The position numbers were made by a program, and so were the translations under genes. A stretch of DNA of 45,906 nt. Origin: Ignavibacteria bacterium (GTDB taxonomy: Bacteria; Bacteroidota; Ignavibacteria; Tepidaquicellales; OLB5). Of this stretch, positions 1-45,906 are shown in pieces. The stretch covers positions 1-45,906 of the forward strand of contig JAIOIK010000152.1 in the NCBI GenBank assembly GCA_019912545.1, given 5' to 3'. The notes beneath the pieces were generated by a model, which saw nothing but the letters and a program-made list of their open reading frames with translations, was not told the origin of the DNA and searched no databases. The stretch's first letter is position 1. Each line of letters begins with the position of its first letter.

Positions 1-115
1 CGCCGGTGATAAGTACCGTAACATCTGTGGGAGCAACCTGTTTAATGATTGCCCTCAGCTCAACTATCGGGACCGACTCGCCAAGTAACTCGGTATTTTT
101 ATTGTTATTGCTCAA
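1..115 (-). CDS. Sigma-54-dependent AAA+ transcriptional activator, N-terminal fragment (runs off left edge)
   Basis: The minus strand starting at a TTG (113-115) reads MSNNNKNTELLGESVPIVEL, then continues to ...VTVLITG at the edge. The pattern LLGES.....L...I...A.....VLI.GE is the entry into the sigma-54 interaction domain (NtrC/PspF AAA+ family); the next expected residues are the Walker A, just outside the window. A TAA lies directly upstream of the TTG in frame, so the protein has only about 8 residues before the AAA+ domain and no receiver domain, as in PspF-like activators. No Shine-Dalgarno is visible. It lies 52 nt downstream of miaB on the same strand, so co-transcription is possible. 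Family identity is recognised from sequence; its regulon cannot be inferred. Confidence 0.8.
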   Translation of the reverse strand, partial: MSNNNKNTELLGESVPIVELRAIIKQVAPTDVTVLITG

Positions 116-167
116 TTACTTTTTTACTTTGATACTAAAAAAATATGATAATAAGGACTGCTTACAG

Positions 168-1559
168 TTAAATACTGTGGATCACTTCACCAAATAATGT
201 TGCAGAATTAGCTCTGTTTATTTTTACTTTCACTTTTTCACCAGTCATTGATGCAGAACCATTCACAGGCACAATCACGGTCTTATTGCCGTCTGTTCTG
301 CCAAAAAGCATCTTATCAGATTTTTTGCTCAAACCCTCAATGACTACATCATAAATATTTCCTACAGTTTCTTTGTTCTTTTCTTCTGAAATATCCCTTT
401 GAAGTTCTACGATATCTACAAGCCTTCGGGTTTTAATTTCCTCATCAATATCATCACCCATATCCCATGCTTTAGTCTTTTCACGCGGTGAGTATTTGAA
501 CATATATGCGCCGTCATATTTAACTTCTCTCATCACATCAAGCGTCATCTTATGATCATCTTCTGTTTCAGTGCAAAAACCCGTAATAATATCAGTTGAA
601 AGCGTTACATCCGGAATAATCCTTTTGATATTATTCATAATGCTCAAATAATGATCAATTGTATATTCTCTTTTCATAAGGTCAAGTATCCTGTTGGAGC
701 CTGATTGCACAGGCAGGTGAATATAATTACAAAGATTATCATACTCAGCAATCGTTTCAATGAGCTTCATAGAAAGATCATGCGGATGGCTTGTTGTAAA
801 GCGGATTCTCATTTCAGGGGCTGCAATTGCACAGGCTTTTAAGAGGTCTGCAAAATCATTATCGCCGCTTTGGTATGAATTCACATTCTGCCCAAGCAGA
901 GTAACATCACGAAATCCTTCATCCCAAAGTTTTCTTACTTCATTTGCAACGCCTTCAAGCTCGCGGCTTCGCTCACGCCCGCGCGTATAAGGCACAACGC
1001 AGTATGTACAGAACTTGTCACACCCGCGCATTACCGATAGCCATGCGCTAACGCCTTCTTTGCGTATTGGTATAACATCTTCGTAAGTTTCAACGCGGGA
1101 TAGCCTCACAGCAATTCCTTTTTCACCGTTATCAACCAAATTATCAATTAAAGAAGGCAGTTTTCTGTATTCATCAGGACCGAGAACTAGATCAACAACA
1201 CTTTTCTTTGTCATCAGTCCCCTTTTAAGCCTTTCAGCCATACATCCTATTATGCCAATAATAAGCTTTGAATTCTGCTTCTTTAATTTTTTCAATTCAT
1301 TAAGCCGTTGATAAATCCTGTATTCGGCATTTTCCCTTATGCTGCAAGTATTTAAGAGGATAATTGCAGAGTCATCGATATTTTCAGTTACATCATATCC
1401 ATTTTTGCCCATAATGCCGTTTACAATTTCTGTATCGGCAAAATTCATCTGACAGCCATAGGTTTCCACATACAGCTTTTTTTCTGTATTATTTGTGTAT
1501 TGAGGTGAATCTGCAAAGGTCCCGATCGGAATATATTTATCTAAAACTGTATCTTTCAA
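168..1559 (-). CDS. miaB: tRNA-2-methylthio-N6-dimethylallyladenosine synthase MiaB
   Basis: Radical-SAM methylthiotransferase that converts i6A37 to ms2i6A37 in tRNAs reading UNN codons. The 463-residue length is normal. The N-terminal UPF0004 domain has the three auxiliary-cluster cysteines C36 (YGCQMN), C72 (NTCSIREN) and C106 (GCMAER). The radical-SAM triad C180, C184, C187 sits in RGCDKFCTYCVVPYTRGRE, and a C-terminal TRAM domain covers roughly residues 395-460. The TCVVPYTRGRE context and TSHP motif favour MiaB over MtaB or RimO. It lies between a small lipoprotein gene (14 nt upstream) and the sigma-54 regulator, all minus strand, so probably one transcript. Confidence 0.97.
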   Translation of the reverse strand: MKDTVLDKYIPIGTFADSPQYTNNTEKKLYVETYGCQMNFADTEIVNGIMGKNGYDVTENIDDSAIILLNTCSIRENAEYRIYQRLNELKKLKKQNSKLIIGIIGCMAERLKRGLMTKKSVVDLVLGPDEYRKLPSLIDNLVDNGEKGIAVRLSRVETYEDVIPIRKEGVSAWLSVMRGCDKFCTYCVVPYTRGRERSRELEGVANEVRKLWDEGFRDVTLLGQNVNSYQSGDNDFADLLKACAIAAPEMRIRFTTSHPHDLSMKLIETIAEYDNLCNYIHLPVQSGSNRILDLMKREYTIDHYLSIMNNIKRIIPDVTLSTDIITGFCTETEDDHKMTLDVMREVKYDGAYMFKYSPREKTKAWDMGDDIDEEIKTRRLVDIVELQRDISEEKNKETVGNIYDVVIEGLSKKSDKMLFGRTDGNKTVIVPVNGSASMTGEKVKVKINRANSATLFGEVIHSI

Positions 1560-1573
1560 ATCTTAAATTTTCT

Positions 1574-2047
1574 TTATTTTATTCCAATTATTTTCAAGTC
1601 TCTTGCTCTTGTATACTTAAACTCATTCACACCGCACACTTGTGGATTCAAATACAACCGTAGCTCAGCCCAGATCACATTAGCCGGTTTATCAAAACTG
1701 AAACTATGATAGCCATTCAAGTCGGAATTCATTACAGAAAACACTTCCACATTGGTTGAATCAATACTGTTATACAAAAAAGATATTGTGGAATGATCAC
1801 TAGTTGAAAATCCGTCAAACTCCACTTTTATTTTTGAATAGCTGCTCAAACTCAGCGTATCCGGTACAAAATATCTATGTGTATATGCATAACAGCCGGT
1901 AACAACTGCGCTATCCACCAGTCCGTGCATTTCAAAAAGTATTGTTTCGTCTGCAGAAGTCCCAACAGGGCTTTCATTACTGCATGAATAGAAACAGAAC
2001 AAAAGTCCTGTACATAGAATTGGCATAATAGTCTTAAGATACTTCAT
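1574..2047 (-). CDS. Small predicted lipoprotein, function unknown
   Basis: 157 residues. The N-terminus is a type II signal peptide: Lys at positions 2 and 5, a hydrophobic stretch, then the lipobox FYSC with the lipidated cysteine at about residue 22. The mature part is rich in Ser, Thr, Asp and Tyr with alternating hydrophobic positions, suggesting a small beta domain exposed in the periplasm or on the surface. Residues 101-138, around NSDLNGYHSFSFD and VIWAELRLYL, look like beta strands. The start ATG overlaps the dxs stop by one base (TAATG), so translation is coupled to dxs. No family is recognised, and the link to isoprenoid synthesis may be only positional. Confidence 0.75.
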   Translation of the reverse strand: MKYLKTIMPILCTGLLFCFYSCSNESPVGTSADETILFEMHGLVDSAVVTGCYAYTHRYFVPDTLSLSSYSKIKVEFDGFSTSDHSTISFLYNSIDSTNVEVFSVMNSDLNGYHSFSFDKPANVIWAELRLYLNPQVCGVNEFKYTRARDLKIIGIK

Positions 2048-3957
2048 TACTCAGCAATTGTTCTTTCTTTTGTAAGCAGCAGCTCTTTTATTATTAATGA
2101 AACGCCTTTAACATCCATTTTAAGATCTGAATACAGTTCATCCGGCGTCCCGTGTTCAACAAATTTATCAGGCAGGCCGTGAATTATAAGGTCAACATCA
2201 TCAATTTTGTTTTGATTCATGAATTCAAGTATTGCAGAACCGAATCCGCCTGTTATCACATTATCTTCAAGCGTTAATACTTTTTTGTGACGTGAAAAAA
2301 TATCTTTCAGTAGGTCACCGTCAAGCGGTTTAACAAACCTTGCGTTTACAACTTCAATATCAATGCCTTCCTTAACAAGTGATGCGCGGGTTTTGTTTGC
2401 TGTATCAACCATACTTCCAATAGCAATAATAGCTGCATCACTTCCTTTTTCTACTATTTCGCCTTTACCAATCGGGATGAGTTCAAACGGCTTTATCTCA
2501 ACTCCAAGAGCATTTCCGCGCGGATACCTGAGCGCAATCGGTCCCTTCTTATACATAGTAGCAGTATAGAGCATGTTTCTAAGCTCTTGTTCATCCTTTG
2601 GCGCCATGAGCACAATACCCTGAATGCACCTCATAAAACTCAAATCAAGTGCACCGTGGTGAGTTGGGCCATCAGCGCCAACAATTCCGGCTCTATCCAT
2701 AACAAATATTACGGGCAGCTTTTGTATTGCGCAGTCATGAATGATCTGATCATACGCCCTCTGCAAAAATGAGGAGTAAATTGCACATACGGGAGTAAAT
2801 CCTTCTGTTGCCATGCCTGCCGCAAATGTTACAGCATGCTGCTCGGCAATACCAACATCAAAGTATCTCTCAGGCATTGCCTTTTGCAAAATGTCGAGGC
2901 CTGTTCCGTCGGGCATTGCGGCTGTTATACCTACTACCTTTTCATTCTCTTTGCAGACTTCAACCAGCGCTTCTCCGAATATTTTTGTGTAAGGCGCAGT
3001 TCCGCCGGCTTTTTTAATTGCTTCACCAGTTATTTTATCCCAGGGAGTTGATGCATGAAATTTCTGGTAATGGTTCTTAGCCGGTTTATAGCCATGACCT
3101 TTTTCGGTTACAACATGTACAAGCAGCGGGCCGCTGAAATCTTTTATTTCCTCAAATATCTTTACAACATTTACAATATTATGGCCGTTTATGGGCCCGA
3201 AATACCTGAAGCCCAAAGCCTCGAACAGCATACCGGGCGTTACAACGCCTTTCAATCCGCCTTCAACTTTTGCGGCTAAGTGGCGAAGCCTGTCACCGAT
3301 TTTTTTATCAAGTTTTCCGGTTGCATCCCAAACGTAATTCCTGAATTTATTGTAGGAAGGATTCGAAAGGAATTCATTGAAATAATTATGTAAGCTCCAG
3401 ACATTCGGAGCAATTGACATTTTATTATCATTAAGCACAACTATGATATCTTTTTTTAGGAGGCCGATATTGTTCATTGCCTCGTAAGCCATTCCGCCTG
3501 TCATCGAGCCATCGCCGATAACGCCTACAACTTTGAATTTCTTTTTAAGAAAATCCCTTGCAGCAGCCACACCAAGCGATGCAGAAAGTGAAGTGCTTGC
3601 ATGCCCTGCGCCAAATACATCATACTCACTTTCGCTTCTTTTCAAAAATCCACTGATTCCGCCGTATTGGCGTATTGTCTTCAGGCGCTCTTTTCTTCCG
3701 GTAATTATCTTATGAATATAGCCCTGGTGGCCAACATCCCAGATTATCTTGTCATCAGGTGTGTTGAACACATAATGCAGGGCAACTGTAAGCTCTGCAA
3801 CTCCAAGTGATGCGCCCAGATGTCCGCCTATCTTGGAGATAGTATCTACCAGATAGTCCCTGATCTCATCAACCAGCACTTTTAACTCAGTCAGATTCAG
3901 CTCTTTGAGATCCGCTGGCGACTCAATTGAATCCAGGTATTTATATTCTGTTTCCAA
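2047..3957 (-). CDS. dxs: 1-deoxy-D-xylulose-5-phosphate synthase
   Basis: Thiamine-diphosphate enzyme that condenses pyruvate with glyceraldehyde 3-phosphate, the first step of the MEP isoprenoid pathway (and a source of thiamine and pyridoxal precursors). 636 residues, full length. Visible motifs: H46 (GGHLGAS), H77 (DVGHQGY), the Mg/ThDP site GDGSMTGG from residue 148 with NDNKMSI from 176, and the transketolase-like catalytic glutamate E372 in VGIAEQHAV. A C-terminal transketolase domain follows (DRAGIVGADGPTHHG). xseB lies 5 nt upstream, giving the order xseA-xseB-dxs. Undecaprenyl-phosphate made downstream feeds the peptidoglycan cluster in the same window. Confidence 0.98.
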   Translation of the reverse strand: METEYKYLDSIESPADLKELNLTELKVLVDEIRDYLVDTISKIGGHLGASLGVAELTVALHYVFNTPDDKIIWDVGHQGYIHKIITGRKERLKTIRQYGGISGFLKRSESEYDVFGAGHASTSLSASLGVAAARDFLKKKFKVVGVIGDGSMTGGMAYEAMNNIGLLKKDIIVVLNDNKMSIAPNVWSLHNYFNEFLSNPSYNKFRNYVWDATGKLDKKIGDRLRHLAAKVEGGLKGVVTPGMLFEALGFRYFGPINGHNIVNVVKIFEEIKDFSGPLLVHVVTEKGHGYKPAKNHYQKFHASTPWDKITGEAIKKAGGTAPYTKIFGEALVEVCKENEKVVGITAAMPDGTGLDILQKAMPERYFDVGIAEQHAVTFAAGMATEGFTPVCAIYSSFLQRAYDQIIHDCAIQKLPVIFVMDRAGIVGADGPTHHGALDLSFMRCIQGIVLMAPKDEQELRNMLYTATMYKKGPIALRYPRGNALGVEIKPFELIPIGKGEIVEKGSDAAIIAIGSMVDTANKTRASLVKEGIDIEVVNARFVKPLDGDLLKDIFSRHKKVLTLEDNVITGGFGSAILEFMNQNKIDDVDLIIHGLPDKFVEHGTPDELYSDLKMDVKGVSLIIKELLLTKERTIAE

Positions 3958-3962
3958 AGTTA

Positions 3963-4196
3963 TTATTGTTTAAATTCTTTAATTTCCGCTGAGCCTTTTG
4001 TGGTTTTGTTTATTTCTTTAATGCGCAGCTCAGCATTATTTAATTTATCATAGCAAAATTTTGTAAGCGTTAAACCCTCTTCATATAGATTAATGGTTTC
4101 TTCAAGCGAGCAATCTTCTCCTTCAAGCCGCTCAAGTATAGTTTCAAGCCGTTTGAATGAATCTTCGAATGATCTTTCCTGTTTTGCTTTTTTCAT
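3963..4196 (-). CDS. xseB: Exodeoxyribonuclease VII small subunit
   Basis: 77 residues, typical of XseB. The pattern SFEDSFKRLETILERLE....SLEETINLYEEG is the family's coiled two-helix core (residues 8-50), which packs along the XseA coiled coil. Exonuclease VII degrades single-stranded DNA from both ends to oligonucleotides. The gene sits 8 nt after xseA and 5 nt before dxs, a very common xseA-xseB pairing. Confidence 0.96.
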   Translation of the reverse strand: MKKAKQERSFEDSFKRLETILERLEGEDCSLEETINLYEEGLTLTKFCYDKLNNAELRIKEINKTTKGSAEIKEFKQ

Positions 4197-4204
4197 TAAT
4201 TTAA

Positions 4205-5455
4205 TTACTTCGTGATCTTCGCCTCTTTGTTCCCGTCAAAGAAACTTATTTCAACTTCTTCATCCTTTTTAAGTTTTGATGCCCGTGTTACTACTTTATT
4301 AAAATCGAATTGAAGCCTGAGTTCATCTATATCAACTTTTTTCTTGATAATTGCGTAGCCCTTTTTCAGGTTATTCTGCGGACTTACATGATGAAGCATT
4401 TTGGTATACAGCCTTATATCATTTTTAAGCGATGAGACTTTTTTAGTTGTGACGCCTTGTATCCCTTTGGAAAGCTCATCAAGCCTTTGATAGAAGTTAT
4501 AGATCAGGTCCTTTGGACGGTTGAAATAATAACTTCCCTGAATCTCTTTTACCGAATTTTTGAAGCTATCTAACTTTGTTTGGACAAAACTTCTACTAAA
4601 ATACGAAAATTTGTCAAGATTTTCAATTAACTCTTTTGTGCTTGGAGTTATGAGTTCTGCAGCCGCTGATGGGGTTGGAGCCCTTAAATCAGCCACAAAA
4701 TCGCAGATTGTGAAGTCAACTTCGTGCCCAACCGCGCTTACAACCGGTATTTTGCATGAAAAAACAGCCCTGGCAAGCTTTTCATCATTAAACGGCCAAA
4801 GGTCTTCAATTGATCCGCCGCCCCTTGCAATTACTATAAGATCGATATGAGGCAAATGCCTTGATCTCACAAGCTTTTCAGTATCATGTAATGCTTCTAT
4901 TATAGAAGAAGCAGCCAATTGCCCCTGAACATTCACAGGGTATAGATAAATATTCAGTATTGGGTAACGCCTGCTTGCAATCTTCATGAAGTCATGCAGC
5001 ACAGCACCGGTTCTTGAAGTTATCATTACAATATTTTCGGGGAATGCAGGAAGTGGCTTTTTGTGAGATATATCAAACAGGCCTTCTTCAAACAGTTTTT
5101 GCTTGAGCTGTTCGAATCTCTGCTGAAGCTCGCCTGCGCCCTGCGGTTTAATATCCCATACTTCTACTTGATAATTGCCGCGTGCGGGATAAACCGTCAC
5201 TCTCCCCTTAATTACAACCTGCATGCCATCTTCGGGGGTGAAGAGCAATTGCTGATTGCGGGTTTTCCACATTACAGCATTGATCTGTGAATCCTCATCT
5301 TTAATTGTAAAGTAATAATGCCCGGACTGTGTATGCAATTTGAAATTAGATATCTCTCCGATCAAATGCACAAACCGGAAATTTTCCTCAAGCAGCTGCT
5401 TAATGTATGAATTAAGCTCCGATACCGTTAATATATTAGGAAGTGTCTCCTGCAT
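4205..5455 (-). CDS. xseA: Exodeoxyribonuclease VII large subunit
   Basis: 416 residues. An N-terminal OB fold (about 10-105; LIGEISNFKLHTQSGHYYFT, then AVMWK) binds single-stranded DNA. The nuclease core follows, with ITSRTGAVLHD (145-155), the signature ARGGGSIEDLWPFNDE (210-225) and PVVSAVGHEVDFTICDFVADLRAPTPSAAAE. The C-terminal helices form the coiled coil that recruits XseB. The start ATG follows the lipoprotein stop by about 20 nt. Confidence 0.97.
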   Translation of the reverse strand: MQETLPNILTVSELNSYIKQLLEENFRFVHLIGEISNFKLHTQSGHYYFTIKDEDSQINAVMWKTRNQQLLFTPEDGMQVVIKGRVTVYPARGNYQVEVWDIKPQGAGELQQRFEQLKQKLFEEGLFDISHKKPLPAFPENIVMITSRTGAVLHDFMKIASRRYPILNIYLYPVNVQGQLAASSIIEALHDTEKLVRSRHLPHIDLIVIARGGGSIEDLWPFNDEKLARAVFSCKIPVVSAVGHEVDFTICDFVADLRAPTPSAAAELITPSTKELIENLDKFSYFSRSFVQTKLDSFKNSVKEIQGSYYFNRPKDLIYNFYQRLDELSKGIQGVTTKKVSSLKNDIRLYTKMLHHVSPQNNLKKGYAIIKKKVDIDELRLQFDFNKVVTRASKLKKDEEVEISFFDGNKEAKITK

Positions 5456-5475
5456 TGCTTAGTTATAAAATCATT

Positions 5476-6909
5476 TTATCTGCTGAACACAACACCCACA
5501 TTCTCAACCGTCCAGCCGCCTTTTATGTTTAGTGTGGTGGGATAAATGAAGAACGGTTCGGAATATTCAAATGGGAACGGGTAGCCGTAATCGTAAGCAG
5601 AATTATTATTAGCATCAATGAATGAAAACAAAGTGTAGTCTGCCTCAAGAATATTTTTAAATGAAAATACCGTATCATTTGAACTGAAGTTGTATTTTAT
5701 TACAGGCAAAAGTGAGGTTGCCTCTAAATTTATAATAACCTGAGCCCCTGTAAACCCACTTTCTGTATAGCTTGAGCGGATAGTGCCTTTTAAGTCACCG
5801 AATGAGTTTGTGCTTACTGTCCTGAATGGAAGCGAGAAGTTATACACTGAATCACCCGGTATTTTCATGCTAAATGTTAAATTATATTTGCGGTTTGAAT
5901 TATACTTATCTGAAGAGAACACTTCAACCAGTGAATCATTCTTCCAATTGAATACCATCCTTTCAACCTCGCCGTTTTCACCGGTCACTTTAAGTGAATT
6001 CACAAATTCATCTCTTGTTGGCTTTGATCTGCTGAAGAAAATAAAAATACTTTGGTCAGGCATTACTGTTTTTGAATCATACTCAATAGAAGTAAATACG
6101 ACACCGGCCGAATCTTTGAAATATTTTGTATGGTCAAGCTCTGCCTGTACGGTTTGTGCAGTAACAACTTCCTTAATAAAAAAATTCAGGTTTTGCGTTA
6201 AAGTGGAGTCCTTAATATCCGGGTCATATGGCAGCACGCCGTAACTTTCTCTTTCAGAAGTAAACAGAAGATTTCTGTCTTCATCTATTACAGCTATCAC
6301 GCGGTAGTTTCCCGGAGACATATTTGTTAATTTATAAGCGCCTTCGGAATTTGTTTCTGTAATATACTCGGCAATATTTTTTGTAGGGTCATAACTGCCG
6401 GTATTTAGACTGTATGCAAATATTGAGGCAATTTTCTTATTGCTGTTAAATACATTGCCGCTTATTTCGCCCATATCAATTTTACTGCCGGTAGAAAATG
6501 CGAAATTTACAGGCTCAGTAATAGCGTTGCCGTGAATATCTTTAAAAGATGAATTTATGTTTACTACAAATGTCTTATTGGGATCGATCTTGCTGAAACT
6601 TGCGGGAATTATTACTTCAACATCTTTGCCGCCCCAGTTAAACTCGATATCTCCCTTTATTTGCGGAGATATCCTGAATGCATCCTGGAAACTGCGCCTA
6701 TCAACATACTCGTTAAACTCAAAATAAACAGAATTCCCCTTAAAATTAGTACTGTTGGGTTTTGGAGAGATAATGCTGACCTTTGGTGGTTCCTTATCCT
6801 CTTTGCCGCCGCCCGGCGGCTGTTGATTAGCACATCCAATTACAAGCATACTAATGCACAGCAGAAAGAATGAAAAATGAAGAAAATATGTGAATTTTGT
6901 GGTCTGCAA
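5476..6909 (-). CDS. Lipoprotein with bacterial Ig-like (Big_5/SbsA-type) domain
   Basis: 477 residues from a TTG start. That start is needed to keep the signal peptide intact; the next ATG lies inside the hydrophobic core. The lipobox VIGC places the lipidated cysteine at residue 26, followed by a flexible QQPPGGGKEDKEPP linker. Residues 42-141 match the Big_5 pattern (SPKPNSTNFKGNSVYFEFNE...FAFSTG). Residues 148-225 look like a carboxypeptidase-regulatory-like beta sandwich (GEISGNVF...GAYKLTNMSPGNYRVIAV). More beta-rich sequence follows, including a calcium-loop-like DANNNSAYDYGYPFPF near 443. Such lipoproteins are common in Bacteroidota and sit at the outer membrane; the exact role is not known. 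A TATATTTG box lies 5 nt upstream of the start codon. Confidence 0.85.
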   Translation of the reverse strand: MQTTKFTYFLHFSFFLLCISMLVIGCANQQPPGGGKEDKEPPKVSIISPKPNSTNFKGNSVYFEFNEYVDRRSFQDAFRISPQIKGDIEFNWGGKDVEVIIPASFSKIDPNKTFVVNINSSFKDIHGNAITEPVNFAFSTGSKIDMGEISGNVFNSNKKIASIFAYSLNTGSYDPTKNIAEYITETNSEGAYKLTNMSPGNYRVIAVIDEDRNLLFTSERESYGVLPYDPDIKDSTLTQNLNFFIKEVVTAQTVQAELDHTKYFKDSAGVVFTSIEYDSKTVMPDQSIFIFFSRSKPTRDEFVNSLKVTGENGEVERMVFNWKNDSLVEVFSSDKYNSNRKYNLTFSMKIPGDSVYNFSLPFRTVSTNSFGDLKGTIRSSYTESGFTGAQVIINLEATSLLPVIKYNFSSNDTVFSFKNILEADYTLFSFIDANNNSAYDYGYPFPFEYSEPFFIYPTTLNIKGGWTVENVGVVFSR

Positions 6910-6913
6910 TAGC

Positions 6914-6921
6914 CAAATATA
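6914..6921 (-). promoter_or_regulatory. Possible -7 element (TATATTTG) upstream of the Ig-like lipoprotein
   Basis: The minus strand reads TATATTTG, an exact match to the Bacteroidota -7 consensus TAnnTTTG, ending 5 nt before the TTG start. No TTG is found at the expected -33 distance, and the transcript would be almost leaderless, so this is tentative. Confidence 0.3.
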
Positions 6922-7104
6922 GCAAAAAATAAAAACTATAAGTAAATACTAATGTTAACATCAAATATCCCTTAATCAGTGTATAGGAAAACCCTGTATT
7001 TAGTACCATCTTTGTAGTAGTTAAAGAGACGATAGATAGTAGGGATATCAAATATTTAACTACCTTTAATAAGCTATTTAAAAACGCTATTTATGATAAC
7101 TTTG

Positions 7105-7704
7105 ATGAAAAATATTTTAAGGCTCTTTGTCATAACAATACTGGTGTATTCGGCACAATTGCTTGCACAAGATGATACATTCACACAAGGTGCAGGTACT
7201 CCATCCGAAGAGTTGGTTGGCGGAAACTGGATGTTAACGAATGTTGAATCTAAAGCATACAGCGGAACAAACATCACCAAGTGGACAACAGGGAACAACC
7301 AGATCACAGGATTAACCGAATGGAAAGATGTTCTTGAAATAATTCACACAGTAAGTTCGGGATTCTCATGGCAGGAACCGCCAAAGATGATGCAGCCGGG
7401 CGGTTACCTGAATATGGAAGCGGTTTACACGAACATAGATTACAGCACTACAGCCAAGATGAGCACAGGTGTAAAGATATTTTTCGAAAGAGCCGGCGCA
7501 AGTTACCTTGTAATGGAACCAAATGCGATCGAAGTTTTAAAGATGAACAAAGATAACAAACAATATGCCAACGAAGTGAAGAAAGGATTTTTCTACGCGC
7601 CAACAACATATTTTGATAACACAAACGAGTGCCAGCTAATAGTAGATTGTTATATAGGTAAAGATCATTTTGTAACAACATACACGTATACGTATCAAAA
7701 ATAA
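7105..7704 (+). CDS. Exported protein of unknown function
   Basis: 199 residues from the ATG at 7105 (an in-frame ATG at 7093 would add MITL). The 7105 start is preferred because it gives a canonical signal peptide, MKN followed by a hydrophobic stretch ending QLLAQ/DD near residue 22. The mature protein is about 175 residues, with aromatic and Gly/Thr-rich beta-like segments, a PPKMMQPGGYLNMEAVY stretch, and a YFDNTNECQLIVDCYIGKD segment with two cysteines that could form a disulfide. No family is recognised. It stands alone: divergent from the lipoprotein, with a strong terminator of its own. Confidence 0.7.
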   Translation: MKNILRLFVITILVYSAQLLAQDDTFTQGAGTPSEELVGGNWMLTNVESKAYSGTNITKWTTGNNQITGLTEWKDVLEIIHTVSSGFSWQEPPKMMQPGGYLNMEAVYTNIDYSTTAKMSTGVKIFFERAGASYLVMEPNAIEVLKMNKDNKQYANEVKKGFFYAPTTYFDNTNECQLIVDCYIGKDHFVTTYTYTYQK

Positions 7705-7764
7705 AAAGTTTTCTGCTATAACAGCTTAGCTGATAGTATTCCCTACTAATTAGCAGATGAACCG

Positions 7765-7793
7765 GGGCTTACTGACGTAAGCCCTTTTTTTTT
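7765..7793 (+). terminator. Rho-independent terminator after the exported-protein gene
   Basis: Perfect 8-bp stem GGGCTTAC/GTAAGCCC (7765-7772 with 7777-7784), TGAC loop, then nine T residues. It lies 60 nt after the stop at 7704, marking a monocistronic unit. Confidence 0.93.
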
Positions 7794-7906
7794 GACTTTC
7801 CCGAACTTTGTTTCCGAATCAAACATCCACTCTGCTTTAATCAAATATCAAACTTTATAGGTCTTTACATTGTTTATTACTTTAACATGAACAGTTTACT
7901 TAAATA

Positions 7907-8950
7907 ATGAAGATTACAGTATTTTTTGCGATATTACTTGTGGTTTCTTCCTGCTTATCACAGGAACCTCATTTTTTATTTGGTAACCGGGGAAACATTA
8001 ATTCTGTTGCCTTTTCACCGGATTCTAAAACAATTGCCTCCGGGGATGAAAACGGAAACCTTGTATTTGCTGACATTCAGACGCACACAAAGGAACTTTC
8101 GATAGAAAGCGCGGTAAATATTACATGCATTAATTATTCTCCTGCCGGTACGGGACTGCTGGTATATACCTCGCTTACAAGCGAAGTAACTGTAATGAAA
8201 GCCGCGACAAAAGAGATTGTCAAAAATTTCAAGAAAACTTATGATTGTTACTGTGCGGTATTTTCTCCGGATGGAAGCCGCCTTGCAGTTGCTTATGTAA
8301 GGCAGCCAACTAAGAAAGAGGAAGATAAAGGGATCAGATTAAGTTACATTGTTGAAATTTATGAAACCGGGAAATATGAGAAACTTAAAACACTGCGGTT
8401 ATCAAGATCCGAAGATACCGATGGTGAGATATTTGGCAGTGAATATTTTGAGACTTACAGGCATAATGCATTCAACTGTGATTTCTCGAATAACGGCAAT
8501 TATCTTGCTGCCGGAACCAGCGGAAAAAGTATAGCCATGTATAGCTTTGAATACTCAAAATTTGCCCCTTCATATAAAGGGCATTCCGGAAGAGTCCTGT
8601 TTGTGACATTTTCTCCAGACGGCAACTACCTGGCAAGCGCAAGCAAAGATGAAACTCTAAAGCTGTGGAACGTGACGAGCGGCAATACTATCTTAACGCT
8701 TAAAGGACACACAAATGATGTGAACGCCGCGGCATTTTCGCCCGATAGTAAATATCTTGCTTCTGCAAGTGATGATGAAAGTGTTAAGATCTGGGATGTA
8801 AAGACCACAAAGCTCATTACAACACTTAGTGGATTTGACGTTGATGTGATGACAATAAAATTCTCTCCCGATGGCAAATATCTTGCGGCAGGCGGTGAAG
8901 ATGCAAAATTATTACTTTGGGAAACATCAAAAATACTGCCACAAAACTGA
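7907..8950 (+). CDS. Exported WD40-repeat protein
   Basis: 347 residues. The N-terminus is a signal peptide, either lipoprotein type (VVSSC, Cys16) or cleaved after CLSQ. Recognisable WD40 blades with the typical (V/A)xFSPDGxYLA(S/A)(A/G)SxDxxxxLW pattern occur at about residues 30-60 (VAFSPDSKTIASGDENG), 110-125 (AVFSPDGSRLAVA), 228-253 (VTFSPDGNYLASASKDETLKLWN), 270-295 (AAFSPDSKYLASASDDESVKIWD) and 312-336 (IKFSPDGKYLAAGGEDAKLLLWE). With degenerate blades around 75-95 and 185-210 this would make a seven-bladed propeller. It is probably a periplasmic or surface scaffold; partner unknown. The gene is monocistronic and converges on the ncRNA/ftsZ unit. Confidence 0.88.
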   Translation: MKITVFFAILLVVSSCLSQEPHFLFGNRGNINSVAFSPDSKTIASGDENGNLVFADIQTHTKELSIESAVNITCINYSPAGTGLLVYTSLTSEVTVMKAATKEIVKNFKKTYDCYCAVFSPDGSRLAVAYVRQPTKKEEDKGIRLSYIVEIYETGKYEKLKTLRLSRSEDTDGEIFGSEYFETYRHNAFNCDFSNNGNYLAAGTSGKSIAMYSFEYSKFAPSYKGHSGRVLFVTFSPDGNYLASASKDETLKLWNVTSGNTILTLKGHTNDVNAAAFSPDSKYLASASDDESVKIWDVKTTKLITTLSGFDVDVMTIKFSPDGKYLAAGGEDAKLLLWETSKILPQN

Positions 8951-8961
8951 GCGTATTGCAT

Positions 8962-8997
8962 AAAAAATTGAGGGGCCCTGTTTGGTCAGGACCCCTC
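8962..8997 (-). terminator. Rho-independent terminator closing the ftsZ/ncRNA transcript
   Basis: On the minus strand GAGGGG and CCTG pair with CAGG and CCCCTC (6 bp, one mismatch, 4 bp; 6-nt loop), followed by AATTTTTT. On the plus strand the T-tract is absent, so this serves the minus strand, i.e. whatever is transcribed downstream of ftsZ. Confidence 0.85.
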
Positions 8998-8998
8998 G

Positions 8999-9158
8999 GG
9001 TTACTGCTGGAGGAGGCTTTCTGGGGAAGTAAATGAGGTATAAATCTTATGATGAAGAACAAAATGGTCCCGCGCTAAGGCGGTACGAAGCAGGCCGCAA
9101 CCGTATTAAGAGGCAGAATAAAACCTCTTTTCTGCAAGCCAGCCTCGTGACGTCAACC
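8999..9158 (-). ncRNA. Candidate structured small RNA between ftsZ and its terminator, family not identified
   Basis: About 160 nt of minus-strand sequence with no ORF but many complementary segments. GGTT (9155-9158) can pair with AACC (8999-9002) and GAGGCT (9141-9146) with AGCCTC (9013-9018), closing the molecule. Inside are hairpins AAGAGG/CCTCTT (9108-9113 with 9124-9129, 10-nt loop) and GCGG/CCGC (9080-9083 with 9095-9098). A strong terminator follows. Size and closed-end shape would allow a 6S-like RNA, but I cannot match conserved 6S, RNase P, SRP or tmRNA signatures. No consensus promoter is seen directly upstream (TATAGT on the minus strand near 9182-9187 is the nearest candidate), so it could also be a processed ftsZ 3' UTR. 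Confidence 0.5.
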
Positions 9159-9238
9159 ATTATGCTTAATTTCATCACTTTACTATAGTGGGTCAGCAAT
9201 TTTTGAATCACAATCATATTTTTTATTAAGTAACAATA

Positions 9239-10492
9239 TTAATCCATTTGCCTTCTTAAGAATGCCGGCTTGTCATCGTTGGTGATCTTGAATTCATCCG
9301 AATTGAAATCAAAATCTTCAAGATCTATCTCTTCATTCCTCGTTCTGATCTTCTTCATATCTTCGTCGCTTAAGAGGTTATTCCTGCGTACAGCGGGTAT
9401 ATCATAATTCTGCAATTCCTGCTGAGTGCTGGGTATCTTAACAACGTTTGTATTGCTTTCGGTATTAAGAAGCAGGTTCTTTGATTTTGCTTCTTCATGC
9501 TCAGGATACGTGTTTGATTGCTTTTGCTGAACAGATGTAAATCCTGTAGCGATTATTGTGACGATAACTTCGTCTTCAAGTCTTTCATCTGAGACAACGC
9601 CCCAAATGAGCTTTCCGTAATTGCATCCTGCAGCCTGTTTGATAAGCTCAGTCATGTGCTTAAGATCAGAAATCCTGAAGTTTGGATCTGCTATGATATT
9701 GAGCAGTATTGATTTAGAGCCTGCAATTGATACACCTTCAAGCAGCGGGTTATCAATGGCTTCCTGTGTTGCTCTAAGCGCTTTGTTTTCGCCCTTAGCG
9801 TAGCCAATACCCATTAACGCATCGCCCATATCTCTCATGATAGTCTTCACATCGGCAAAATCAACATTCACCTTCCCTTTTTTGGTAATGATATCTGATA
9901 TACCGCGTGTTGCGTTGTAGAGTACGTCATCAACTTTCTTAAAGCTGTTTTCAAGCGTTACTTCCTCGCCAAAAACTGTAAGCAGTCTTTCATTCGGAAT
10001 AACAATGCAGGAATCAACTTCCTGTTTGAATCTCTTGAGTCCTTCTTCTGCTATTCTAAGCCTGTCATCGCCTTCAAAATCAAACGGCTTTGTAACTATA
10101 CCAACTACAAGCGCGCCTGTTGCTTTCGCTATTCTAGCTACAGCCGGACCGCCGCCTGTTCCTGTGCCGCCGCCCATACCAGCGGTAATGAAAACCATAT
10201 CACATCCTCTGACGACCTGTTCTATTTCTTCGCGGCTTTCTTCTACTGCCTTTGCTCCTTTTGATTCATCCATACCGGCGCCAAGCCCTAGTGTGGTGTT
10301 TCTGCCTATCTGGATCTTGATCTCTGCTTTGCTTCTTTCAAGATCCTGTATATCAGTGTTGAGAGCTATAAAGTCAACGCTATCAAGACCCTTTTCGATC
10401 ATGTTATTGATCGCATTGCCTCCTGCGCCCCCTACCCCGATAACTTTGATCTTTGCTCCGTAAGTTGCATCGGTAACAAGTGAAATTGCCAT
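9239..10492 (-). CDS. ftsZ: Cell division protein FtsZ
   Basis: Tubulin-like GTPase that polymerises into the Z ring at midcell. 417 residues. Motifs: GVGGAGGNAINNM (19-31), the tubulin signature GMGGGTGTGGGP (105-116), the T7-loop region around NVDFADVKTIMRDMGDALMG, a linker from about residue 320, and a conserved C-terminal peptide KPAFLRRQMD of the Bacteroidota type that binds FtsA. Unusually for this window it has a good Shine-Dalgarno, AAGGAG at 10503-10508, 10 nt before the ATG, fitting a highly expressed protein. It is the last protein gene of the dcw cluster, 108 nt after ftsA. Confidence 0.99.
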   Translation of the reverse strand: MAISLVTDATYGAKIKVIGVGGAGGNAINNMIEKGLDSVDFIALNTDIQDLERSKAEIKIQIGRNTTLGLGAGMDESKGAKAVEESREEIEQVVRGCDMVFITAGMGGGTGTGGGPAVARIAKATGALVVGIVTKPFDFEGDDRLRIAEEGLKRFKQEVDSCIVIPNERLLTVFGEEVTLENSFKKVDDVLYNATRGISDIITKKGKVNVDFADVKTIMRDMGDALMGIGYAKGENKALRATQEAIDNPLLEGVSIAGSKSILLNIIADPNFRISDLKHMTELIKQAAGCNYGKLIWGVVSDERLEDEVIVTIIATGFTSVQQKQSNTYPEHEEAKSKNLLLNTESNTNVVKIPSTQQELQNYDIPAVRRNNLLSDEDMKKIRTRNEEIDLEDFDFNSDEFKITNDDKPAFLRRQMD

Positions 10493-10600
10493 TGTTTTTT
10501 TTCTCCTTCTCTTTCCCCTAGAAAGGAATCAAGTTTAAGTTATAAATTGAATTATTTAATTTCTTTATTTCGTTGAACGTCATTTTATATAATTTGCTGT

Positions 10601-11866
10601 TTACAATTCGTCAAACCAGTGTTTTATTCTCTCAAAAACATTTTTCAGACCCGGATGCTTTTTGCCTTTTAAGCTCTTTACATTCTTTTTCTGGTTCAGG
10701 TATTTCATCCTGTGAAGTATGAGGCCTATACCGGTAGCATAAATGGGGCTCTCAACTTCTTTTATCAATCCCCCGCCAATATCCATCGGAACTCCAAGGT
10801 TTACTTCTGAACCAAGCACCTGGGTCGCAAGCTCTCTTGTTCCTCTAAGCAAAGATCCGCCGCCGGTGATCACAACGCCTGCAGGCAAATAACTTTCAAT
10901 TCCCGAACGTTTGATTTCCTGTCCTGCAAGCACAAATAGTTCTTCCATTCTTGCCTGGATAATTCTTGCAATTATACTCTTTTCTATCTTAAGCGGCTTT
11001 CTTCCTTTTATTCCCTGGATCGTAATTATATCATCGTTTATGATCTCACTCACAAGCGCATAGCCATATTCTTTCTTCACTCTTTCAGCCTCTTTTTCAT
11101 CAATACCAAGGGTCTCGCTGATATCGTTTGTAACCTGGCTGCCTGCAATGCCTATACCGGCAGTATGTTTTATAACCCCTTTTTTGAATACTGCTATATC
11201 TGTGGTCCCGCCGCCGATATCTATCATAGCAACACCGACTTTTTTCTCGGATTCATTCAGCACAGCGTATGATGAAGCCAGTGGTTCGAGTACTATATCA
11301 TCTATATCAACCCCAACGGACTGAACACAGCTTGATAGATCATCGATCTGTGATACTAGTCCGGTTAGTATGTTTACTTTTGCTTCCATCCTCAGCCCGA
11401 ACATACCAATTGGCAGATCGAATATTCCGTCTTTGCTATCGATAATAAACTCCTGCGGAATAACATCAATAATTTTCTCATCTTTTGAAAGTTTCAGGCT
11501 CTTTGCGCTTTCATAAAGTCTTTCAATATCTTCTTCAGTGATAATCCTATCCGGATGTGCTATTGCAACGATGCCTTCAGACTGGATGCATCTGATATGC
11601 GGGCCGGCAATCCCTACTGTAACAGATTTAATATCAAATCCTGAGCGCTCTTCTGCTTCTTTAAGTGATGCTTTAATAGACTCAAGTGTTTTCCCCGGGT
11701 TAACAACCATTCCGCGGGATAGTCCGGTAGAAGGCGCCTTGCCGACACCAAGAATATTCAGCCTGCCGTCTTCCCTTACCTGCGCAACAATTGTGCATAT
11801 TTTTGTAGTGCCTACATCAAGCCCAACTATTATATCACCTTTATCTGCTGTTTTTTTCTTAGCCAT
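10601..11866 (-). CDS. ftsA: Cell division protein FtsA
   Basis: Actin-like ATPase that tethers FtsZ to the inner membrane. 421 residues. Phosphate-1 motif GLDVGTTKICTIVAQ (14-28), the SHS2/1C subdomain around SVTVGIAGPHIRCIQSEGIVAI, phosphate-2 MIDIGGGTTDIAVF (about 215-228), adenosine motif VVITGGGSLLRG, and a basic/amphipathic C-terminus (FERIKHWFDEL) that serves as the membrane-targeting helix. It lies between ftsQ and ftsZ in the standard order. Confidence 0.98.
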   Translation of the reverse strand: MAKKKTADKGDIIVGLDVGTTKICTIVAQVREDGRLNILGVGKAPSTGLSRGMVVNPGKTLESIKASLKEAEERSGFDIKSVTVGIAGPHIRCIQSEGIVAIAHPDRIITEEDIERLYESAKSLKLSKDEKIIDVIPQEFIIDSKDGIFDLPIGMFGLRMEAKVNILTGLVSQIDDLSSCVQSVGVDIDDIVLEPLASSYAVLNESEKKVGVAMIDIGGGTTDIAVFKKGVIKHTAGIGIAGSQVTNDISETLGIDEKEAERVKKEYGYALVSEIINDDIITIQGIKGRKPLKIEKSIIARIIQARMEELFVLAGQEIKRSGIESYLPAGVVITGGGSLLRGTRELATQVLGSEVNLGVPMDIGGGLIKEVESPIYATGIGLILHRMKYLNQKKNVKSLKGKKHPGLKNVFERIKHWFDEL

Positions 11867-11904
11867 ATTACGGTTTATTACAGTTTTATGATTTCAAAAT
11901 TTTA

Positions 11905-12723
11905 TTACTGCTGATTGTTGTTCTTTGTAACTATAATATCGTTGTATCTCATATCAATGTACTTGAATGAATTCATCGGACGGTAAACCCTTACCTGTTT
12001 CAAAAATGCATTGAGCTGGACAAGCTTACAATCAATTGCAGATCTGAGCGAGATGTTATTTACATCCTTTACATTGCCTATTGTTTCGTACTTTTCTTTT
12101 TTTAACAAATTGGAATAATCTATAAAATATACCGGGGTTGCATCATCACTTGTAACCAAGGTTATCCTGCTTGAATCTGAAAAATTTATTTCTGATATGT
12201 AGTTATATAAACTCTTGTTCAGCTTAATTGACTGGCTGATTATGTACTGCGCGATCTTAAGATATTTGAGATCATCTCTTCCGTATGAACCCGTGGTCAA
12301 TTCTCCTGAAAGGCCGCTAATAACCGGCAGATCGATACCGGTTTGCTCTTTTTTCAATGAATATAAGCTCAATTGGTCATCTACCAGGAATAATTCTTTC
12401 CCGTTTGAAGCTGCGGCAAAAGGATTTTTCTCGGCAATTTCTATTTTTATTGTCGTGCCGTCTTTCAATACTACTGCCTTCTTTATATTCGGATGCTTTG
12501 ATATCCTTGCTTCGATCATGTCGAGGGAGAGAACATTTGAACAAATAATGGAATCATTAAGCTTGGCAAAATCGAATATCTCATCTTTTGAGAGCGTTAT
12601 GTTTCCTGAGAGTACTACATTGTGTATAGTAGATCTGTCTTTCCAAAGTCCGGAAAGCACTATACTTGAAAAAGCAAATATTATCACAACTACAAAGAGC
12701 AATATCAATTTCCAGTTCTTCAT
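11905..12723 (-). CDS. ftsQ: Cell division protein FtsQ
   Basis: 272 residues. A short cytoplasmic N-terminus (MKNWK), one transmembrane helix (about 6-27), then a POTRA domain (residues 35-100: IHNVVLSGNITLSKDEIFDFA...IEIAEKNPFAA) and the beta domain. FtsQ is the bitopic divisome scaffold that joins FtsL/FtsB and recruits FtsW/FtsI. The start overlaps the murB stop by 4 nt (ATGA-type), giving translational coupling. Sequence conservation in this family is low, so the call rests on topology, POTRA pattern and position. Confidence 0.9.
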   Translation of the reverse strand: MKNWKLILLFVVVIIFAFSSIVLSGLWKDRSTIHNVVLSGNITLSKDEIFDFAKLNDSIICSNVLSLDMIEARISKHPNIKKAVVLKDGTTIKIEIAEKNPFAAASNGKELFLVDDQLSLYSLKKEQTGIDLPVISGLSGELTTGSYGRDDLKYLKIAQYIISQSIKLNKSLYNYISEINFSDSSRITLVTSDDATPVYFIDYSNLLKKEKYETIGNVKDVNNISLRSAIDCKLVQLNAFLKQVRVYRPMNSFKYIDMRYNDIIVTKNNNQQ

Positions 12724-13625
12724 ATTGCCACCTCTTCAAACCCAATGAGCTTAACTTCCATTTCCAGTTCAACTCCGGTTTTTTCATGAACTGTATTCCT
12801 GATTATTTTTACAAGCTCAATTACATCACCTGCAGTTGCATTCCCGCGGTTAACAATGAAGTTCGCATGTTTTTCTGAAACCATTGCACCGCCAAAAACT
12901 TTGCCCTTTAAGCCGCATTCCTGTATAAGTATTGCAGCCTTATTATCCCCCGGATTTTTGAATATGCATCCGGCATTTGGTATTTCTACAGGCTGTGCTT
13001 CGTTTCGTTTCAAAATCAGTTCTTTACGCCTTGCCATAAGCTCTTCTTTATTACCGGAAGGAAGTGAAAATTTTCCTTCGAGAACAATTGTATTTCTCAG
13101 GTCAGAATTCCTGTATTTGAAGCCGCACTCTGCTTTTTGTAGCGTTATCATTGATTCATTTTTGATAACCTTTACTTCATTTATGTGATCAGCAGTTTCT
13201 CCGCCATAGCATCCGGCATTCATTACCAGAGCGCCGCCAACTGATGCAGGAATTCCTGCCAGCATTTCTACTCCCGCGTAGTTTTTCTGAATGCAGAAAT
13301 CAACAAATCTTGCCATTTTTACTCCGGCACCTGATATGATACAATCGCTTTCATGTCTCAGGTAGTTAAATGAAGTATCAAGGTTTATTACAATTCCTCT
13401 GATACCTTCATCACTCATTAGAATATTGCTGCCATTACCCATTACATAAAAAGGAATACCCTGTTTATTTGCATACTTAACAATGCTTAAAACATCATCC
13501 GCATCAACAGGTTCAACAAAGTAATCTGCATCTCCCCCAATACGGAAAGTTGTGTACCTAGCCAGAGGTTCATTTAAAGTGATCCGGCCCTTAAAAACTT
13601 TCTGTATTTCGGTTATTGATATCAA
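12720..13625 (-). CDS. murB: UDP-N-acetylenolpyruvoylglucosamine reductase MurB
   Basis: FAD-dependent enzyme that reduces UDP-GlcNAc-enolpyruvate to UDP-MurNAc in the cytoplasm. 301 residues, the shorter (type II) length. FAD-binding segments: TTFRIGGDADYFVEP (26-40), MGNGSNILMSDEGIRGIVI (61-79), AGIPASVGGALVMNAGCYGG (123-142) and the active-site RNEAQPVEIPNAGCIFKNP (208-226) and QECGLKG. It overlaps murC upstream and ftsQ downstream by 4 nt each. Confidence 0.98.
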   Translation of the reverse strand: MISITEIQKVFKGRITLNEPLARYTTFRIGGDADYFVEPVDADDVLSIVKYANKQGIPFYVMGNGSNILMSDEGIRGIVINLDTSFNYLRHESDCIISGAGVKMARFVDFCIQKNYAGVEMLAGIPASVGGALVMNAGCYGGETADHINEVKVIKNESMITLQKAECGFKYRNSDLRNTIVLEGKFSLPSGNKEELMARRKELILKRNEAQPVEIPNAGCIFKNPGDNKAAILIQECGLKGKVFGGAMVSEKHANFIVNRGNATAGDVIELVKIIRNTVHEKTGVELEMEVKLIGFEEVAI

Positions 13626-15001
13626 TTTTTCTTGTCTGATTCAAGCTTTTTTACAAATTTACTGCAAAGATTAGTGACATCTCCGGCTCCCTGGAAAACT
13701 ATTACGTCGTTATTACTTCTATCTTCAATTAACATGTTTATGATATCTTCACTATTTCCGGCAAGCTTTGAATTTTTATTCAGCTTGATTAATTCATCAA
13801 AAATCAGTTTGCTTGTTACGCCTTCAATTGGCTTTTCTCTTGCCGGGTAGATATCCATCAGCAAAACTTTATCAGAAACAGCAAGTGATTCAGCGAATTC
13901 TTTATAAAAATCCCTCGTCCTCGAATATAAATGCGGCTGGAAAACCGTTATTATTCTACCGCTTACCATTTCCCTCAATCCATTCAAACTTGCGGAAACC
14001 TCAACCTGATGGTGTGAGTAATCGTCATAAACTTTTATGCCGTTACTTTCATACTTAAGCTGCATTCTCCTGTCAACAGTTCTGAAATTGCTTATACTTT
14101 CTCTGTATTTCTCAAGTGGTATATCAAGTACTTTTGAAACAGCGAAGCACGCAGTTGAATTAAGCGCATTATGCTTGCCGACCATATTCAGTTTAATATC
14201 ATTGTATGAACTGTGTGAATTCAATATTGAGAAATTAAGCGCGTTGTTTTCGGCATTATAATCAATGATCTTCAGGTAGTTCTTTTCATCAAAGCCGTAT
14301 GAAATTTTTTCGCGGTTAATTGAATTTATGAAACTCTTAATGTTCCCATCGTCACCGCAAAATATCATATATGCGCCGTATTTGGACCTGTCACAAAACA
14401 GCCTGAAAGTATCTTTTATATCATCAAGATCTTTGTAGATATCCAAATGATCTTCATCAACGTTTGTTATCACTGTAACATTTGGCCTTAATGTCAGGAA
14501 CGACCTGTCATATTCATCTGCTTCTACTACAGCATACTTTCCGCTGCCAAATCTTGATGCACCGCCATCGAAAAGCTGAACGTTTCCGCCAACAAATATC
14601 AGCGGATCAAGTCCGGCATCAACCAGAAGCTTGCCGATCATCGCAGTTGTAGTGGTTTTGCCATGAGTACCCGAAACAGCTATTAAGTATTTATCGTTAA
14701 CTATTTCACCAAGCATTTCAGCACGTCTGATCGTCCGCAGCCCAAGCTCTTTTGCCCTGATGATTTCGTGGTTATCGCTTTTAACAGCCGAGGTATATAC
14801 AACTGTATCAATAGTTGAATTGATGTTTTCAGCATTATGACCAATGTAAATTTTGGCTCCCAATTCCCGCAGCCTGGTGGTTATTGCAGTTTCAGTCATA
14901 TCAGATCCATAGACACTACTGCCATTTTTCAGGTAATACTCGGCAAGGCCGCTCATACCAATTCCGCCAATTCCTACGAAATAAATGCTGTTCTTTTTCA
15001 T
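13622..15001 (-). CDS. murC: UDP-N-acetylmuramate--L-alanine ligase MurC
   Basis: Adds L-Ala to UDP-MurNAc (ATP-dependent). The ATG at 15001 is chosen (459 residues; MKKNSIYFVGIGGIGMSGLA); an in-frame TTG seven codons upstream would give 466. Domains: N-terminal Rossmann UDP-binding (GIGGIGMSGLAEYYL), P-loop VSGTHGKTTTTAMIG, VVEADEYDRSFL, TNVDEDHLD, and the C-terminal domain with VYDDYSHHQVEV and FQPHLYSRT. The cluster has no ddl gene next to it, so D-Ala-D-Ala ligase must be elsewhere. Confidence 0.98.
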   Translation of the reverse strand: MKKNSIYFVGIGGIGMSGLAEYYLKNGSSVYGSDMTETAITTRLRELGAKIYIGHNAENINSTIDTVVYTSAVKSDNHEIIRAKELGLRTIRRAEMLGEIVNDKYLIAVSGTHGKTTTTAMIGKLLVDAGLDPLIFVGGNVQLFDGGASRFGSGKYAVVEADEYDRSFLTLRPNVTVITNVDEDHLDIYKDLDDIKDTFRLFCDRSKYGAYMIFCGDDGNIKSFINSINREKISYGFDEKNYLKIIDYNAENNALNFSILNSHSSYNDIKLNMVGKHNALNSTACFAVSKVLDIPLEKYRESISNFRTVDRRMQLKYESNGIKVYDDYSHHQVEVSASLNGLREMVSGRIITVFQPHLYSRTRDFYKEFAESLAVSDKVLLMDIYPAREKPIEGVTSKLIFDELIKLNKNSKLAGNSEDIINMLIEDRSNNDVIVFQGAGDVTNLCSKFVKKLESDKKN

Positions 15002-15023
15002 CAATATTGTTATTGGTATCAAT

Positions 15024-15482
15024 TTAGTTTACCGCTGCCGGATGTTTAATTTTCAAAAATTCGCTGATCAGTTCTCCACCGCGTTCAAAATCGTTTGCCC
15101 TTATTCTAAGCTGTTTCCTTCTGTGCTTAAGCTTGAGCTTTATTATTCTGTAAGTCATTTCTTCATCTTTCTTTCTTCGTCTGCCGATCTTAACATTTAT
15201 AATATCGCTGAACAGCACTTCCCTGCTTCCGAATTTGTTCTTGAATACTATTCTGTCATTCATTAGAATGATCATTGGAGCGCGGATAGTATTAATGATT
15301 ACAATAAACAGGAATATTATGATGAATATTATCAGTATGTAGAAAATAGGATCATTATACAGAGACTTGAAGCTTTCACCAATTGTTCCGCGGAAAAGAA
15401 CATAAGCCGTAAAAAACAAAAGGTATATCACCAGTGACTGGTAATAGAAGTCCATTCTGTGTTTGTGAACTTTCTGTCCCAT
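15024..15482 (-). CDS. Two-helix membrane protein with PH-like cytoplasmic domain, unknown, inside the dcw cluster
   Basis: 152 residues. A short basic N-terminus (GQKVHKHRMDFYYQ), two transmembrane helices (about 15-31 and 45-64), then a soluble part of about 85 residues. It begins RAPMIILMNDRIVFKNKFGSRE and continues LFSDIINVKIGRRRKKD....YRIIKLKLKHRRKQLRIRA. That strand order and the IxxDRIxxKNKFG....I.FSDI..V pattern resemble bacterial PH-like (bPH/YdbT-type) domains. It sits exactly between murG (0-nt gap) and murC (about 22 nt) on the same strand. It is not a standard division gene; a role in divisome or cell-wall regulation is only inference from position. Confidence 0.75.
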   Translation of the reverse strand: MGQKVHKHRMDFYYQSLVIYLLFFTAYVLFRGTIGESFKSLYNDPIFYILIIFIIIFLFIVIINTIRAPMIILMNDRIVFKNKFGSREVLFSDIINVKIGRRRKKDEEMTYRIIKLKLKHRRKQLRIRANDFERGGELISEFLKIKHPAAVN

Positions 15483-16583
15483 TTAATTTTTAGATTTACT
15501 TACCAGATCAATCAGCATTGCAGCTATTTTTGATGCTGCCTTTTGATCAGCGAACTGCTTAATATTATTTTTCATGTAAACAAGCTTATTATCATCATTA
15601 ATGAGCGATAGGATCGTACTTTCAAATTTTTCATTTAGTTCGTTATCACGGATCATTTCTGCTGCGTGCTTTTCAACAATTGCTTTCGCATTTTTTTCCT
15701 GGTGATTTTCTGAGGCCAGCGGGAATGGCACAAATATTGCCGCCAAGCCAAATGCAGCAAGCTCCATTATTGTTGATATGCCTGAGCGACAAACTATAAG
15801 GTCTGCAGCTGAATATGCTTTATCTATATTATTGATGTATCTCAATACTTTTACATTCTTGTTTCCTGAAATTGTCTTTGATATGCTCTCAAAATCCTTA
15901 TCGCCTGTCTGCCAGATGACCTGAATTCCGCTTCCGCAGATATTTTTTATGCATTTAAGCAAAGCCGTGTTGATTGATTGCGCTCCCTGGCTTCCTCCAA
16001 AAACAAACAGTATTTTTTTGGATGCATCAAACCCAAAATAGGAAACTGCATCGGTTCTATCGTAATTTTTCAGGTTCTCTCTGACCGGGTAAGACATTAC
16101 TTCAGCATTATCCTTCCTTTTCAGGAATTGTTTTGTACCTTCAAAATTCACAATGACCTTATCTGCTTTTGGTGAGATCAGCTTTACCGTTACACCCGGG
16201 TAATAATTACCTTCCTCTATTACCGAAGGGATATTCAGCTTTATAGCTGATCTTAATACCGGCCCTGAAACAAAGCCGCCTGTACCATACACAAGTTCAG
16301 GTTTAAAATCTTTCAATATTCCTGCTGAGGTTTTCAGTGCTTTTAATATTTTGTATGCTGTTAGAAAATTTTTAACACTCAGGTTTCTTTTGAAACCGCT
16401 TATTTTAATTGTCTCGAGTTTGTATCCGGCTAGAGGAATGATCTTTTCTTCAATTCTTCCTTTTGCCCCTATGAATTTGATCTCAATTTTGTCGTTCAGC
16501 TTTCTTAATTCATCGGCAATTGCAATTGCCGGGTAAATATGGCCGCCAGTTCCTCCGGCAGCAAAAATGATCCTGCTAATCAT
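15483..16583 (-). CDS. murG: UDP-N-acetylglucosamine transferase MurG (lipid II synthase)
   Basis: GT-B glycosyltransferase on the inner membrane face that transfers GlcNAc to lipid I. The ATG at 16583 is preferred (366 residues, MISRIIFAAGGTGGHIYPA); it overlaps the ftsW stop by 8 nt. In-frame ATG 16592 and TTG 16604 are alternatives. Motifs: GGTGGHIYPAIAIA, GTGGFVSGPV, FGGSQGAQSINTAL, CRSGISTIMELAAFGLAAIFVPFPLASENHQ. Confidence 0.97.
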   Translation of the reverse strand: MISRIIFAAGGTGGHIYPAIAIADELRKLNDKIEIKFIGAKGRIEEKIIPLAGYKLETIKISGFKRNLSVKNFLTAYKILKALKTSAGILKDFKPELVYGTGGFVSGPVLRSAIKLNIPSVIEEGNYYPGVTVKLISPKADKVIVNFEGTKQFLKRKDNAEVMSYPVRENLKNYDRTDAVSYFGFDASKKILFVFGGSQGAQSINTALLKCIKNICGSGIQVIWQTGDKDFESISKTISGNKNVKVLRYINNIDKAYSAADLIVCRSGISTIMELAAFGLAAIFVPFPLASENHQEKNAKAIVEKHAAEMIRDNELNEKFESTILSLINDDNKLVYMKNNIKQFADQKAASKIAAMLIDLVSKSKN

Positions 16584-17724
16584 CGTTTTCATGCGCACCT
16601 GCAAGCGCTTCCCTGAGTAAAGCCCCTTTGGGCTGAAGCCTGTATGTGGAAATATTCAACAAAATCCCCACTGCTATAGAATTGAAAATGATGGACGTAC
16701 CGCCGTAGCTGATAAATGGAAGGGTTTGACCAGTTGTTGGGATCATCCCCGTAGCTACCATCATATTAATCACAGCATTCATTCCAATAATTATAGTTAT
16801 GCCAAAAGCGAGGTACTTCCCGAAGTCATCCTGCATTGTTCTTGCAAGCTTCAGGCCGCTGTAAACAAACATTGCAAAGAGCAGAATTACAATTGTAACG
16901 CCCCAAAATCCGTATTCTTCGCCTACTATCGAAAATACAAAATCATCGTATGATTGCGGCAGGAAGAAATCACGCTGGTTTGAATTGCCCGGCCCTACTC
17001 CCAAAAATCCGCCATTTCCGAACCCAATAATTGCCTGTGAGAGCTGGTAACTGGCATCTCCACCTGAAGTATGTTCTTTGTACGAAAATATCCTGTTCAG
17101 TATGTATGGCTTAGAAAGAACGAACAGGATCGCAGCCGGGATCATAGAGACTATTGTAAAAACCATGTGTTTCATTTTTACTTTACCGATCCAGAAAACC
17201 ATAAGGCTTGAGATAAAAATTACGCTGGCAGTCGAAAAGTTAGGCTGCACTGCTATTAGGCAAACAACTGCAAGAACGTATCCCAGGACAGGCAGGTAGC
17301 CGTAATACAGGTTGCCTATATAATCTTTTTTCTTTGCAAGCAGGTATGCAATATTTATCAAGAGCGCATATTTAACAAAGTCAGCCGGCTGAAAGCTGAA
17401 ACCGCCGAGGTAGATCCACCTTGCGGCACCTTTGGTTGTTTCTACCCCGGCAAAAAGCAGGTAAAGAAGCATCAAAATAGCGGCGCCCATCAGCCATTTG
17501 CGGTACCTGATAAGATTCAGGTAACTTATCCGAGATGTAAGGAAAATTAGAAATACACCGATTGATACCCTGATCAAATGGTTGCGGAATAAAAGAGAAC
17601 TGTCGCCGCTGATCTTCACCGACCAGCTAGAAGACGCACTGTAAACCACTCCCAGGCTGAATGTTATCAGCGCAAGTATCGGGATCAGAATGCCCAGGTC
17701 TATTTTATTTATTCTTGCTTCCAT
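16576..17724 (-). CDS. ftsW: Peptidoglycan polymerase FtsW (SEDS family)
   Basis: 382 residues with about ten transmembrane helices. SEDS glycosyltransferase that polymerises lipid II with the class B PBP FtsI. Signature segments: GAARWIYLGGFSFQPADFVKYALL (about 100-123, containing the conserved FQPAE/D region), GGFLGVGPGNSNQRDFFLPQSYDDFVFSIVGEE (about 233-265), and PTTGQTLPFISYGGTS (about 335-350). It lies 2 nt after murD and overlaps murG. Confidence 0.97.
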   Translation of the reverse strand: MEARINKIDLGILIPILALITFSLGVVYSASSSWSVKISGDSSLLFRNHLIRVSIGVFLIFLTSRISYLNLIRYRKWLMGAAILMLLYLLFAGVETTKGAARWIYLGGFSFQPADFVKYALLINIAYLLAKKKDYIGNLYYGYLPVLGYVLAVVCLIAVQPNFSTASVIFISSLMVFWIGKVKMKHMVFTIVSMIPAAILFVLSKPYILNRIFSYKEHTSGGDASYQLSQAIIGFGNGGFLGVGPGNSNQRDFFLPQSYDDFVFSIVGEEYGFWGVTIVILLFAMFVYSGLKLARTMQDDFGKYLAFGITIIIGMNAVINMMVATGMIPTTGQTLPFISYGGTSIIFNSIAVGILLNISTYRLQPKGALLREALAGAHENDD

Positions 17725-17726
17725 GA

Positions 17727-19097
17727 TTAAAGCGAGTTTACAATTTTCTTGAATTCTCGGCCCCTGTGTTCGTAATTATCAAACATATCAAAGCTGGCAC
17801 ACGCCGGTGAAAGAAGCACAACTTCATTTTTTGCTGCAGCCGATGCGGCTGTATTCACAGCGTCATTCATATTCTCCGCCATTGTTACCGGTAGAATATC
17901 TTTAAAATAGTTATATACTTTTTCTTTTGATTCCCCTATTGCTATTATATGTTTCACGTGTTCCTTCACTTCGTTTTCTATCTGGCTGTAATCATTTCCC
18001 TTATCTTTTCCGCCAAGTATTAGCACAAGCGGCTCGTTGAATCCTTTTAAGGCATACCATACTGAATTTACATTTGTAGCTTTTGAATCATTGTAGAATT
18101 TTATCCCGTTTATATCACGCACAAACTCAAGCCTGTGCTCAACTCCCTTAAAATTTTCAAGTGTTTTCCTGATGTACTCTTTTTCTATACCGAAAATCCT
18201 TGCCGAGATCACAGAGGCCATAGCATTATAAACATTATGCTGGCCTTTGATAATCAGATTCTGTGTATCTATAATATTCTCTTCCCCCATATAATAGTAG
18301 TAGATGAGGTCAAAATTATCTACAAATGCTCCGCTTTCCGTCTTATCCTTAACCGAAGGATAAAGGCTGAATGCTGATTGTTTTGCATTTATTCCGTAAC
18401 TTACGGACTTCCTGACAAGCTCATCGTCATAATTAAACACAAAATAATCGCTGCTGTTTTGATTATCTGTAATTTTCATTTTTGACTCGAGATATTTTTC
18501 AAATGAATCATATCTATCCAGATGGTCCGGAGTGATATTCAAACAAATGGCAATGAACGGTTTGAACTCTTTAATGTTATCTAACTGAAAACTGCTTGTT
18601 TCAAGCACTATAATAGAATTCTCGTCTGTATCTTCAACTATATCCGAAAATGCAGTGCCGATATTTCCGCATACAAAAGTTTTGTACCCTGCATCTTTAA
18701 AAATCTCACCAATCAAAGTTGTTGTTGTTGTTTTCCCGTTTGTACCCGTTATTGCGATCACTTTCCCTTTGCAAAACCATGATGCTGCTTCAACCTCGCT
18801 GATTACTTCAAGCCCTTTGCCAAGCGCAGTCGTTATTACTTCTGAATTTTGCGGTACTCCCGGACTTACTACAATTATATCAGCATCATACACCCTGCTG
18901 CTGTGAGAACCGAATTCATGCCCGATATTGCACGTTTCAATTTCTTTCACAAATTCAGGATCTATTTTACCGGGTAAACTTGCGTCACTTAAGAAAACCT
19001 CAAAACCTTTTTTCTTTAGAAGCTTTGCCGCGGCAACTCCGCTTCGTGCCGCGCCTATAATTGAAATTCTCTTGAATTTATTCAGCGGATTATTCAA
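17727..19097 (-). CDS. murD: UDP-N-acetylmuramoyl-L-alanine--D-glutamate ligase MurD
   Basis: Adds D-Glu to UDP-MurNAc-L-Ala. 456 residues from a TTG start. Motifs: N-terminal IIGAARSGVAAAKLLKKKGF, P-loop ITGTNGKTTTTTLIGE, ETSSFQL, NITPDHLDRYDSFEKYLESK, FYNDSKATNVNSV and ILGGKDKGNDYS; the C-terminal LLSPACASFDMFDNYEHRGREF is specific for MurD. No ATG is available near the N-terminus, so the TTG appears real. Confidence 0.98.
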   Translation of the reverse strand: MNNPLNKFKRISIIGAARSGVAAAKLLKKKGFEVFLSDASLPGKIDPEFVKEIETCNIGHEFGSHSSRVYDADIIVVSPGVPQNSEVITTALGKGLEVISEVEAASWFCKGKVIAITGTNGKTTTTTLIGEIFKDAGYKTFVCGNIGTAFSDIVEDTDENSIIVLETSSFQLDNIKEFKPFIAICLNITPDHLDRYDSFEKYLESKMKITDNQNSSDYFVFNYDDELVRKSVSYGINAKQSAFSLYPSVKDKTESGAFVDNFDLIYYYYMGEENIIDTQNLIIKGQHNVYNAMASVISARIFGIEKEYIRKTLENFKGVEHRLEFVRDINGIKFYNDSKATNVNSVWYALKGFNEPLVLILGGKDKGNDYSQIENEVKEHVKHIIAIGESKEKVYNYFKDILPVTMAENMNDAVNTAASAAAKNEVVLLSPACASFDMFDNYEHRGREFKKIVNSL

Positions 19098-19100
19098 TTT

Positions 19101-19754
19101 TTATCTTGGAAATGTAGCCCCAACATTCAATCCAATACCATGATAGCGTAGTTCGTCGAATTCTCTTAAATAATTGAAGTACTTCAATTCCAGGATTATA
19201 TTAAAATCATAATTCTTGAAAAAAACTGCACCTGCTATCAGGTTAAGTCCTAGTCCGCCTCGTGCAGCAACGCTGCTCTTATTAGGATCGTCTCTGTCTC
19301 TGCCTATAAAGTGCAGTCCAAGCCCGCCGCCAACGAATGGGTCAACTTCTGATTTATTGGATTTGCCGAGAAATGGATACATAACATTCACATCAAGGCC
19401 AATATCTGTCATTGCAGGGCTTGTCTTGAATCTGAAAGGAATACTTATTTCTGCCCAGAAGCCTTCGCCGACATATTTACCAAAAGCTTCAACAGAAATA
19501 AGCTGGTTTCCGTGGTAATCACCCTGCAGAAAGAACATTCCGATCTTACCGCCGGGCACAAAATAGATTTTCTTTGTAGGTTTCTGCATTAACTTCACTT
19601 TTGAAGAGTTAGATTTCAGCTTCAAAGGACTTAAATTCAACCCGTGATTATCAGCGGACTTGAATTTAAGCTCTCCGGCTGATGTTTGTGCAAAGAGACT
19701 TGCCGAAAAACAAACGACTATAAAGAGTGCTGTTAAAACATTTTTGATTCTCAT
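19101..19754 (-). CDS. Predicted outer-membrane beta-barrel protein, between murD and mraY
   Basis: 217 residues. A signal peptide (MRIKNVLTALFIVVCFSASLFAQ, cleavage after about residue 23) is followed by a probably disordered or basic linker (about 25-60). The remaining 155 residues alternate hydrophobic and polar residues with many Gly and aromatics (GGKIGMFFLQGDYHG, EISIPFRFK, VGGGLGLHF, ARGGLGLNLIAG, GIGLNVGATFPR). The C-terminal residues are FPR rather than a classic terminal Phe. This fits an OmpW/OmpA-size 8-stranded barrel. It lies 3 nt before murD and 23 nt after mraY, so it is embedded in the dcw operon. No named family is assigned. Confidence 0.72.
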   Translation of the reverse strand: MRIKNVLTALFIVVCFSASLFAQTSAGELKFKSADNHGLNLSPLKLKSNSSKVKLMQKPTKKIYFVPGGKIGMFFLQGDYHGNQLISVEAFGKYVGEGFWAEISIPFRFKTSPAMTDIGLDVNVMYPFLGKSNKSEVDPFVGGGLGLHFIGRDRDDPNKSSVAARGGLGLNLIAGAVFFKNYDFNIILELKYFNYLREFDELRYHGIGLNVGATFPR

Positions 19755-19777
19755 AATATTATCCTTTTTAAATTGAT

Positions 19778-20887
19778 TTATCTTATCTTAAATGTAGCAA
19801 ATGCCAGGATTGCCAGTATTACAGCTACAATGTAAAAACGTGTTACAATTTTAGGTTCCGGAATCCCGCCCAGTTCATAATGATGATGAAGCGGGGCCAT
19901 TTTGAAAATTCTTACTCCTTCACCATACTTTTTCTTGGTGTACTTAAAGTAGTATCTCTGAATAATTACAGAAAGTGATTCAGCAAAAAATATTCCGCCG
20001 AGTATTGGCAGCAAAAATTCCTTCTTCACAAGTATCGAGAGTGTCCCTAGTGCGCCACCGAGAGCAAGTGAGCCTGTATCACCCATAATTACCTGGGCAG
20101 GGTATGAATTGAACCACAGAAAACCAAGCGATGCCCCGACAAGCGCTGCACAGTACACGGCAAGCTCACCGTTACCGGGCAGGTAAATAATCCTCAGATA
20201 GTTGCTGAAGATCTCGTTTCCTGATAAATAAGCTATCAGCCCAAAAGCAAGGCCTGCAATACCTACGCAGCCTATTGCCAGACCGTCAAGCCCATCAGTT
20301 AAGTTCACAGCATTTGAAGTGGCAGTAATAATGAATACGATTAACGGTATATATAGATACGAAAAATCAAATTCAATTTGTTTTATGAACGGTATTGTAG
20401 TAACTGAATTTATCTTCTGAAATTCCGGCAGGAAGTATATCAGGCATGCTATTACGATTCCAAGAGCTATCTGGTTCATAAGTTTGTACCTGGCGACCAA
20501 ACCTTTTTTCATTTTCTTGAAAACCTTCAGGTAGTCATCAATAAATCCAACCATTCCCATCCATATTGTGGATAGAAGTATCAGCAGTGTGTATGTATTT
20601 TTAAGATCGCCCCACAAAAGCACCGGGATAACTATTGCAAGAATGATGATAACGCCGCCCATTGTAGGTGTACCTGATTTTACCAAATGAGTTTGCGGGC
20701 CGTCTTTTCTTATCTCATCGGCTACTCTTCTTTCATTAAGTATCTTCAGTATCTTGGGGCCGATCCAGAAACAGATGATCATAGCGGTTATTGCCGAAAG
20801 AGCAGAACGCCAGGTCAGGAACCTGAATACATCAAATCCCGGAGGATGAAAAGTCTTATTTATGTATTCTGCTAAATAATAAAGCAT
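19778..20887 (-). CDS. mraY: Phospho-N-acetylmuramoyl-pentapeptide-transferase MraY
   Basis: Integral membrane enzyme that makes lipid I from UDP-MurNAc-pentapeptide and undecaprenyl phosphate. 369 residues, about ten transmembrane helices. Motifs: KSGTPTMGGVII (69-80), GFIDDYLKV (about 115-123, the catalytic Asp pair), NLTDGLDGLAIG (about 195-206), MGDTGSLALGGALG, and the HHHYELGG loop (about 336-343). Confidence 0.98.
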   Translation of the reverse strand: MLYYLAEYINKTFHPPGFDVFRFLTWRSALSAITAMIICFWIGPKILKILNERRVADEIRKDGPQTHLVKSGTPTMGGVIIILAIVIPVLLWGDLKNTYTLLILLSTIWMGMVGFIDDYLKVFKKMKKGLVARYKLMNQIALGIVIACLIYFLPEFQKINSVTTIPFIKQIEFDFSYLYIPLIVFIITATSNAVNLTDGLDGLAIGCVGIAGLAFGLIAYLSGNEIFSNYLRIIYLPGNGELAVYCAALVGASLGFLWFNSYPAQVIMGDTGSLALGGALGTLSILVKKEFLLPILGGIFFAESLSVIIQRYYFKYTKKKYGEGVRIFKMAPLHHHYELGGIPEPKIVTRFYIVAVILAILAFATFKIR

Positions 20888-20909
20888 GCTTTGTTAAATT
20901 ATATGATAA

Positions 20910-22310
20910 TTAGTATGATCCGAATGTTCTTTCTATTACTTCTTCCATCTCCATGCCTCTTGAACCCTTGAATAATACTATATCACCTTTACTTATCATT
21001 GTTCTGAGTAATATAGACATGGAGTACTTATCTGAGAAATGATAATTATTTTTTATTCCTTTTGCTCCAGTATGTGTGCTGAATGAGTCTTTTCCATATG
21101 TGAAAAGGTTATCAAATTTCATAGATTTGATAATTCTTCCGATATCTTTATGTTCTTTGGTGCTTTGTTTACCCAGCTCAAGCATATCTGCCAATACGAC
21201 AAATTTTTTACCTTTTGTCTTAAATGCTTTCAAATTATCAAGCGCGGCCTTAACGGAATCCGGGTTGGAATTATATGTATCATCTATAACCCAAACCCCG
21301 TTAATGCTCTTTAGCTGATTGCGCTTTTTAGACTCAATTTTATACCGGGTTACCGCTTTGTTTATGGAGCGAACCGGGACTTCGAAAAAGAAACCAACCG
21401 CCGCCGCAGATAGAGCAGCCTGGCAGCTTTGGTAACCTATAGTATTTAACTGAGTGTTAATGGTCTTATTATTGTATTTGATCTGAATTTGAGGATAAAA
21501 ACCATTGAACTTCTTTACAACTCCTTTTACTTCTGTATTTCCTCTGAATCCATAAGTAAATTTCTTAATATCTTTGGAACCTTTATACTTTTTTAGAAAT
21601 TTATCATCTGTATTTAAAAACAATGTTCCGTGAACTTCCTTTAGATACTCCGCCAACTCGCCCTCTGCTTTTGCTGCTCCTCTTAGATCCTTTAAGAACT
21701 CTAAGTGCTCTTTTCCGATGTTCGTTATCAATCCGAACTGCGGTTTCACCATTCTGCAAAGCAGGTCAACTTCTCCGAAGTGATTAGTCCCAACTTCGAT
21801 CACTGCGATCTCATGCCTTTTGTTCAGCCTGAAGAGTGTTAATGGGACTCCTAATTGATTATTGAGATTTCCTTCAGTCCTTAGAACATTATATTTCTGC
21901 ATCAGAACATTTGCGATGAAATCCTTAGCTGAAGTTTTTCCGTTACTGCCTCCAACAGCCAATACCGGAATTATAAATCTATCCCTGTATCCGGAAGCCA
22001 GCTCACCAAGTGAAGCGACTGTATCTCTAACCAGTACTAATGACTTTTTTTTAAAAGAACGTTTTTCAGTTACTTTAAGCTTTCTATACCATAATTCCGA
22101 AACTACTGCGCATTTTACACCTTTTTTGAAGAGGCTTTTTACAAAATCATGTCCGTCAAATCGTTCACCCTGTATTGCAAAGAACAACTCATTGCTCCGG
22201 CATTTTCTTGAGTCAATTGAGACTCCGCCAAAATTTGTATTCTCTAAGCACCCTGCATTTATGATCCCGGAGTTCTTTAATTTCTCAAGATCGCTTAGCC
22301 CAATTCCCAT
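20910..22310 (-). CDS. murF: UDP-N-acetylmuramoyl-tripeptide--D-alanyl-D-alanine ligase MurF
   Basis: Adds D-Ala-D-Ala to UDP-MurNAc-tripeptide. 466 residues. Motifs: SIDSRKCRSNELFFAIQGERFDGHDF, P-loop VGGSNGKTSAKDFIANV, the LNNQLGVPLTLFRL segment typical of MurF, EVGTNHFGEVDLL, ITNIGKEHLEFL, WVIDDTYNSNPDSVKAAL. The start overlaps the murE stop by one base (TGATG). Confidence 0.97.
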   Translation of the reverse strand: MGIGLSDLEKLKNSGIINAGCLENTNFGGVSIDSRKCRSNELFFAIQGERFDGHDFVKSLFKKGVKCAVVSELWYRKLKVTEKRSFKKKSLVLVRDTVASLGELASGYRDRFIIPVLAVGGSNGKTSAKDFIANVLMQKYNVLRTEGNLNNQLGVPLTLFRLNKRHEIAVIEVGTNHFGEVDLLCRMVKPQFGLITNIGKEHLEFLKDLRGAAKAEGELAEYLKEVHGTLFLNTDDKFLKKYKGSKDIKKFTYGFRGNTEVKGVVKKFNGFYPQIQIKYNNKTINTQLNTIGYQSCQAALSAAAVGFFFEVPVRSINKAVTRYKIESKKRNQLKSINGVWVIDDTYNSNPDSVKAALDNLKAFKTKGKKFVVLADMLELGKQSTKEHKDIGRIIKSMKFDNLFTYGKDSFSTHTGAKGIKNNYHFSDKYSMSILLRTMISKGDIVLFKGSRGMEMEEVIERTFGSY

Positions 22311-23797
22311 CAGCTGAATTTCTGTGCTATTTCCTTATCGCTTAAGTGATACTTTACGCCTTTGATCTCCTGGTATGTTTCATGTCCTTTGCCTGCTATA
22401 AGTATAACATCACCCTTTTTGCTCATTTCAAAAGCTTTTTTTATTGCAAGCTCACGGTTCTCCTCAATGGAGTAATTATCCTGTGTAATACCTGCTTTGA
22501 TGTCATCAATTATTATCATAGGATCTTCATCTCTTGGATTATCGCTGGTTATTATCACTTCATCGCTGTTCTTTGCAGCTACATCACCCATCAGCGGTCT
22601 TTTTAATTTATCCCTGTTTCCGCCGCAGCCAAATATGGTAATGATACTTCCTTTGGATTTGCTTTCATCAAGTATTTCCCTGATTGTAGTTATTGTCTTC
22701 AGGAGTGAATCAGGTGTATGCGAGTAATCAATTATTGCAGATGCACCGTTGCTTAATTTTATACGATTGAACCTGCCTTCAACCGGCTGAAACTCTTCAA
22801 TAAATTTGATAATATCCTTATAATCTATCTTTAATGATTTTAAAGCAGCAATGGCGGCAAGAATATTGTGAACATTAAATTTTCCGGTTAGCTTTGTTTT
22901 GATTTTTATCTTTTCAATATCTTCACCATTATGCGGAACAAGCACTTCAAAACTCATTCCGTTCATATCCATCTCAAGATTCTTTGCCGAATACGTCCCG
23001 CATCCAAAGCCGTAAGATATCCTTTCTGCCTCGGTTGATCCCACAATCTTTGTGCCATACTCATCATTACAGTTATATATTACTGCCGGTTTGATATTTT
23101 TTCCGCCGATCCTTTTCATTGAATCAAAAAGTATCTTTTTGGCTTCGAAATATTCCTGCATTGTGTTATGAAAATCCAAATGCTCTGGAGTTAAATTTGT
23201 ATATACCGCTGTATCAAAATCCACGCCATACACCCTGTTAAGCGCAAGTGAGTGTGATGATACTTCCATTACTGCATATTCAACACCTTCATCAGCCATT
23301 TCTTTAAGCAGGCTGTTGAGTTCAACTGATTCCGGTGTAGTATGTTCTGTTTTGATAAACCTTTTATTTATATAGTTTCCGTTCGTACCTATGAGTCCTG
23401 TTTTTTTGCCAGTAGACTGCAATACAAAATTTATTAATGAGCTTACCGTTGTTTTGCCGTTGGTTCCTGTTACGCCCGTCATTATCATTCTTTTGGAAGG
23501 ATAGCCATAAAATACATTGCTCATAACAGCCATTATTTTCCTGCAGTCTTTAATTTTGTATATTCTTGAATCATTTATACCGGGCTCGCTATCCGTAAAC
23601 ACAGCCTTTGCGCCTTTATCCAGAGCATCCTTGATATATACATTGCCGTCAGCCTTAAACCCTTTGATGGCGAAAAAAACATCATTCTGTTCAATTGAAG
23701 AGGAATTATAGCAAAGCTTATTGACTTCAAAATCAAATCCTTTTTCAAGTTCCAAAACGTCAGCTTCAGTTTTTGCTATCATTTCCGAAAAATTCAT
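22310..23797 (-). CDS. murE: UDP-MurNAc-L-Ala-D-Glu--meso-diaminopimelate ligase MurE
   Basis: 495 residues. Motifs: YNSSSIEQNDVFFAIKGFKADGN, P-loop GVTGTNGKTTVSSLINF, TTPESVELN, EVSSHSLALNRV, YTNLTPEHLDFHNTM and IIDYSHTPDSL. The substrate loop ITSDNPRDEDP contains DNPR, the signature of meso-diaminopimelate-specific MurE, so the wall should be of the DAP type (A1-gamma). It overlaps ftsI by one base (TAATG) and murF by one base. Confidence 0.98.
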   Translation of the reverse strand: MNFSEMIAKTEADVLELEKGFDFEVNKLCYNSSSIEQNDVFFAIKGFKADGNVYIKDALDKGAKAVFTDSEPGINDSRIYKIKDCRKIMAVMSNVFYGYPSKRMIMTGVTGTNGKTTVSSLINFVLQSTGKKTGLIGTNGNYINKRFIKTEHTTPESVELNSLLKEMADEGVEYAVMEVSSHSLALNRVYGVDFDTAVYTNLTPEHLDFHNTMQEYFEAKKILFDSMKRIGGKNIKPAVIYNCNDEYGTKIVGSTEAERISYGFGCGTYSAKNLEMDMNGMSFEVLVPHNGEDIEKIKIKTKLTGKFNVHNILAAIAALKSLKIDYKDIIKFIEEFQPVEGRFNRIKLSNGASAIIDYSHTPDSLLKTITTIREILDESKSKGSIITIFGCGGNRDKLKRPLMGDVAAKNSDEVIITSDNPRDEDPMIIIDDIKAGITQDNYSIEENRELAIKKAFEMSKKGDVILIAGKGHETYQEIKGVKYHLSDKEIAQKFS

Positions 23798-25917
23798 TAT
23801 TGATTTTCAGGATTATCACAATTAATGATAACCGTTTGATTCTTGATCAGCGTTTCCCCCGGATCAGGCATTTGTCCTGTTACTTTCCCTGTGCCCGTTA
23901 CTTTATAGTCAAAACCCATTGTTGAAAGCGTAAAAATGCATTTCCTAAGGCTCATTCCTTTTAAATCAGGCATTTTTGCCGGATTATCTTTCTGCAATTC
24001 GATTTCATTCACACCTGCAGAAGTAGTAAGCCTCATTATATTATTACCATTTTCATCTTTGACAAATTGCTGGCTATTTACAAGTGCGTTCTTTTTTGCC
24101 CCTTCAATTTCGTATGGAATTTCATTTTCCTTGAGGAATTTTACTGCATCTGTTATATCAAAATTCACGAGATTGATATTATTGGGATCCAGAAGATCAT
24201 TTTGCAGGTTGTTTCCTGCCATTACATAATTTGCTTCGTTTTCCGGCGCCGAATATTCGTGCAGTCCGGTTAAGTTGATTATCCTCTCTGCAATTTTTTT
24301 AAATATCGGTGCAGAAACTTTTCCGCCGTAATATTCACCTGCGCCCGGAGCATCTATTATAACGGCTACGACGATCTGCGGATCTTCAGCGGGAAAGTAA
24401 CCTATAAACGATGATGTATATTTGCTTTTGGAATATTTGCCTTCAACTATCTTCTGTGATGTACCAGTTTTGCCTGCAATCTTGATGTTATCTATTTTTG
24501 CATCTTTACCTGTACCTCTTTCAACTACTCCAACAAACAACTCTGTTAAAGTTTTGGCAGTATTTTTTGAAATAACATTTCTTACCTCCGAAGGTTTGAA
24601 TTCCTTTATCAATGTTCCGTCAGGAGCAAGTATTTTTTTTATGATGAATGGCTTCATCATCATTCCGTCATTAGCAACGCAAGCATATGCATTTGTCATT
24701 TGCAGTGCAGTTACCAGGACTTCATATCCAATCGCCATATAATTCAGTGTAACCGGTGAAAATTCTACCGGGCGTTTAAGCCTGCCTTTCATTTCTCCGG
24801 GAAGATCAATTCCCGTCGTAATGCCGTATCCAAAATCCCTTGCATATTTATAGAACCGCTCCCTGCCTAGCCTGTTTGCAACCTGGATAGTACCGATATT
24901 GCTTGACTGCTCTATTACCTGCTGAAAAGTTAAGCTTGAGAATTTATGCGAATCCTTAATATTCATATACTCGCCGCCATAGGTATTTATCACATCAAAT
25001 TTTGTCATCAGGTTTTCTTCAAGCGCAGCGGCACCTGTTACAATTTTAAATGTTGAACCGGGCTCATATAAATCAGTTATCTCGGCTATTTTATCCTGGC
25101 TGCTGCCATCAAGTGAAATACAGTTCATTGCAAGTATCTCACCTGTTTTGACATTCATAACTACAACTTTACCGCCAAGAGAATTATTTACCGAAACTCC
25201 GGCTGAGAGCTCTTCTTCAACGATCTTCTGAATATTCATATCTATTGTAAGAAGCACATTATTACCGTCAATGGGCTCTTTCCGGGGATACTCAACGGCA
25301 GGCCTTTTCTTGCCAAGCCCATCTTTTTGCATGACTACGTAGCCGTCTTTCCCTGAAAGCAGGTCGTTGAGTTCAAGCTCAACACCGCTTAATCCGATAT
25401 TATCTATATTTGTGAATCCAATCAGTTGTGAAGACAGCCTCTCATAATTAAATACCCTATTGGGTTCGTTAAGCTTTATCACCCCTGAGATATTAATATC
25501 TTTAACCTGGTCTTCGTATTTAGGGTCAATCCTTCTTTCTAGCCAGATAAATGATGTGTTACGCGTGTTAAGTTTATCCAGGTAGAAAGATTTGTCTTTA
25601 CCGAATATTCCGCCAAAAATTGCTGCAACTGAATCTTTGTTATCAACCATATTAGGATCAGCAGCAAATGAATACATGTTTATGTTCGAGACGAGCGCAT
25701 TCATTTTCCTGTCGAAAATAATTCCCCGCGAAGGCCTTAATGATATTCTGCTTTCATACTGCTTTTTTGCCGCTACCCTGTACTTAGCTGATTCTACAAC
25801 CTGAATAGTAAACAATTTGTACAGGATGACGAGAAACAACAGACCGAACACTACCATGAAGACTGCTATTCTTCTTTCAGTGTTTGCCTTAATGTTTGTT
25901 TTTGTTCTTTCCCGCAT
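23797..25917 (-). CDS. ftsI: Division transpeptidase FtsI (class B PBP) with C-terminal PASTA domain
   Basis: 706 residues. A basic N-terminus, one transmembrane helix (about 17-38), a dimerisation domain (60-200; SLRPSRGIIFDR), and a transpeptidase domain with the three catalytic motifs S288-TFK (EPGSTFK), S338-SN (EQSSN) and K483-TGT (AGKTGTSQK). Residues about 640-706 form a PASTA domain (MPDLKGMSLRKCIFTLSTMGF..). PASTA-bearing FtsI is usual in Bacteroidota/Chlorobi and in Gram-positive SpoVD/PBP2x. It cross-links septal peptidoglycan with FtsW. Confidence 0.97.
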   Translation of the reverse strand: MRERTKTNIKANTERRIAVFMVVFGLLFLVILYKLFTIQVVESAKYRVAAKKQYESRISLRPSRGIIFDRKMNALVSNINMYSFAADPNMVDNKDSVAAIFGGIFGKDKSFYLDKLNTRNTSFIWLERRIDPKYEDQVKDINISGVIKLNEPNRVFNYERLSSQLIGFTNIDNIGLSGVELELNDLLSGKDGYVVMQKDGLGKKRPAVEYPRKEPIDGNNVLLTIDMNIQKIVEEELSAGVSVNNSLGGKVVVMNVKTGEILAMNCISLDGSSQDKIAEITDLYEPGSTFKIVTGAAALEENLMTKFDVINTYGGEYMNIKDSHKFSSLTFQQVIEQSSNIGTIQVANRLGRERFYKYARDFGYGITTGIDLPGEMKGRLKRPVEFSPVTLNYMAIGYEVLVTALQMTNAYACVANDGMMMKPFIIKKILAPDGTLIKEFKPSEVRNVISKNTAKTLTELFVGVVERGTGKDAKIDNIKIAGKTGTSQKIVEGKYSKSKYTSSFIGYFPAEDPQIVVAVIIDAPGAGEYYGGKVSAPIFKKIAERIINLTGLHEYSAPENEANYVMAGNNLQNDLLDPNNINLVNFDITDAVKFLKENEIPYEIEGAKKNALVNSQQFVKDENGNNIMRLTTSAGVNEIELQKDNPAKMPDLKGMSLRKCIFTLSTMGFDYKVTGTGKVTGQMPDPGETLIKNQTVIINCDNPENQ

Positions 25918-25932
25918 TTTTTTTGCAAAAAG

Positions 25933-26247
25933 CTATTGAGTTAAATTCTCAGATTCGGATTTACCTATTGTTATTTTCTTAGGCTTAAGGGTTGAATACT
26001 GCAGGCCAAGCTTATCTACGGCTGTATTTTTTATGTTATCAAAATTTGTTAAGCGCTCAATTTCAGTCTGAAGATTATTGTTGGATGTAATGGTTTTGTT
26101 TATTTCGGTCTGTATATTGCTGTTACTTGTAACTAAAGTATTTACTGTGATAATATTGTTAACAAAGAAGACTATTATTCCGGCAGTTATAAAGAACATA
26201 ACCATTAAATTGAATAACGAAATTTTGCTTTGTTTTGGGCTTCTCAT
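25933..26247 (-). CDS. ftsL: FtsL-like divisome protein
   Basis: 104 residues. A short basic N-terminus (RSPKQSKIS), one transmembrane helix (about 11-32), then a periplasmic coiled coil of about 45 residues (SNSNIQTEINKTITSNNNLQTEIERL, 42-67) and a short C-terminal tail with GLQYSTLKPKKI. Sequence identity in FtsL is too low for motif proof. The size, topology and position between rsmH and ftsI are those of FtsL. It lies 15 nt before ftsI. Confidence 0.85.
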   Translation of the reverse strand: MRSPKQSKISLFNLMVMFFITAGIIVFFVNNIITVNTLVTSNSNIQTEINKTITSNNNLQTEIERLTNFDNIKNTAVDKLGLQYSTLKPKKITIGKSESENLTQ

Positions 26248-26287
26248 TTCATACTGCTTTATTCACTATTCCTATTTATTGAGTTTT

Positions 26288-27169
26288 TCAGATCTTTTCT
26301 GCTGCTCTTAATTTTGCGCTTCTTGCTTTTGTATTGGCTGTAATTTCTTCTTCTGCTGCTTCAACGGGTTTTTTGGTTATGACTTTCAGCTTATCGCTGC
26401 TTCTGAATGCGTTTTTTACTATCCTGTCTTCAAGCGAGTGGTACGAAACTACTGCAACTCTTGCTCCTGTTTCCAAAACATCTGATGAATCCTCAAGAAC
26501 TTCTGCCAGGTTAACTAGCTCGGCATTTACCTCAATTCTGATAGCCTGAAAGAGCTTCGAGAGATCACTGTTTAAATATCTAGGCGGAACAAGCTCCCTC
26601 ATCATATCCACAATATCAAATGTTGTACTGAATTCCCTGTTTTTTCTTGAAAGAACGATGTTTTTAGCAATTTGTCTGCCGTATTTCAACTCACCATATT
26701 CATAAAATATCTTTGCCAGTTCCTTTTCACTATACTTATTCACTACGTCGTTAGCTGTTAACCTTTGGTCTTTATCCGCCCTCATGTCAAGGGATGTATC
26801 CCTTTGGTAGCTGAATCCATCTTCGCTGATTAGCTGGTATGTTGAAAGACCAAGATCCATCATTATGCCGCTTACGTGCTCAAACCCTGAGTTCCTGATG
26901 ACTTCCTTTATATTCCGGAAATTATCCTGAACAAGCATTAAGCGGTCTGAGTACTTTGCCAAAGAACTGCGGCAATGACTGATAGCATAAACATCTCTAT
27001 CAATTCCTATAACCTTACAACCGGGTGAATCTTCTAGTATTTTTTTAGTGTAACCGCCGCCTCCAAGTGTGCAGTCAACAACAACATTTAAATCTGCCCC
27101 GCTTTTACCAAGCAGGAAATCTATCGTTTCATTTACAAGTACAGGCTCATGATAGAATTCATCATTCAA
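26288..27169 (-). CDS. rsmH: 16S rRNA m4C1402 methyltransferase RsmH (MraW)
   Basis: SAM-dependent N4-methylation of 16S rRNA C1402. 293 residues. Motifs: HEPVLVNETIDFL (7-19), the SAM-binding VDCTLGGGGYTKKILE, GIDRDVYAI, GIMMDLGLSTYQLISEDGFSYQRDTSLDMRAD (about 100-130), and VVSYHSLEDRIVKNAF. It lies 1 nt after mraZ, the universal dcw order. Confidence 0.97.
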   Translation of the reverse strand: MNDEFYHEPVLVNETIDFLLGKSGADLNVVVDCTLGGGGYTKKILEDSPGCKVIGIDRDVYAISHCRSSLAKYSDRLMLVQDNFRNIKEVIRNSGFEHVSGIMMDLGLSTYQLISEDGFSYQRDTSLDMRADKDQRLTANDVVNKYSEKELAKIFYEYGELKYGRQIAKNIVLSRKNREFSTTFDIVDMMRELVPPRYLNSDLSKLFQAIRIEVNAELVNLAEVLEDSSDVLETGARVAVVSYHSLEDRIVKNAFRSSDKLKVITKKPVEAAEEEITANTKARSAKLRAAEKI

Positions 27170-27170
27170 T

Positions 27171-27632
27171 TTACCCGCCCTGCGTATTTGTGTAAAGCTT
27201 GGTCATAACCTTTTGCATTACTCCCTCGTATGATTCAGGGCTATCGCTTAGATATTTTTCGTAAGCATCCGGATTCCAGATCTCGATCCTTTCGATCTGT
27301 CCGATCAAAAGAATTTCCTTCTTTATCTCAACCATCTTTTGCAGCTCCTGAGGAATTAATATCCTGTGCTGGGAATCCAGAGAAAGCTCATCTGCATGAA
27401 ACAGGATCCGCCTTCTCATAGAAACTTCATCTGTTGTATATGGATTTGTAGTCTGTACGGTTTTCAGAACTTTGGTCCATTCATAAGATGGGAATAACCA
27501 GATGCAGTTATCCCTGCCAAGGGTTACGTTCATAATACCACCTGCTTCCGGCAAGATGTGCTTGCGGAACTTTGAAGGTACAATGATTCTGCCCTTCTCA
27601 TCAATAGTAGTATTTGCGTGACCCTGGAACAA
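27171..27632 (-). CDS. mraZ: Transcriptional regulator MraZ (TTG start)
   Basis: DNA-binding repressor of the dcw cluster, with two AbrB-like SpoVT domains. The start is placed at TTG 27632, giving 153 residues beginning MFQGHANTTIDEKGRIIVP, as in other MraZ proteins. The frame stays open to an ATG at 27782, but that start would lie upstream of the promoter at 27731-27760 and would translate the operator, so it is rejected. The second repeat holds ADELSLDSQHRILIPQEL. Both repeats show the D(x)KGRI.(V/I)P / D(x)QHRI.IP motif. The first position of the dcw operon and the MraZ boxes upstream point to autoregulation. Confidence 0.96.
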   Translation of the reverse strand: MFQGHANTTIDEKGRIIVPSKFRKHILPEAGGIMNVTLGRDNCIWLFPSYEWTKVLKTVQTTNPYTTDEVSMRRRILFHADELSLDSQHRILIPQELQKMVEIKKEILLIGQIERIEIWNPDAYEKYLSDSPESYEGVMQKVMTKLYTNTQGG

Positions 27633-27702
27633 TTTTGATTTTTTTGTTATTTTAGAAGATAATCTGGAAAAATGAGGAGCTATAATTGGTGAAAACCAAA
27701 TA

Positions 27703-27727
27703 CTCCATTTTCCTCCATTTTCCTCCA
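27703..27727 (-). promoter_or_regulatory. MraZ operator: three TGGAG boxes at 10-bp spacing
   Basis: On the minus strand TGGAG occurs at 27723-27727, 27713-27717 and 27703-27707, each separated by five bases (GAAAA between boxes). MraZ is known to bind several tandem TGGG(A)-N5 boxes next to its own promoter; here the core is TGGAG. The boxes begin about 4 nt downstream of the -7 element, so bound MraZ would cover the start site. Confidence 0.82.
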
Positions 27728-27730
27728 CTA

Positions 27731-27760
27731 CAAAAATACGAAAAAAAAACCGTAAGTCAA
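27731..27760 (-). promoter_or_regulatory. dcw/mraZ promoter, Bacteroidota type (TTG-N19-TATTTTTG)
   Basis: Minus strand TTG (27758-27760), 19-nt spacer, TATTTTTG (27731-27738), an exact match to the -7 consensus TAnnTTTG at the preferred spacing. The predicted start is about 27724, giving a leader of about 90 nt before the mraZ TTG. Confidence 0.8.
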
Positions 27761-27835
27761 GGGTTTTTCCGCTATTTTTCAATTTTTTTTATGATTCGGT
27801 AATTAAGGGTAAGCTGTGAGCGTGAAGCTGAATTC

Positions 27836-28585
27836 TTAGAAAATGTTAAATACTGTCCCGGTTGCTTTTCCGAAGAGGAATACGCCCAGGATGAGAAGAA
27901 CTATACCTGCTGCAATGTTAAGTTTACCAATAGTATTTTTATTTATCCTGTGTTTATTACCTGTTATTACTTTTAAGAGCAGCCAGAACCAGAGAACTGT
28001 CCCTAAAAACGCCCCTGCTGAAAATATTAATCCGCCCCAAAAAGATTTATCTATTATACCAAAACTTTTGACATAACCAACAAGTGCAAACCATGATGCA
28101 GGAAGCGTAATTGAAGAAATACAAAGCATAACACCCATTATGAACTGTCCGAAAAGGTTGGACTTATCTTCAACAGGCATTTTATGCTTCTGTACAAAGC
28201 CCTTTGCCCTTCCCATTGCTTTAGTTACAGTTACTGACTGGCTTGCTTCTAAATGTTCATAATCCACTTTGTTCTTCATTATCCTGATACCGTAGATTAT
28301 GACTACAACGCAGCCGGCATAAATAAGTACTATCTGGATAACTCCCATATTGCCATTGATCATTTTTTCGAAACTCTGGGGCAGAAGTGATATAAATAAA
28401 GAAATACCTCCAAATGCAATTAAGGCATATACCATATCCATGAAGGCAGAGCCTGATGCAATTGCCATGCCTTCTTTTATTTCACCGCGGAATCCTTTGG
28501 AGATCAGCGCAAAGGCAATAGGGCCAAGCGGCGGCACAGATACTATGAAACCCGTAATGATCCCTGCAATTAAGCCTGCTATCAT
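27836..28585 (-). CDS. LysE/RhtB-family exporter
   Basis: 249 residues with about six transmembrane helices (near 3-22, 38-62, 77-98, 144-168, 180-203, 222-245). The N-terminal IAGIITGFIVSVPPLGPIAFALIS...GMAIASGSAFMDMVYALIA follows the LysE pattern (G...G...P.GP......G...G...G.D). The family exports amino acids or small polar solutes; this substrate is unknown. A soluble loop at about 108-142 contains HLEASQSVTVTKAMGRAKG. It lies upstream of mraZ on the same strand with no clear terminator between, so read-through into the dcw promoter region is possible. Confidence 0.85.
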   Translation of the reverse strand: MIAGLIAGIITGFIVSVPPLGPIAFALISKGFRGEIKEGMAIASGSAFMDMVYALIAFGGISLFISLLPQSFEKMINGNMGVIQIVLIYAGCVVVIIYGIRIMKNKVDYEHLEASQSVTVTKAMGRAKGFVQKHKMPVEDKSNLFGQFIMGVMLCISSITLPASWFALVGYVKSFGIIDKSFWGGLIFSAGAFLGTVLWFWLLLKVITGNKHRINKNTIGKLNIAAGIVLLILGVFLFGKATGTVFNIF

Positions 28586-28645
28586 TTAGTCATTTAACTT
28601 TGGAATTCTGCAATTTATCGAAATCTATACTCACTTAAAACAATT

Positions 28646-28676
28646 AAAAAAGCCCCTTTGTAATGTAACAAAGAGG
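28646..28676 (-). terminator. Rho-independent terminator after the HisN-like gene
   Basis: Minus strand CC-T-CTTTGT / ACAAAG-G-GG (inner 6-bp perfect stem 28656-28661 with 28668-28673, 6-nt loop) followed by CTTTTTT. It separates the phosphatase unit from the LysE gene. Confidence 0.75.
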
Positions 28677-28730
28677 TTTGCTTTGAATTTTCAACTCTTT
28701 TTAAGACCTTAAACTCTGATTAGCATGTTT

Positions 28731-28772
28731 CCCCTCTCTCCTTTCAGGAGAGGGGGTTAGGGGGTGAGGTCA
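28731..28772. repeat. REP-like palindrome (CCCCTCTC...GAGAGGGG plus GGTTAGGGGGTGAGG tail)
   Basis: 11-bp stem 28732-28742 with 28746-28756 (one G-T pair, 3-nt loop TTC), followed by the GC-rich tail TTAGGGGGTGAGG. This composite is familiar from scattered intergenic repeats in Bacteroidota genomes. It stands out from the AT-rich surroundings, directly after the phosphatase gene. Confidence 0.65.
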
Positions 28773-28788
28773 AGAGGAATACTAATTT

Positions 28789-29601
28789 TCAAACTGTTTT
28801 ATACACTTCCCGGCTTTCGAGGTTTTGGTTAAGGATCTTTAACACAGCATCATGCACTTTTCCGTTAGTCACAAGAGCATTTCCGTTATATATAGTAGGG
28901 TTCCCGCATAGGTCTGTAAACCTACCGCCTGCCTCTTCAACACATATCTTAATTGGAGCTACATCATAAGGTGCAACATGTGGGTCTATCATTATTTCTG
29001 ACTGGCCTTTTATGATGAACGAATGCCCGTGGCAATCACCAAATCCCCTGTTATAATAAGTCTGGTTTACAAGCTGCAGAAAATTATTCTTATAGGGCTC
29101 TGCTACTATATAGTCCAATCCACCATGGATCAGGTACGAATCTTTTATAGAAGTGATCTTGCTCACCTTGCATTTTTTATTATTGGAGTAACATCCCATT
29201 CCTTTTGCGGCAGAGATCGTTTCCTTCAAAGATGGCATTGAGATAACGCCAAGCACAACTTCTCCCTGGTATTCAAGCGCAAGCAGGGTTCCCCAGAAAG
29301 GGTATTTTCTCATGTAATTTTTCGTACCGTCAATCGGGTCAATGATCCATTTGAATTCAGAAGGGCTTTGGGTGATACCGCTTTCTTCTGCGTGAATGCT
29401 GTGGGATGGATATTTATTTTTTATCCTGCTAAGTATAAAATCCTCGCATTTAATATCGGCCACTGTAACAGGAGTAAGGTTATCCTTTACCCTTGGCTTG
29501 ATCTTTTTTGTATAGTACTTAAGCGTTATTTCTTCAGATCTTTTGACCGTATTAACGGCAAAATCAAGAAGCCGTTCCAGGAGTTTATTTTTCAATTTCA
29601 T
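28789..29601 (-). CDS. Inositol-monophosphatase family enzyme, probably histidinol-phosphatase (HisN type)
   Basis: 270 residues, Mg-dependent phosphatase of the FIG superfamily. Metal ligands: E72-E73 (HAEESG), D88-x-x-D91-GT (WIIDPIDGTKNY) and D213 in PYDVAP. The segment RGFGDCHGH (about 185-193) followed by GQSEIMIDP and KICVEEAGGRFTD closely follows the HisN-type signature R.WGD..G....G..E...DP...WD.A....EAGG, which suggests L-histidinol-phosphate rather than myo-inositol phosphate. No other his gene is in view, so a broader phosphatase cannot be excluded. It has its own terminator downstream. Confidence 0.85.
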   Translation of the reverse strand: MKLKNKLLERLLDFAVNTVKRSEEITLKYYTKKIKPRVKDNLTPVTVADIKCEDFILSRIKNKYPSHSIHAEESGITQSPSEFKWIIDPIDGTKNYMRKYPFWGTLLALEYQGEVVLGVISMPSLKETISAAKGMGCYSNNKKCKVSKITSIKDSYLIHGGLDYIVAEPYKNNFLQLVNQTYYNRGFGDCHGHSFIIKGQSEIMIDPHVAPYDVAPIKICVEEAGGRFTDLCGNPTIYNGNALVTNGKVHDAVLKILNQNLESREVYKTV

Positions 29602-29622
29602 ACTATTAAAAATAAAACTTAA

Positions 29623-29644
29623 TTGTTAGCATTTTGTTAGCATT
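29623..29644. repeat. Tandem perfect 11-bp direct repeat TTGTTAGCATT x2 in a divergent promoter region
   Basis: TTGTTAGCATT at 29623-29633 is repeated exactly at 29634-29644. An 11-bp period puts both copies on the same DNA face. It lies 22 nt upstream of the HisN-like start codon and about 100 nt upstream of the metallophosphoesterase, so it could be a regulator-binding pair. Confidence 0.55.
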
Positions 29645-29731
29645 GAATTCAAACTTAATGAAACTGCCGGATAGTTGAAAAACATAACCGGATGCTTATT
29701 GACACTTAACAACAGCTTAACAGAATTATTA

Positions 29732-29739
29732 TATATTTG
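29732..29739 (+). promoter_or_regulatory. Possible -7 element (TATATTTG) for the metallophosphoesterase gene
   Basis: Exact TAnnTTTG match 9 nt before the ATG at 29749. A TTGACA lies at 29699-29704 but is too far (30 nt) for the usual -33, so only the -7 box is supported; the transcript would be nearly leaderless. Confidence 0.35.
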
Positions 29740-29748
29740 AACAGCGAA

Positions 29749-30702
29749 ATGAAAATTGCTCACATATCAGACCTTCACCTTGATAACCACCTCAAAAGAA
29801 ATAATATTTCCGATACTGTTAAAGTACTGGAATATATATCAGATAACAACTTTGACCATGTTGTAATTACCGGAGATATTACAGATCGCGCCGAACCATC
29901 TGCATTTGAAACGGCGCGGAGACTATTCAAAAAATTTGGACTCCTAAAACCCGAAAAGCTGACTCTGACAATCGGAAATCATGATACATTCGGCGGAGTG
30001 CACTTTGCTGAAGATGTAATTGAATTCCCTGCCAGGTGCAAAAATACAAACTATTACGATAAGATTAAAGAATTTGAATCATACTTCCATGAGTGTTTTG
30101 CCAGTACCATTAGAAGAATTAACAGCACTTTCCCGTTCATTAAGGAATTTGATGACTTTGTAATTTGCGGTATCAACTCAATTGCGGAGTATTCTATCAT
30201 AAAAAATCCGTTCGCTTCAAACGGGAAGATCTCAAGCGGTCAGCTTTCTGTACTGAATGGATTGCTTGACGGAACAGTTATGAACAACAAAAGAAAAATA
30301 GCGATCACACATCATCATTTCTGTAAAGAAGAAGCGAATGTTGCCGGAACTCCCGGTACTGTATGGCAGGCAATTGAGCGCCAAACGATGAAGCTTAGAG
30401 GAAAGAAGAAAATTCTGAGCAGATTTTCAGATTCAGGAATCGAATTAGTTCTTCATGGCCACCTCCATGAAGTATCAGAATATTCCAGAAAAGGGATCAG
30501 GATAATGAATGGAGGCGGCTCAATACTCTCAAAGAAGAAGGATTATTTCCTGGTCAACTCTGTGGAAGTTAGCCCGGAAGGAATCAATACTCAAATAGTG
30601 AAAGTTCCGCGCTCAAAAGCTTCATATCCGCATGACAATTCACTTATCCCGCTAAAAAATCCTTTCGAAAAAAGGCTTGCAGGCGATATCTGCATGAATT
30701 AA
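29749..30702 (+). CDS. Metallophosphoesterase (calcineurin-like)
   Basis: 317 residues from ATG 29749 (MKIAHISDLHLD). An upstream in-frame TTG at 29737 overlaps the probable promoter and is rejected. Dinuclear metal motifs in order: D-x-H (SDLHLD), GDITD (VVITGDITDR), GNHD (LTIGNHD), H..H (ITHHHF) and GHLH (LVLHGHLHE). This is the class that includes Icc/CpdA-type 3',5'-cyclic nucleotide phosphodiesterases and DNA-repair nucleases; the substrate cannot be read from sequence. It is monocistronic, with prs starting 114 nt later under its own promoter. Confidence 0.88.
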   Translation: MKIAHISDLHLDNHLKRNNISDTVKVLEYISDNNFDHVVITGDITDRAEPSAFETARRLFKKFGLLKPEKLTLTIGNHDTFGGVHFAEDVIEFPARCKNTNYYDKIKEFESYFHECFASTIRRINSTFPFIKEFDDFVICGINSIAEYSIIKNPFASNGKISSGQLSVLNGLLDGTVMNNKRKIAITHHHFCKEEANVAGTPGTVWQAIERQTMKLRGKKKILSRFSDSGIELVLHGHLHEVSEYSRKGIRIMNGGGSILSKKKDYFLVNSVEVSPEGINTQIVKVPRSKASYPHDNSLIPLKNPFEKRLAGDICMN

Positions 30703-30751
30703 GCCGTTCTTACCATGTAGTAAGTTATCCTCAACACCACTTTCTTATAAA

Positions 30752-30782
30752 TTGATTATTCATAGATAAATTGATAAATTTG
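30752..30782 (+). promoter_or_regulatory. prs promoter, Bacteroidota type (TTG-N20-TAAATTTG)
   Basis: TTG at 30752-30754, 20-nt spacer, TAAATTTG at 30775-30782 (exact TAnnTTTG). The predicted start is near 30790, about 27 nt before the prs ATG. Confidence 0.7.
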
Positions 30783-30816
30783 TGTATTCCACAAACAATT
30801 CGAACATCCATAACCA

Positions 30817-31755
30817 ATGGCAAGATCAGAGATACAGATTTTTTCTGGCAGAAACTCTAACTACCTCATTAAACATATTTGTGACCATCTTGATCTTCCT
30901 CTTGGAAAGTGCCGTATTGTTAACTTTAGTGACGGCGAGATTTGGGTAAAGTATAATGATAACATCCGCGGCAAGGATGTTTACATTGTGCAGTCAACCA
31001 ATCCCCCGGCTGATAACCTGATGGAACTGCTAATGATGATAGATGCAGCAGTCCGCGCATCAGCAAGAAGAATAACTGCGGTCATACCATACTTTGGTTA
31101 CGCAAGGCAGGATAGAAAAGATATGCCGCGTGTATCTATAACAGCTAAGCTTATTGCAAACCTGCTGACCGAAGCCGGAGTCGATAGAATAATTACAATG
31201 GATCTTCACGCCCCGCAATTACAGGGCTTTTTTGATATACCCGTTGATCATCTGTATTGCTCTGTATTATTTTTAAGATACTTCAAAAGACTTAAACTTA
31301 AAAACCTCGCAGTTGCAGCGCCTGATGTTGGAGGCTCAAAGCGTGCCAGGGCTTATGCAAAGAACCTTGGCGCTGACCTTATTCTTATAGATAAACGCCG
31401 CCCGAAACCTAACGTTGCTGAGGTAATGAATATCATTGGTGATGTTGAAGGGAAAAATGTACTGATAGTGGACGACTTGATAGATACTGCAAATACATTT
31501 GTTGCGGCAGTTGAAGCTTTGAAGAAAAACGGCGCAAAGGATATCTTCGGCGCGGCAACTCACCCTATACTATCCGGGCAGGCAGTTCAGAAAATCGAAA
31601 ACTCCAGTCTGAAGAAGCTTGTTGTTGCAAACACAGTTCCGCTCAGCATCAAATCAAAAAAGATAGAGATACTGGATATATCCAGATTGTTCGCTCACGC
31701 CATAGTAAGGAATAACGAGAACCAGTCGATAAGCGCGTTATTTAAAGTGGAGTAA
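30817..31755 (+). CDS. prs: Ribose-phosphate pyrophosphokinase (PRPP synthetase)
   Basis: Makes PRPP from ribose 5-phosphate and ATP for purine, pyrimidine, histidine, tryptophan and NAD synthesis. 312 residues, class I length. Motifs: FSGRNSNYL, FSDGEIWVKYNDNIRGKDVYIVQST, YFGYARQDRK, the flexible-loop histidine in MDLHAPQLQGFFDIPVDHL, APDVGGSKRARAYAK, and the PRPP loop LIVDDLIDTANTF. The family is cytoplasmic and hexameric. It ends 15 nt before the convergent T9SS cargo gene with no obvious terminator between. Confidence 0.98.
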   Translation: MARSEIQIFSGRNSNYLIKHICDHLDLPLGKCRIVNFSDGEIWVKYNDNIRGKDVYIVQSTNPPADNLMELLMMIDAAVRASARRITAVIPYFGYARQDRKDMPRVSITAKLIANLLTEAGVDRIITMDLHAPQLQGFFDIPVDHLYCSVLFLRYFKRLKLKNLAVAAPDVGGSKRARAYAKNLGADLILIDKRRPKPNVAEVMNIIGDVEGKNVLIVDDLIDTANTFVAAVEALKKNGAKDIFGAATHPILSGQAVQKIENSSLKKLVVANTVPLSIKSKKIEILDISRLFAHAIVRNNENQSISALFKVE

Positions 31756-31770
31756 CTGACAACGCAAAAT

Positions 31771-33171
31771 CTACTTGCTGAAAACTATCTTTATTGAAGA
31801 AACCTGTTTCCCGTCACTTAACATTCTTACAAAGTATATTCCCGATGATAAATTTGAAGGATAGTAATCTAACTTGTAAGTTCCGGGTTCCATATAGCCG
31901 TTGAGCAGCTCTCCTGTTTCTTTACCTGATATGTCATAGATCTTCAGATTAACAATTCCGCTCTTGCCAATATCGATTATTATGCTGGTTGTTGGATTAA
32001 ACGGGTTTGGATAGTTTTGGTACAGCCTGAATTTCTCAGGAATGTTTGTGCTTATTGTGGTAATACCAAGCCAGCTTCCCCATACTTTATAAACTGCATC
32101 CTGCGTAACCGCGTAAACTGTATCACCTGAGGCGGCATCTTTTGAAATACCAATTACCGTTTTTGAAGGATTGAATGAATCATTATACAGGAACCAGCTG
32201 CTTCCTCCGTTTGTAGAGCGCCAGAGCCCCATATTTGTGCCTGCATAAACTAAATTCGGATTATCCGGAGAAACTTCAATAGAGCGGAATGAATTGCCTG
32301 CTAAAACCTGAGTCCAGTTCAAACCATGGTTAACTGATTTATGTATGCCGCTTGAGCTCCACCCGAACAAAACGCTATCGGAATAGTTCACTGCAATATC
32401 GTAAAGCACCGGGCAGCTTACCTGAAAGAAATCCGTGCCCGAAGTAGTGCTCAGCATCAGTCCGCTGTATGAGCCGGCATAAATGTAATTTCTTTTCAAA
32501 GGGTTCACTTTTATTAATCCCTGCGAGAAATTTGAATTTGTATCAACAGCAGCCCAGGTCGTTCCTCTGTTGGTGCTCTTAAACACACATTTATGCGAGG
32601 ATGAAATAATACTGTAACCCAAATAAATTAAATTATCGTTTACCGGGTCTATATCAATTCCAAAATTAAGCTGGCCCATAAAATCATTTCCGAACTGTGG
32701 AAGATTTACTGAACTGCTCCCTCCGTTCTGTGTAAATTGGTTAACATCACCTGCATCACACCCGCATGCGCCGAATAGATTCTTAAAAATAAATTGCGTA
32801 TCTACTGGCGAGACCGTAAATCTCAATACTTTGTTACAAACATATCTTGGAGGGTTACATGAAAACGGGCAAAAACACAAGCACCAGTTAGCGTTCAGGA
32901 ATCCATTAGCCGGTTGAAACCATGAATTATTCTGTCTGTTCAGTTTCAGGCTTTTTCCGCTGCTGTTTGGGTTGCCATTAGGGTTAAAATTAATTCCTCT
33001 GATGATATAGATCTGTTTAGCATTACTGCCGGCAAGTTTAACCTGCTTCATAGAATAAATGCCAACAGCAGTATCATCACTGTATATTTTTTGCCAGCCA
33101 AATTGTGAGTATGTTGATGAAAGCGGGATGACGAGTGACAGGATCAAACAAAAAGAGATGAGAGTCTTCAT
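31771..33171 (-). CDS. Secreted protein with BNR/sortilin-like repeats and T9SS type A sorting domain
   Basis: 466 residues. A signal peptide (residues 1-22, ending STYSQ) is followed by beta-propeller-like repeats with the BNR pattern S-x-x-x-G-x-x-W: FKSTNRGTTWAAV, HKSVNHGLNWTQV, WRSTNGGSSWFLY. The C-terminal about 90 residues, from IPEKFRLYQNYPNPFNPTTS to the end, form a T9SS (Por) sorting domain that directs export across the outer membrane; it carries the YPNPFNP signature. Unusual cysteine clusters occur at about 95-115 (WCLCFCPFSCNPP) and 132-140 (GACGCDAG). AGGAGA precedes the ATG. Function beyond surface or extracellular location is unknown. Confidence 0.85.
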   Translation of the reverse strand: MKTLISFCLILSLVIPLSSTYSQFGWQKIYSDDTAVGIYSMKQVKLAGSNAKQIYIIRGINFNPNGNPNSSGKSLKLNRQNNSWFQPANGFLNANWCLCFCPFSCNPPRYVCNKVLRFTVSPVDTQFIFKNLFGACGCDAGDVNQFTQNGGSSSVNLPQFGNDFMGQLNFGIDIDPVNDNLIYLGYSIISSSHKCVFKSTNRGTTWAAVDTNSNFSQGLIKVNPLKRNYIYAGSYSGLMLSTTSGTDFFQVSCPVLYDIAVNYSDSVLFGWSSSGIHKSVNHGLNWTQVLAGNSFRSIEVSPDNPNLVYAGTNMGLWRSTNGGSSWFLYNDSFNPSKTVIGISKDAASGDTVYAVTQDAVYKVWGSWLGITTISTNIPEKFRLYQNYPNPFNPTTSIIIDIGKSGIVNLKIYDISGKETGELLNGYMEPGTYKLDYYPSNLSSGIYFVRMLSDGKQVSSIKIVFSK

Positions 33172-33461
33172 ACTACTATCTCCTATTCTGCTTTTTCGCA
33201 GGATTTAATGGTTTTATAAGTACATGATAATAATAATATTTTTAAACAAATGAAACATTAAATTTATCTGATACAAATTGCAAATCGTAAATATTTATGA
33301 AAAAGACGCTAATAAATTGGAAATCAATAGTTTAAGAAGCCTTACAAGAACATGGAAACCTCAAAATAAGTTCTCAAAATCTACAATTTTTGCACTGTGT
33401 ATTACATTGAAACTGCCTCATTTTCTTGTTATTTTTCTAATGTTCTATAAATTAATTATAC
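33172..33461. other. Intergenic region between the T9SS cargo gene and ytxH, no convincing gene
   Basis: 290 nt, very AT-rich. It holds a weak plus-strand reading frame (33278-33481, 67 codons) without a ribosome-binding site, with composition like random AT-rich DNA; I do not call it. A short palindrome CTGCTTTTTCGCAG (33189-33202) lies in the T9SS gene leader. No exact TAnnTTTG promoter is seen on either strand. Confidence 0.6.
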
Positions 33462-33479
33462 AATCCGTACATACGGATT
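33462..33479. promoter_or_regulatory. Perfect 18-bp palindrome upstream of ytxH, possible operator
   Basis: AATCCGTA (33462-33469), 2-nt centre CA, TACGGATT (33472-33479). It ends one base before the AAGGAGG ribosome-binding site of the YtxH gene, so either protein binding or an RNA hairpin here would affect expression. Confidence 0.55.
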
Positions 33480-33486
33480 AAGGAGG
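33480..33486 (+). promoter_or_regulatory. Strong Shine-Dalgarno of ytxH
   Basis: AAGGAGG, 8 nt before the ATG at 33495. This is exceptional in the window, where most genes lack a clear SD, and predicts high translation. Confidence 0.8.
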
Positions 33487-33494
33487 ATTACACT

Positions 33495-33914
33495 ATGTCA
33501 GAAGATAAAGGCGTAGGAAAAGGTTTGTTCCTTGGATTCTTAGCAGGCGGAATTGTTGGCGGCGTTTTGGCTTTGCTTTATGCACCAAAAAGCGGTAAAG
33601 AACTTCGTTTGGATATCAGGAACAAAAAAGATGAGTTCCTTGATGATGCCGAGGAATATCTTGATATTGCAAAACACAAGGCACAGGATATCATCAACGA
33701 AGGCAAGAAGCGCTCCGAAGAGCTTATCAGCGATGCAAAGAAAAAAGCAGGCAACCTGCTTGATGACGCTAATAAGATCTTAAACGTAGCCAAAGATAAA
33801 ACTTCCTCATCTTACGAAGTTGCAAAAGAAAAGATCGTGGATGAATCTGCAAAAGTTAAGGATGCAATTAAAGCAGGCGTTGAAGCTTACAAGGATGAAC
33901 GCAATAAGCACTGA
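33495..33914 (+). CDS. YtxH domain-containing protein
   Basis: 139 residues. N-terminal transmembrane/glycine-zipper segment GLFLGFLAGGIVGGVLALLYAPKSGKELR (about 8-36), the YtxH signature, followed by about 100 residues of charged amphipathic helix rich in Lys, Asp, Glu and Ala (late-embryogenesis-like repeats such as KDKTSSSYEVAKEKIVDESAKV). Such small envelope proteins are often stress-induced; the mechanism is unknown. The gene is followed 37 nt later by a DUF948-like protein, a pairing also seen in Firmicutes and Bacteroidota. Confidence 0.9.
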   Translation: MSEDKGVGKGLFLGFLAGGIVGGVLALLYAPKSGKELRLDIRNKKDEFLDDAEEYLDIAKHKAQDIINEGKKRSEELISDAKKKAGNLLDDANKILNVAKDKTSSSYEVAKEKIVDESAKVKDAIKAGVEAYKDERNKH

Positions 33915-33950
33915 ATAATTGATGTAAACTAATAGCTTAGTACATAAACT

Positions 33951-34433
33951 ATGCAGGAAGTAAATTTGGTTTCGGGTATAACTGCAATTGCACTTTATAT
34001 TGCATTAATAGCGCTGGTGATATTTTTAATTATTGCAATTAAACGTATCGTTGGCGCTATTGATAATATCAATAGGGCAATTGATAATATTGAAAAAAAA
34101 GTAGATCATATCACAAGCAAAGCAGAACCTCTTATAGATAATACATTTTTGATCTCCAATGACATTAAAGAAATTTCCGCTAACCTCAGCATACAATCAT
34201 TAAAGATAAACGGAATTGTTGATTCGGTTAAAGATACAACCGATTCAATAATAGATTTCGAGCAAAAAGTTCAGAAGGAAGTTGAAACAAATGTTTTTGA
34301 TACTCTTAACATGGTAACAGCTGTAAGCAGGGGTATAAAAACATTTATCGGGGTATTATCCGGTTCAAAGAACGGTTCGGCAGGCAAAAAAAAGATACGG
34401 TCAAATTCCTCCCTGGAAGAAGACCTCTACTAA
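33951..34433 (+). CDS. DUF948-like membrane protein
   Basis: 160 residues. A periplasmic N-tail, one transmembrane helix (about 10-32: ALYIALIALVIFLIIAIKRI), then a long predicted coiled coil of repeating I/V-D-N/K heptads (DNINRAIDNIEKKVDHITSKAEPLIDNTF...) to about 115 and a basic C-terminus (KNGSAGKKKIRSNS). This is the DUF948 arrangement. Probable operon with ytxH. Confidence 0.82.
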   Translation: MQEVNLVSGITAIALYIALIALVIFLIIAIKRIVGAIDNINRAIDNIEKKVDHITSKAEPLIDNTFLISNDIKEISANLSIQSLKINGIVDSVKDTTDSIIDFEQKVQKEVETNVFDTLNMVTAVSRGIKTFIGVLSGSKNGSAGKKKIRSNSSLEEDLY

Positions 34434-34561
34434 AACAGTAATACTATCACCTTTTTTCCCGTAAGGCGGGGCTGTATGCCCTGTGCCCGGGGATTAGTCT
34501 TTGCAATAAACTCATGAGATTTTACTTGACATATAAATTCTAGAAGGGAAACTAACTGATC

Positions 34562-36655
34562 TTGGGAAACATTAATCCTGAAAAAATCCGGAACGTCGTT
34601 ATTGCCGGGCACGGCGGTTCCGGTAAAACTATACTGGCAGAATCAATTCTTTTCACAACAGGCGCAACCAACCGGTTTGGAAAAATAGCAGACGGTTCAA
34701 CCACTTCCGATTACAACAAAGACGAAATTTCAAGAGGAATATCTATTAACTCATCAGTACTAAGCACTGCATGGGAAGATTATAAGCTAAATATTATAGA
34801 TACTCCCGGTTACACAGATTTTACCGGTTCGGTCAAATCTGCAATGAGGATCATGGATACAGCTTTGATAGTTGTAAATGCTGCTGAAGGAGTTGAAGTA
34901 GGAACAGAGATCGCCGTGAACTATTCTAAAGAATACGGCATTGAAAGCTGCTTTATAGTTAATAAGCTTGATAGTGAAAAAGCTAATTTTGATAATTGTC
35001 TCAGCCAGCTTCGTGAAGCTTACGGAAGCCATGTTGCCGAAATACAGTTTCCTGTGAATGAAGGCGCAGGTTTCGATACGATTGTTGATGTTTTGAAAAT
35101 GAAACTCATAAAATTCGCACTTGACGGCAAAGGGAGCTATACTGAGTATGATATACCGGTTGACCAGATAGAAAAAGCTACTCAGCTTCACCAGGAATTG
35201 ATAGAAATTGTTGCAGAAGAAGATGAAGAAATGATGAGCCGCTTTTTTGATGAAGGCGGAACGCTTACCGAAGCAGAACTGATCGAAGGCCTTTCCCGCG
35301 AAATTAAAGCAAAGAAGATACTTCCTGTACTTTGTGCAGCAGGTGAAACCAGTGTTGGTACTAAACCGCTTATAGAGTTTTTATGCAAATACTGCCCAAG
35401 TCCGCTTGATGCCGCGCCGTTTATGGCAAAAAAATCAGGCACCGATGATTATGTTGAAGTGCCGCCAATTCAGGGCGGTGAGCCAACCATTTTTGTTTTT
35501 AAAACTCTTTCCGAGCCGCATGTAGGCGAAATGTCATTCTTCCGTGTGCTGGCAGGTAAAGTGAACGCCGGAATGGACCTAACCAATCAGAATAAGAATA
35601 AGGTTGAGCGCCTTACGCAGATATTCCAGATGAATGGTAAGAACAGGAAAGATATGGCTGAAGCTGTTATTGGTGATATTGGCGCAGTTGTTAAGCTTAA
35701 AGATACTCATGTTAATAACACCCTCACAGGAAAAGGACTTGCTGTAACAATTGATCCTATCGTTTTTCCTGATTCACTCATTGAGCAGGCATTGACCTCT
35801 AAATCAAAAGGTGATGAAGATAAAATTTCTTCGGGGCTCTCGCATCTGCATGAGGAAGACCCGACATTTTTATTCCATTTCGATCCTGAGCTTGGCCAAA
35901 CCATAATCAGCGGCCAGGGTGAGCTTCATTTGGCAATAATTATTGCAAGGCTTAAAGAAAAATACGGCGTTGAAGTTAACATTGTTCAGCCGCGTATTCC
36001 GTTCAGGGAAACGATCAAAGGAAAAGTTGAAAGCGTTGAATATAAACATAAGAAGCAATCCGGCGGCCACGGGCAGTTCGGGCATGTATTCTTAAGGCTT
36101 GAACCGCGCAAACGCGGCACGGGATTTGAATTCGCCAATGAAGTTGTTGGCGGCGCGATTCCCACTAAATTTATACCCGCAGTTGAAAAAGGCGTGACAG
36201 AAGCGCTTATAAAAGGGCCGCTTGCCCATTACCCTGTTGTTGATGTCAAAGTAACGGTTCACTATGGCTCATACCACGATGTAGATTCATCTGAAATGGC
36301 GTTCAAGATCGCAGGCGCACAGGCATTCAAAAAAGGATTCCTGGATTCCAAACCCGTTCTGCTTGAGCCTATTTATGAAATTGAAGTTACCGTTCCGGAA
36401 ACATTCATGGGTGACGTAATGGGTGATATCTCTTCCCGCCGCGGGAAGATCGCAGGCATGGATTCCAACGGTAAGATGCAGATCATAAAAGCATCGGTGC
36501 CGCTCTCGGAACTGCATGATTATGCTACCAAGCTGAGATCAATTACGCAGGGCAGAGGAATTTTCAAGCGTAAGTTCTCGCATTATGAAGAAGTGCCTAA
36601 GGAAGTTGAGACGAAGATAGTAGCTGAATCACAAAAAGAGCAGGTAGAAGCTTAA
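34562..36655 (+). CDS. Elongation factor G paralogue (EF-G2-like GTPase)
   Basis: 697 residues from TTG 34562; TAA at 34553-34555 in the same frame rules out an upstream ATG. Five EF-G domains are present: G1 GHGGSGKT (16-23) instead of the canonical AHIDAGKTT, G3 DTPGYTDF (80-87), G4 NKLD (134-137), domain II around PTIFVFKTLSEPHVGEMSFFRV, domain IV with GHGQFGHVFLRLEP, and domain V with GDVMGDISSRRGKIAGM. The altered P-loop and the RGISIN switch I (RGITI in classical EF-G) place it in the EF-G2/FusA2-type lineage. It may serve translocation or ribosome recycling; it is not next to rpsL/rpsG/tuf, so classical fusA is expected elsewhere. Confidence 0.88.
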   Translation: MGNINPEKIRNVVIAGHGGSGKTILAESILFTTGATNRFGKIADGSTTSDYNKDEISRGISINSSVLSTAWEDYKLNIIDTPGYTDFTGSVKSAMRIMDTALIVVNAAEGVEVGTEIAVNYSKEYGIESCFIVNKLDSEKANFDNCLSQLREAYGSHVAEIQFPVNEGAGFDTIVDVLKMKLIKFALDGKGSYTEYDIPVDQIEKATQLHQELIEIVAEEDEEMMSRFFDEGGTLTEAELIEGLSREIKAKKILPVLCAAGETSVGTKPLIEFLCKYCPSPLDAAPFMAKKSGTDDYVEVPPIQGGEPTIFVFKTLSEPHVGEMSFFRVLAGKVNAGMDLTNQNKNKVERLTQIFQMNGKNRKDMAEAVIGDIGAVVKLKDTHVNNTLTGKGLAVTIDPIVFPDSLIEQALTSKSKGDEDKISSGLSHLHEEDPTFLFHFDPELGQTIISGQGELHLAIIIARLKEKYGVEVNIVQPRIPFRETIKGKVESVEYKHKKQSGGHGQFGHVFLRLEPRKRGTGFEFANEVVGGAIPTKFIPAVEKGVTEALIKGPLAHYPVVDVKVTVHYGSYHDVDSSEMAFKIAGAQAFKKGFLDSKPVLLEPIYEIEVTVPETFMGDVMGDISSRRGKIAGMDSNGKMQIIKASVPLSELHDYATKLRSITQGRGIFKRKFSHYEEVPKEVETKIVAESQKEQVEA

Positions 36656-36656
36656 T

Positions 36657-36716
36657 GATTACAGATTACAAATTAAAGATTTCAGATTAGAAGATTACAG
36701 ATTTGAAGATTGAAAT
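36657..36716. repeat. Degenerate GATTACAGATT-type short direct repeats
   Basis: About six imperfect copies of (A)GATTACAGATT/AGATTTCAGATT within 60 nt directly after the EF-G stop. Low complexity, no secondary structure; probably slippage-derived spacer. Confidence 0.6.
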
Positions 36717-36722
36717 CACTAC

Positions 36723-36757
36723 AACCCTGGACTTTCCGGTTCAGGGTTTTTATTTTA
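36723..36757 (+). terminator. Rho-independent terminator after the EF-G paralogue
   Basis: AACCCTG (36723-36729) pairs with CAGGGTT (36742-36748), 12-nt loop, then TTTTATTTT. Confidence 0.85.
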
Positions 36758-36783
36758 TGCAGGAATTTAGTTTCTAAATCAAT

Positions 36784-36791
36784 TACTTTTG
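36784..36791 (+). promoter_or_regulatory. Possible -7 element (TACTTTTG) of the HIT gene
   Basis: Exact TAnnTTTG match 3 nt before the ATG at 36795; no -33 TTG at the right spacing. It would give a leaderless mRNA. Confidence 0.3.
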
Positions 36792-36794
36792 TAT

Positions 36795-37301
36795 ATGGAT
36801 AAACTCTGGTCACCGTGGCGCTCAAAATATATTGAATCATTTAAAGATGATCCTAAGGAAGAACTATCGGGAACACTCTTTACAAGAATTCTCGCCGAAA
36901 ACGATGACAGGAAAAATTATATTCTTCACCGCGGTAAAAAATGTTTTATAATAATGAACCTATACCCATACAACAGCGGCCATTTAATGATAGTCCCTTA
37001 CAAGCAGGCAAATGATATCAGCGAGCTTGATAGTGATACCAGACTTGAAATGATGGAACTCTTAGACCTTGGATGCAAAGTCTTAAATGATGCCATTAAA
37101 CCGCACGGATTTAACATTGGCGCAAACCTGGGCCGTGTTGCAGGTGCGGGAGTGGAGAATCACATTCACTTTCACATTGTCCCCCGCTGGAACGGCGATA
37201 CTAACTTCATGCCGGTGCTGAATGAGGTTAAGGTAATATCTGAAGCTATGGATGAGACTTACGATAAGCTTATGAAGTCACTTGGAAAGTTAGTCAAATA
37301 G
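36795..37301 (+). CDS. HIT family nucleotide-binding hydrolase/transferase
   Basis: 168 residues from ATG 36795 (MDKLWSPWRSKYIESF, the usual start of this subfamily; a TTG two codons upstream is less likely). The histidine triad is NHIHFHIVPRW (about 129-139), with the supporting segments NLYPYNSGHLMIVPY and NIGANLGRVAGAGVENH. This Ap4A-hydrolase/phosphorylase-like branch cleaves dinucleoside polyphosphates or nucleotide phosphoramidates; the exact substrate is unknown. It has no partner gene in cis. Confidence 0.92.
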   Translation: MDKLWSPWRSKYIESFKDDPKEELSGTLFTRILAENDDRKNYILHRGKKCFIIMNLYPYNSGHLMIVPYKQANDISELDSDTRLEMMELLDLGCKVLNDAIKPHGFNIGANLGRVAGAGVENHIHFHIVPRWNGDTNFMPVLNEVKVISEAMDETYDKLMKSLGKLVK

Positions 37302-37348
37302 CGCAATTTGCTGCCGTTTGGTATTGGGATATCTAAATTCCGCTTGAT

Positions 37349-37418
37349 TTGTCATTCCTGCGAAAGCAGGAATCTTGCTAGATTAGTGTAAGATTCCGCA
37401 TCAAGTTCGGAATGACAA
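37349..37418. repeat. 70-nt palindromic repeat (TTGTCATTCC ... GGAATGACAA), MITE/REP-like
   Basis: Terminal 10-bp perfect inverted repeats TTGTCATTCC (37349-37358) and GGAATGACAA (37409-37418), with an inner hairpin CCTGC-GAAA-GCAGG (37357-37369) and AAGATTCC complementary to GGAATCTT (37369-37376 with 37390-37397). This unit (attcctgcgaaagcaggaatct) recurs in many bacterial genomes as an interspersed palindrome. It sits between the HIT gene and tRNA-Glu. Confidence 0.7.
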
Positions 37419-37475
37419 GAGTGCGCAAATTTGAAAATACCCCACTCCTTCCATCAAACTATACGATTCTATACC

Positions 37476-37506
37476 TTTATTCTGACCCATTTTTTTAGTA
37501 TTTTTG
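37476..37506 (+). promoter_or_regulatory. tRNA-Glu promoter, Bacteroidota type (TTTA-N19-TATTTTTG)
   Basis: TTTA at 37476-37479, exactly 19 nt, TATTTTTG at 37499-37506 (exact TAnnTTTG). The predicted start is about 37513, some 12 nt before the mature tRNA 5' end. Confidence 0.75.
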
Positions 37507-37524
37507 TAATTCTTGTTAAAAATC

Positions 37525-37596
37525 GCTCCCATCGACTAGGGGTTAGGTCATCACTCTTTCACAGTGGAAACACGGGTTCGAATCCCGTTGGGAGCG
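37525..37596 (+). tRNA. tRNA-Glu (anticodon TTC)
   Basis: 72 nt. Acceptor GCTCCCA/TGGGAGC with discriminator G37596. Anticodon arm CACT-CTTTCAC-AGTG gives anticodon TTC (Glu). T arm ACGGG-TTCGAAT-CCCGT. CCA is not encoded (CGA follows). Its 3' end is the left edge of a 47-nt direct repeat. Confidence 0.97.
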
Positions 37597-37637
37597 CGAA
37601 ATAGCCTCAAAATCATCTGATTTTGAGGCTATTTTAT
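37591..37637. repeat. Left copy of 47-nt direct repeat (tRNA-Glu tail + terminator), attL-like
   Basis: Begins GGAGCGCGAAA, the last 6 nt of the tRNA plus following bases, and runs through the terminator hairpin. It matches 40472-40518 at 45 of 47 positions. The two differences (37602, 37631) are partner bases in the hairpin. Confidence 0.85.
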
Positions 37638-37638
37638 T
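37599..37638 (+). terminator. Rho-independent terminator of tRNA-Glu
   Basis: Long hairpin AATAGCCTCAAAATCA / TGATTTTGAGGCTATT (37600-37615 with 37618-37633, central TC) followed by TT and AT-rich sequence. Confidence 0.9.
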
Positions 37639-37680
37639 AATCTAAATTCCAATTCTGCCACGTCAAATCACATATAACCT

Positions 37681-37711
37681 AAAAACCTTTCAGGTTGTTG
37701 GTGACAACAAC
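37681..37711. repeat. Two abutting hairpins downstream of the HEPN-like gene
   Basis: AACCT-TTC-AGGTT (37684-37696) directly followed by GTTGTTG-GTGA-CAACAAC (37694-37711, GNRA-like loop on the plus strand). On the minus strand the first hairpin is followed by TTTTT and may act as a weak terminator for the island genes. Confidence 0.45.
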
Positions 37712-37728
37712 AACAACGGGGAAACAAA

Positions 37729-38643
37729 TCATTTTTTGTTCTTAATGTAGTCTTCTTCAAACCAATAAGCTTTGGAAACAGAAAGATGTTCTTTGGTAAT
37801 GGGGTCGATAACGACTAGAATTCCGCCTGGTGGATTTTCAATTTGTTGAACATTCGCTTTTATTTCGAACAAAAGGTCTGTTATATGGTCAATGGCTTTA
37901 TTTAATAACCAAAAAGATACATATACCGACGAAAGAACATCACGACCAGCAATTTTTTTCAATTCAGAAAATGTTTTTATTAATTTGGGTGTTGCTACGA
38001 AACCAATTGCTATTGAATTCTTCGAGCCAAGCGTAGCATTCACCGCAATGTCATTCAAATCACCTTTTTCATGAATAATATTAGAACGGTAGCCGTATAA
38101 TTTACTAACAAATTGATCGTGTTTCAAAATAGCTTCTGAAATACTTGAAGGAAATAACAAATTGTTAACGTCTCTAGCTATTCTGGTAAGAGAAGTCCAC
38201 TTTATGTTATTCTGCTTATCTTGTTTTTTAGCATATATATAATTTACTAATGAACTTGTAAAGTCGAATGTCGAAACTATATGGTATAACAAACTGTCGA
38301 ATATTGAAGAAATTTCTTTCTTGTATTGATCTCGAATAGGATGAACCGGACCCATACCTTGTATTATATCCCAATTGCCATCGTTCATCATCTGGACACA
38401 TCTGTGTCTAATTTCAGACTGTTGTCTAATTAACAAATGGATATGGAAATTACTTGAAAACAAGCGATATATTACATTATCTCTTAGTTCATATAAACGA
38501 TTGTTCAAAAAATTATTATCTATGTAATGTTGATAGTCTATAGCAACCGCATATAATCTATTTTCTAATAAATTAAATCTTGCTTGAAGTTTTTCAAATG
38601 CAGCCTTCAAATCATGGATGTCTATTATTTTTTGTGATTCCAA
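37729..38643 (-). CDS. Helical protein with HEPN-like R-x4-H motif, unknown
   Basis: 304 residues, almost entirely alpha-helical by composition, no signal or membrane segment. Residues 182-195 read LYGYRSNIIHEKGD: R186 and H191 form an R-x4-H motif next to a helix end, the arrangement of HEPN-fold RNases. The preceding segments (VHPIRDQYKKEISSIFDSLLYHIVSTFDF; SLTRIARDVNNLLF) fit the long HEPN helices. The residue after Arg is Ser rather than the common Asn/Asp/His, so catalytic activity is uncertain. A C-terminal tail ends PPGGILVVIDPITKEHLSVSKAYWFEEDY. No named family is recognised. It is the last of three island genes in the direction of transcription. Confidence 0.65.
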   Translation of the reverse strand: MESQKIIDIHDLKAAFEKLQARFNLLENRLYAVAIDYQHYIDNNFLNNRLYELRDNVIYRLFSSNFHIHLLIRQQSEIRHRCVQMMNDGNWDIIQGMGPVHPIRDQYKKEISSIFDSLLYHIVSTFDFTSSLVNYIYAKKQDKQNNIKWTSLTRIARDVNNLLFPSSISEAILKHDQFVSKLYGYRSNIIHEKGDLNDIAVNATLGSKNSIAIGFVATPKLIKTFSELKKIAGRDVLSSVYVSFWLLNKAIDHITDLLFEIKANVQQIENPPGGILVVIDPITKEHLSVSKAYWFEEDYIKNKK

Positions 38644-38714
38644 ATTGATAAATGTTTATACCCCATAAAACCATTGACAAACCCCACCAAGCATTGACTA
38701 AAAAGATTAGAGGG

Positions 38715-39350
38715 CTACGGAGAAGATTTGAAAATGTAGTTCCAGATTTCGTTTCTGAAATTGATTAGGATAGTTAATATTAATGCGATAATTGAAATGG
38801 ATATCGCCATTGTTGTTTTTGTACTGTCTCTAAATGGTCTAATATTTTTATTATAATCATTAAACACTTTAGTGAATACTGTATCGACTTGATTAATGTT
38901 GGTATATAAGATATTATAAAAATCTTCTTGAACGTCTAGCTCATGATTTAAGGCTTCTCTGTCTAATTCTATTTCTCTCATTAATGGTCCAACTGAATTT
39001 ACTGCTTTGTTTAGCAAACCTGTTAAATGAGATATTAAGTGCGCGCGAAACATCAGTTGATATTTAGGTGAGATGGGGGGACTATTACGAAATTCTAAAT
39101 CTTGCTTTAATCTCCAAGATGCCTGATTTACAATTGAATCGAGTGAACCTCTAAAAAAACCAATTCCCGGATAGAAATGTTGAGACCATACTTCTGTATT
39201 ACCTCCACTTTCTTCCATAGCATTATATACTGTCATTTTAAAATTATCGTCTAATTTCAAACTTTTTGTAAAGGTATTTAAATCTACTTTAAACTTATTA
39301 AAGATACTGTAAACCTTCCGATTTTTGATTTTATCTCTTAAAGATTTCAT
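38715..39350 (-). CDS. C-terminally membrane-anchored protein, unknown (island gene)
   Basis: 211 residues from ATG 39350 (an in-frame TTG at 39362 would add four). The soluble helical N-terminal part (about 1-175) contains FYPGIGFFRGSLDSIVNQASWRLKQDLEF and a long helix with EIELDREALNHELDVQEDFYN. A single transmembrane helix (about 180-198, TMAISISIIALILTILINF) and a short tail follow. This tail-anchor-like topology suits a membrane effector or sensor, but no family is recognised. It lies between the nuclease-like and HEPN-like genes, with gaps of 112 and 71 nt. Confidence 0.6.
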   Translation of the reverse strand: MKSLRDKIKNRKVYSIFNKFKVDLNTFTKSLKLDDNFKMTVYNAMEESGGNTEVWSQHFYPGIGFFRGSLDSIVNQASWRLKQDLEFRNSPPISPKYQLMFRAHLISHLTGLLNKAVNSVGPLMREIELDREALNHELDVQEDFYNILYTNINQVDTVFTKVFNDYNKNIRPFRDSTKTTMAISISIIALILTILINFRNEIWNYIFKSSP

Positions 39351-39462
39351 AAATAGAAACAACTTTTCAAATTATTCTTCTTACAAACTTCCATAATTTT
39401 CTTTAACTTCTCAGCTTGTTGCACACTCTAATCTATTTCAAGCGTAAACCAGTGTTTTTGAA

Positions 39463-40353
39463 CTATAACACTTTTGAATTCCATATATTTACCGGGTTCA
39501 CTTTTTTAATATTGCCAATAAAGTATTTTTTAACCCCTCGGTATTCCAGACTTTCATGAATCAGTGTTTTTAATCTGCCCGTCTTTTGATCATTATCAAA
39601 TCCAAAAATTAACAAAGTAACCTTTGGATCAAGATCTATTGGCTCCGGTAATGAGATACCAAATAATCTATTTAAAATTCTCACATATTCAGCATACTCA
39701 GATAGAATCTCTGTTTTTCTTTTCTTTATTTGTTTCTCATACCTCTGTAATTGATTAATTACTTTTGGAGTGCTTACTGACCAAATTTCCTTATTTGAAA
39801 AATGCTTTGCTTCAATGAACTGAAGTGTTCTTGTTGATTTATTCAAAAGTATAAAATCAATCCTATCTTGTTTATTCTTTTCATCTAAAGATTCAAATGA
39901 AACTTCGATATCCAATACTACAACATTCCCACTGGACAAGTAAGAATGCTTATGGTAAACATCCGAAATACCGGATGCTTCATTTCCTGAATAATTTGAA
40001 CAGTTCTCTTTAATTCTTAAATAATTTGATTCGAAGTCTGATGAAAGTTTAAAATTAGATAACTGTCTTTCTGTCAAATAATCTTTGTCATCTGCTACTG
40101 ATGTAATAACGGATGCATACTTTAAGTGTGTTTTAAAACCCATTTTATCATAGCGAAAAAGACGTCCTCCTCTGTAATAAATGTCAATCAGATTGTCTCT
40201 AATTGTAAGAAATACTTTGCCCGTTCGGCAATCTTCTTCTACTTTATTTAGCCACAAACTACTCTTTCTAAAACTTTCTTCAATTGCTTTATCTAATCTT
40301 CTCTTCAATGTGATATGATTTCTTATTAATAATATCGATAAGTGACTAGTCAA
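39463..40353 (-). CDS. Predicted PD-(D/E)XK nuclease (island gene)
   Basis: 296 residues from TTG 40353 (no ATG in reach). The N-terminal about 140 residues are of unknown type. The C-terminal half shows a complete restriction-endonuclease-like core: E150 (VVVLDIEVSF), D166 (RIDFILL), E181-A-K183 (LQFIEAKHF) and the RecB-type Q-x3-Y motif Q201LQRY205, followed by alternating strand/helix to the end (VTLLIFGF). The order E, D, ExK, QxxxY is that of RecB/Cas4-like and defence nucleases. It is the promoter-proximal gene of the three-gene island cluster. Target and partners are not known. Confidence 0.68.
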   Translation of the reverse strand: MTSHLSILLIRNHITLKRRLDKAIEESFRKSSLWLNKVEEDCRTGKVFLTIRDNLIDIYYRGGRLFRYDKMGFKTHLKYASVITSVADDKDYLTERQLSNFKLSSDFESNYLRIKENCSNYSGNEASGISDVYHKHSYLSSGNVVVLDIEVSFESLDEKNKQDRIDFILLNKSTRTLQFIEAKHFSNKEIWSVSTPKVINQLQRYEKQIKKRKTEILSEYAEYVRILNRLFGISLPEPIDLDPKVTLLIFGFDNDQKTGRLKTLIHESLEYRGVKKYFIGNIKKVNPVNIWNSKVL

Positions 40354-40406
40354 GAAAGTAAATTTAACAATAATTGAACTCTAATAATATATAATTTATG
40401 AAACAT

Positions 40407-40477
40407 CTCCTTTGGAGGAATCCTGCGAAGCAGTCTTTCGGACCGTTGCCCCGATAAATCGGGATCATAGAGGAGCG
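40407..40477 (+). other. 71-nt tRNA-sized foldable element ending in the right repeat copy
   Basis: A 7-bp closing stem (CTCCTTT 40407-40413 with AGAGGAG 40469-40475, one G-T) encloses small hairpins: GGA-GGAA-TCC, CTGC-GAA-GCAG, GTC-TTTCG-GAC and CCCGAT-AA-ATCGGG. It is as long as tRNA-Glu and ends in the same GGAGCG, but has no T arm and no proper anticodon arm, so it is not a functional tRNA. It could be a mosaic of REP-like palindromes or a remodelled attachment site. Confidence 0.45.
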
Positions 40478-40518
40478 CGAAAAAGCCTCAAAATCATCTG
40501 ATTTTGAGGCTTTTTTAT
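40472..40518. repeat. Right copy of the 47-nt direct repeat, attR-like; also a terminator hairpin
   Basis: Matches 37591-37637 at 45 of 47 positions. The hairpin AAAAAGCCTCAAAATCA/TGATTTTGAGGCTTTTT is intact. No plus-strand gene precedes it, so as a terminator it has no obvious client here. Confidence 0.85.
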
Positions 40519-40573
40519 GTTCAAAATTAGCTATATTCACAGATTAAACTTCTCAAATTCTTAAGTCAAAAAA

Positions 40574-41140
40574 ATGAACAAATTACAGCTATATATTGTC
40601 CTGCTTGGCGGATACAATAAAGGTGACCTGCTTGAATCACACAACCTGTTTATTGACGTGGGCACTAACATTGAGTCACTCAAAACACAGATGAAAAACT
40701 CATGGCCTGCTGCAACACACCTTGATGCTTATATGGTATTGAATCATGTTGATGGCTATGATATCGTCATCAAAGAAGGCAATCCGCTTGTGGAAACCGG
40801 GAAATCATTCCCAATGCTTGTTATTGGAAATATCGGCTATTACAAAGAAGGCGAGTTCACGGAATTCCACAAGCTGATCCCTTTTGTCTTATCTGGTGAA
40901 AAGGACAGCATTGTAGGCAAGCTAAAACGTGACCCTGAGTTTGCCGAGGGTCAGCACCTGGATGAATCAACCCGGTCACATCTTGATGACAAACATGTTG
41001 TAACAGCATTTGATGTTGATGATGTTATCAATGTTCAAAAAAATATTTCAGGCTATGTTATAGAACTGGTACCCTCAAAAGAAAAAATAGAGAATATTCT
41101 TAAGCTCGGCTATCAGTTTACTGATCTGAGAAAGATGTAA
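40574..41140 (+). CDS. DUF1543 domain protein
   Basis: 188 residues. The N-terminal LYIVLLGGYNKGDLLESHNLF....T.IESLK..MK..WP...HLDAYMVLNHVDGYDI is the DUF1543 pattern. A second, weaker half with the same strand order follows (MLVIGNIGYYKEGEFTEFHKLIPFVLSGEKDSIVGKLKRDPEF......HLDD...), consistent with a tandem duplication. It is a cytoplasmic protein of unknown function; the family is common in Gammaproteobacteria and Bacteroidota. It begins 55 nt after the right island repeat. Confidence 0.85.
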   Translation: MNKLQLYIVLLGGYNKGDLLESHNLFIDVGTNIESLKTQMKNSWPAATHLDAYMVLNHVDGYDIVIKEGNPLVETGKSFPMLVIGNIGYYKEGEFTEFHKLIPFVLSGEKDSIVGKLKRDPEFAEGQHLDESTRSHLDDKHVVTAFDVDDVINVQKNISGYVIELVPSKEKIENILKLGYQFTDLRKM

Positions 41141-41179
41141 AAAACACGCAAGTCTTATTATAATCGTAAAACTTTTACA

Positions 41180-41212
41180 TTTCTTTACAATTCTGTAACA
41201 TCTGTAAAGAAA
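41180..41212. promoter_or_regulatory. 10-bp inverted repeat upstream of the DUF4476 gene
   Basis: TTTCTTTACA (41180-41189) and TGTAAAGAAA (41203-41212), perfect arms, 13-nt spacer. It lies just upstream of the TAAATTTG box at 41221, covering the -33 region, so it may be an operator. It could also act as a terminator-like hairpin for DUF1543, but no T-run follows. Confidence 0.5.
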
Positions 41213-41220
41213 CCTTTACT

Positions 41221-41228
41221 TAAATTTG
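41221..41228 (+). promoter_or_regulatory. -7 element (TAAATTTG) of the DUF4476 gene
   Basis: Exact TAnnTTTG match, with a predicted start near 41235 and a leader of about 35 nt before the ATG at 41270. No TTG is found at the -33 position, where half of an inverted repeat lies instead. Confidence 0.5.
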
Positions 41229-41269
41229 CCTGAATAAAAAGAAAATTCAATCAAATTAACACTACATAT

Positions 41270-41770
41270 ATGAAATCCATCAGAAATCTACTTTTTGCAG
41301 CGCTGGTTTATCTTAGTTTTAACGGTCTTGCATTTTCAAATAGCACCAATTACGTACCTGAAACTTCATCAGGTTTTAATCCATTCTCAAGCAGCAGTTG
41401 TGACTGTACCTGCGATGAATGCAGGAATTGCTCAAATAAACACTCGAGCAGTGACCCATGGGGCAGTAATTCCGGCTATAATGTTATGTCATCGAGGGAT
41501 TTCGCTGATTTCAAAAAGCTAATTAATGATAGAACTTTTGAATCAACCAAAATGGATATGACGAGGGATGTCATTGTCACAAATGCATTTACTACAGACC
41601 AGGTTAGGGAAATACTGAGCTGGTTCACATTTGAATCAAACAAACTTGAGCTTGCCAAACTTGCATTTGCAAGTACGTATGACTGGAACAACTACTATAA
41701 GCTTTATGATATATTTGTGTTTGAGTCTAACGTAACTGATCTGGATAATTTCATTAAGAATAAGAAGTGA
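41270..41770 (+). CDS. Exported DUF4476 protein
   Basis: 166 residues. A signal peptide (1 to about 23, ending GLAFS). Residues 40-62 are a Ser/Cys-rich linker with CDCTCDECRNC (five cysteines in eleven residues). The C-terminal DUF4476 domain (about 74-162) follows, with the repeating pattern DFADFKKLINDRTFESTKMDMTRD...N.FTTDQVREILSWFTFESNKLELAKLAF.....D..NYYKLYDIFVFES. It is periplasmic or surface-located, function unknown. The Cys-rich linker could bind metal or form disulfides. Confidence 0.85.
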   Translation: MKSIRNLLFAALVYLSFNGLAFSNSTNYVPETSSGFNPFSSSSCDCTCDECRNCSNKHSSSDPWGSNSGYNVMSSRDFADFKKLINDRTFESTKMDMTRDVIVTNAFTTDQVREILSWFTFESNKLELAKLAFASTYDWNNYYKLYDIFVFESNVTDLDNFIKNKK

Positions 41771-41852
41771 TAGACCGATAGTTTGCTTCTATATACACGC
41801 AATAATTCAGACTGTTAATTTGTAAAATTGCTTCGCTTCGCCCGCAAATAAA

Positions 41853-41887
41853 AAAGCCGGCAAATAAATTTACCGGCTTTGATTTTT
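41853..41887. terminator. Bidirectional rho-independent terminator
   Basis: AAAGCCGG (41853-41860) pairs with CCGGCTTT (41873-41880); inner AAAT/ATTT can extend it. GATTTTT follows on the plus strand and TTTTTTATTTG on the minus strand. It separates the convergent DUF4476 gene and the AAA+ operon. Confidence 0.85.
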
Positions 41888-41913
41888 ACTGAATGCTTTG
41901 AAATACGTTTCAG

Positions 41914-41978
41914 CCCATGACTTTAGTCATGGGAATGGGAAAATTGACCAGATAATTTAAACCGTTTCAACGGTTTAA
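41914..41978. repeat. Pair of REP-like palindromes
   Basis: CCCATGACT-TT-AGTCATGGG (41914-41933) and TTAAACCGTT-TC-AACGGTTTAA (41957-41978), both perfect with 2-nt centres. The first unit is a familiar interspersed palindrome of Bacteroidota intergenic regions, of the type spread by REP-associated (IS200-like) transposases; no such transposase is in this window. Confidence 0.7.
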
Positions 41979-42001
41979 CAAAATTTAGAGTCTAATAATT
42001 A

Positions 42002-42409
42002 TCATTTGTTCTTCTTCTTATTCATCACCTGCCATGTCCATGAAAATTCAAGCCCATTATCCATCGGATAGATTATCTGGTCATCTTCAGTATCTATCTT
42101 AACATTAACTTCCATTCCTTCCTGAGCTTTAGGCGCCCCCATAGGATACACTTCCCATGTGCATTTTGCCCTGTAGGCCGCTTTATACTGATTGGAAACC
42201 TCAAGTGTAAACTCATATGCCTGGTAATGCCCGCCGCTGCCGGTTCCTCTGAGTCCAACCGAGTGCGAACCGATAATTTTAGCCTTAGCCTTTTCGGCTT
42301 TGTTTTTTCTTGCTTCACGCTCAGCAAGCATCTTTGCGCCGCTTTTTGAAGCATACATGAAGAAGAGCACCACAGAAGCCACAACTCCAAGAATTATTAT
42401 TAATTCCAT
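42002..42409 (-). CDS. Single-pass membrane protein with C-terminal beta domain, unknown
   Basis: 135 residues. An N-terminal transmembrane helix (2-20, ELIIILGVVASVVLFFMYA), a charged helix (KMLAEREARKNKAEKAKAK), then a beta-rich domain (about 45-125) with KIIGSHSVGLRGTGSGGHYQ...FTLEV and GMEVNVKIDTEDDQIIYP. This recalls DUF3592-like layouts (transmembrane helix plus a conversion-type beta domain) but is not a confident match. It lies 22 nt after the AAA+ gene on the same strand, so it is probably its operon partner. Confidence 0.65.
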   Translation of the reverse strand: MELIIILGVVASVVLFFMYASKSGAKMLAEREARKNKAEKAKAKIIGSHSVGLRGTGSGGHYQAYEFTLEVSNQYKAAYRAKCTWEVYPMGAPKAQEGMEVNVKIDTEDDQIIYPMDNGLEFSWTWQVMNKKKNK

Positions 42410-42431
42410 AATACTGATTATATTTTAATTT

Positions 42432-45041
42432 TTAGAATCCAAATCTTTTCTCTTCCTTAATTTCAGTTGTCAATTCTTCAACATCTTTAAGTGTAATAGT
42501 CTTTATCATCTCGGTTGTTCTTTGCTCTTTTGGAACCTCAGCAAGCCTCAGGTTCTGGTTTTTAACTGCTTCGGCAAGTGATTTCCTTATCTCTCTTGCA
42601 TTGCCAAAAAATTTATCCCTTGTACTGAACAAAGCGGCAATATGCCTTCTGAAATACTCTTCGGCCTCTTTATCAAAAGCTGCTTCATCATGATCAAGCA
42701 TTATTTTTGCTATTGCAAACATCTCGTCTTCAGAATAATCCTTAAAAAAGAATTTCCTATCGAACCTTGATTTTAGCCCGGGGTTCATAAGCAGGAATTT
42801 TTCCATTTCCTCAGGGTAACCGGCACAAATTACAACAAACTGCCCTCGGTTATCTTCCATCCGTTTAAGTATAATCTCAATAGCTTCCTTGCCGAAATCA
42901 TTATCACTTGAACCCATCAGTGAATAAGCTTCATCAATAAATAATACACCGCCCATAGCAGCATCTATCTTCTCACCTGTTTTAATAGCTGTCTGCCCAA
43001 TATATCCCGCAATCAGTTCTTCTCTGTCAACTTCAACCAGGTGGCCGCGCTCCAGCACTCCAAGCGCCCGGAAGATCCTTGCCATTATTCTTGCAACGGT
43101 TGTTTTACCAGTACCGGGATTCCCGGTAAAAATGGTATGAAGCGAAAATGATCTTGTAACATCTTTGCCAATTTCACGGTAATACCTCACAAGCTTCACC
43201 ATTTCATGAATATCATTTTTTATCTCTTCAATACCTACCATCTTATTCAGCTCAGCAAGCGAGTCGCGCATTAGCTCCTCATCAGGAGGAATGTCAACTC
43301 CCTTATGCGCTTTCTTTCTGAATATTTCTTTAACATCTGTAACTGTTATTGTAGAAAGAGCTATTTCATCCAGAGCCTCGATCTTAACATTGCCATCCAT
43401 AACCCTGAGCCCCATATTCATTTTCCCTTCATCAACTATGGAATTGACAAAACGCGCATTGCCAAATGTCCGGTCTCTATCACGGTATGCCTCAACCAGT
43501 TTTGTGTAAAGATATTCCTCTGAATCCTTATCCAGGTCAACATCTATCTGCTCTGCGTGGTAGTTACCTATCTGCAGCAGCTCGGTTGGAGTGTAATCCG
43601 GAAAATTGAAATAGTGATTAAACCTTGATTTAAAGCCGGGGTTAGAGTCCAGTAAATGTTCCATTTCTTCCGGGTAACCCGCAAGGATTATAGCGATATC
43701 ACCCGGCCCGTCTGACATTTCTTTTAGAATTACTTCGATAGCTTCTTTTCCGAAATCCTTGTCGCTATCGCCTTTCCTTGCCAGAGAATATGCTTCATCG
43801 ATAAACAAAATGCCGCCTCTAGCTTTCTTAATAGCTTCTTTTACCTTCGGAGCAGTTTGCCCAATGTATTCACCGATTATATCAGCCCTTCCAACTTCGT
43901 GAACATGACCTTTTGAGAGAAGGCCTATATTACTGTATATCTTTCCGAGCAGCATACCAACTTTTGTTTTTCCTGTCCCGGGATTCCCTGTAAATACTGC
44001 ATGAAGATTCATTTTTTCTGTATCGTCAAATCCTTTTTCTTTTCTCAGCTTTACAAACTTCAGATAGTCGTACAGATCCTTAATGTTTTCTTTTATGCTG
44101 GCAAGCCCTATCATTTCATTAATTTCTTTCATGATCTCGGCTTCGCTCAATTGTATCTTCGGGGCAGCAGCATTCAAACCAAGCGAAGGAACGCTCTCTC
44201 CCGGTTTGAAGAATTTTCCGGCATCAGGATCAGTTTCTTCTATATCAGCAAACTTAATATAAACAGTCCCAAGCAGCTGCTCAAGAAAAACAACATCTAC
44301 TATATAATTCCCGGCGTACCAGCTTCCGGGTTCTTTTCCGCCCCAACCGCGTGTAAAGCGTATCAATCCAAGATTGCTATTATAAGTATAGAAATCAGTT
44401 ATATTGGCAACTACATCCCCGGCAGTATTGCGTATCCTTATAAAAAATTCTCCATGCCAAGCAGCTTTCCCGCTTTGAAGATTATCGCCCTCAATTTCTA
44501 TCCACATATAACGCGATTTTGTGATATCAAATGTCTTCAGGTAATTTCTCTGTCCGAACGGAATATCTTCAAACGGGCCTTCGTAAAGCTTAACTGAGCT
44601 AAGGCTGAAGTATGGATTGCTTTCCGGTGTAACTTCGCCTTCACCAAGAGTATAAAAATACGCAGTTCCCGTAAGTACACCGTCTATCCATGCTTCCCAG
44701 CGATAAGCCCCTTTGAACCAGTAAGTTCCTACTGTAGTATTTCCCCACGAATAGCGTATATATGAAACATCTTCTGATTTACTTACCGGCTGCGATATTA
44801 CATTATCACAAAGCACTCTATTGGCAGCATCAAAAGCCTTAAAATTAACATTAACAGCCCAGTCTTCCCTTTCGAACATCAGGTTGTGTAAAGAAAGCTC
44901 AACATATATATACTTGATCTTTAAAGCGTCAAATACCTGGCGATATTTTTTTGTAGAGCCATAAAGCCAATCGTTTGAACCGTATGTTTTCAGTGCTTTG
45001 AATTTGTACTTGTTTGCAGAAATTGGATTAGTCTGTGTCAT
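42432..45041 (-). CDS. Large AAA+ protein: two N-terminal beta-sandwich-like repeats + two CbxX/CfqX AAA+ modules
   Basis: 869 residues, soluble. Residues 18-133 and 151-265 look like two copies of one beta-rich domain: each has K(Y/S)xYxxxE(L/I), a tryptophan about 15 residues on, F(K/I).(F/R)...G/D.V, a GSW/TYW-like Y.aG.Y motif, and (L)LGT/LTGTxYxxF. A linker (268-300) follows, then AAA1 with Walker A GNPGTGKT (352-359), pore-like EYIGQT (391-396), Walker B LFIDEA (412-417), arginine-finger region KSRF (471-474) and GNAR (527-530). AAA2 has GNPGTGKTT (640-648), GYIGQT (679-684), LFIDEA (700-705), KSRF (757-760) and GNAR (813-816). CbxX/CfqX (SpoVK, Rubisco activase CbbX, EccA) ATPases remodel protein complexes; no Rubisco or ESX genes are nearby. 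The substrate is unknown. Confidence 0.9.
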   Translation of the reverse strand: MTQTNPISANKYKFKALKTYGSNDWLYGSTKKYRQVFDALKIKYIYVELSLHNLMFEREDWAVNVNFKAFDAANRVLCDNVISQPVSKSEDVSYIRYSWGNTTVGTYWFKGAYRWEAWIDGVLTGTAYFYTLGEGEVTPESNPYFSLSSVKLYEGPFEDIPFGQRNYLKTFDITKSRYMWIEIEGDNLQSGKAAWHGEFFIRIRNTAGDVVANITDFYTYNSNLGLIRFTRGWGGKEPGSWYAGNYIVDVVFLEQLLGTVYIKFADIEETDPDAGKFFKPGESVPSLGLNAAAPKIQLSEAEIMKEINEMIGLASIKENIKDLYDYLKFVKLRKEKGFDDTEKMNLHAVFTGNPGTGKTKVGMLLGKIYSNIGLLSKGHVHEVGRADIIGEYIGQTAPKVKEAIKKARGGILFIDEAYSLARKGDSDKDFGKEAIEVILKEMSDGPGDIAIILAGYPEEMEHLLDSNPGFKSRFNHYFNFPDYTPTELLQIGNYHAEQIDVDLDKDSEEYLYTKLVEAYRDRDRTFGNARFVNSIVDEGKMNMGLRVMDGNVKIEALDEIALSTITVTDVKEIFRKKAHKGVDIPPDEELMRDSLAELNKMVGIEEIKNDIHEMVKLVRYYREIGKDVTRSFSLHTIFTGNPGTGKTTVARIMARIFRALGVLERGHLVEVDREELIAGYIGQTAIKTGEKIDAAMGGVLFIDEAYSLMGSSDNDFGKEAIEIILKRMEDNRGQFVVICAGYPEEMEKFLLMNPGLKSRFDRKFFFKDYSEDEMFAIAKIMLDHDEAAFDKEAEEYFRRHIAALFSTRDKFFGNAREIRKSLAEAVKNQNLRLAEVPKEQRTTEMIKTITLKDVEELTTEIKEEKRFGF

Positions 45042-45086
45042 ATTCTACAATCATAAACACCTGTAAATTCATATTCAATGTAAAAC

Positions 45087-45110
45087 AAAAAGAGCGGTTT
45101 TACCCGCTCT
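45087..45110 (-). terminator. Rho-independent terminator of a small unit upstream of the AAA+ gene
   Basis: Minus strand AGAGCGG-GTAAAA-CCGCTCT (7-bp perfect stem) followed by TTTTGTTTT. It lies upstream of the AAA+ start, so it ends a transcript from the 45111-45235 region or residual read-through from the transporter. Confidence 0.75.
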
Positions 45111-45137
45111 ATCTTCATAAATCCATAAGAAAATATT

Positions 45138-45209
45138 CTATGCTACTGATTTAACCAGGCTTTTCTTATCATCAATTGTTCTTCAGACGGATTCTCTGAT
45201 TGATTTCAT
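45138..45209 (-). other. Possible mini-ORF or small RNA between two terminators
   Basis: The 125 nt between two minus-strand terminators holds ATG 45209 reading MKSIRESV, then TGA, then RTIDDKKSLVKSVA and TAG (45138). Without the in-frame TGA this would be a 23-codon ORF; a +1 shift at the TGA would instead give EEQLMIRKAWLNQ and TAG. Either reading may be chance at this length. The double-terminator layout itself suggests a short transcript. Confidence 0.3.
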
Positions 45210-45235
45210 ATAATCCAATCAATAAATTATGAAAC

Positions 45236-45267
45236 AAAAAATGCCCTCCTGGAAAACCAAGAGGGCA
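45236..45267 (-). terminator. Rho-independent terminator after the phosphate transporter
   Basis: Minus strand TGCCCTC (45261-45267) pairs with GAGGGCA (45242-45248); inner TGG/CCA extends it, followed by TTTTTTG. It lies 45 nt after the transporter stop. Confidence 0.88.
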
Positions 45268-45311
45268 CTTGAAACAAACATAAAATATTATCGGGACATT
45301 TGCAATACAGT

Positions 45312-45906
45312 TCAAACAAATAAACTTACTAAATAATAGAACAGCGCCCCGCACGCTGCCGAAAGCGGAATTGTAAGTATCCACGCCCAGACAATTTTAC
45401 CGGCAACACCCCATTTTACTGCTGATAAGCGGTTTACACTTCCAACCCCCACAATTGATCCGGTAATTGTCTGTGTTGTACTCACGGGAATTCCTCCAAT
45501 AGCTGTGATCAGCAGTGTTGTTGCACCCGAAAACTCGGCACAAAACCCCCCGATTGGCCTCAGTTTTGTGATTTTCATTCCCATAGTTTTAACAATACGC
45601 CATCCGCCAAACATTGTACCCAGCGCAATTGCTGCATGGCATGATAACACTACCCAAACGGGAACATGAAACTCACTCATATAATTTGCCGCTACAAGTA
45701 CAGATACGATAATACCCATTGTTTTTTGAGCATCGTTTGACCCATGTCCAAAACTATAAAAGGCAGCTGAAACTAACTGAAGTTTTCTAAACACTTTATC
45801 AACTTGCCTGGGTTTCTTATTTCTTACAATCCATGTAGTAAGTATCATAAAAACAAATCCAAGTATAAGCCCCATAATGGGTGCTAAAAAAATAAAAATA
45901 ATAACT
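45312..45906 (-). CDS. PiT-family inorganic phosphate transporter, C-terminal part (runs off right edge)
   Basis: About 198 residues are visible; the frame remains open to the edge upstream of an internal Met at 45875 (VIIFIFLAPIMGLILGF). The PiT signature is present in SAAFYSFGHGSNDAQKTMG, a second conserved segment in AEFSGATTLLITAIGGIPVSTTQTITGSIVGVG, and hydrophobic helices to the C-terminus (GALFYYLVSLFV). PiT proteins import phosphate (or metal-phosphate) with H+ or Na+. A PhoU-like partner gene is commonly upstream, which would lie outside the window. Confidence 0.92.
   Translation of the reverse strand, partial: VIIFIFLAPIMGLILGFVFMILTTWIVRNKKPRQVDKVFRKLQLVSAAFYSFGHGSNDAQKTMGIIVSVLVAANYMSEFHVPVWVVLSCHAAIALGTMFGGWRIVKTMGMKITKLRPIGGFCAEFSGATTLLITAIGGIPVSTTQTITGSIVGVGSVNRLSAVKWGVAGKIVWAWILTIPLSAACGALFYYLVSLFV

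Follow-up and report, generated by a model that had tools for sequence, protein, structure and literature searches.

Two predicted beta-sandwich domains precede tandem SpoVK/CbbX/EccA-clade AAA+ modules in a Bacteroidota protein family

Introduction

What does a protein do that carries two related beta-rich domains ahead of two CbxX/CfqX-type AAA+ modules, and is such an arrangement peculiar to one genome or the mark of a family? The question arose from a 45,906-nucleotide stretch of DNA of an Ignavibacteria bacterium (contig JAIOIK010000152.1, referred to here as the window), in which a minus-strand ORF of 869 codons runs from an ATG at 45041 to a stop at 42432. A sequence-only reading had described this ORF as an unusual fusion in which the N-terminal domains serve as a ligand- or partner-binding sensor for a tandem remodelling motor. 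We analysed its domains, relatives, predicted structure and gene neighbourhood. A literature search found no paper describing a sandwich pair joined to tandem AAA modules.

Results

Architecture of the 869-residue protein

The coding sequence (42432..45041, minus strand) comprises two beta-sandwich domains followed by two AAA+ modules of the SpoVK/CbbX/EccA clade. Domain searches of the ORF returned two AAA and two AAA_lid_6 matches and no peptidase domain. No signal peptide is visible, and a cytosolic location is therefore expected. In a full-length model (pLDDT 82.9, pTM 0.39) the individual domains, including two complete AAA+ modules with their lids, were predicted with confidence, while their mutual arrangement was not.

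The N-terminal region is an internal repeat, made up of N1 (residues 9-138; 44628..45017, minus strand) and N2 (residues 141-270; 44232..44621, minus strand). Smith-Waterman alignment of the two gave Z-scores of 10.8-11.2, with 0 of 500 shuffles scoring as well, and profiles built from 47 homologues aligned by hhalign over 125 columns (probability 98.5, E 2e-15). The proposal that the two halves are related, and head a tandem CbxX-type motor, is borne out by these alignments and by the paired AAA matches. AlphaFold2 modelling of residues 1-288 from a 47-sequence alignment gave an all-beta structure of two eight-strand sandwiches (mean pLDDT 88.7, pTM 0.82), with strands spanning residues 12-132 in N1 and 145-265 in N2, and N1 and N2 are thus both predicted to be immunoglobulin-like beta-sandwiches. 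The sandwiches end at about residues 267-270, close to the boundary of about 265 residues drawn in the sequence-only reading, and are followed by a variable linker (residues 271-300; 44142..44231, minus strand) that has low model confidence and zero invariant columns.

Residues 1-275 had no accepted match in Pfam, NCBIfam, PHROGs or PDB sequences, and no known AAA+ N-domain matched the N-terminus. Identity with DUF6941 or DUF3859 was considered and not accepted, the Pfam matches being sporadic and weak: among 47 members searched at E values up to 5, DUF6941 reached at best 0.01, in 5 members, and DUF3859 matched a relative at 0.0024. The best PDB profile match, an agarase (E 0.15), was attributed to chance. 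Zero relatives of the N-domain were found in the viral contigs scanned. N1 is the better conserved half, with 19 invariant columns of 130 among 35 homologues as compared with 9 of 130 for N2, and mean column identity across the phylum is 64% for N1 and 55% for N2. Conserved tryptophans are many (W61, W99, W108, W115 and W241). Conservation of the N-domain across the phylum argues for a specific binding role, and the suggested function as a ligand- or partner-binding sensor is plausible.

Both AAA+ modules retain catalytic and pore-loop motifs

The first module with its lid, D1 (residues 301-579; 43305..44141, minus strand), contains the Walker A motif GNPGTGKT (352-359), a pore loop EYIGQTAPK (391-399), the Walker B motif LFIDEAY (412-418), GY at 455-456, an arginine finger at R473 and a sensor-2 motif GNAR (527-530). 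The second, D2 (residues 588-863; 42453..43280, minus strand), has the corresponding elements GNPGTGKT (640-647), GYIGQTAIK (679-687), LFIDEAY (700-706), GY (741-742), R759 and GNAR (813-816). Across 35 homologues the Walker A, Walker B, GY sensor-1, arginine finger and sensor-2 arginine positions of both modules are invariant or nearly so. The pore-loop position is Tyr or Phe in 69 of 70 module sequences (35/35 for D1, 34/35 for D2), and this column aligns with a tyrosine in CbbX, where the Y114A mutant keeps its ATPase but loses activase function (PMC5437159). Intact motifs together with the pore-loop aromatic residue make both modules look ATPase-competent and substrate-gripping.

Features of the SpoVK/CbbX/EccA clade were taken as defined in PMC10659427. 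The AAA core (PF00004, 110 bits) and AAA_lid_6 (PF17866, 85.5 bits) are each present in two copies, well above cut-off. The sensor-1 GY (G455-Y456, G741-Y742) and the second arginine, at sensor-2 (R530, R816), were found in 35/35 homologues. An asparagine before the first arginine finger (N467, N753) is invariant and aligns with its counterparts in CbbX, SpoVK and EccA, although we count six residues from it to the SRF arginine as opposed to four in PMC10659427. In the predicted model a two-helix hairpin (300-309/314-335 and 588-600/605-623) lies ahead of each P-loop strand. These features place both modules in the clade.

Relation to CbbX, SpoVK, EccA and other systems

Scores against equivalog models separate the protein from the named members of the clade. 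Against the SpoVK model TIGR02881 (cut-off 423) the whole protein scored 530, whereas the modules alone scored 275 and 268; the whole-protein score is the sum of two modules, and its passing of the cut-off is therefore an artefact. The same summation can carry other multi-AAA proteins past this cut-off, a misannotation trap: in phyla that do not sporulate, they could be labelled 'stage V sporulation protein K'. The CbbX model TIGR02880 (cut-off 459) gave 453 for the whole protein and 233 and 229 per module. The EccA model TIGR03922 (cut-off 467) gave 412, and the N-domain, being all-beta, also lacks the TPR character of EccA.

CbbX, the activase of red-type Rubisco, has the clade, lid, pore-loop tyrosine, Walker motifs and GY sensor-1 in common with D1 and D2, but carries a single AAA module without a beta-sandwich and is encoded beside red-type Rubisco. 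Earlier, Rubisco had been reported missing near the gene, and this holds genome-wide: RuBisCO_large had no match in the 99.7% complete genome, while control genomes did match. D1 and D2 also fall outside CbbX in the tree. No other AAA_lid_6 protein was found in the same genome. SpoVK, the MurG chaperone of sporulating Firmicutes, is the best-scoring NCBIfam model for each module, and the chaperone logic is likely shared; SpoVK differs in its N-domain, in module number (two here), in forming a separate clade and in that the modules score below its cut-off individually. EccA of type VII secretion likewise places an N-terminal recognition region ahead of an AAA module, but this is a TPR/beta-helix domain with one AAA, and of the three proteins EccA lies farthest away in the tree; no type VII secretion genes were seen among the neighbours scanned. 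Cdc48/p97, NSF and ClpB also combine an N-domain with two AAA modules per chain and offer a comparison of how the machine may work, though they belong to a different AAA clade. A reading as a defence system was rejected: PADLOC matches (IetA, TRIP13, DolB) scored no more than 46 bits and fall on the generic AAA core, and outside one insertion the neighbours of the AAA+ gene are not defence genes.

The architecture is an inherited family

A scan of genome contigs recovered 46 loci, of which 45 encode the N-domains with two AAA modules, mostly as complete frames of 862-896 residues (L055 has a late start following a frameshift, and L073 continues past the end of its contig). In the remaining locus, L070, the contig ends within D1. 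These loci belong to Ignavibacteria, to MAGs of the Bacteroidia and, in one case, to a MAG labelled Aminicenantes. The gene is present in 12 of 13 genomes of the window's genus, the thirteenth being 64% complete, and some form of the N-domain occurs in 50 of 294 genomes of the class sample and 28 of 395 of the phylum sample. The fusion is thus not the oddity it was first taken for but a vertically inherited family in several Bacteroidota groups.

Other arrangements were also found. One protein of 598 residues (L127) has a single AAA module, and proteins of about 1290-1370 residues in other families of the same class (L124, L132, L134, L135, L137) combine TPR, one sandwich and three AAA modules. 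Two-sandwich proteins with a signal peptide and no AAA module occur at L045, L046, L123 and L125, and L126 encodes a secreted 661-residue protein with two sandwiches and no AAA. The secreted sandwich proteins carry a GWGWDEPGNW...G.Y.VEI motif, and in two genomes lie downstream of a ccmB-like gene (named by eye). One triple-AAA gene (L134:8230-12270) immediately follows groES-groEL in its genome; the other triple-AAA genes examined are not so placed.

In an IQ-TREE phylogeny of 56 AAA modules, D1 and D2 each formed a clade (support 100/99 and 100/97), and these separate clades point to an old duplication and to inheritance of the architecture, not to a recent accident. The triple form has a D2 that groups as sister to the double-form D2 (100/99), and the module of the single-AAA protein is itself of the D2 type. 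D1 and D2 lie within a Bacteroidota group apart from CbbX, SpoVK and EccA with modest support (80/76), while the partner of SpoVK in the tree is a Geosporobacter protein (100/97) and not D1 or D2. A Ligilactobacillus plasmid protein (L146:852-3629) shows an independent tandem duplication of this type of AAA module, its two copies being each other's closest kin. In an order mate a CbbX-like single-AAA gene lies beside the AAA+ gene (L042:10661-11871) and is split into ORFs of 264 and 136 residues, apparently by a frameshift. In an OLB5 MAG the AAA+ gene itself is frameshifted near residue 30 at an A run (L039:9924-10030), probably through a homopolymer error or recent mutation.

Gene neighbourhood and a small membrane-anchored protein

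Gene order in the genus is pstS-pstC-pstA-pstB-phoU-DUF47-pitA, then in most members an M61 peptidase gene, the AAA+ gene and a gene for a small protein. Of the 12 genus genomes, 10 have an intact M61 gene separating pitA from the AAA+ gene. In the window, by comparison with these copies, the M61 glycyl-aminopeptidase gene has been lost, and a scar at this place (45143..45190, minus strand) retains its last 15 codons and stop, coding PSEEQLMIRKAWLNQ-stop. Between the phosphate/M61 genes and the AAA+ gene is an intrinsic terminator (AGAGCGG GTAAAA CCGCTCT, then T-rich; 45083..45110, minus strand), and at this position 11 of the 12 genus members have a hairpin with a T tail. About 44 bp of strongly conserved sequence, ending TTTATGATTGTAGAAT, lead up to the start codon (45042..45085, minus strand) and are probably the promoter or leader of the AAA+ gene. 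Given the terminator and the conserved block, the AAA+ gene and the gene for the small protein probably form a transcription unit of their own.

This 135-residue protein (42002..42409, minus strand) starts 22 bp past the AAA+ stop and has one N-terminal hydrophobic segment with a basic flank, which probably leaves its C-terminal domain in the cytosol. Its gene follows the AAA+ gene in 12 of 12 congeneric genomes, with a gap of 15-22 bp (49 in one), and is duplicated in at least three of them. Homologues outside the genus are unlinked to the AAA+ gene and occur also in genomes that lack it, so the small protein cannot be a universal partner; within the genus its position makes it the best local candidate for a partner or membrane anchor.

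At 37729-40353 the window contains three minus-strand ORFs (304, 215 and 296 residues) that are not in congeners; they are flanked by HIT-domain and DUF1543 genes, which several relatives have next to each other. A weak HSDR_N/PD-(D/E)XK-like match (E 0.0019) was obtained for the 296-residue protein, which also contains a DRIDFIL...IEAK motif, and the segment is possibly a small nuclease-bearing island.

Discussion

A proposed peptidase-free remodelling chaperone

Members of the clade have no peptidase associations, act on dedicated targets and possess variable N-domains thought to recruit substrate; SpoVK, for example, requires its own N-terminus to bind MurG (PMC10659427). In the light of this knowledge, a client-specific remodeller is the best reading of the 869-residue protein. 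We propose, with a probability of roughly 0.62, that it is a cytosolic, peptidase-free AAA+ remodelling chaperone. The N1 and N2 sandwiches would recognise a dedicated client or adaptor, and D1 and D2, both equipped for ATP hydrolysis, would assemble into a hexameric ring or rings. Using the pore-loop aromatic residues, these would pull on the client, drawing one of its tails or loops through the pore, and the client would be remodelled or activated rather than handed to a protease. Within the genus, the 135-residue membrane protein would probably either anchor the remodeller to the inner membrane or itself be the client. The protein represents a Bacteroidota family of remodelling ATPases whose N-terminal recognition module lies outside all protein-family libraries searched. 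The known members of the clade are all dedicated chaperones (for Rubisco, MurG and type VII secretion), and identification of the client would probably bring to light a regulated complex not seen before.

Alternative readings

Fold comparisons could be taken to suggest another role for the sandwiches, as a sensor of carbohydrates or lipid-linked glycans like the cytosolic domain of the O-antigen ABC transporter Wzt, the motor then acting on an enzyme of envelope biosynthesis. The top structural neighbour by Z is the carbohydrate-binding domain of Aquifex Wzt, matched to N2 (Z 10.6, rmsd 2.4, 106 aligned residues, 16% identity), and over both sandwiches Foldseek ranked the biofilm matrix protein RbmA first (E 4e-8). 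The many conserved tryptophans also count in favour, and the sister ATPase SpoVK targets an envelope enzyme, MurG (PMC10659427). However, the Ig-like domains of GH2 enzymes (Z of about 10) and other unrelated Ig-like domains score within one Z unit, which shows no more than a common fold. Wzt and RbmA have the Ig/FnIII-like beta-sandwich in common with N1 and N2, but no PDB chain gave a credible sequence match, and homology to Wzt_C was rejected after comparison with 14 Bacteroidota Wzt_C domains (hhalign probability 2.6% or less). We consider a glycan sensor unlikely.

The gene order invites a further reading, in which the machine serves phosphate uptake by remodelling PitA, Pst or PhoU-type proteins. 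In its favour, the order from pst to the small protein is kept in the genus and pitA precedes the AAA+ gene in all 12 genomes. Against it, the terminator hairpin and a separate conserved block intervene in 11 of 12, which weakens the case for membership of a phosphate operon, and the AAA+ gene has no conserved neighbours outside the genus, where the linkage is lost. A role in phosphate uptake is thus very improbable.

Ring geometry

A geometry other than two stacked rings would be compatible with the client-specific remodelling chaperone preferred here. Linked AAA modules may lie side by side in one hexameric ring, formed by three chains of two modules in the present protein and, in relatives, by two chains of three or six chains of one. 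Relatives have exactly one, two or three AAA modules, all divisors of six, and the connection between D1 and D2 is short, about 8 residues. Some relatives contain decayed modules, and in red-algal CbbX, where two subunit types associate 1:1 as a hetero-oligomer, one of the two has a mainly structural part (PMC5437159). On the other hand, no motif is lost from either module of the 869-residue protein. In the commoner design, tandem modules form double rings, as in Cdc48, NSF and ClpB; this too counts against a single ring, and we consider the one-ring arrangement rather unlikely. More doubtful is a general scheme in which N1/N2 would be an undescribed Ig-like recognition module, used by Bacteroidota both in secreted proteins and, in the cytosol, as a client-recruiting head on a remodeller specific to the lineage, with the one-, two- and three-AAA versions all concatenating into one asymmetric hexameric ring bearing 6, 3 or 2 heads. 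The series of one, two and three AAA modules provides a natural experiment in the evolution of AAA rings from separate to linked subunits.

The decay is visible in two relatives. The third module of L124:7312-11205 reads LFIKDVH at Walker B, and the second module of L133:8200-10494 is about 25% identical and without the usual motifs; these sequences suggest that the decayed modules may act as structural subunits.
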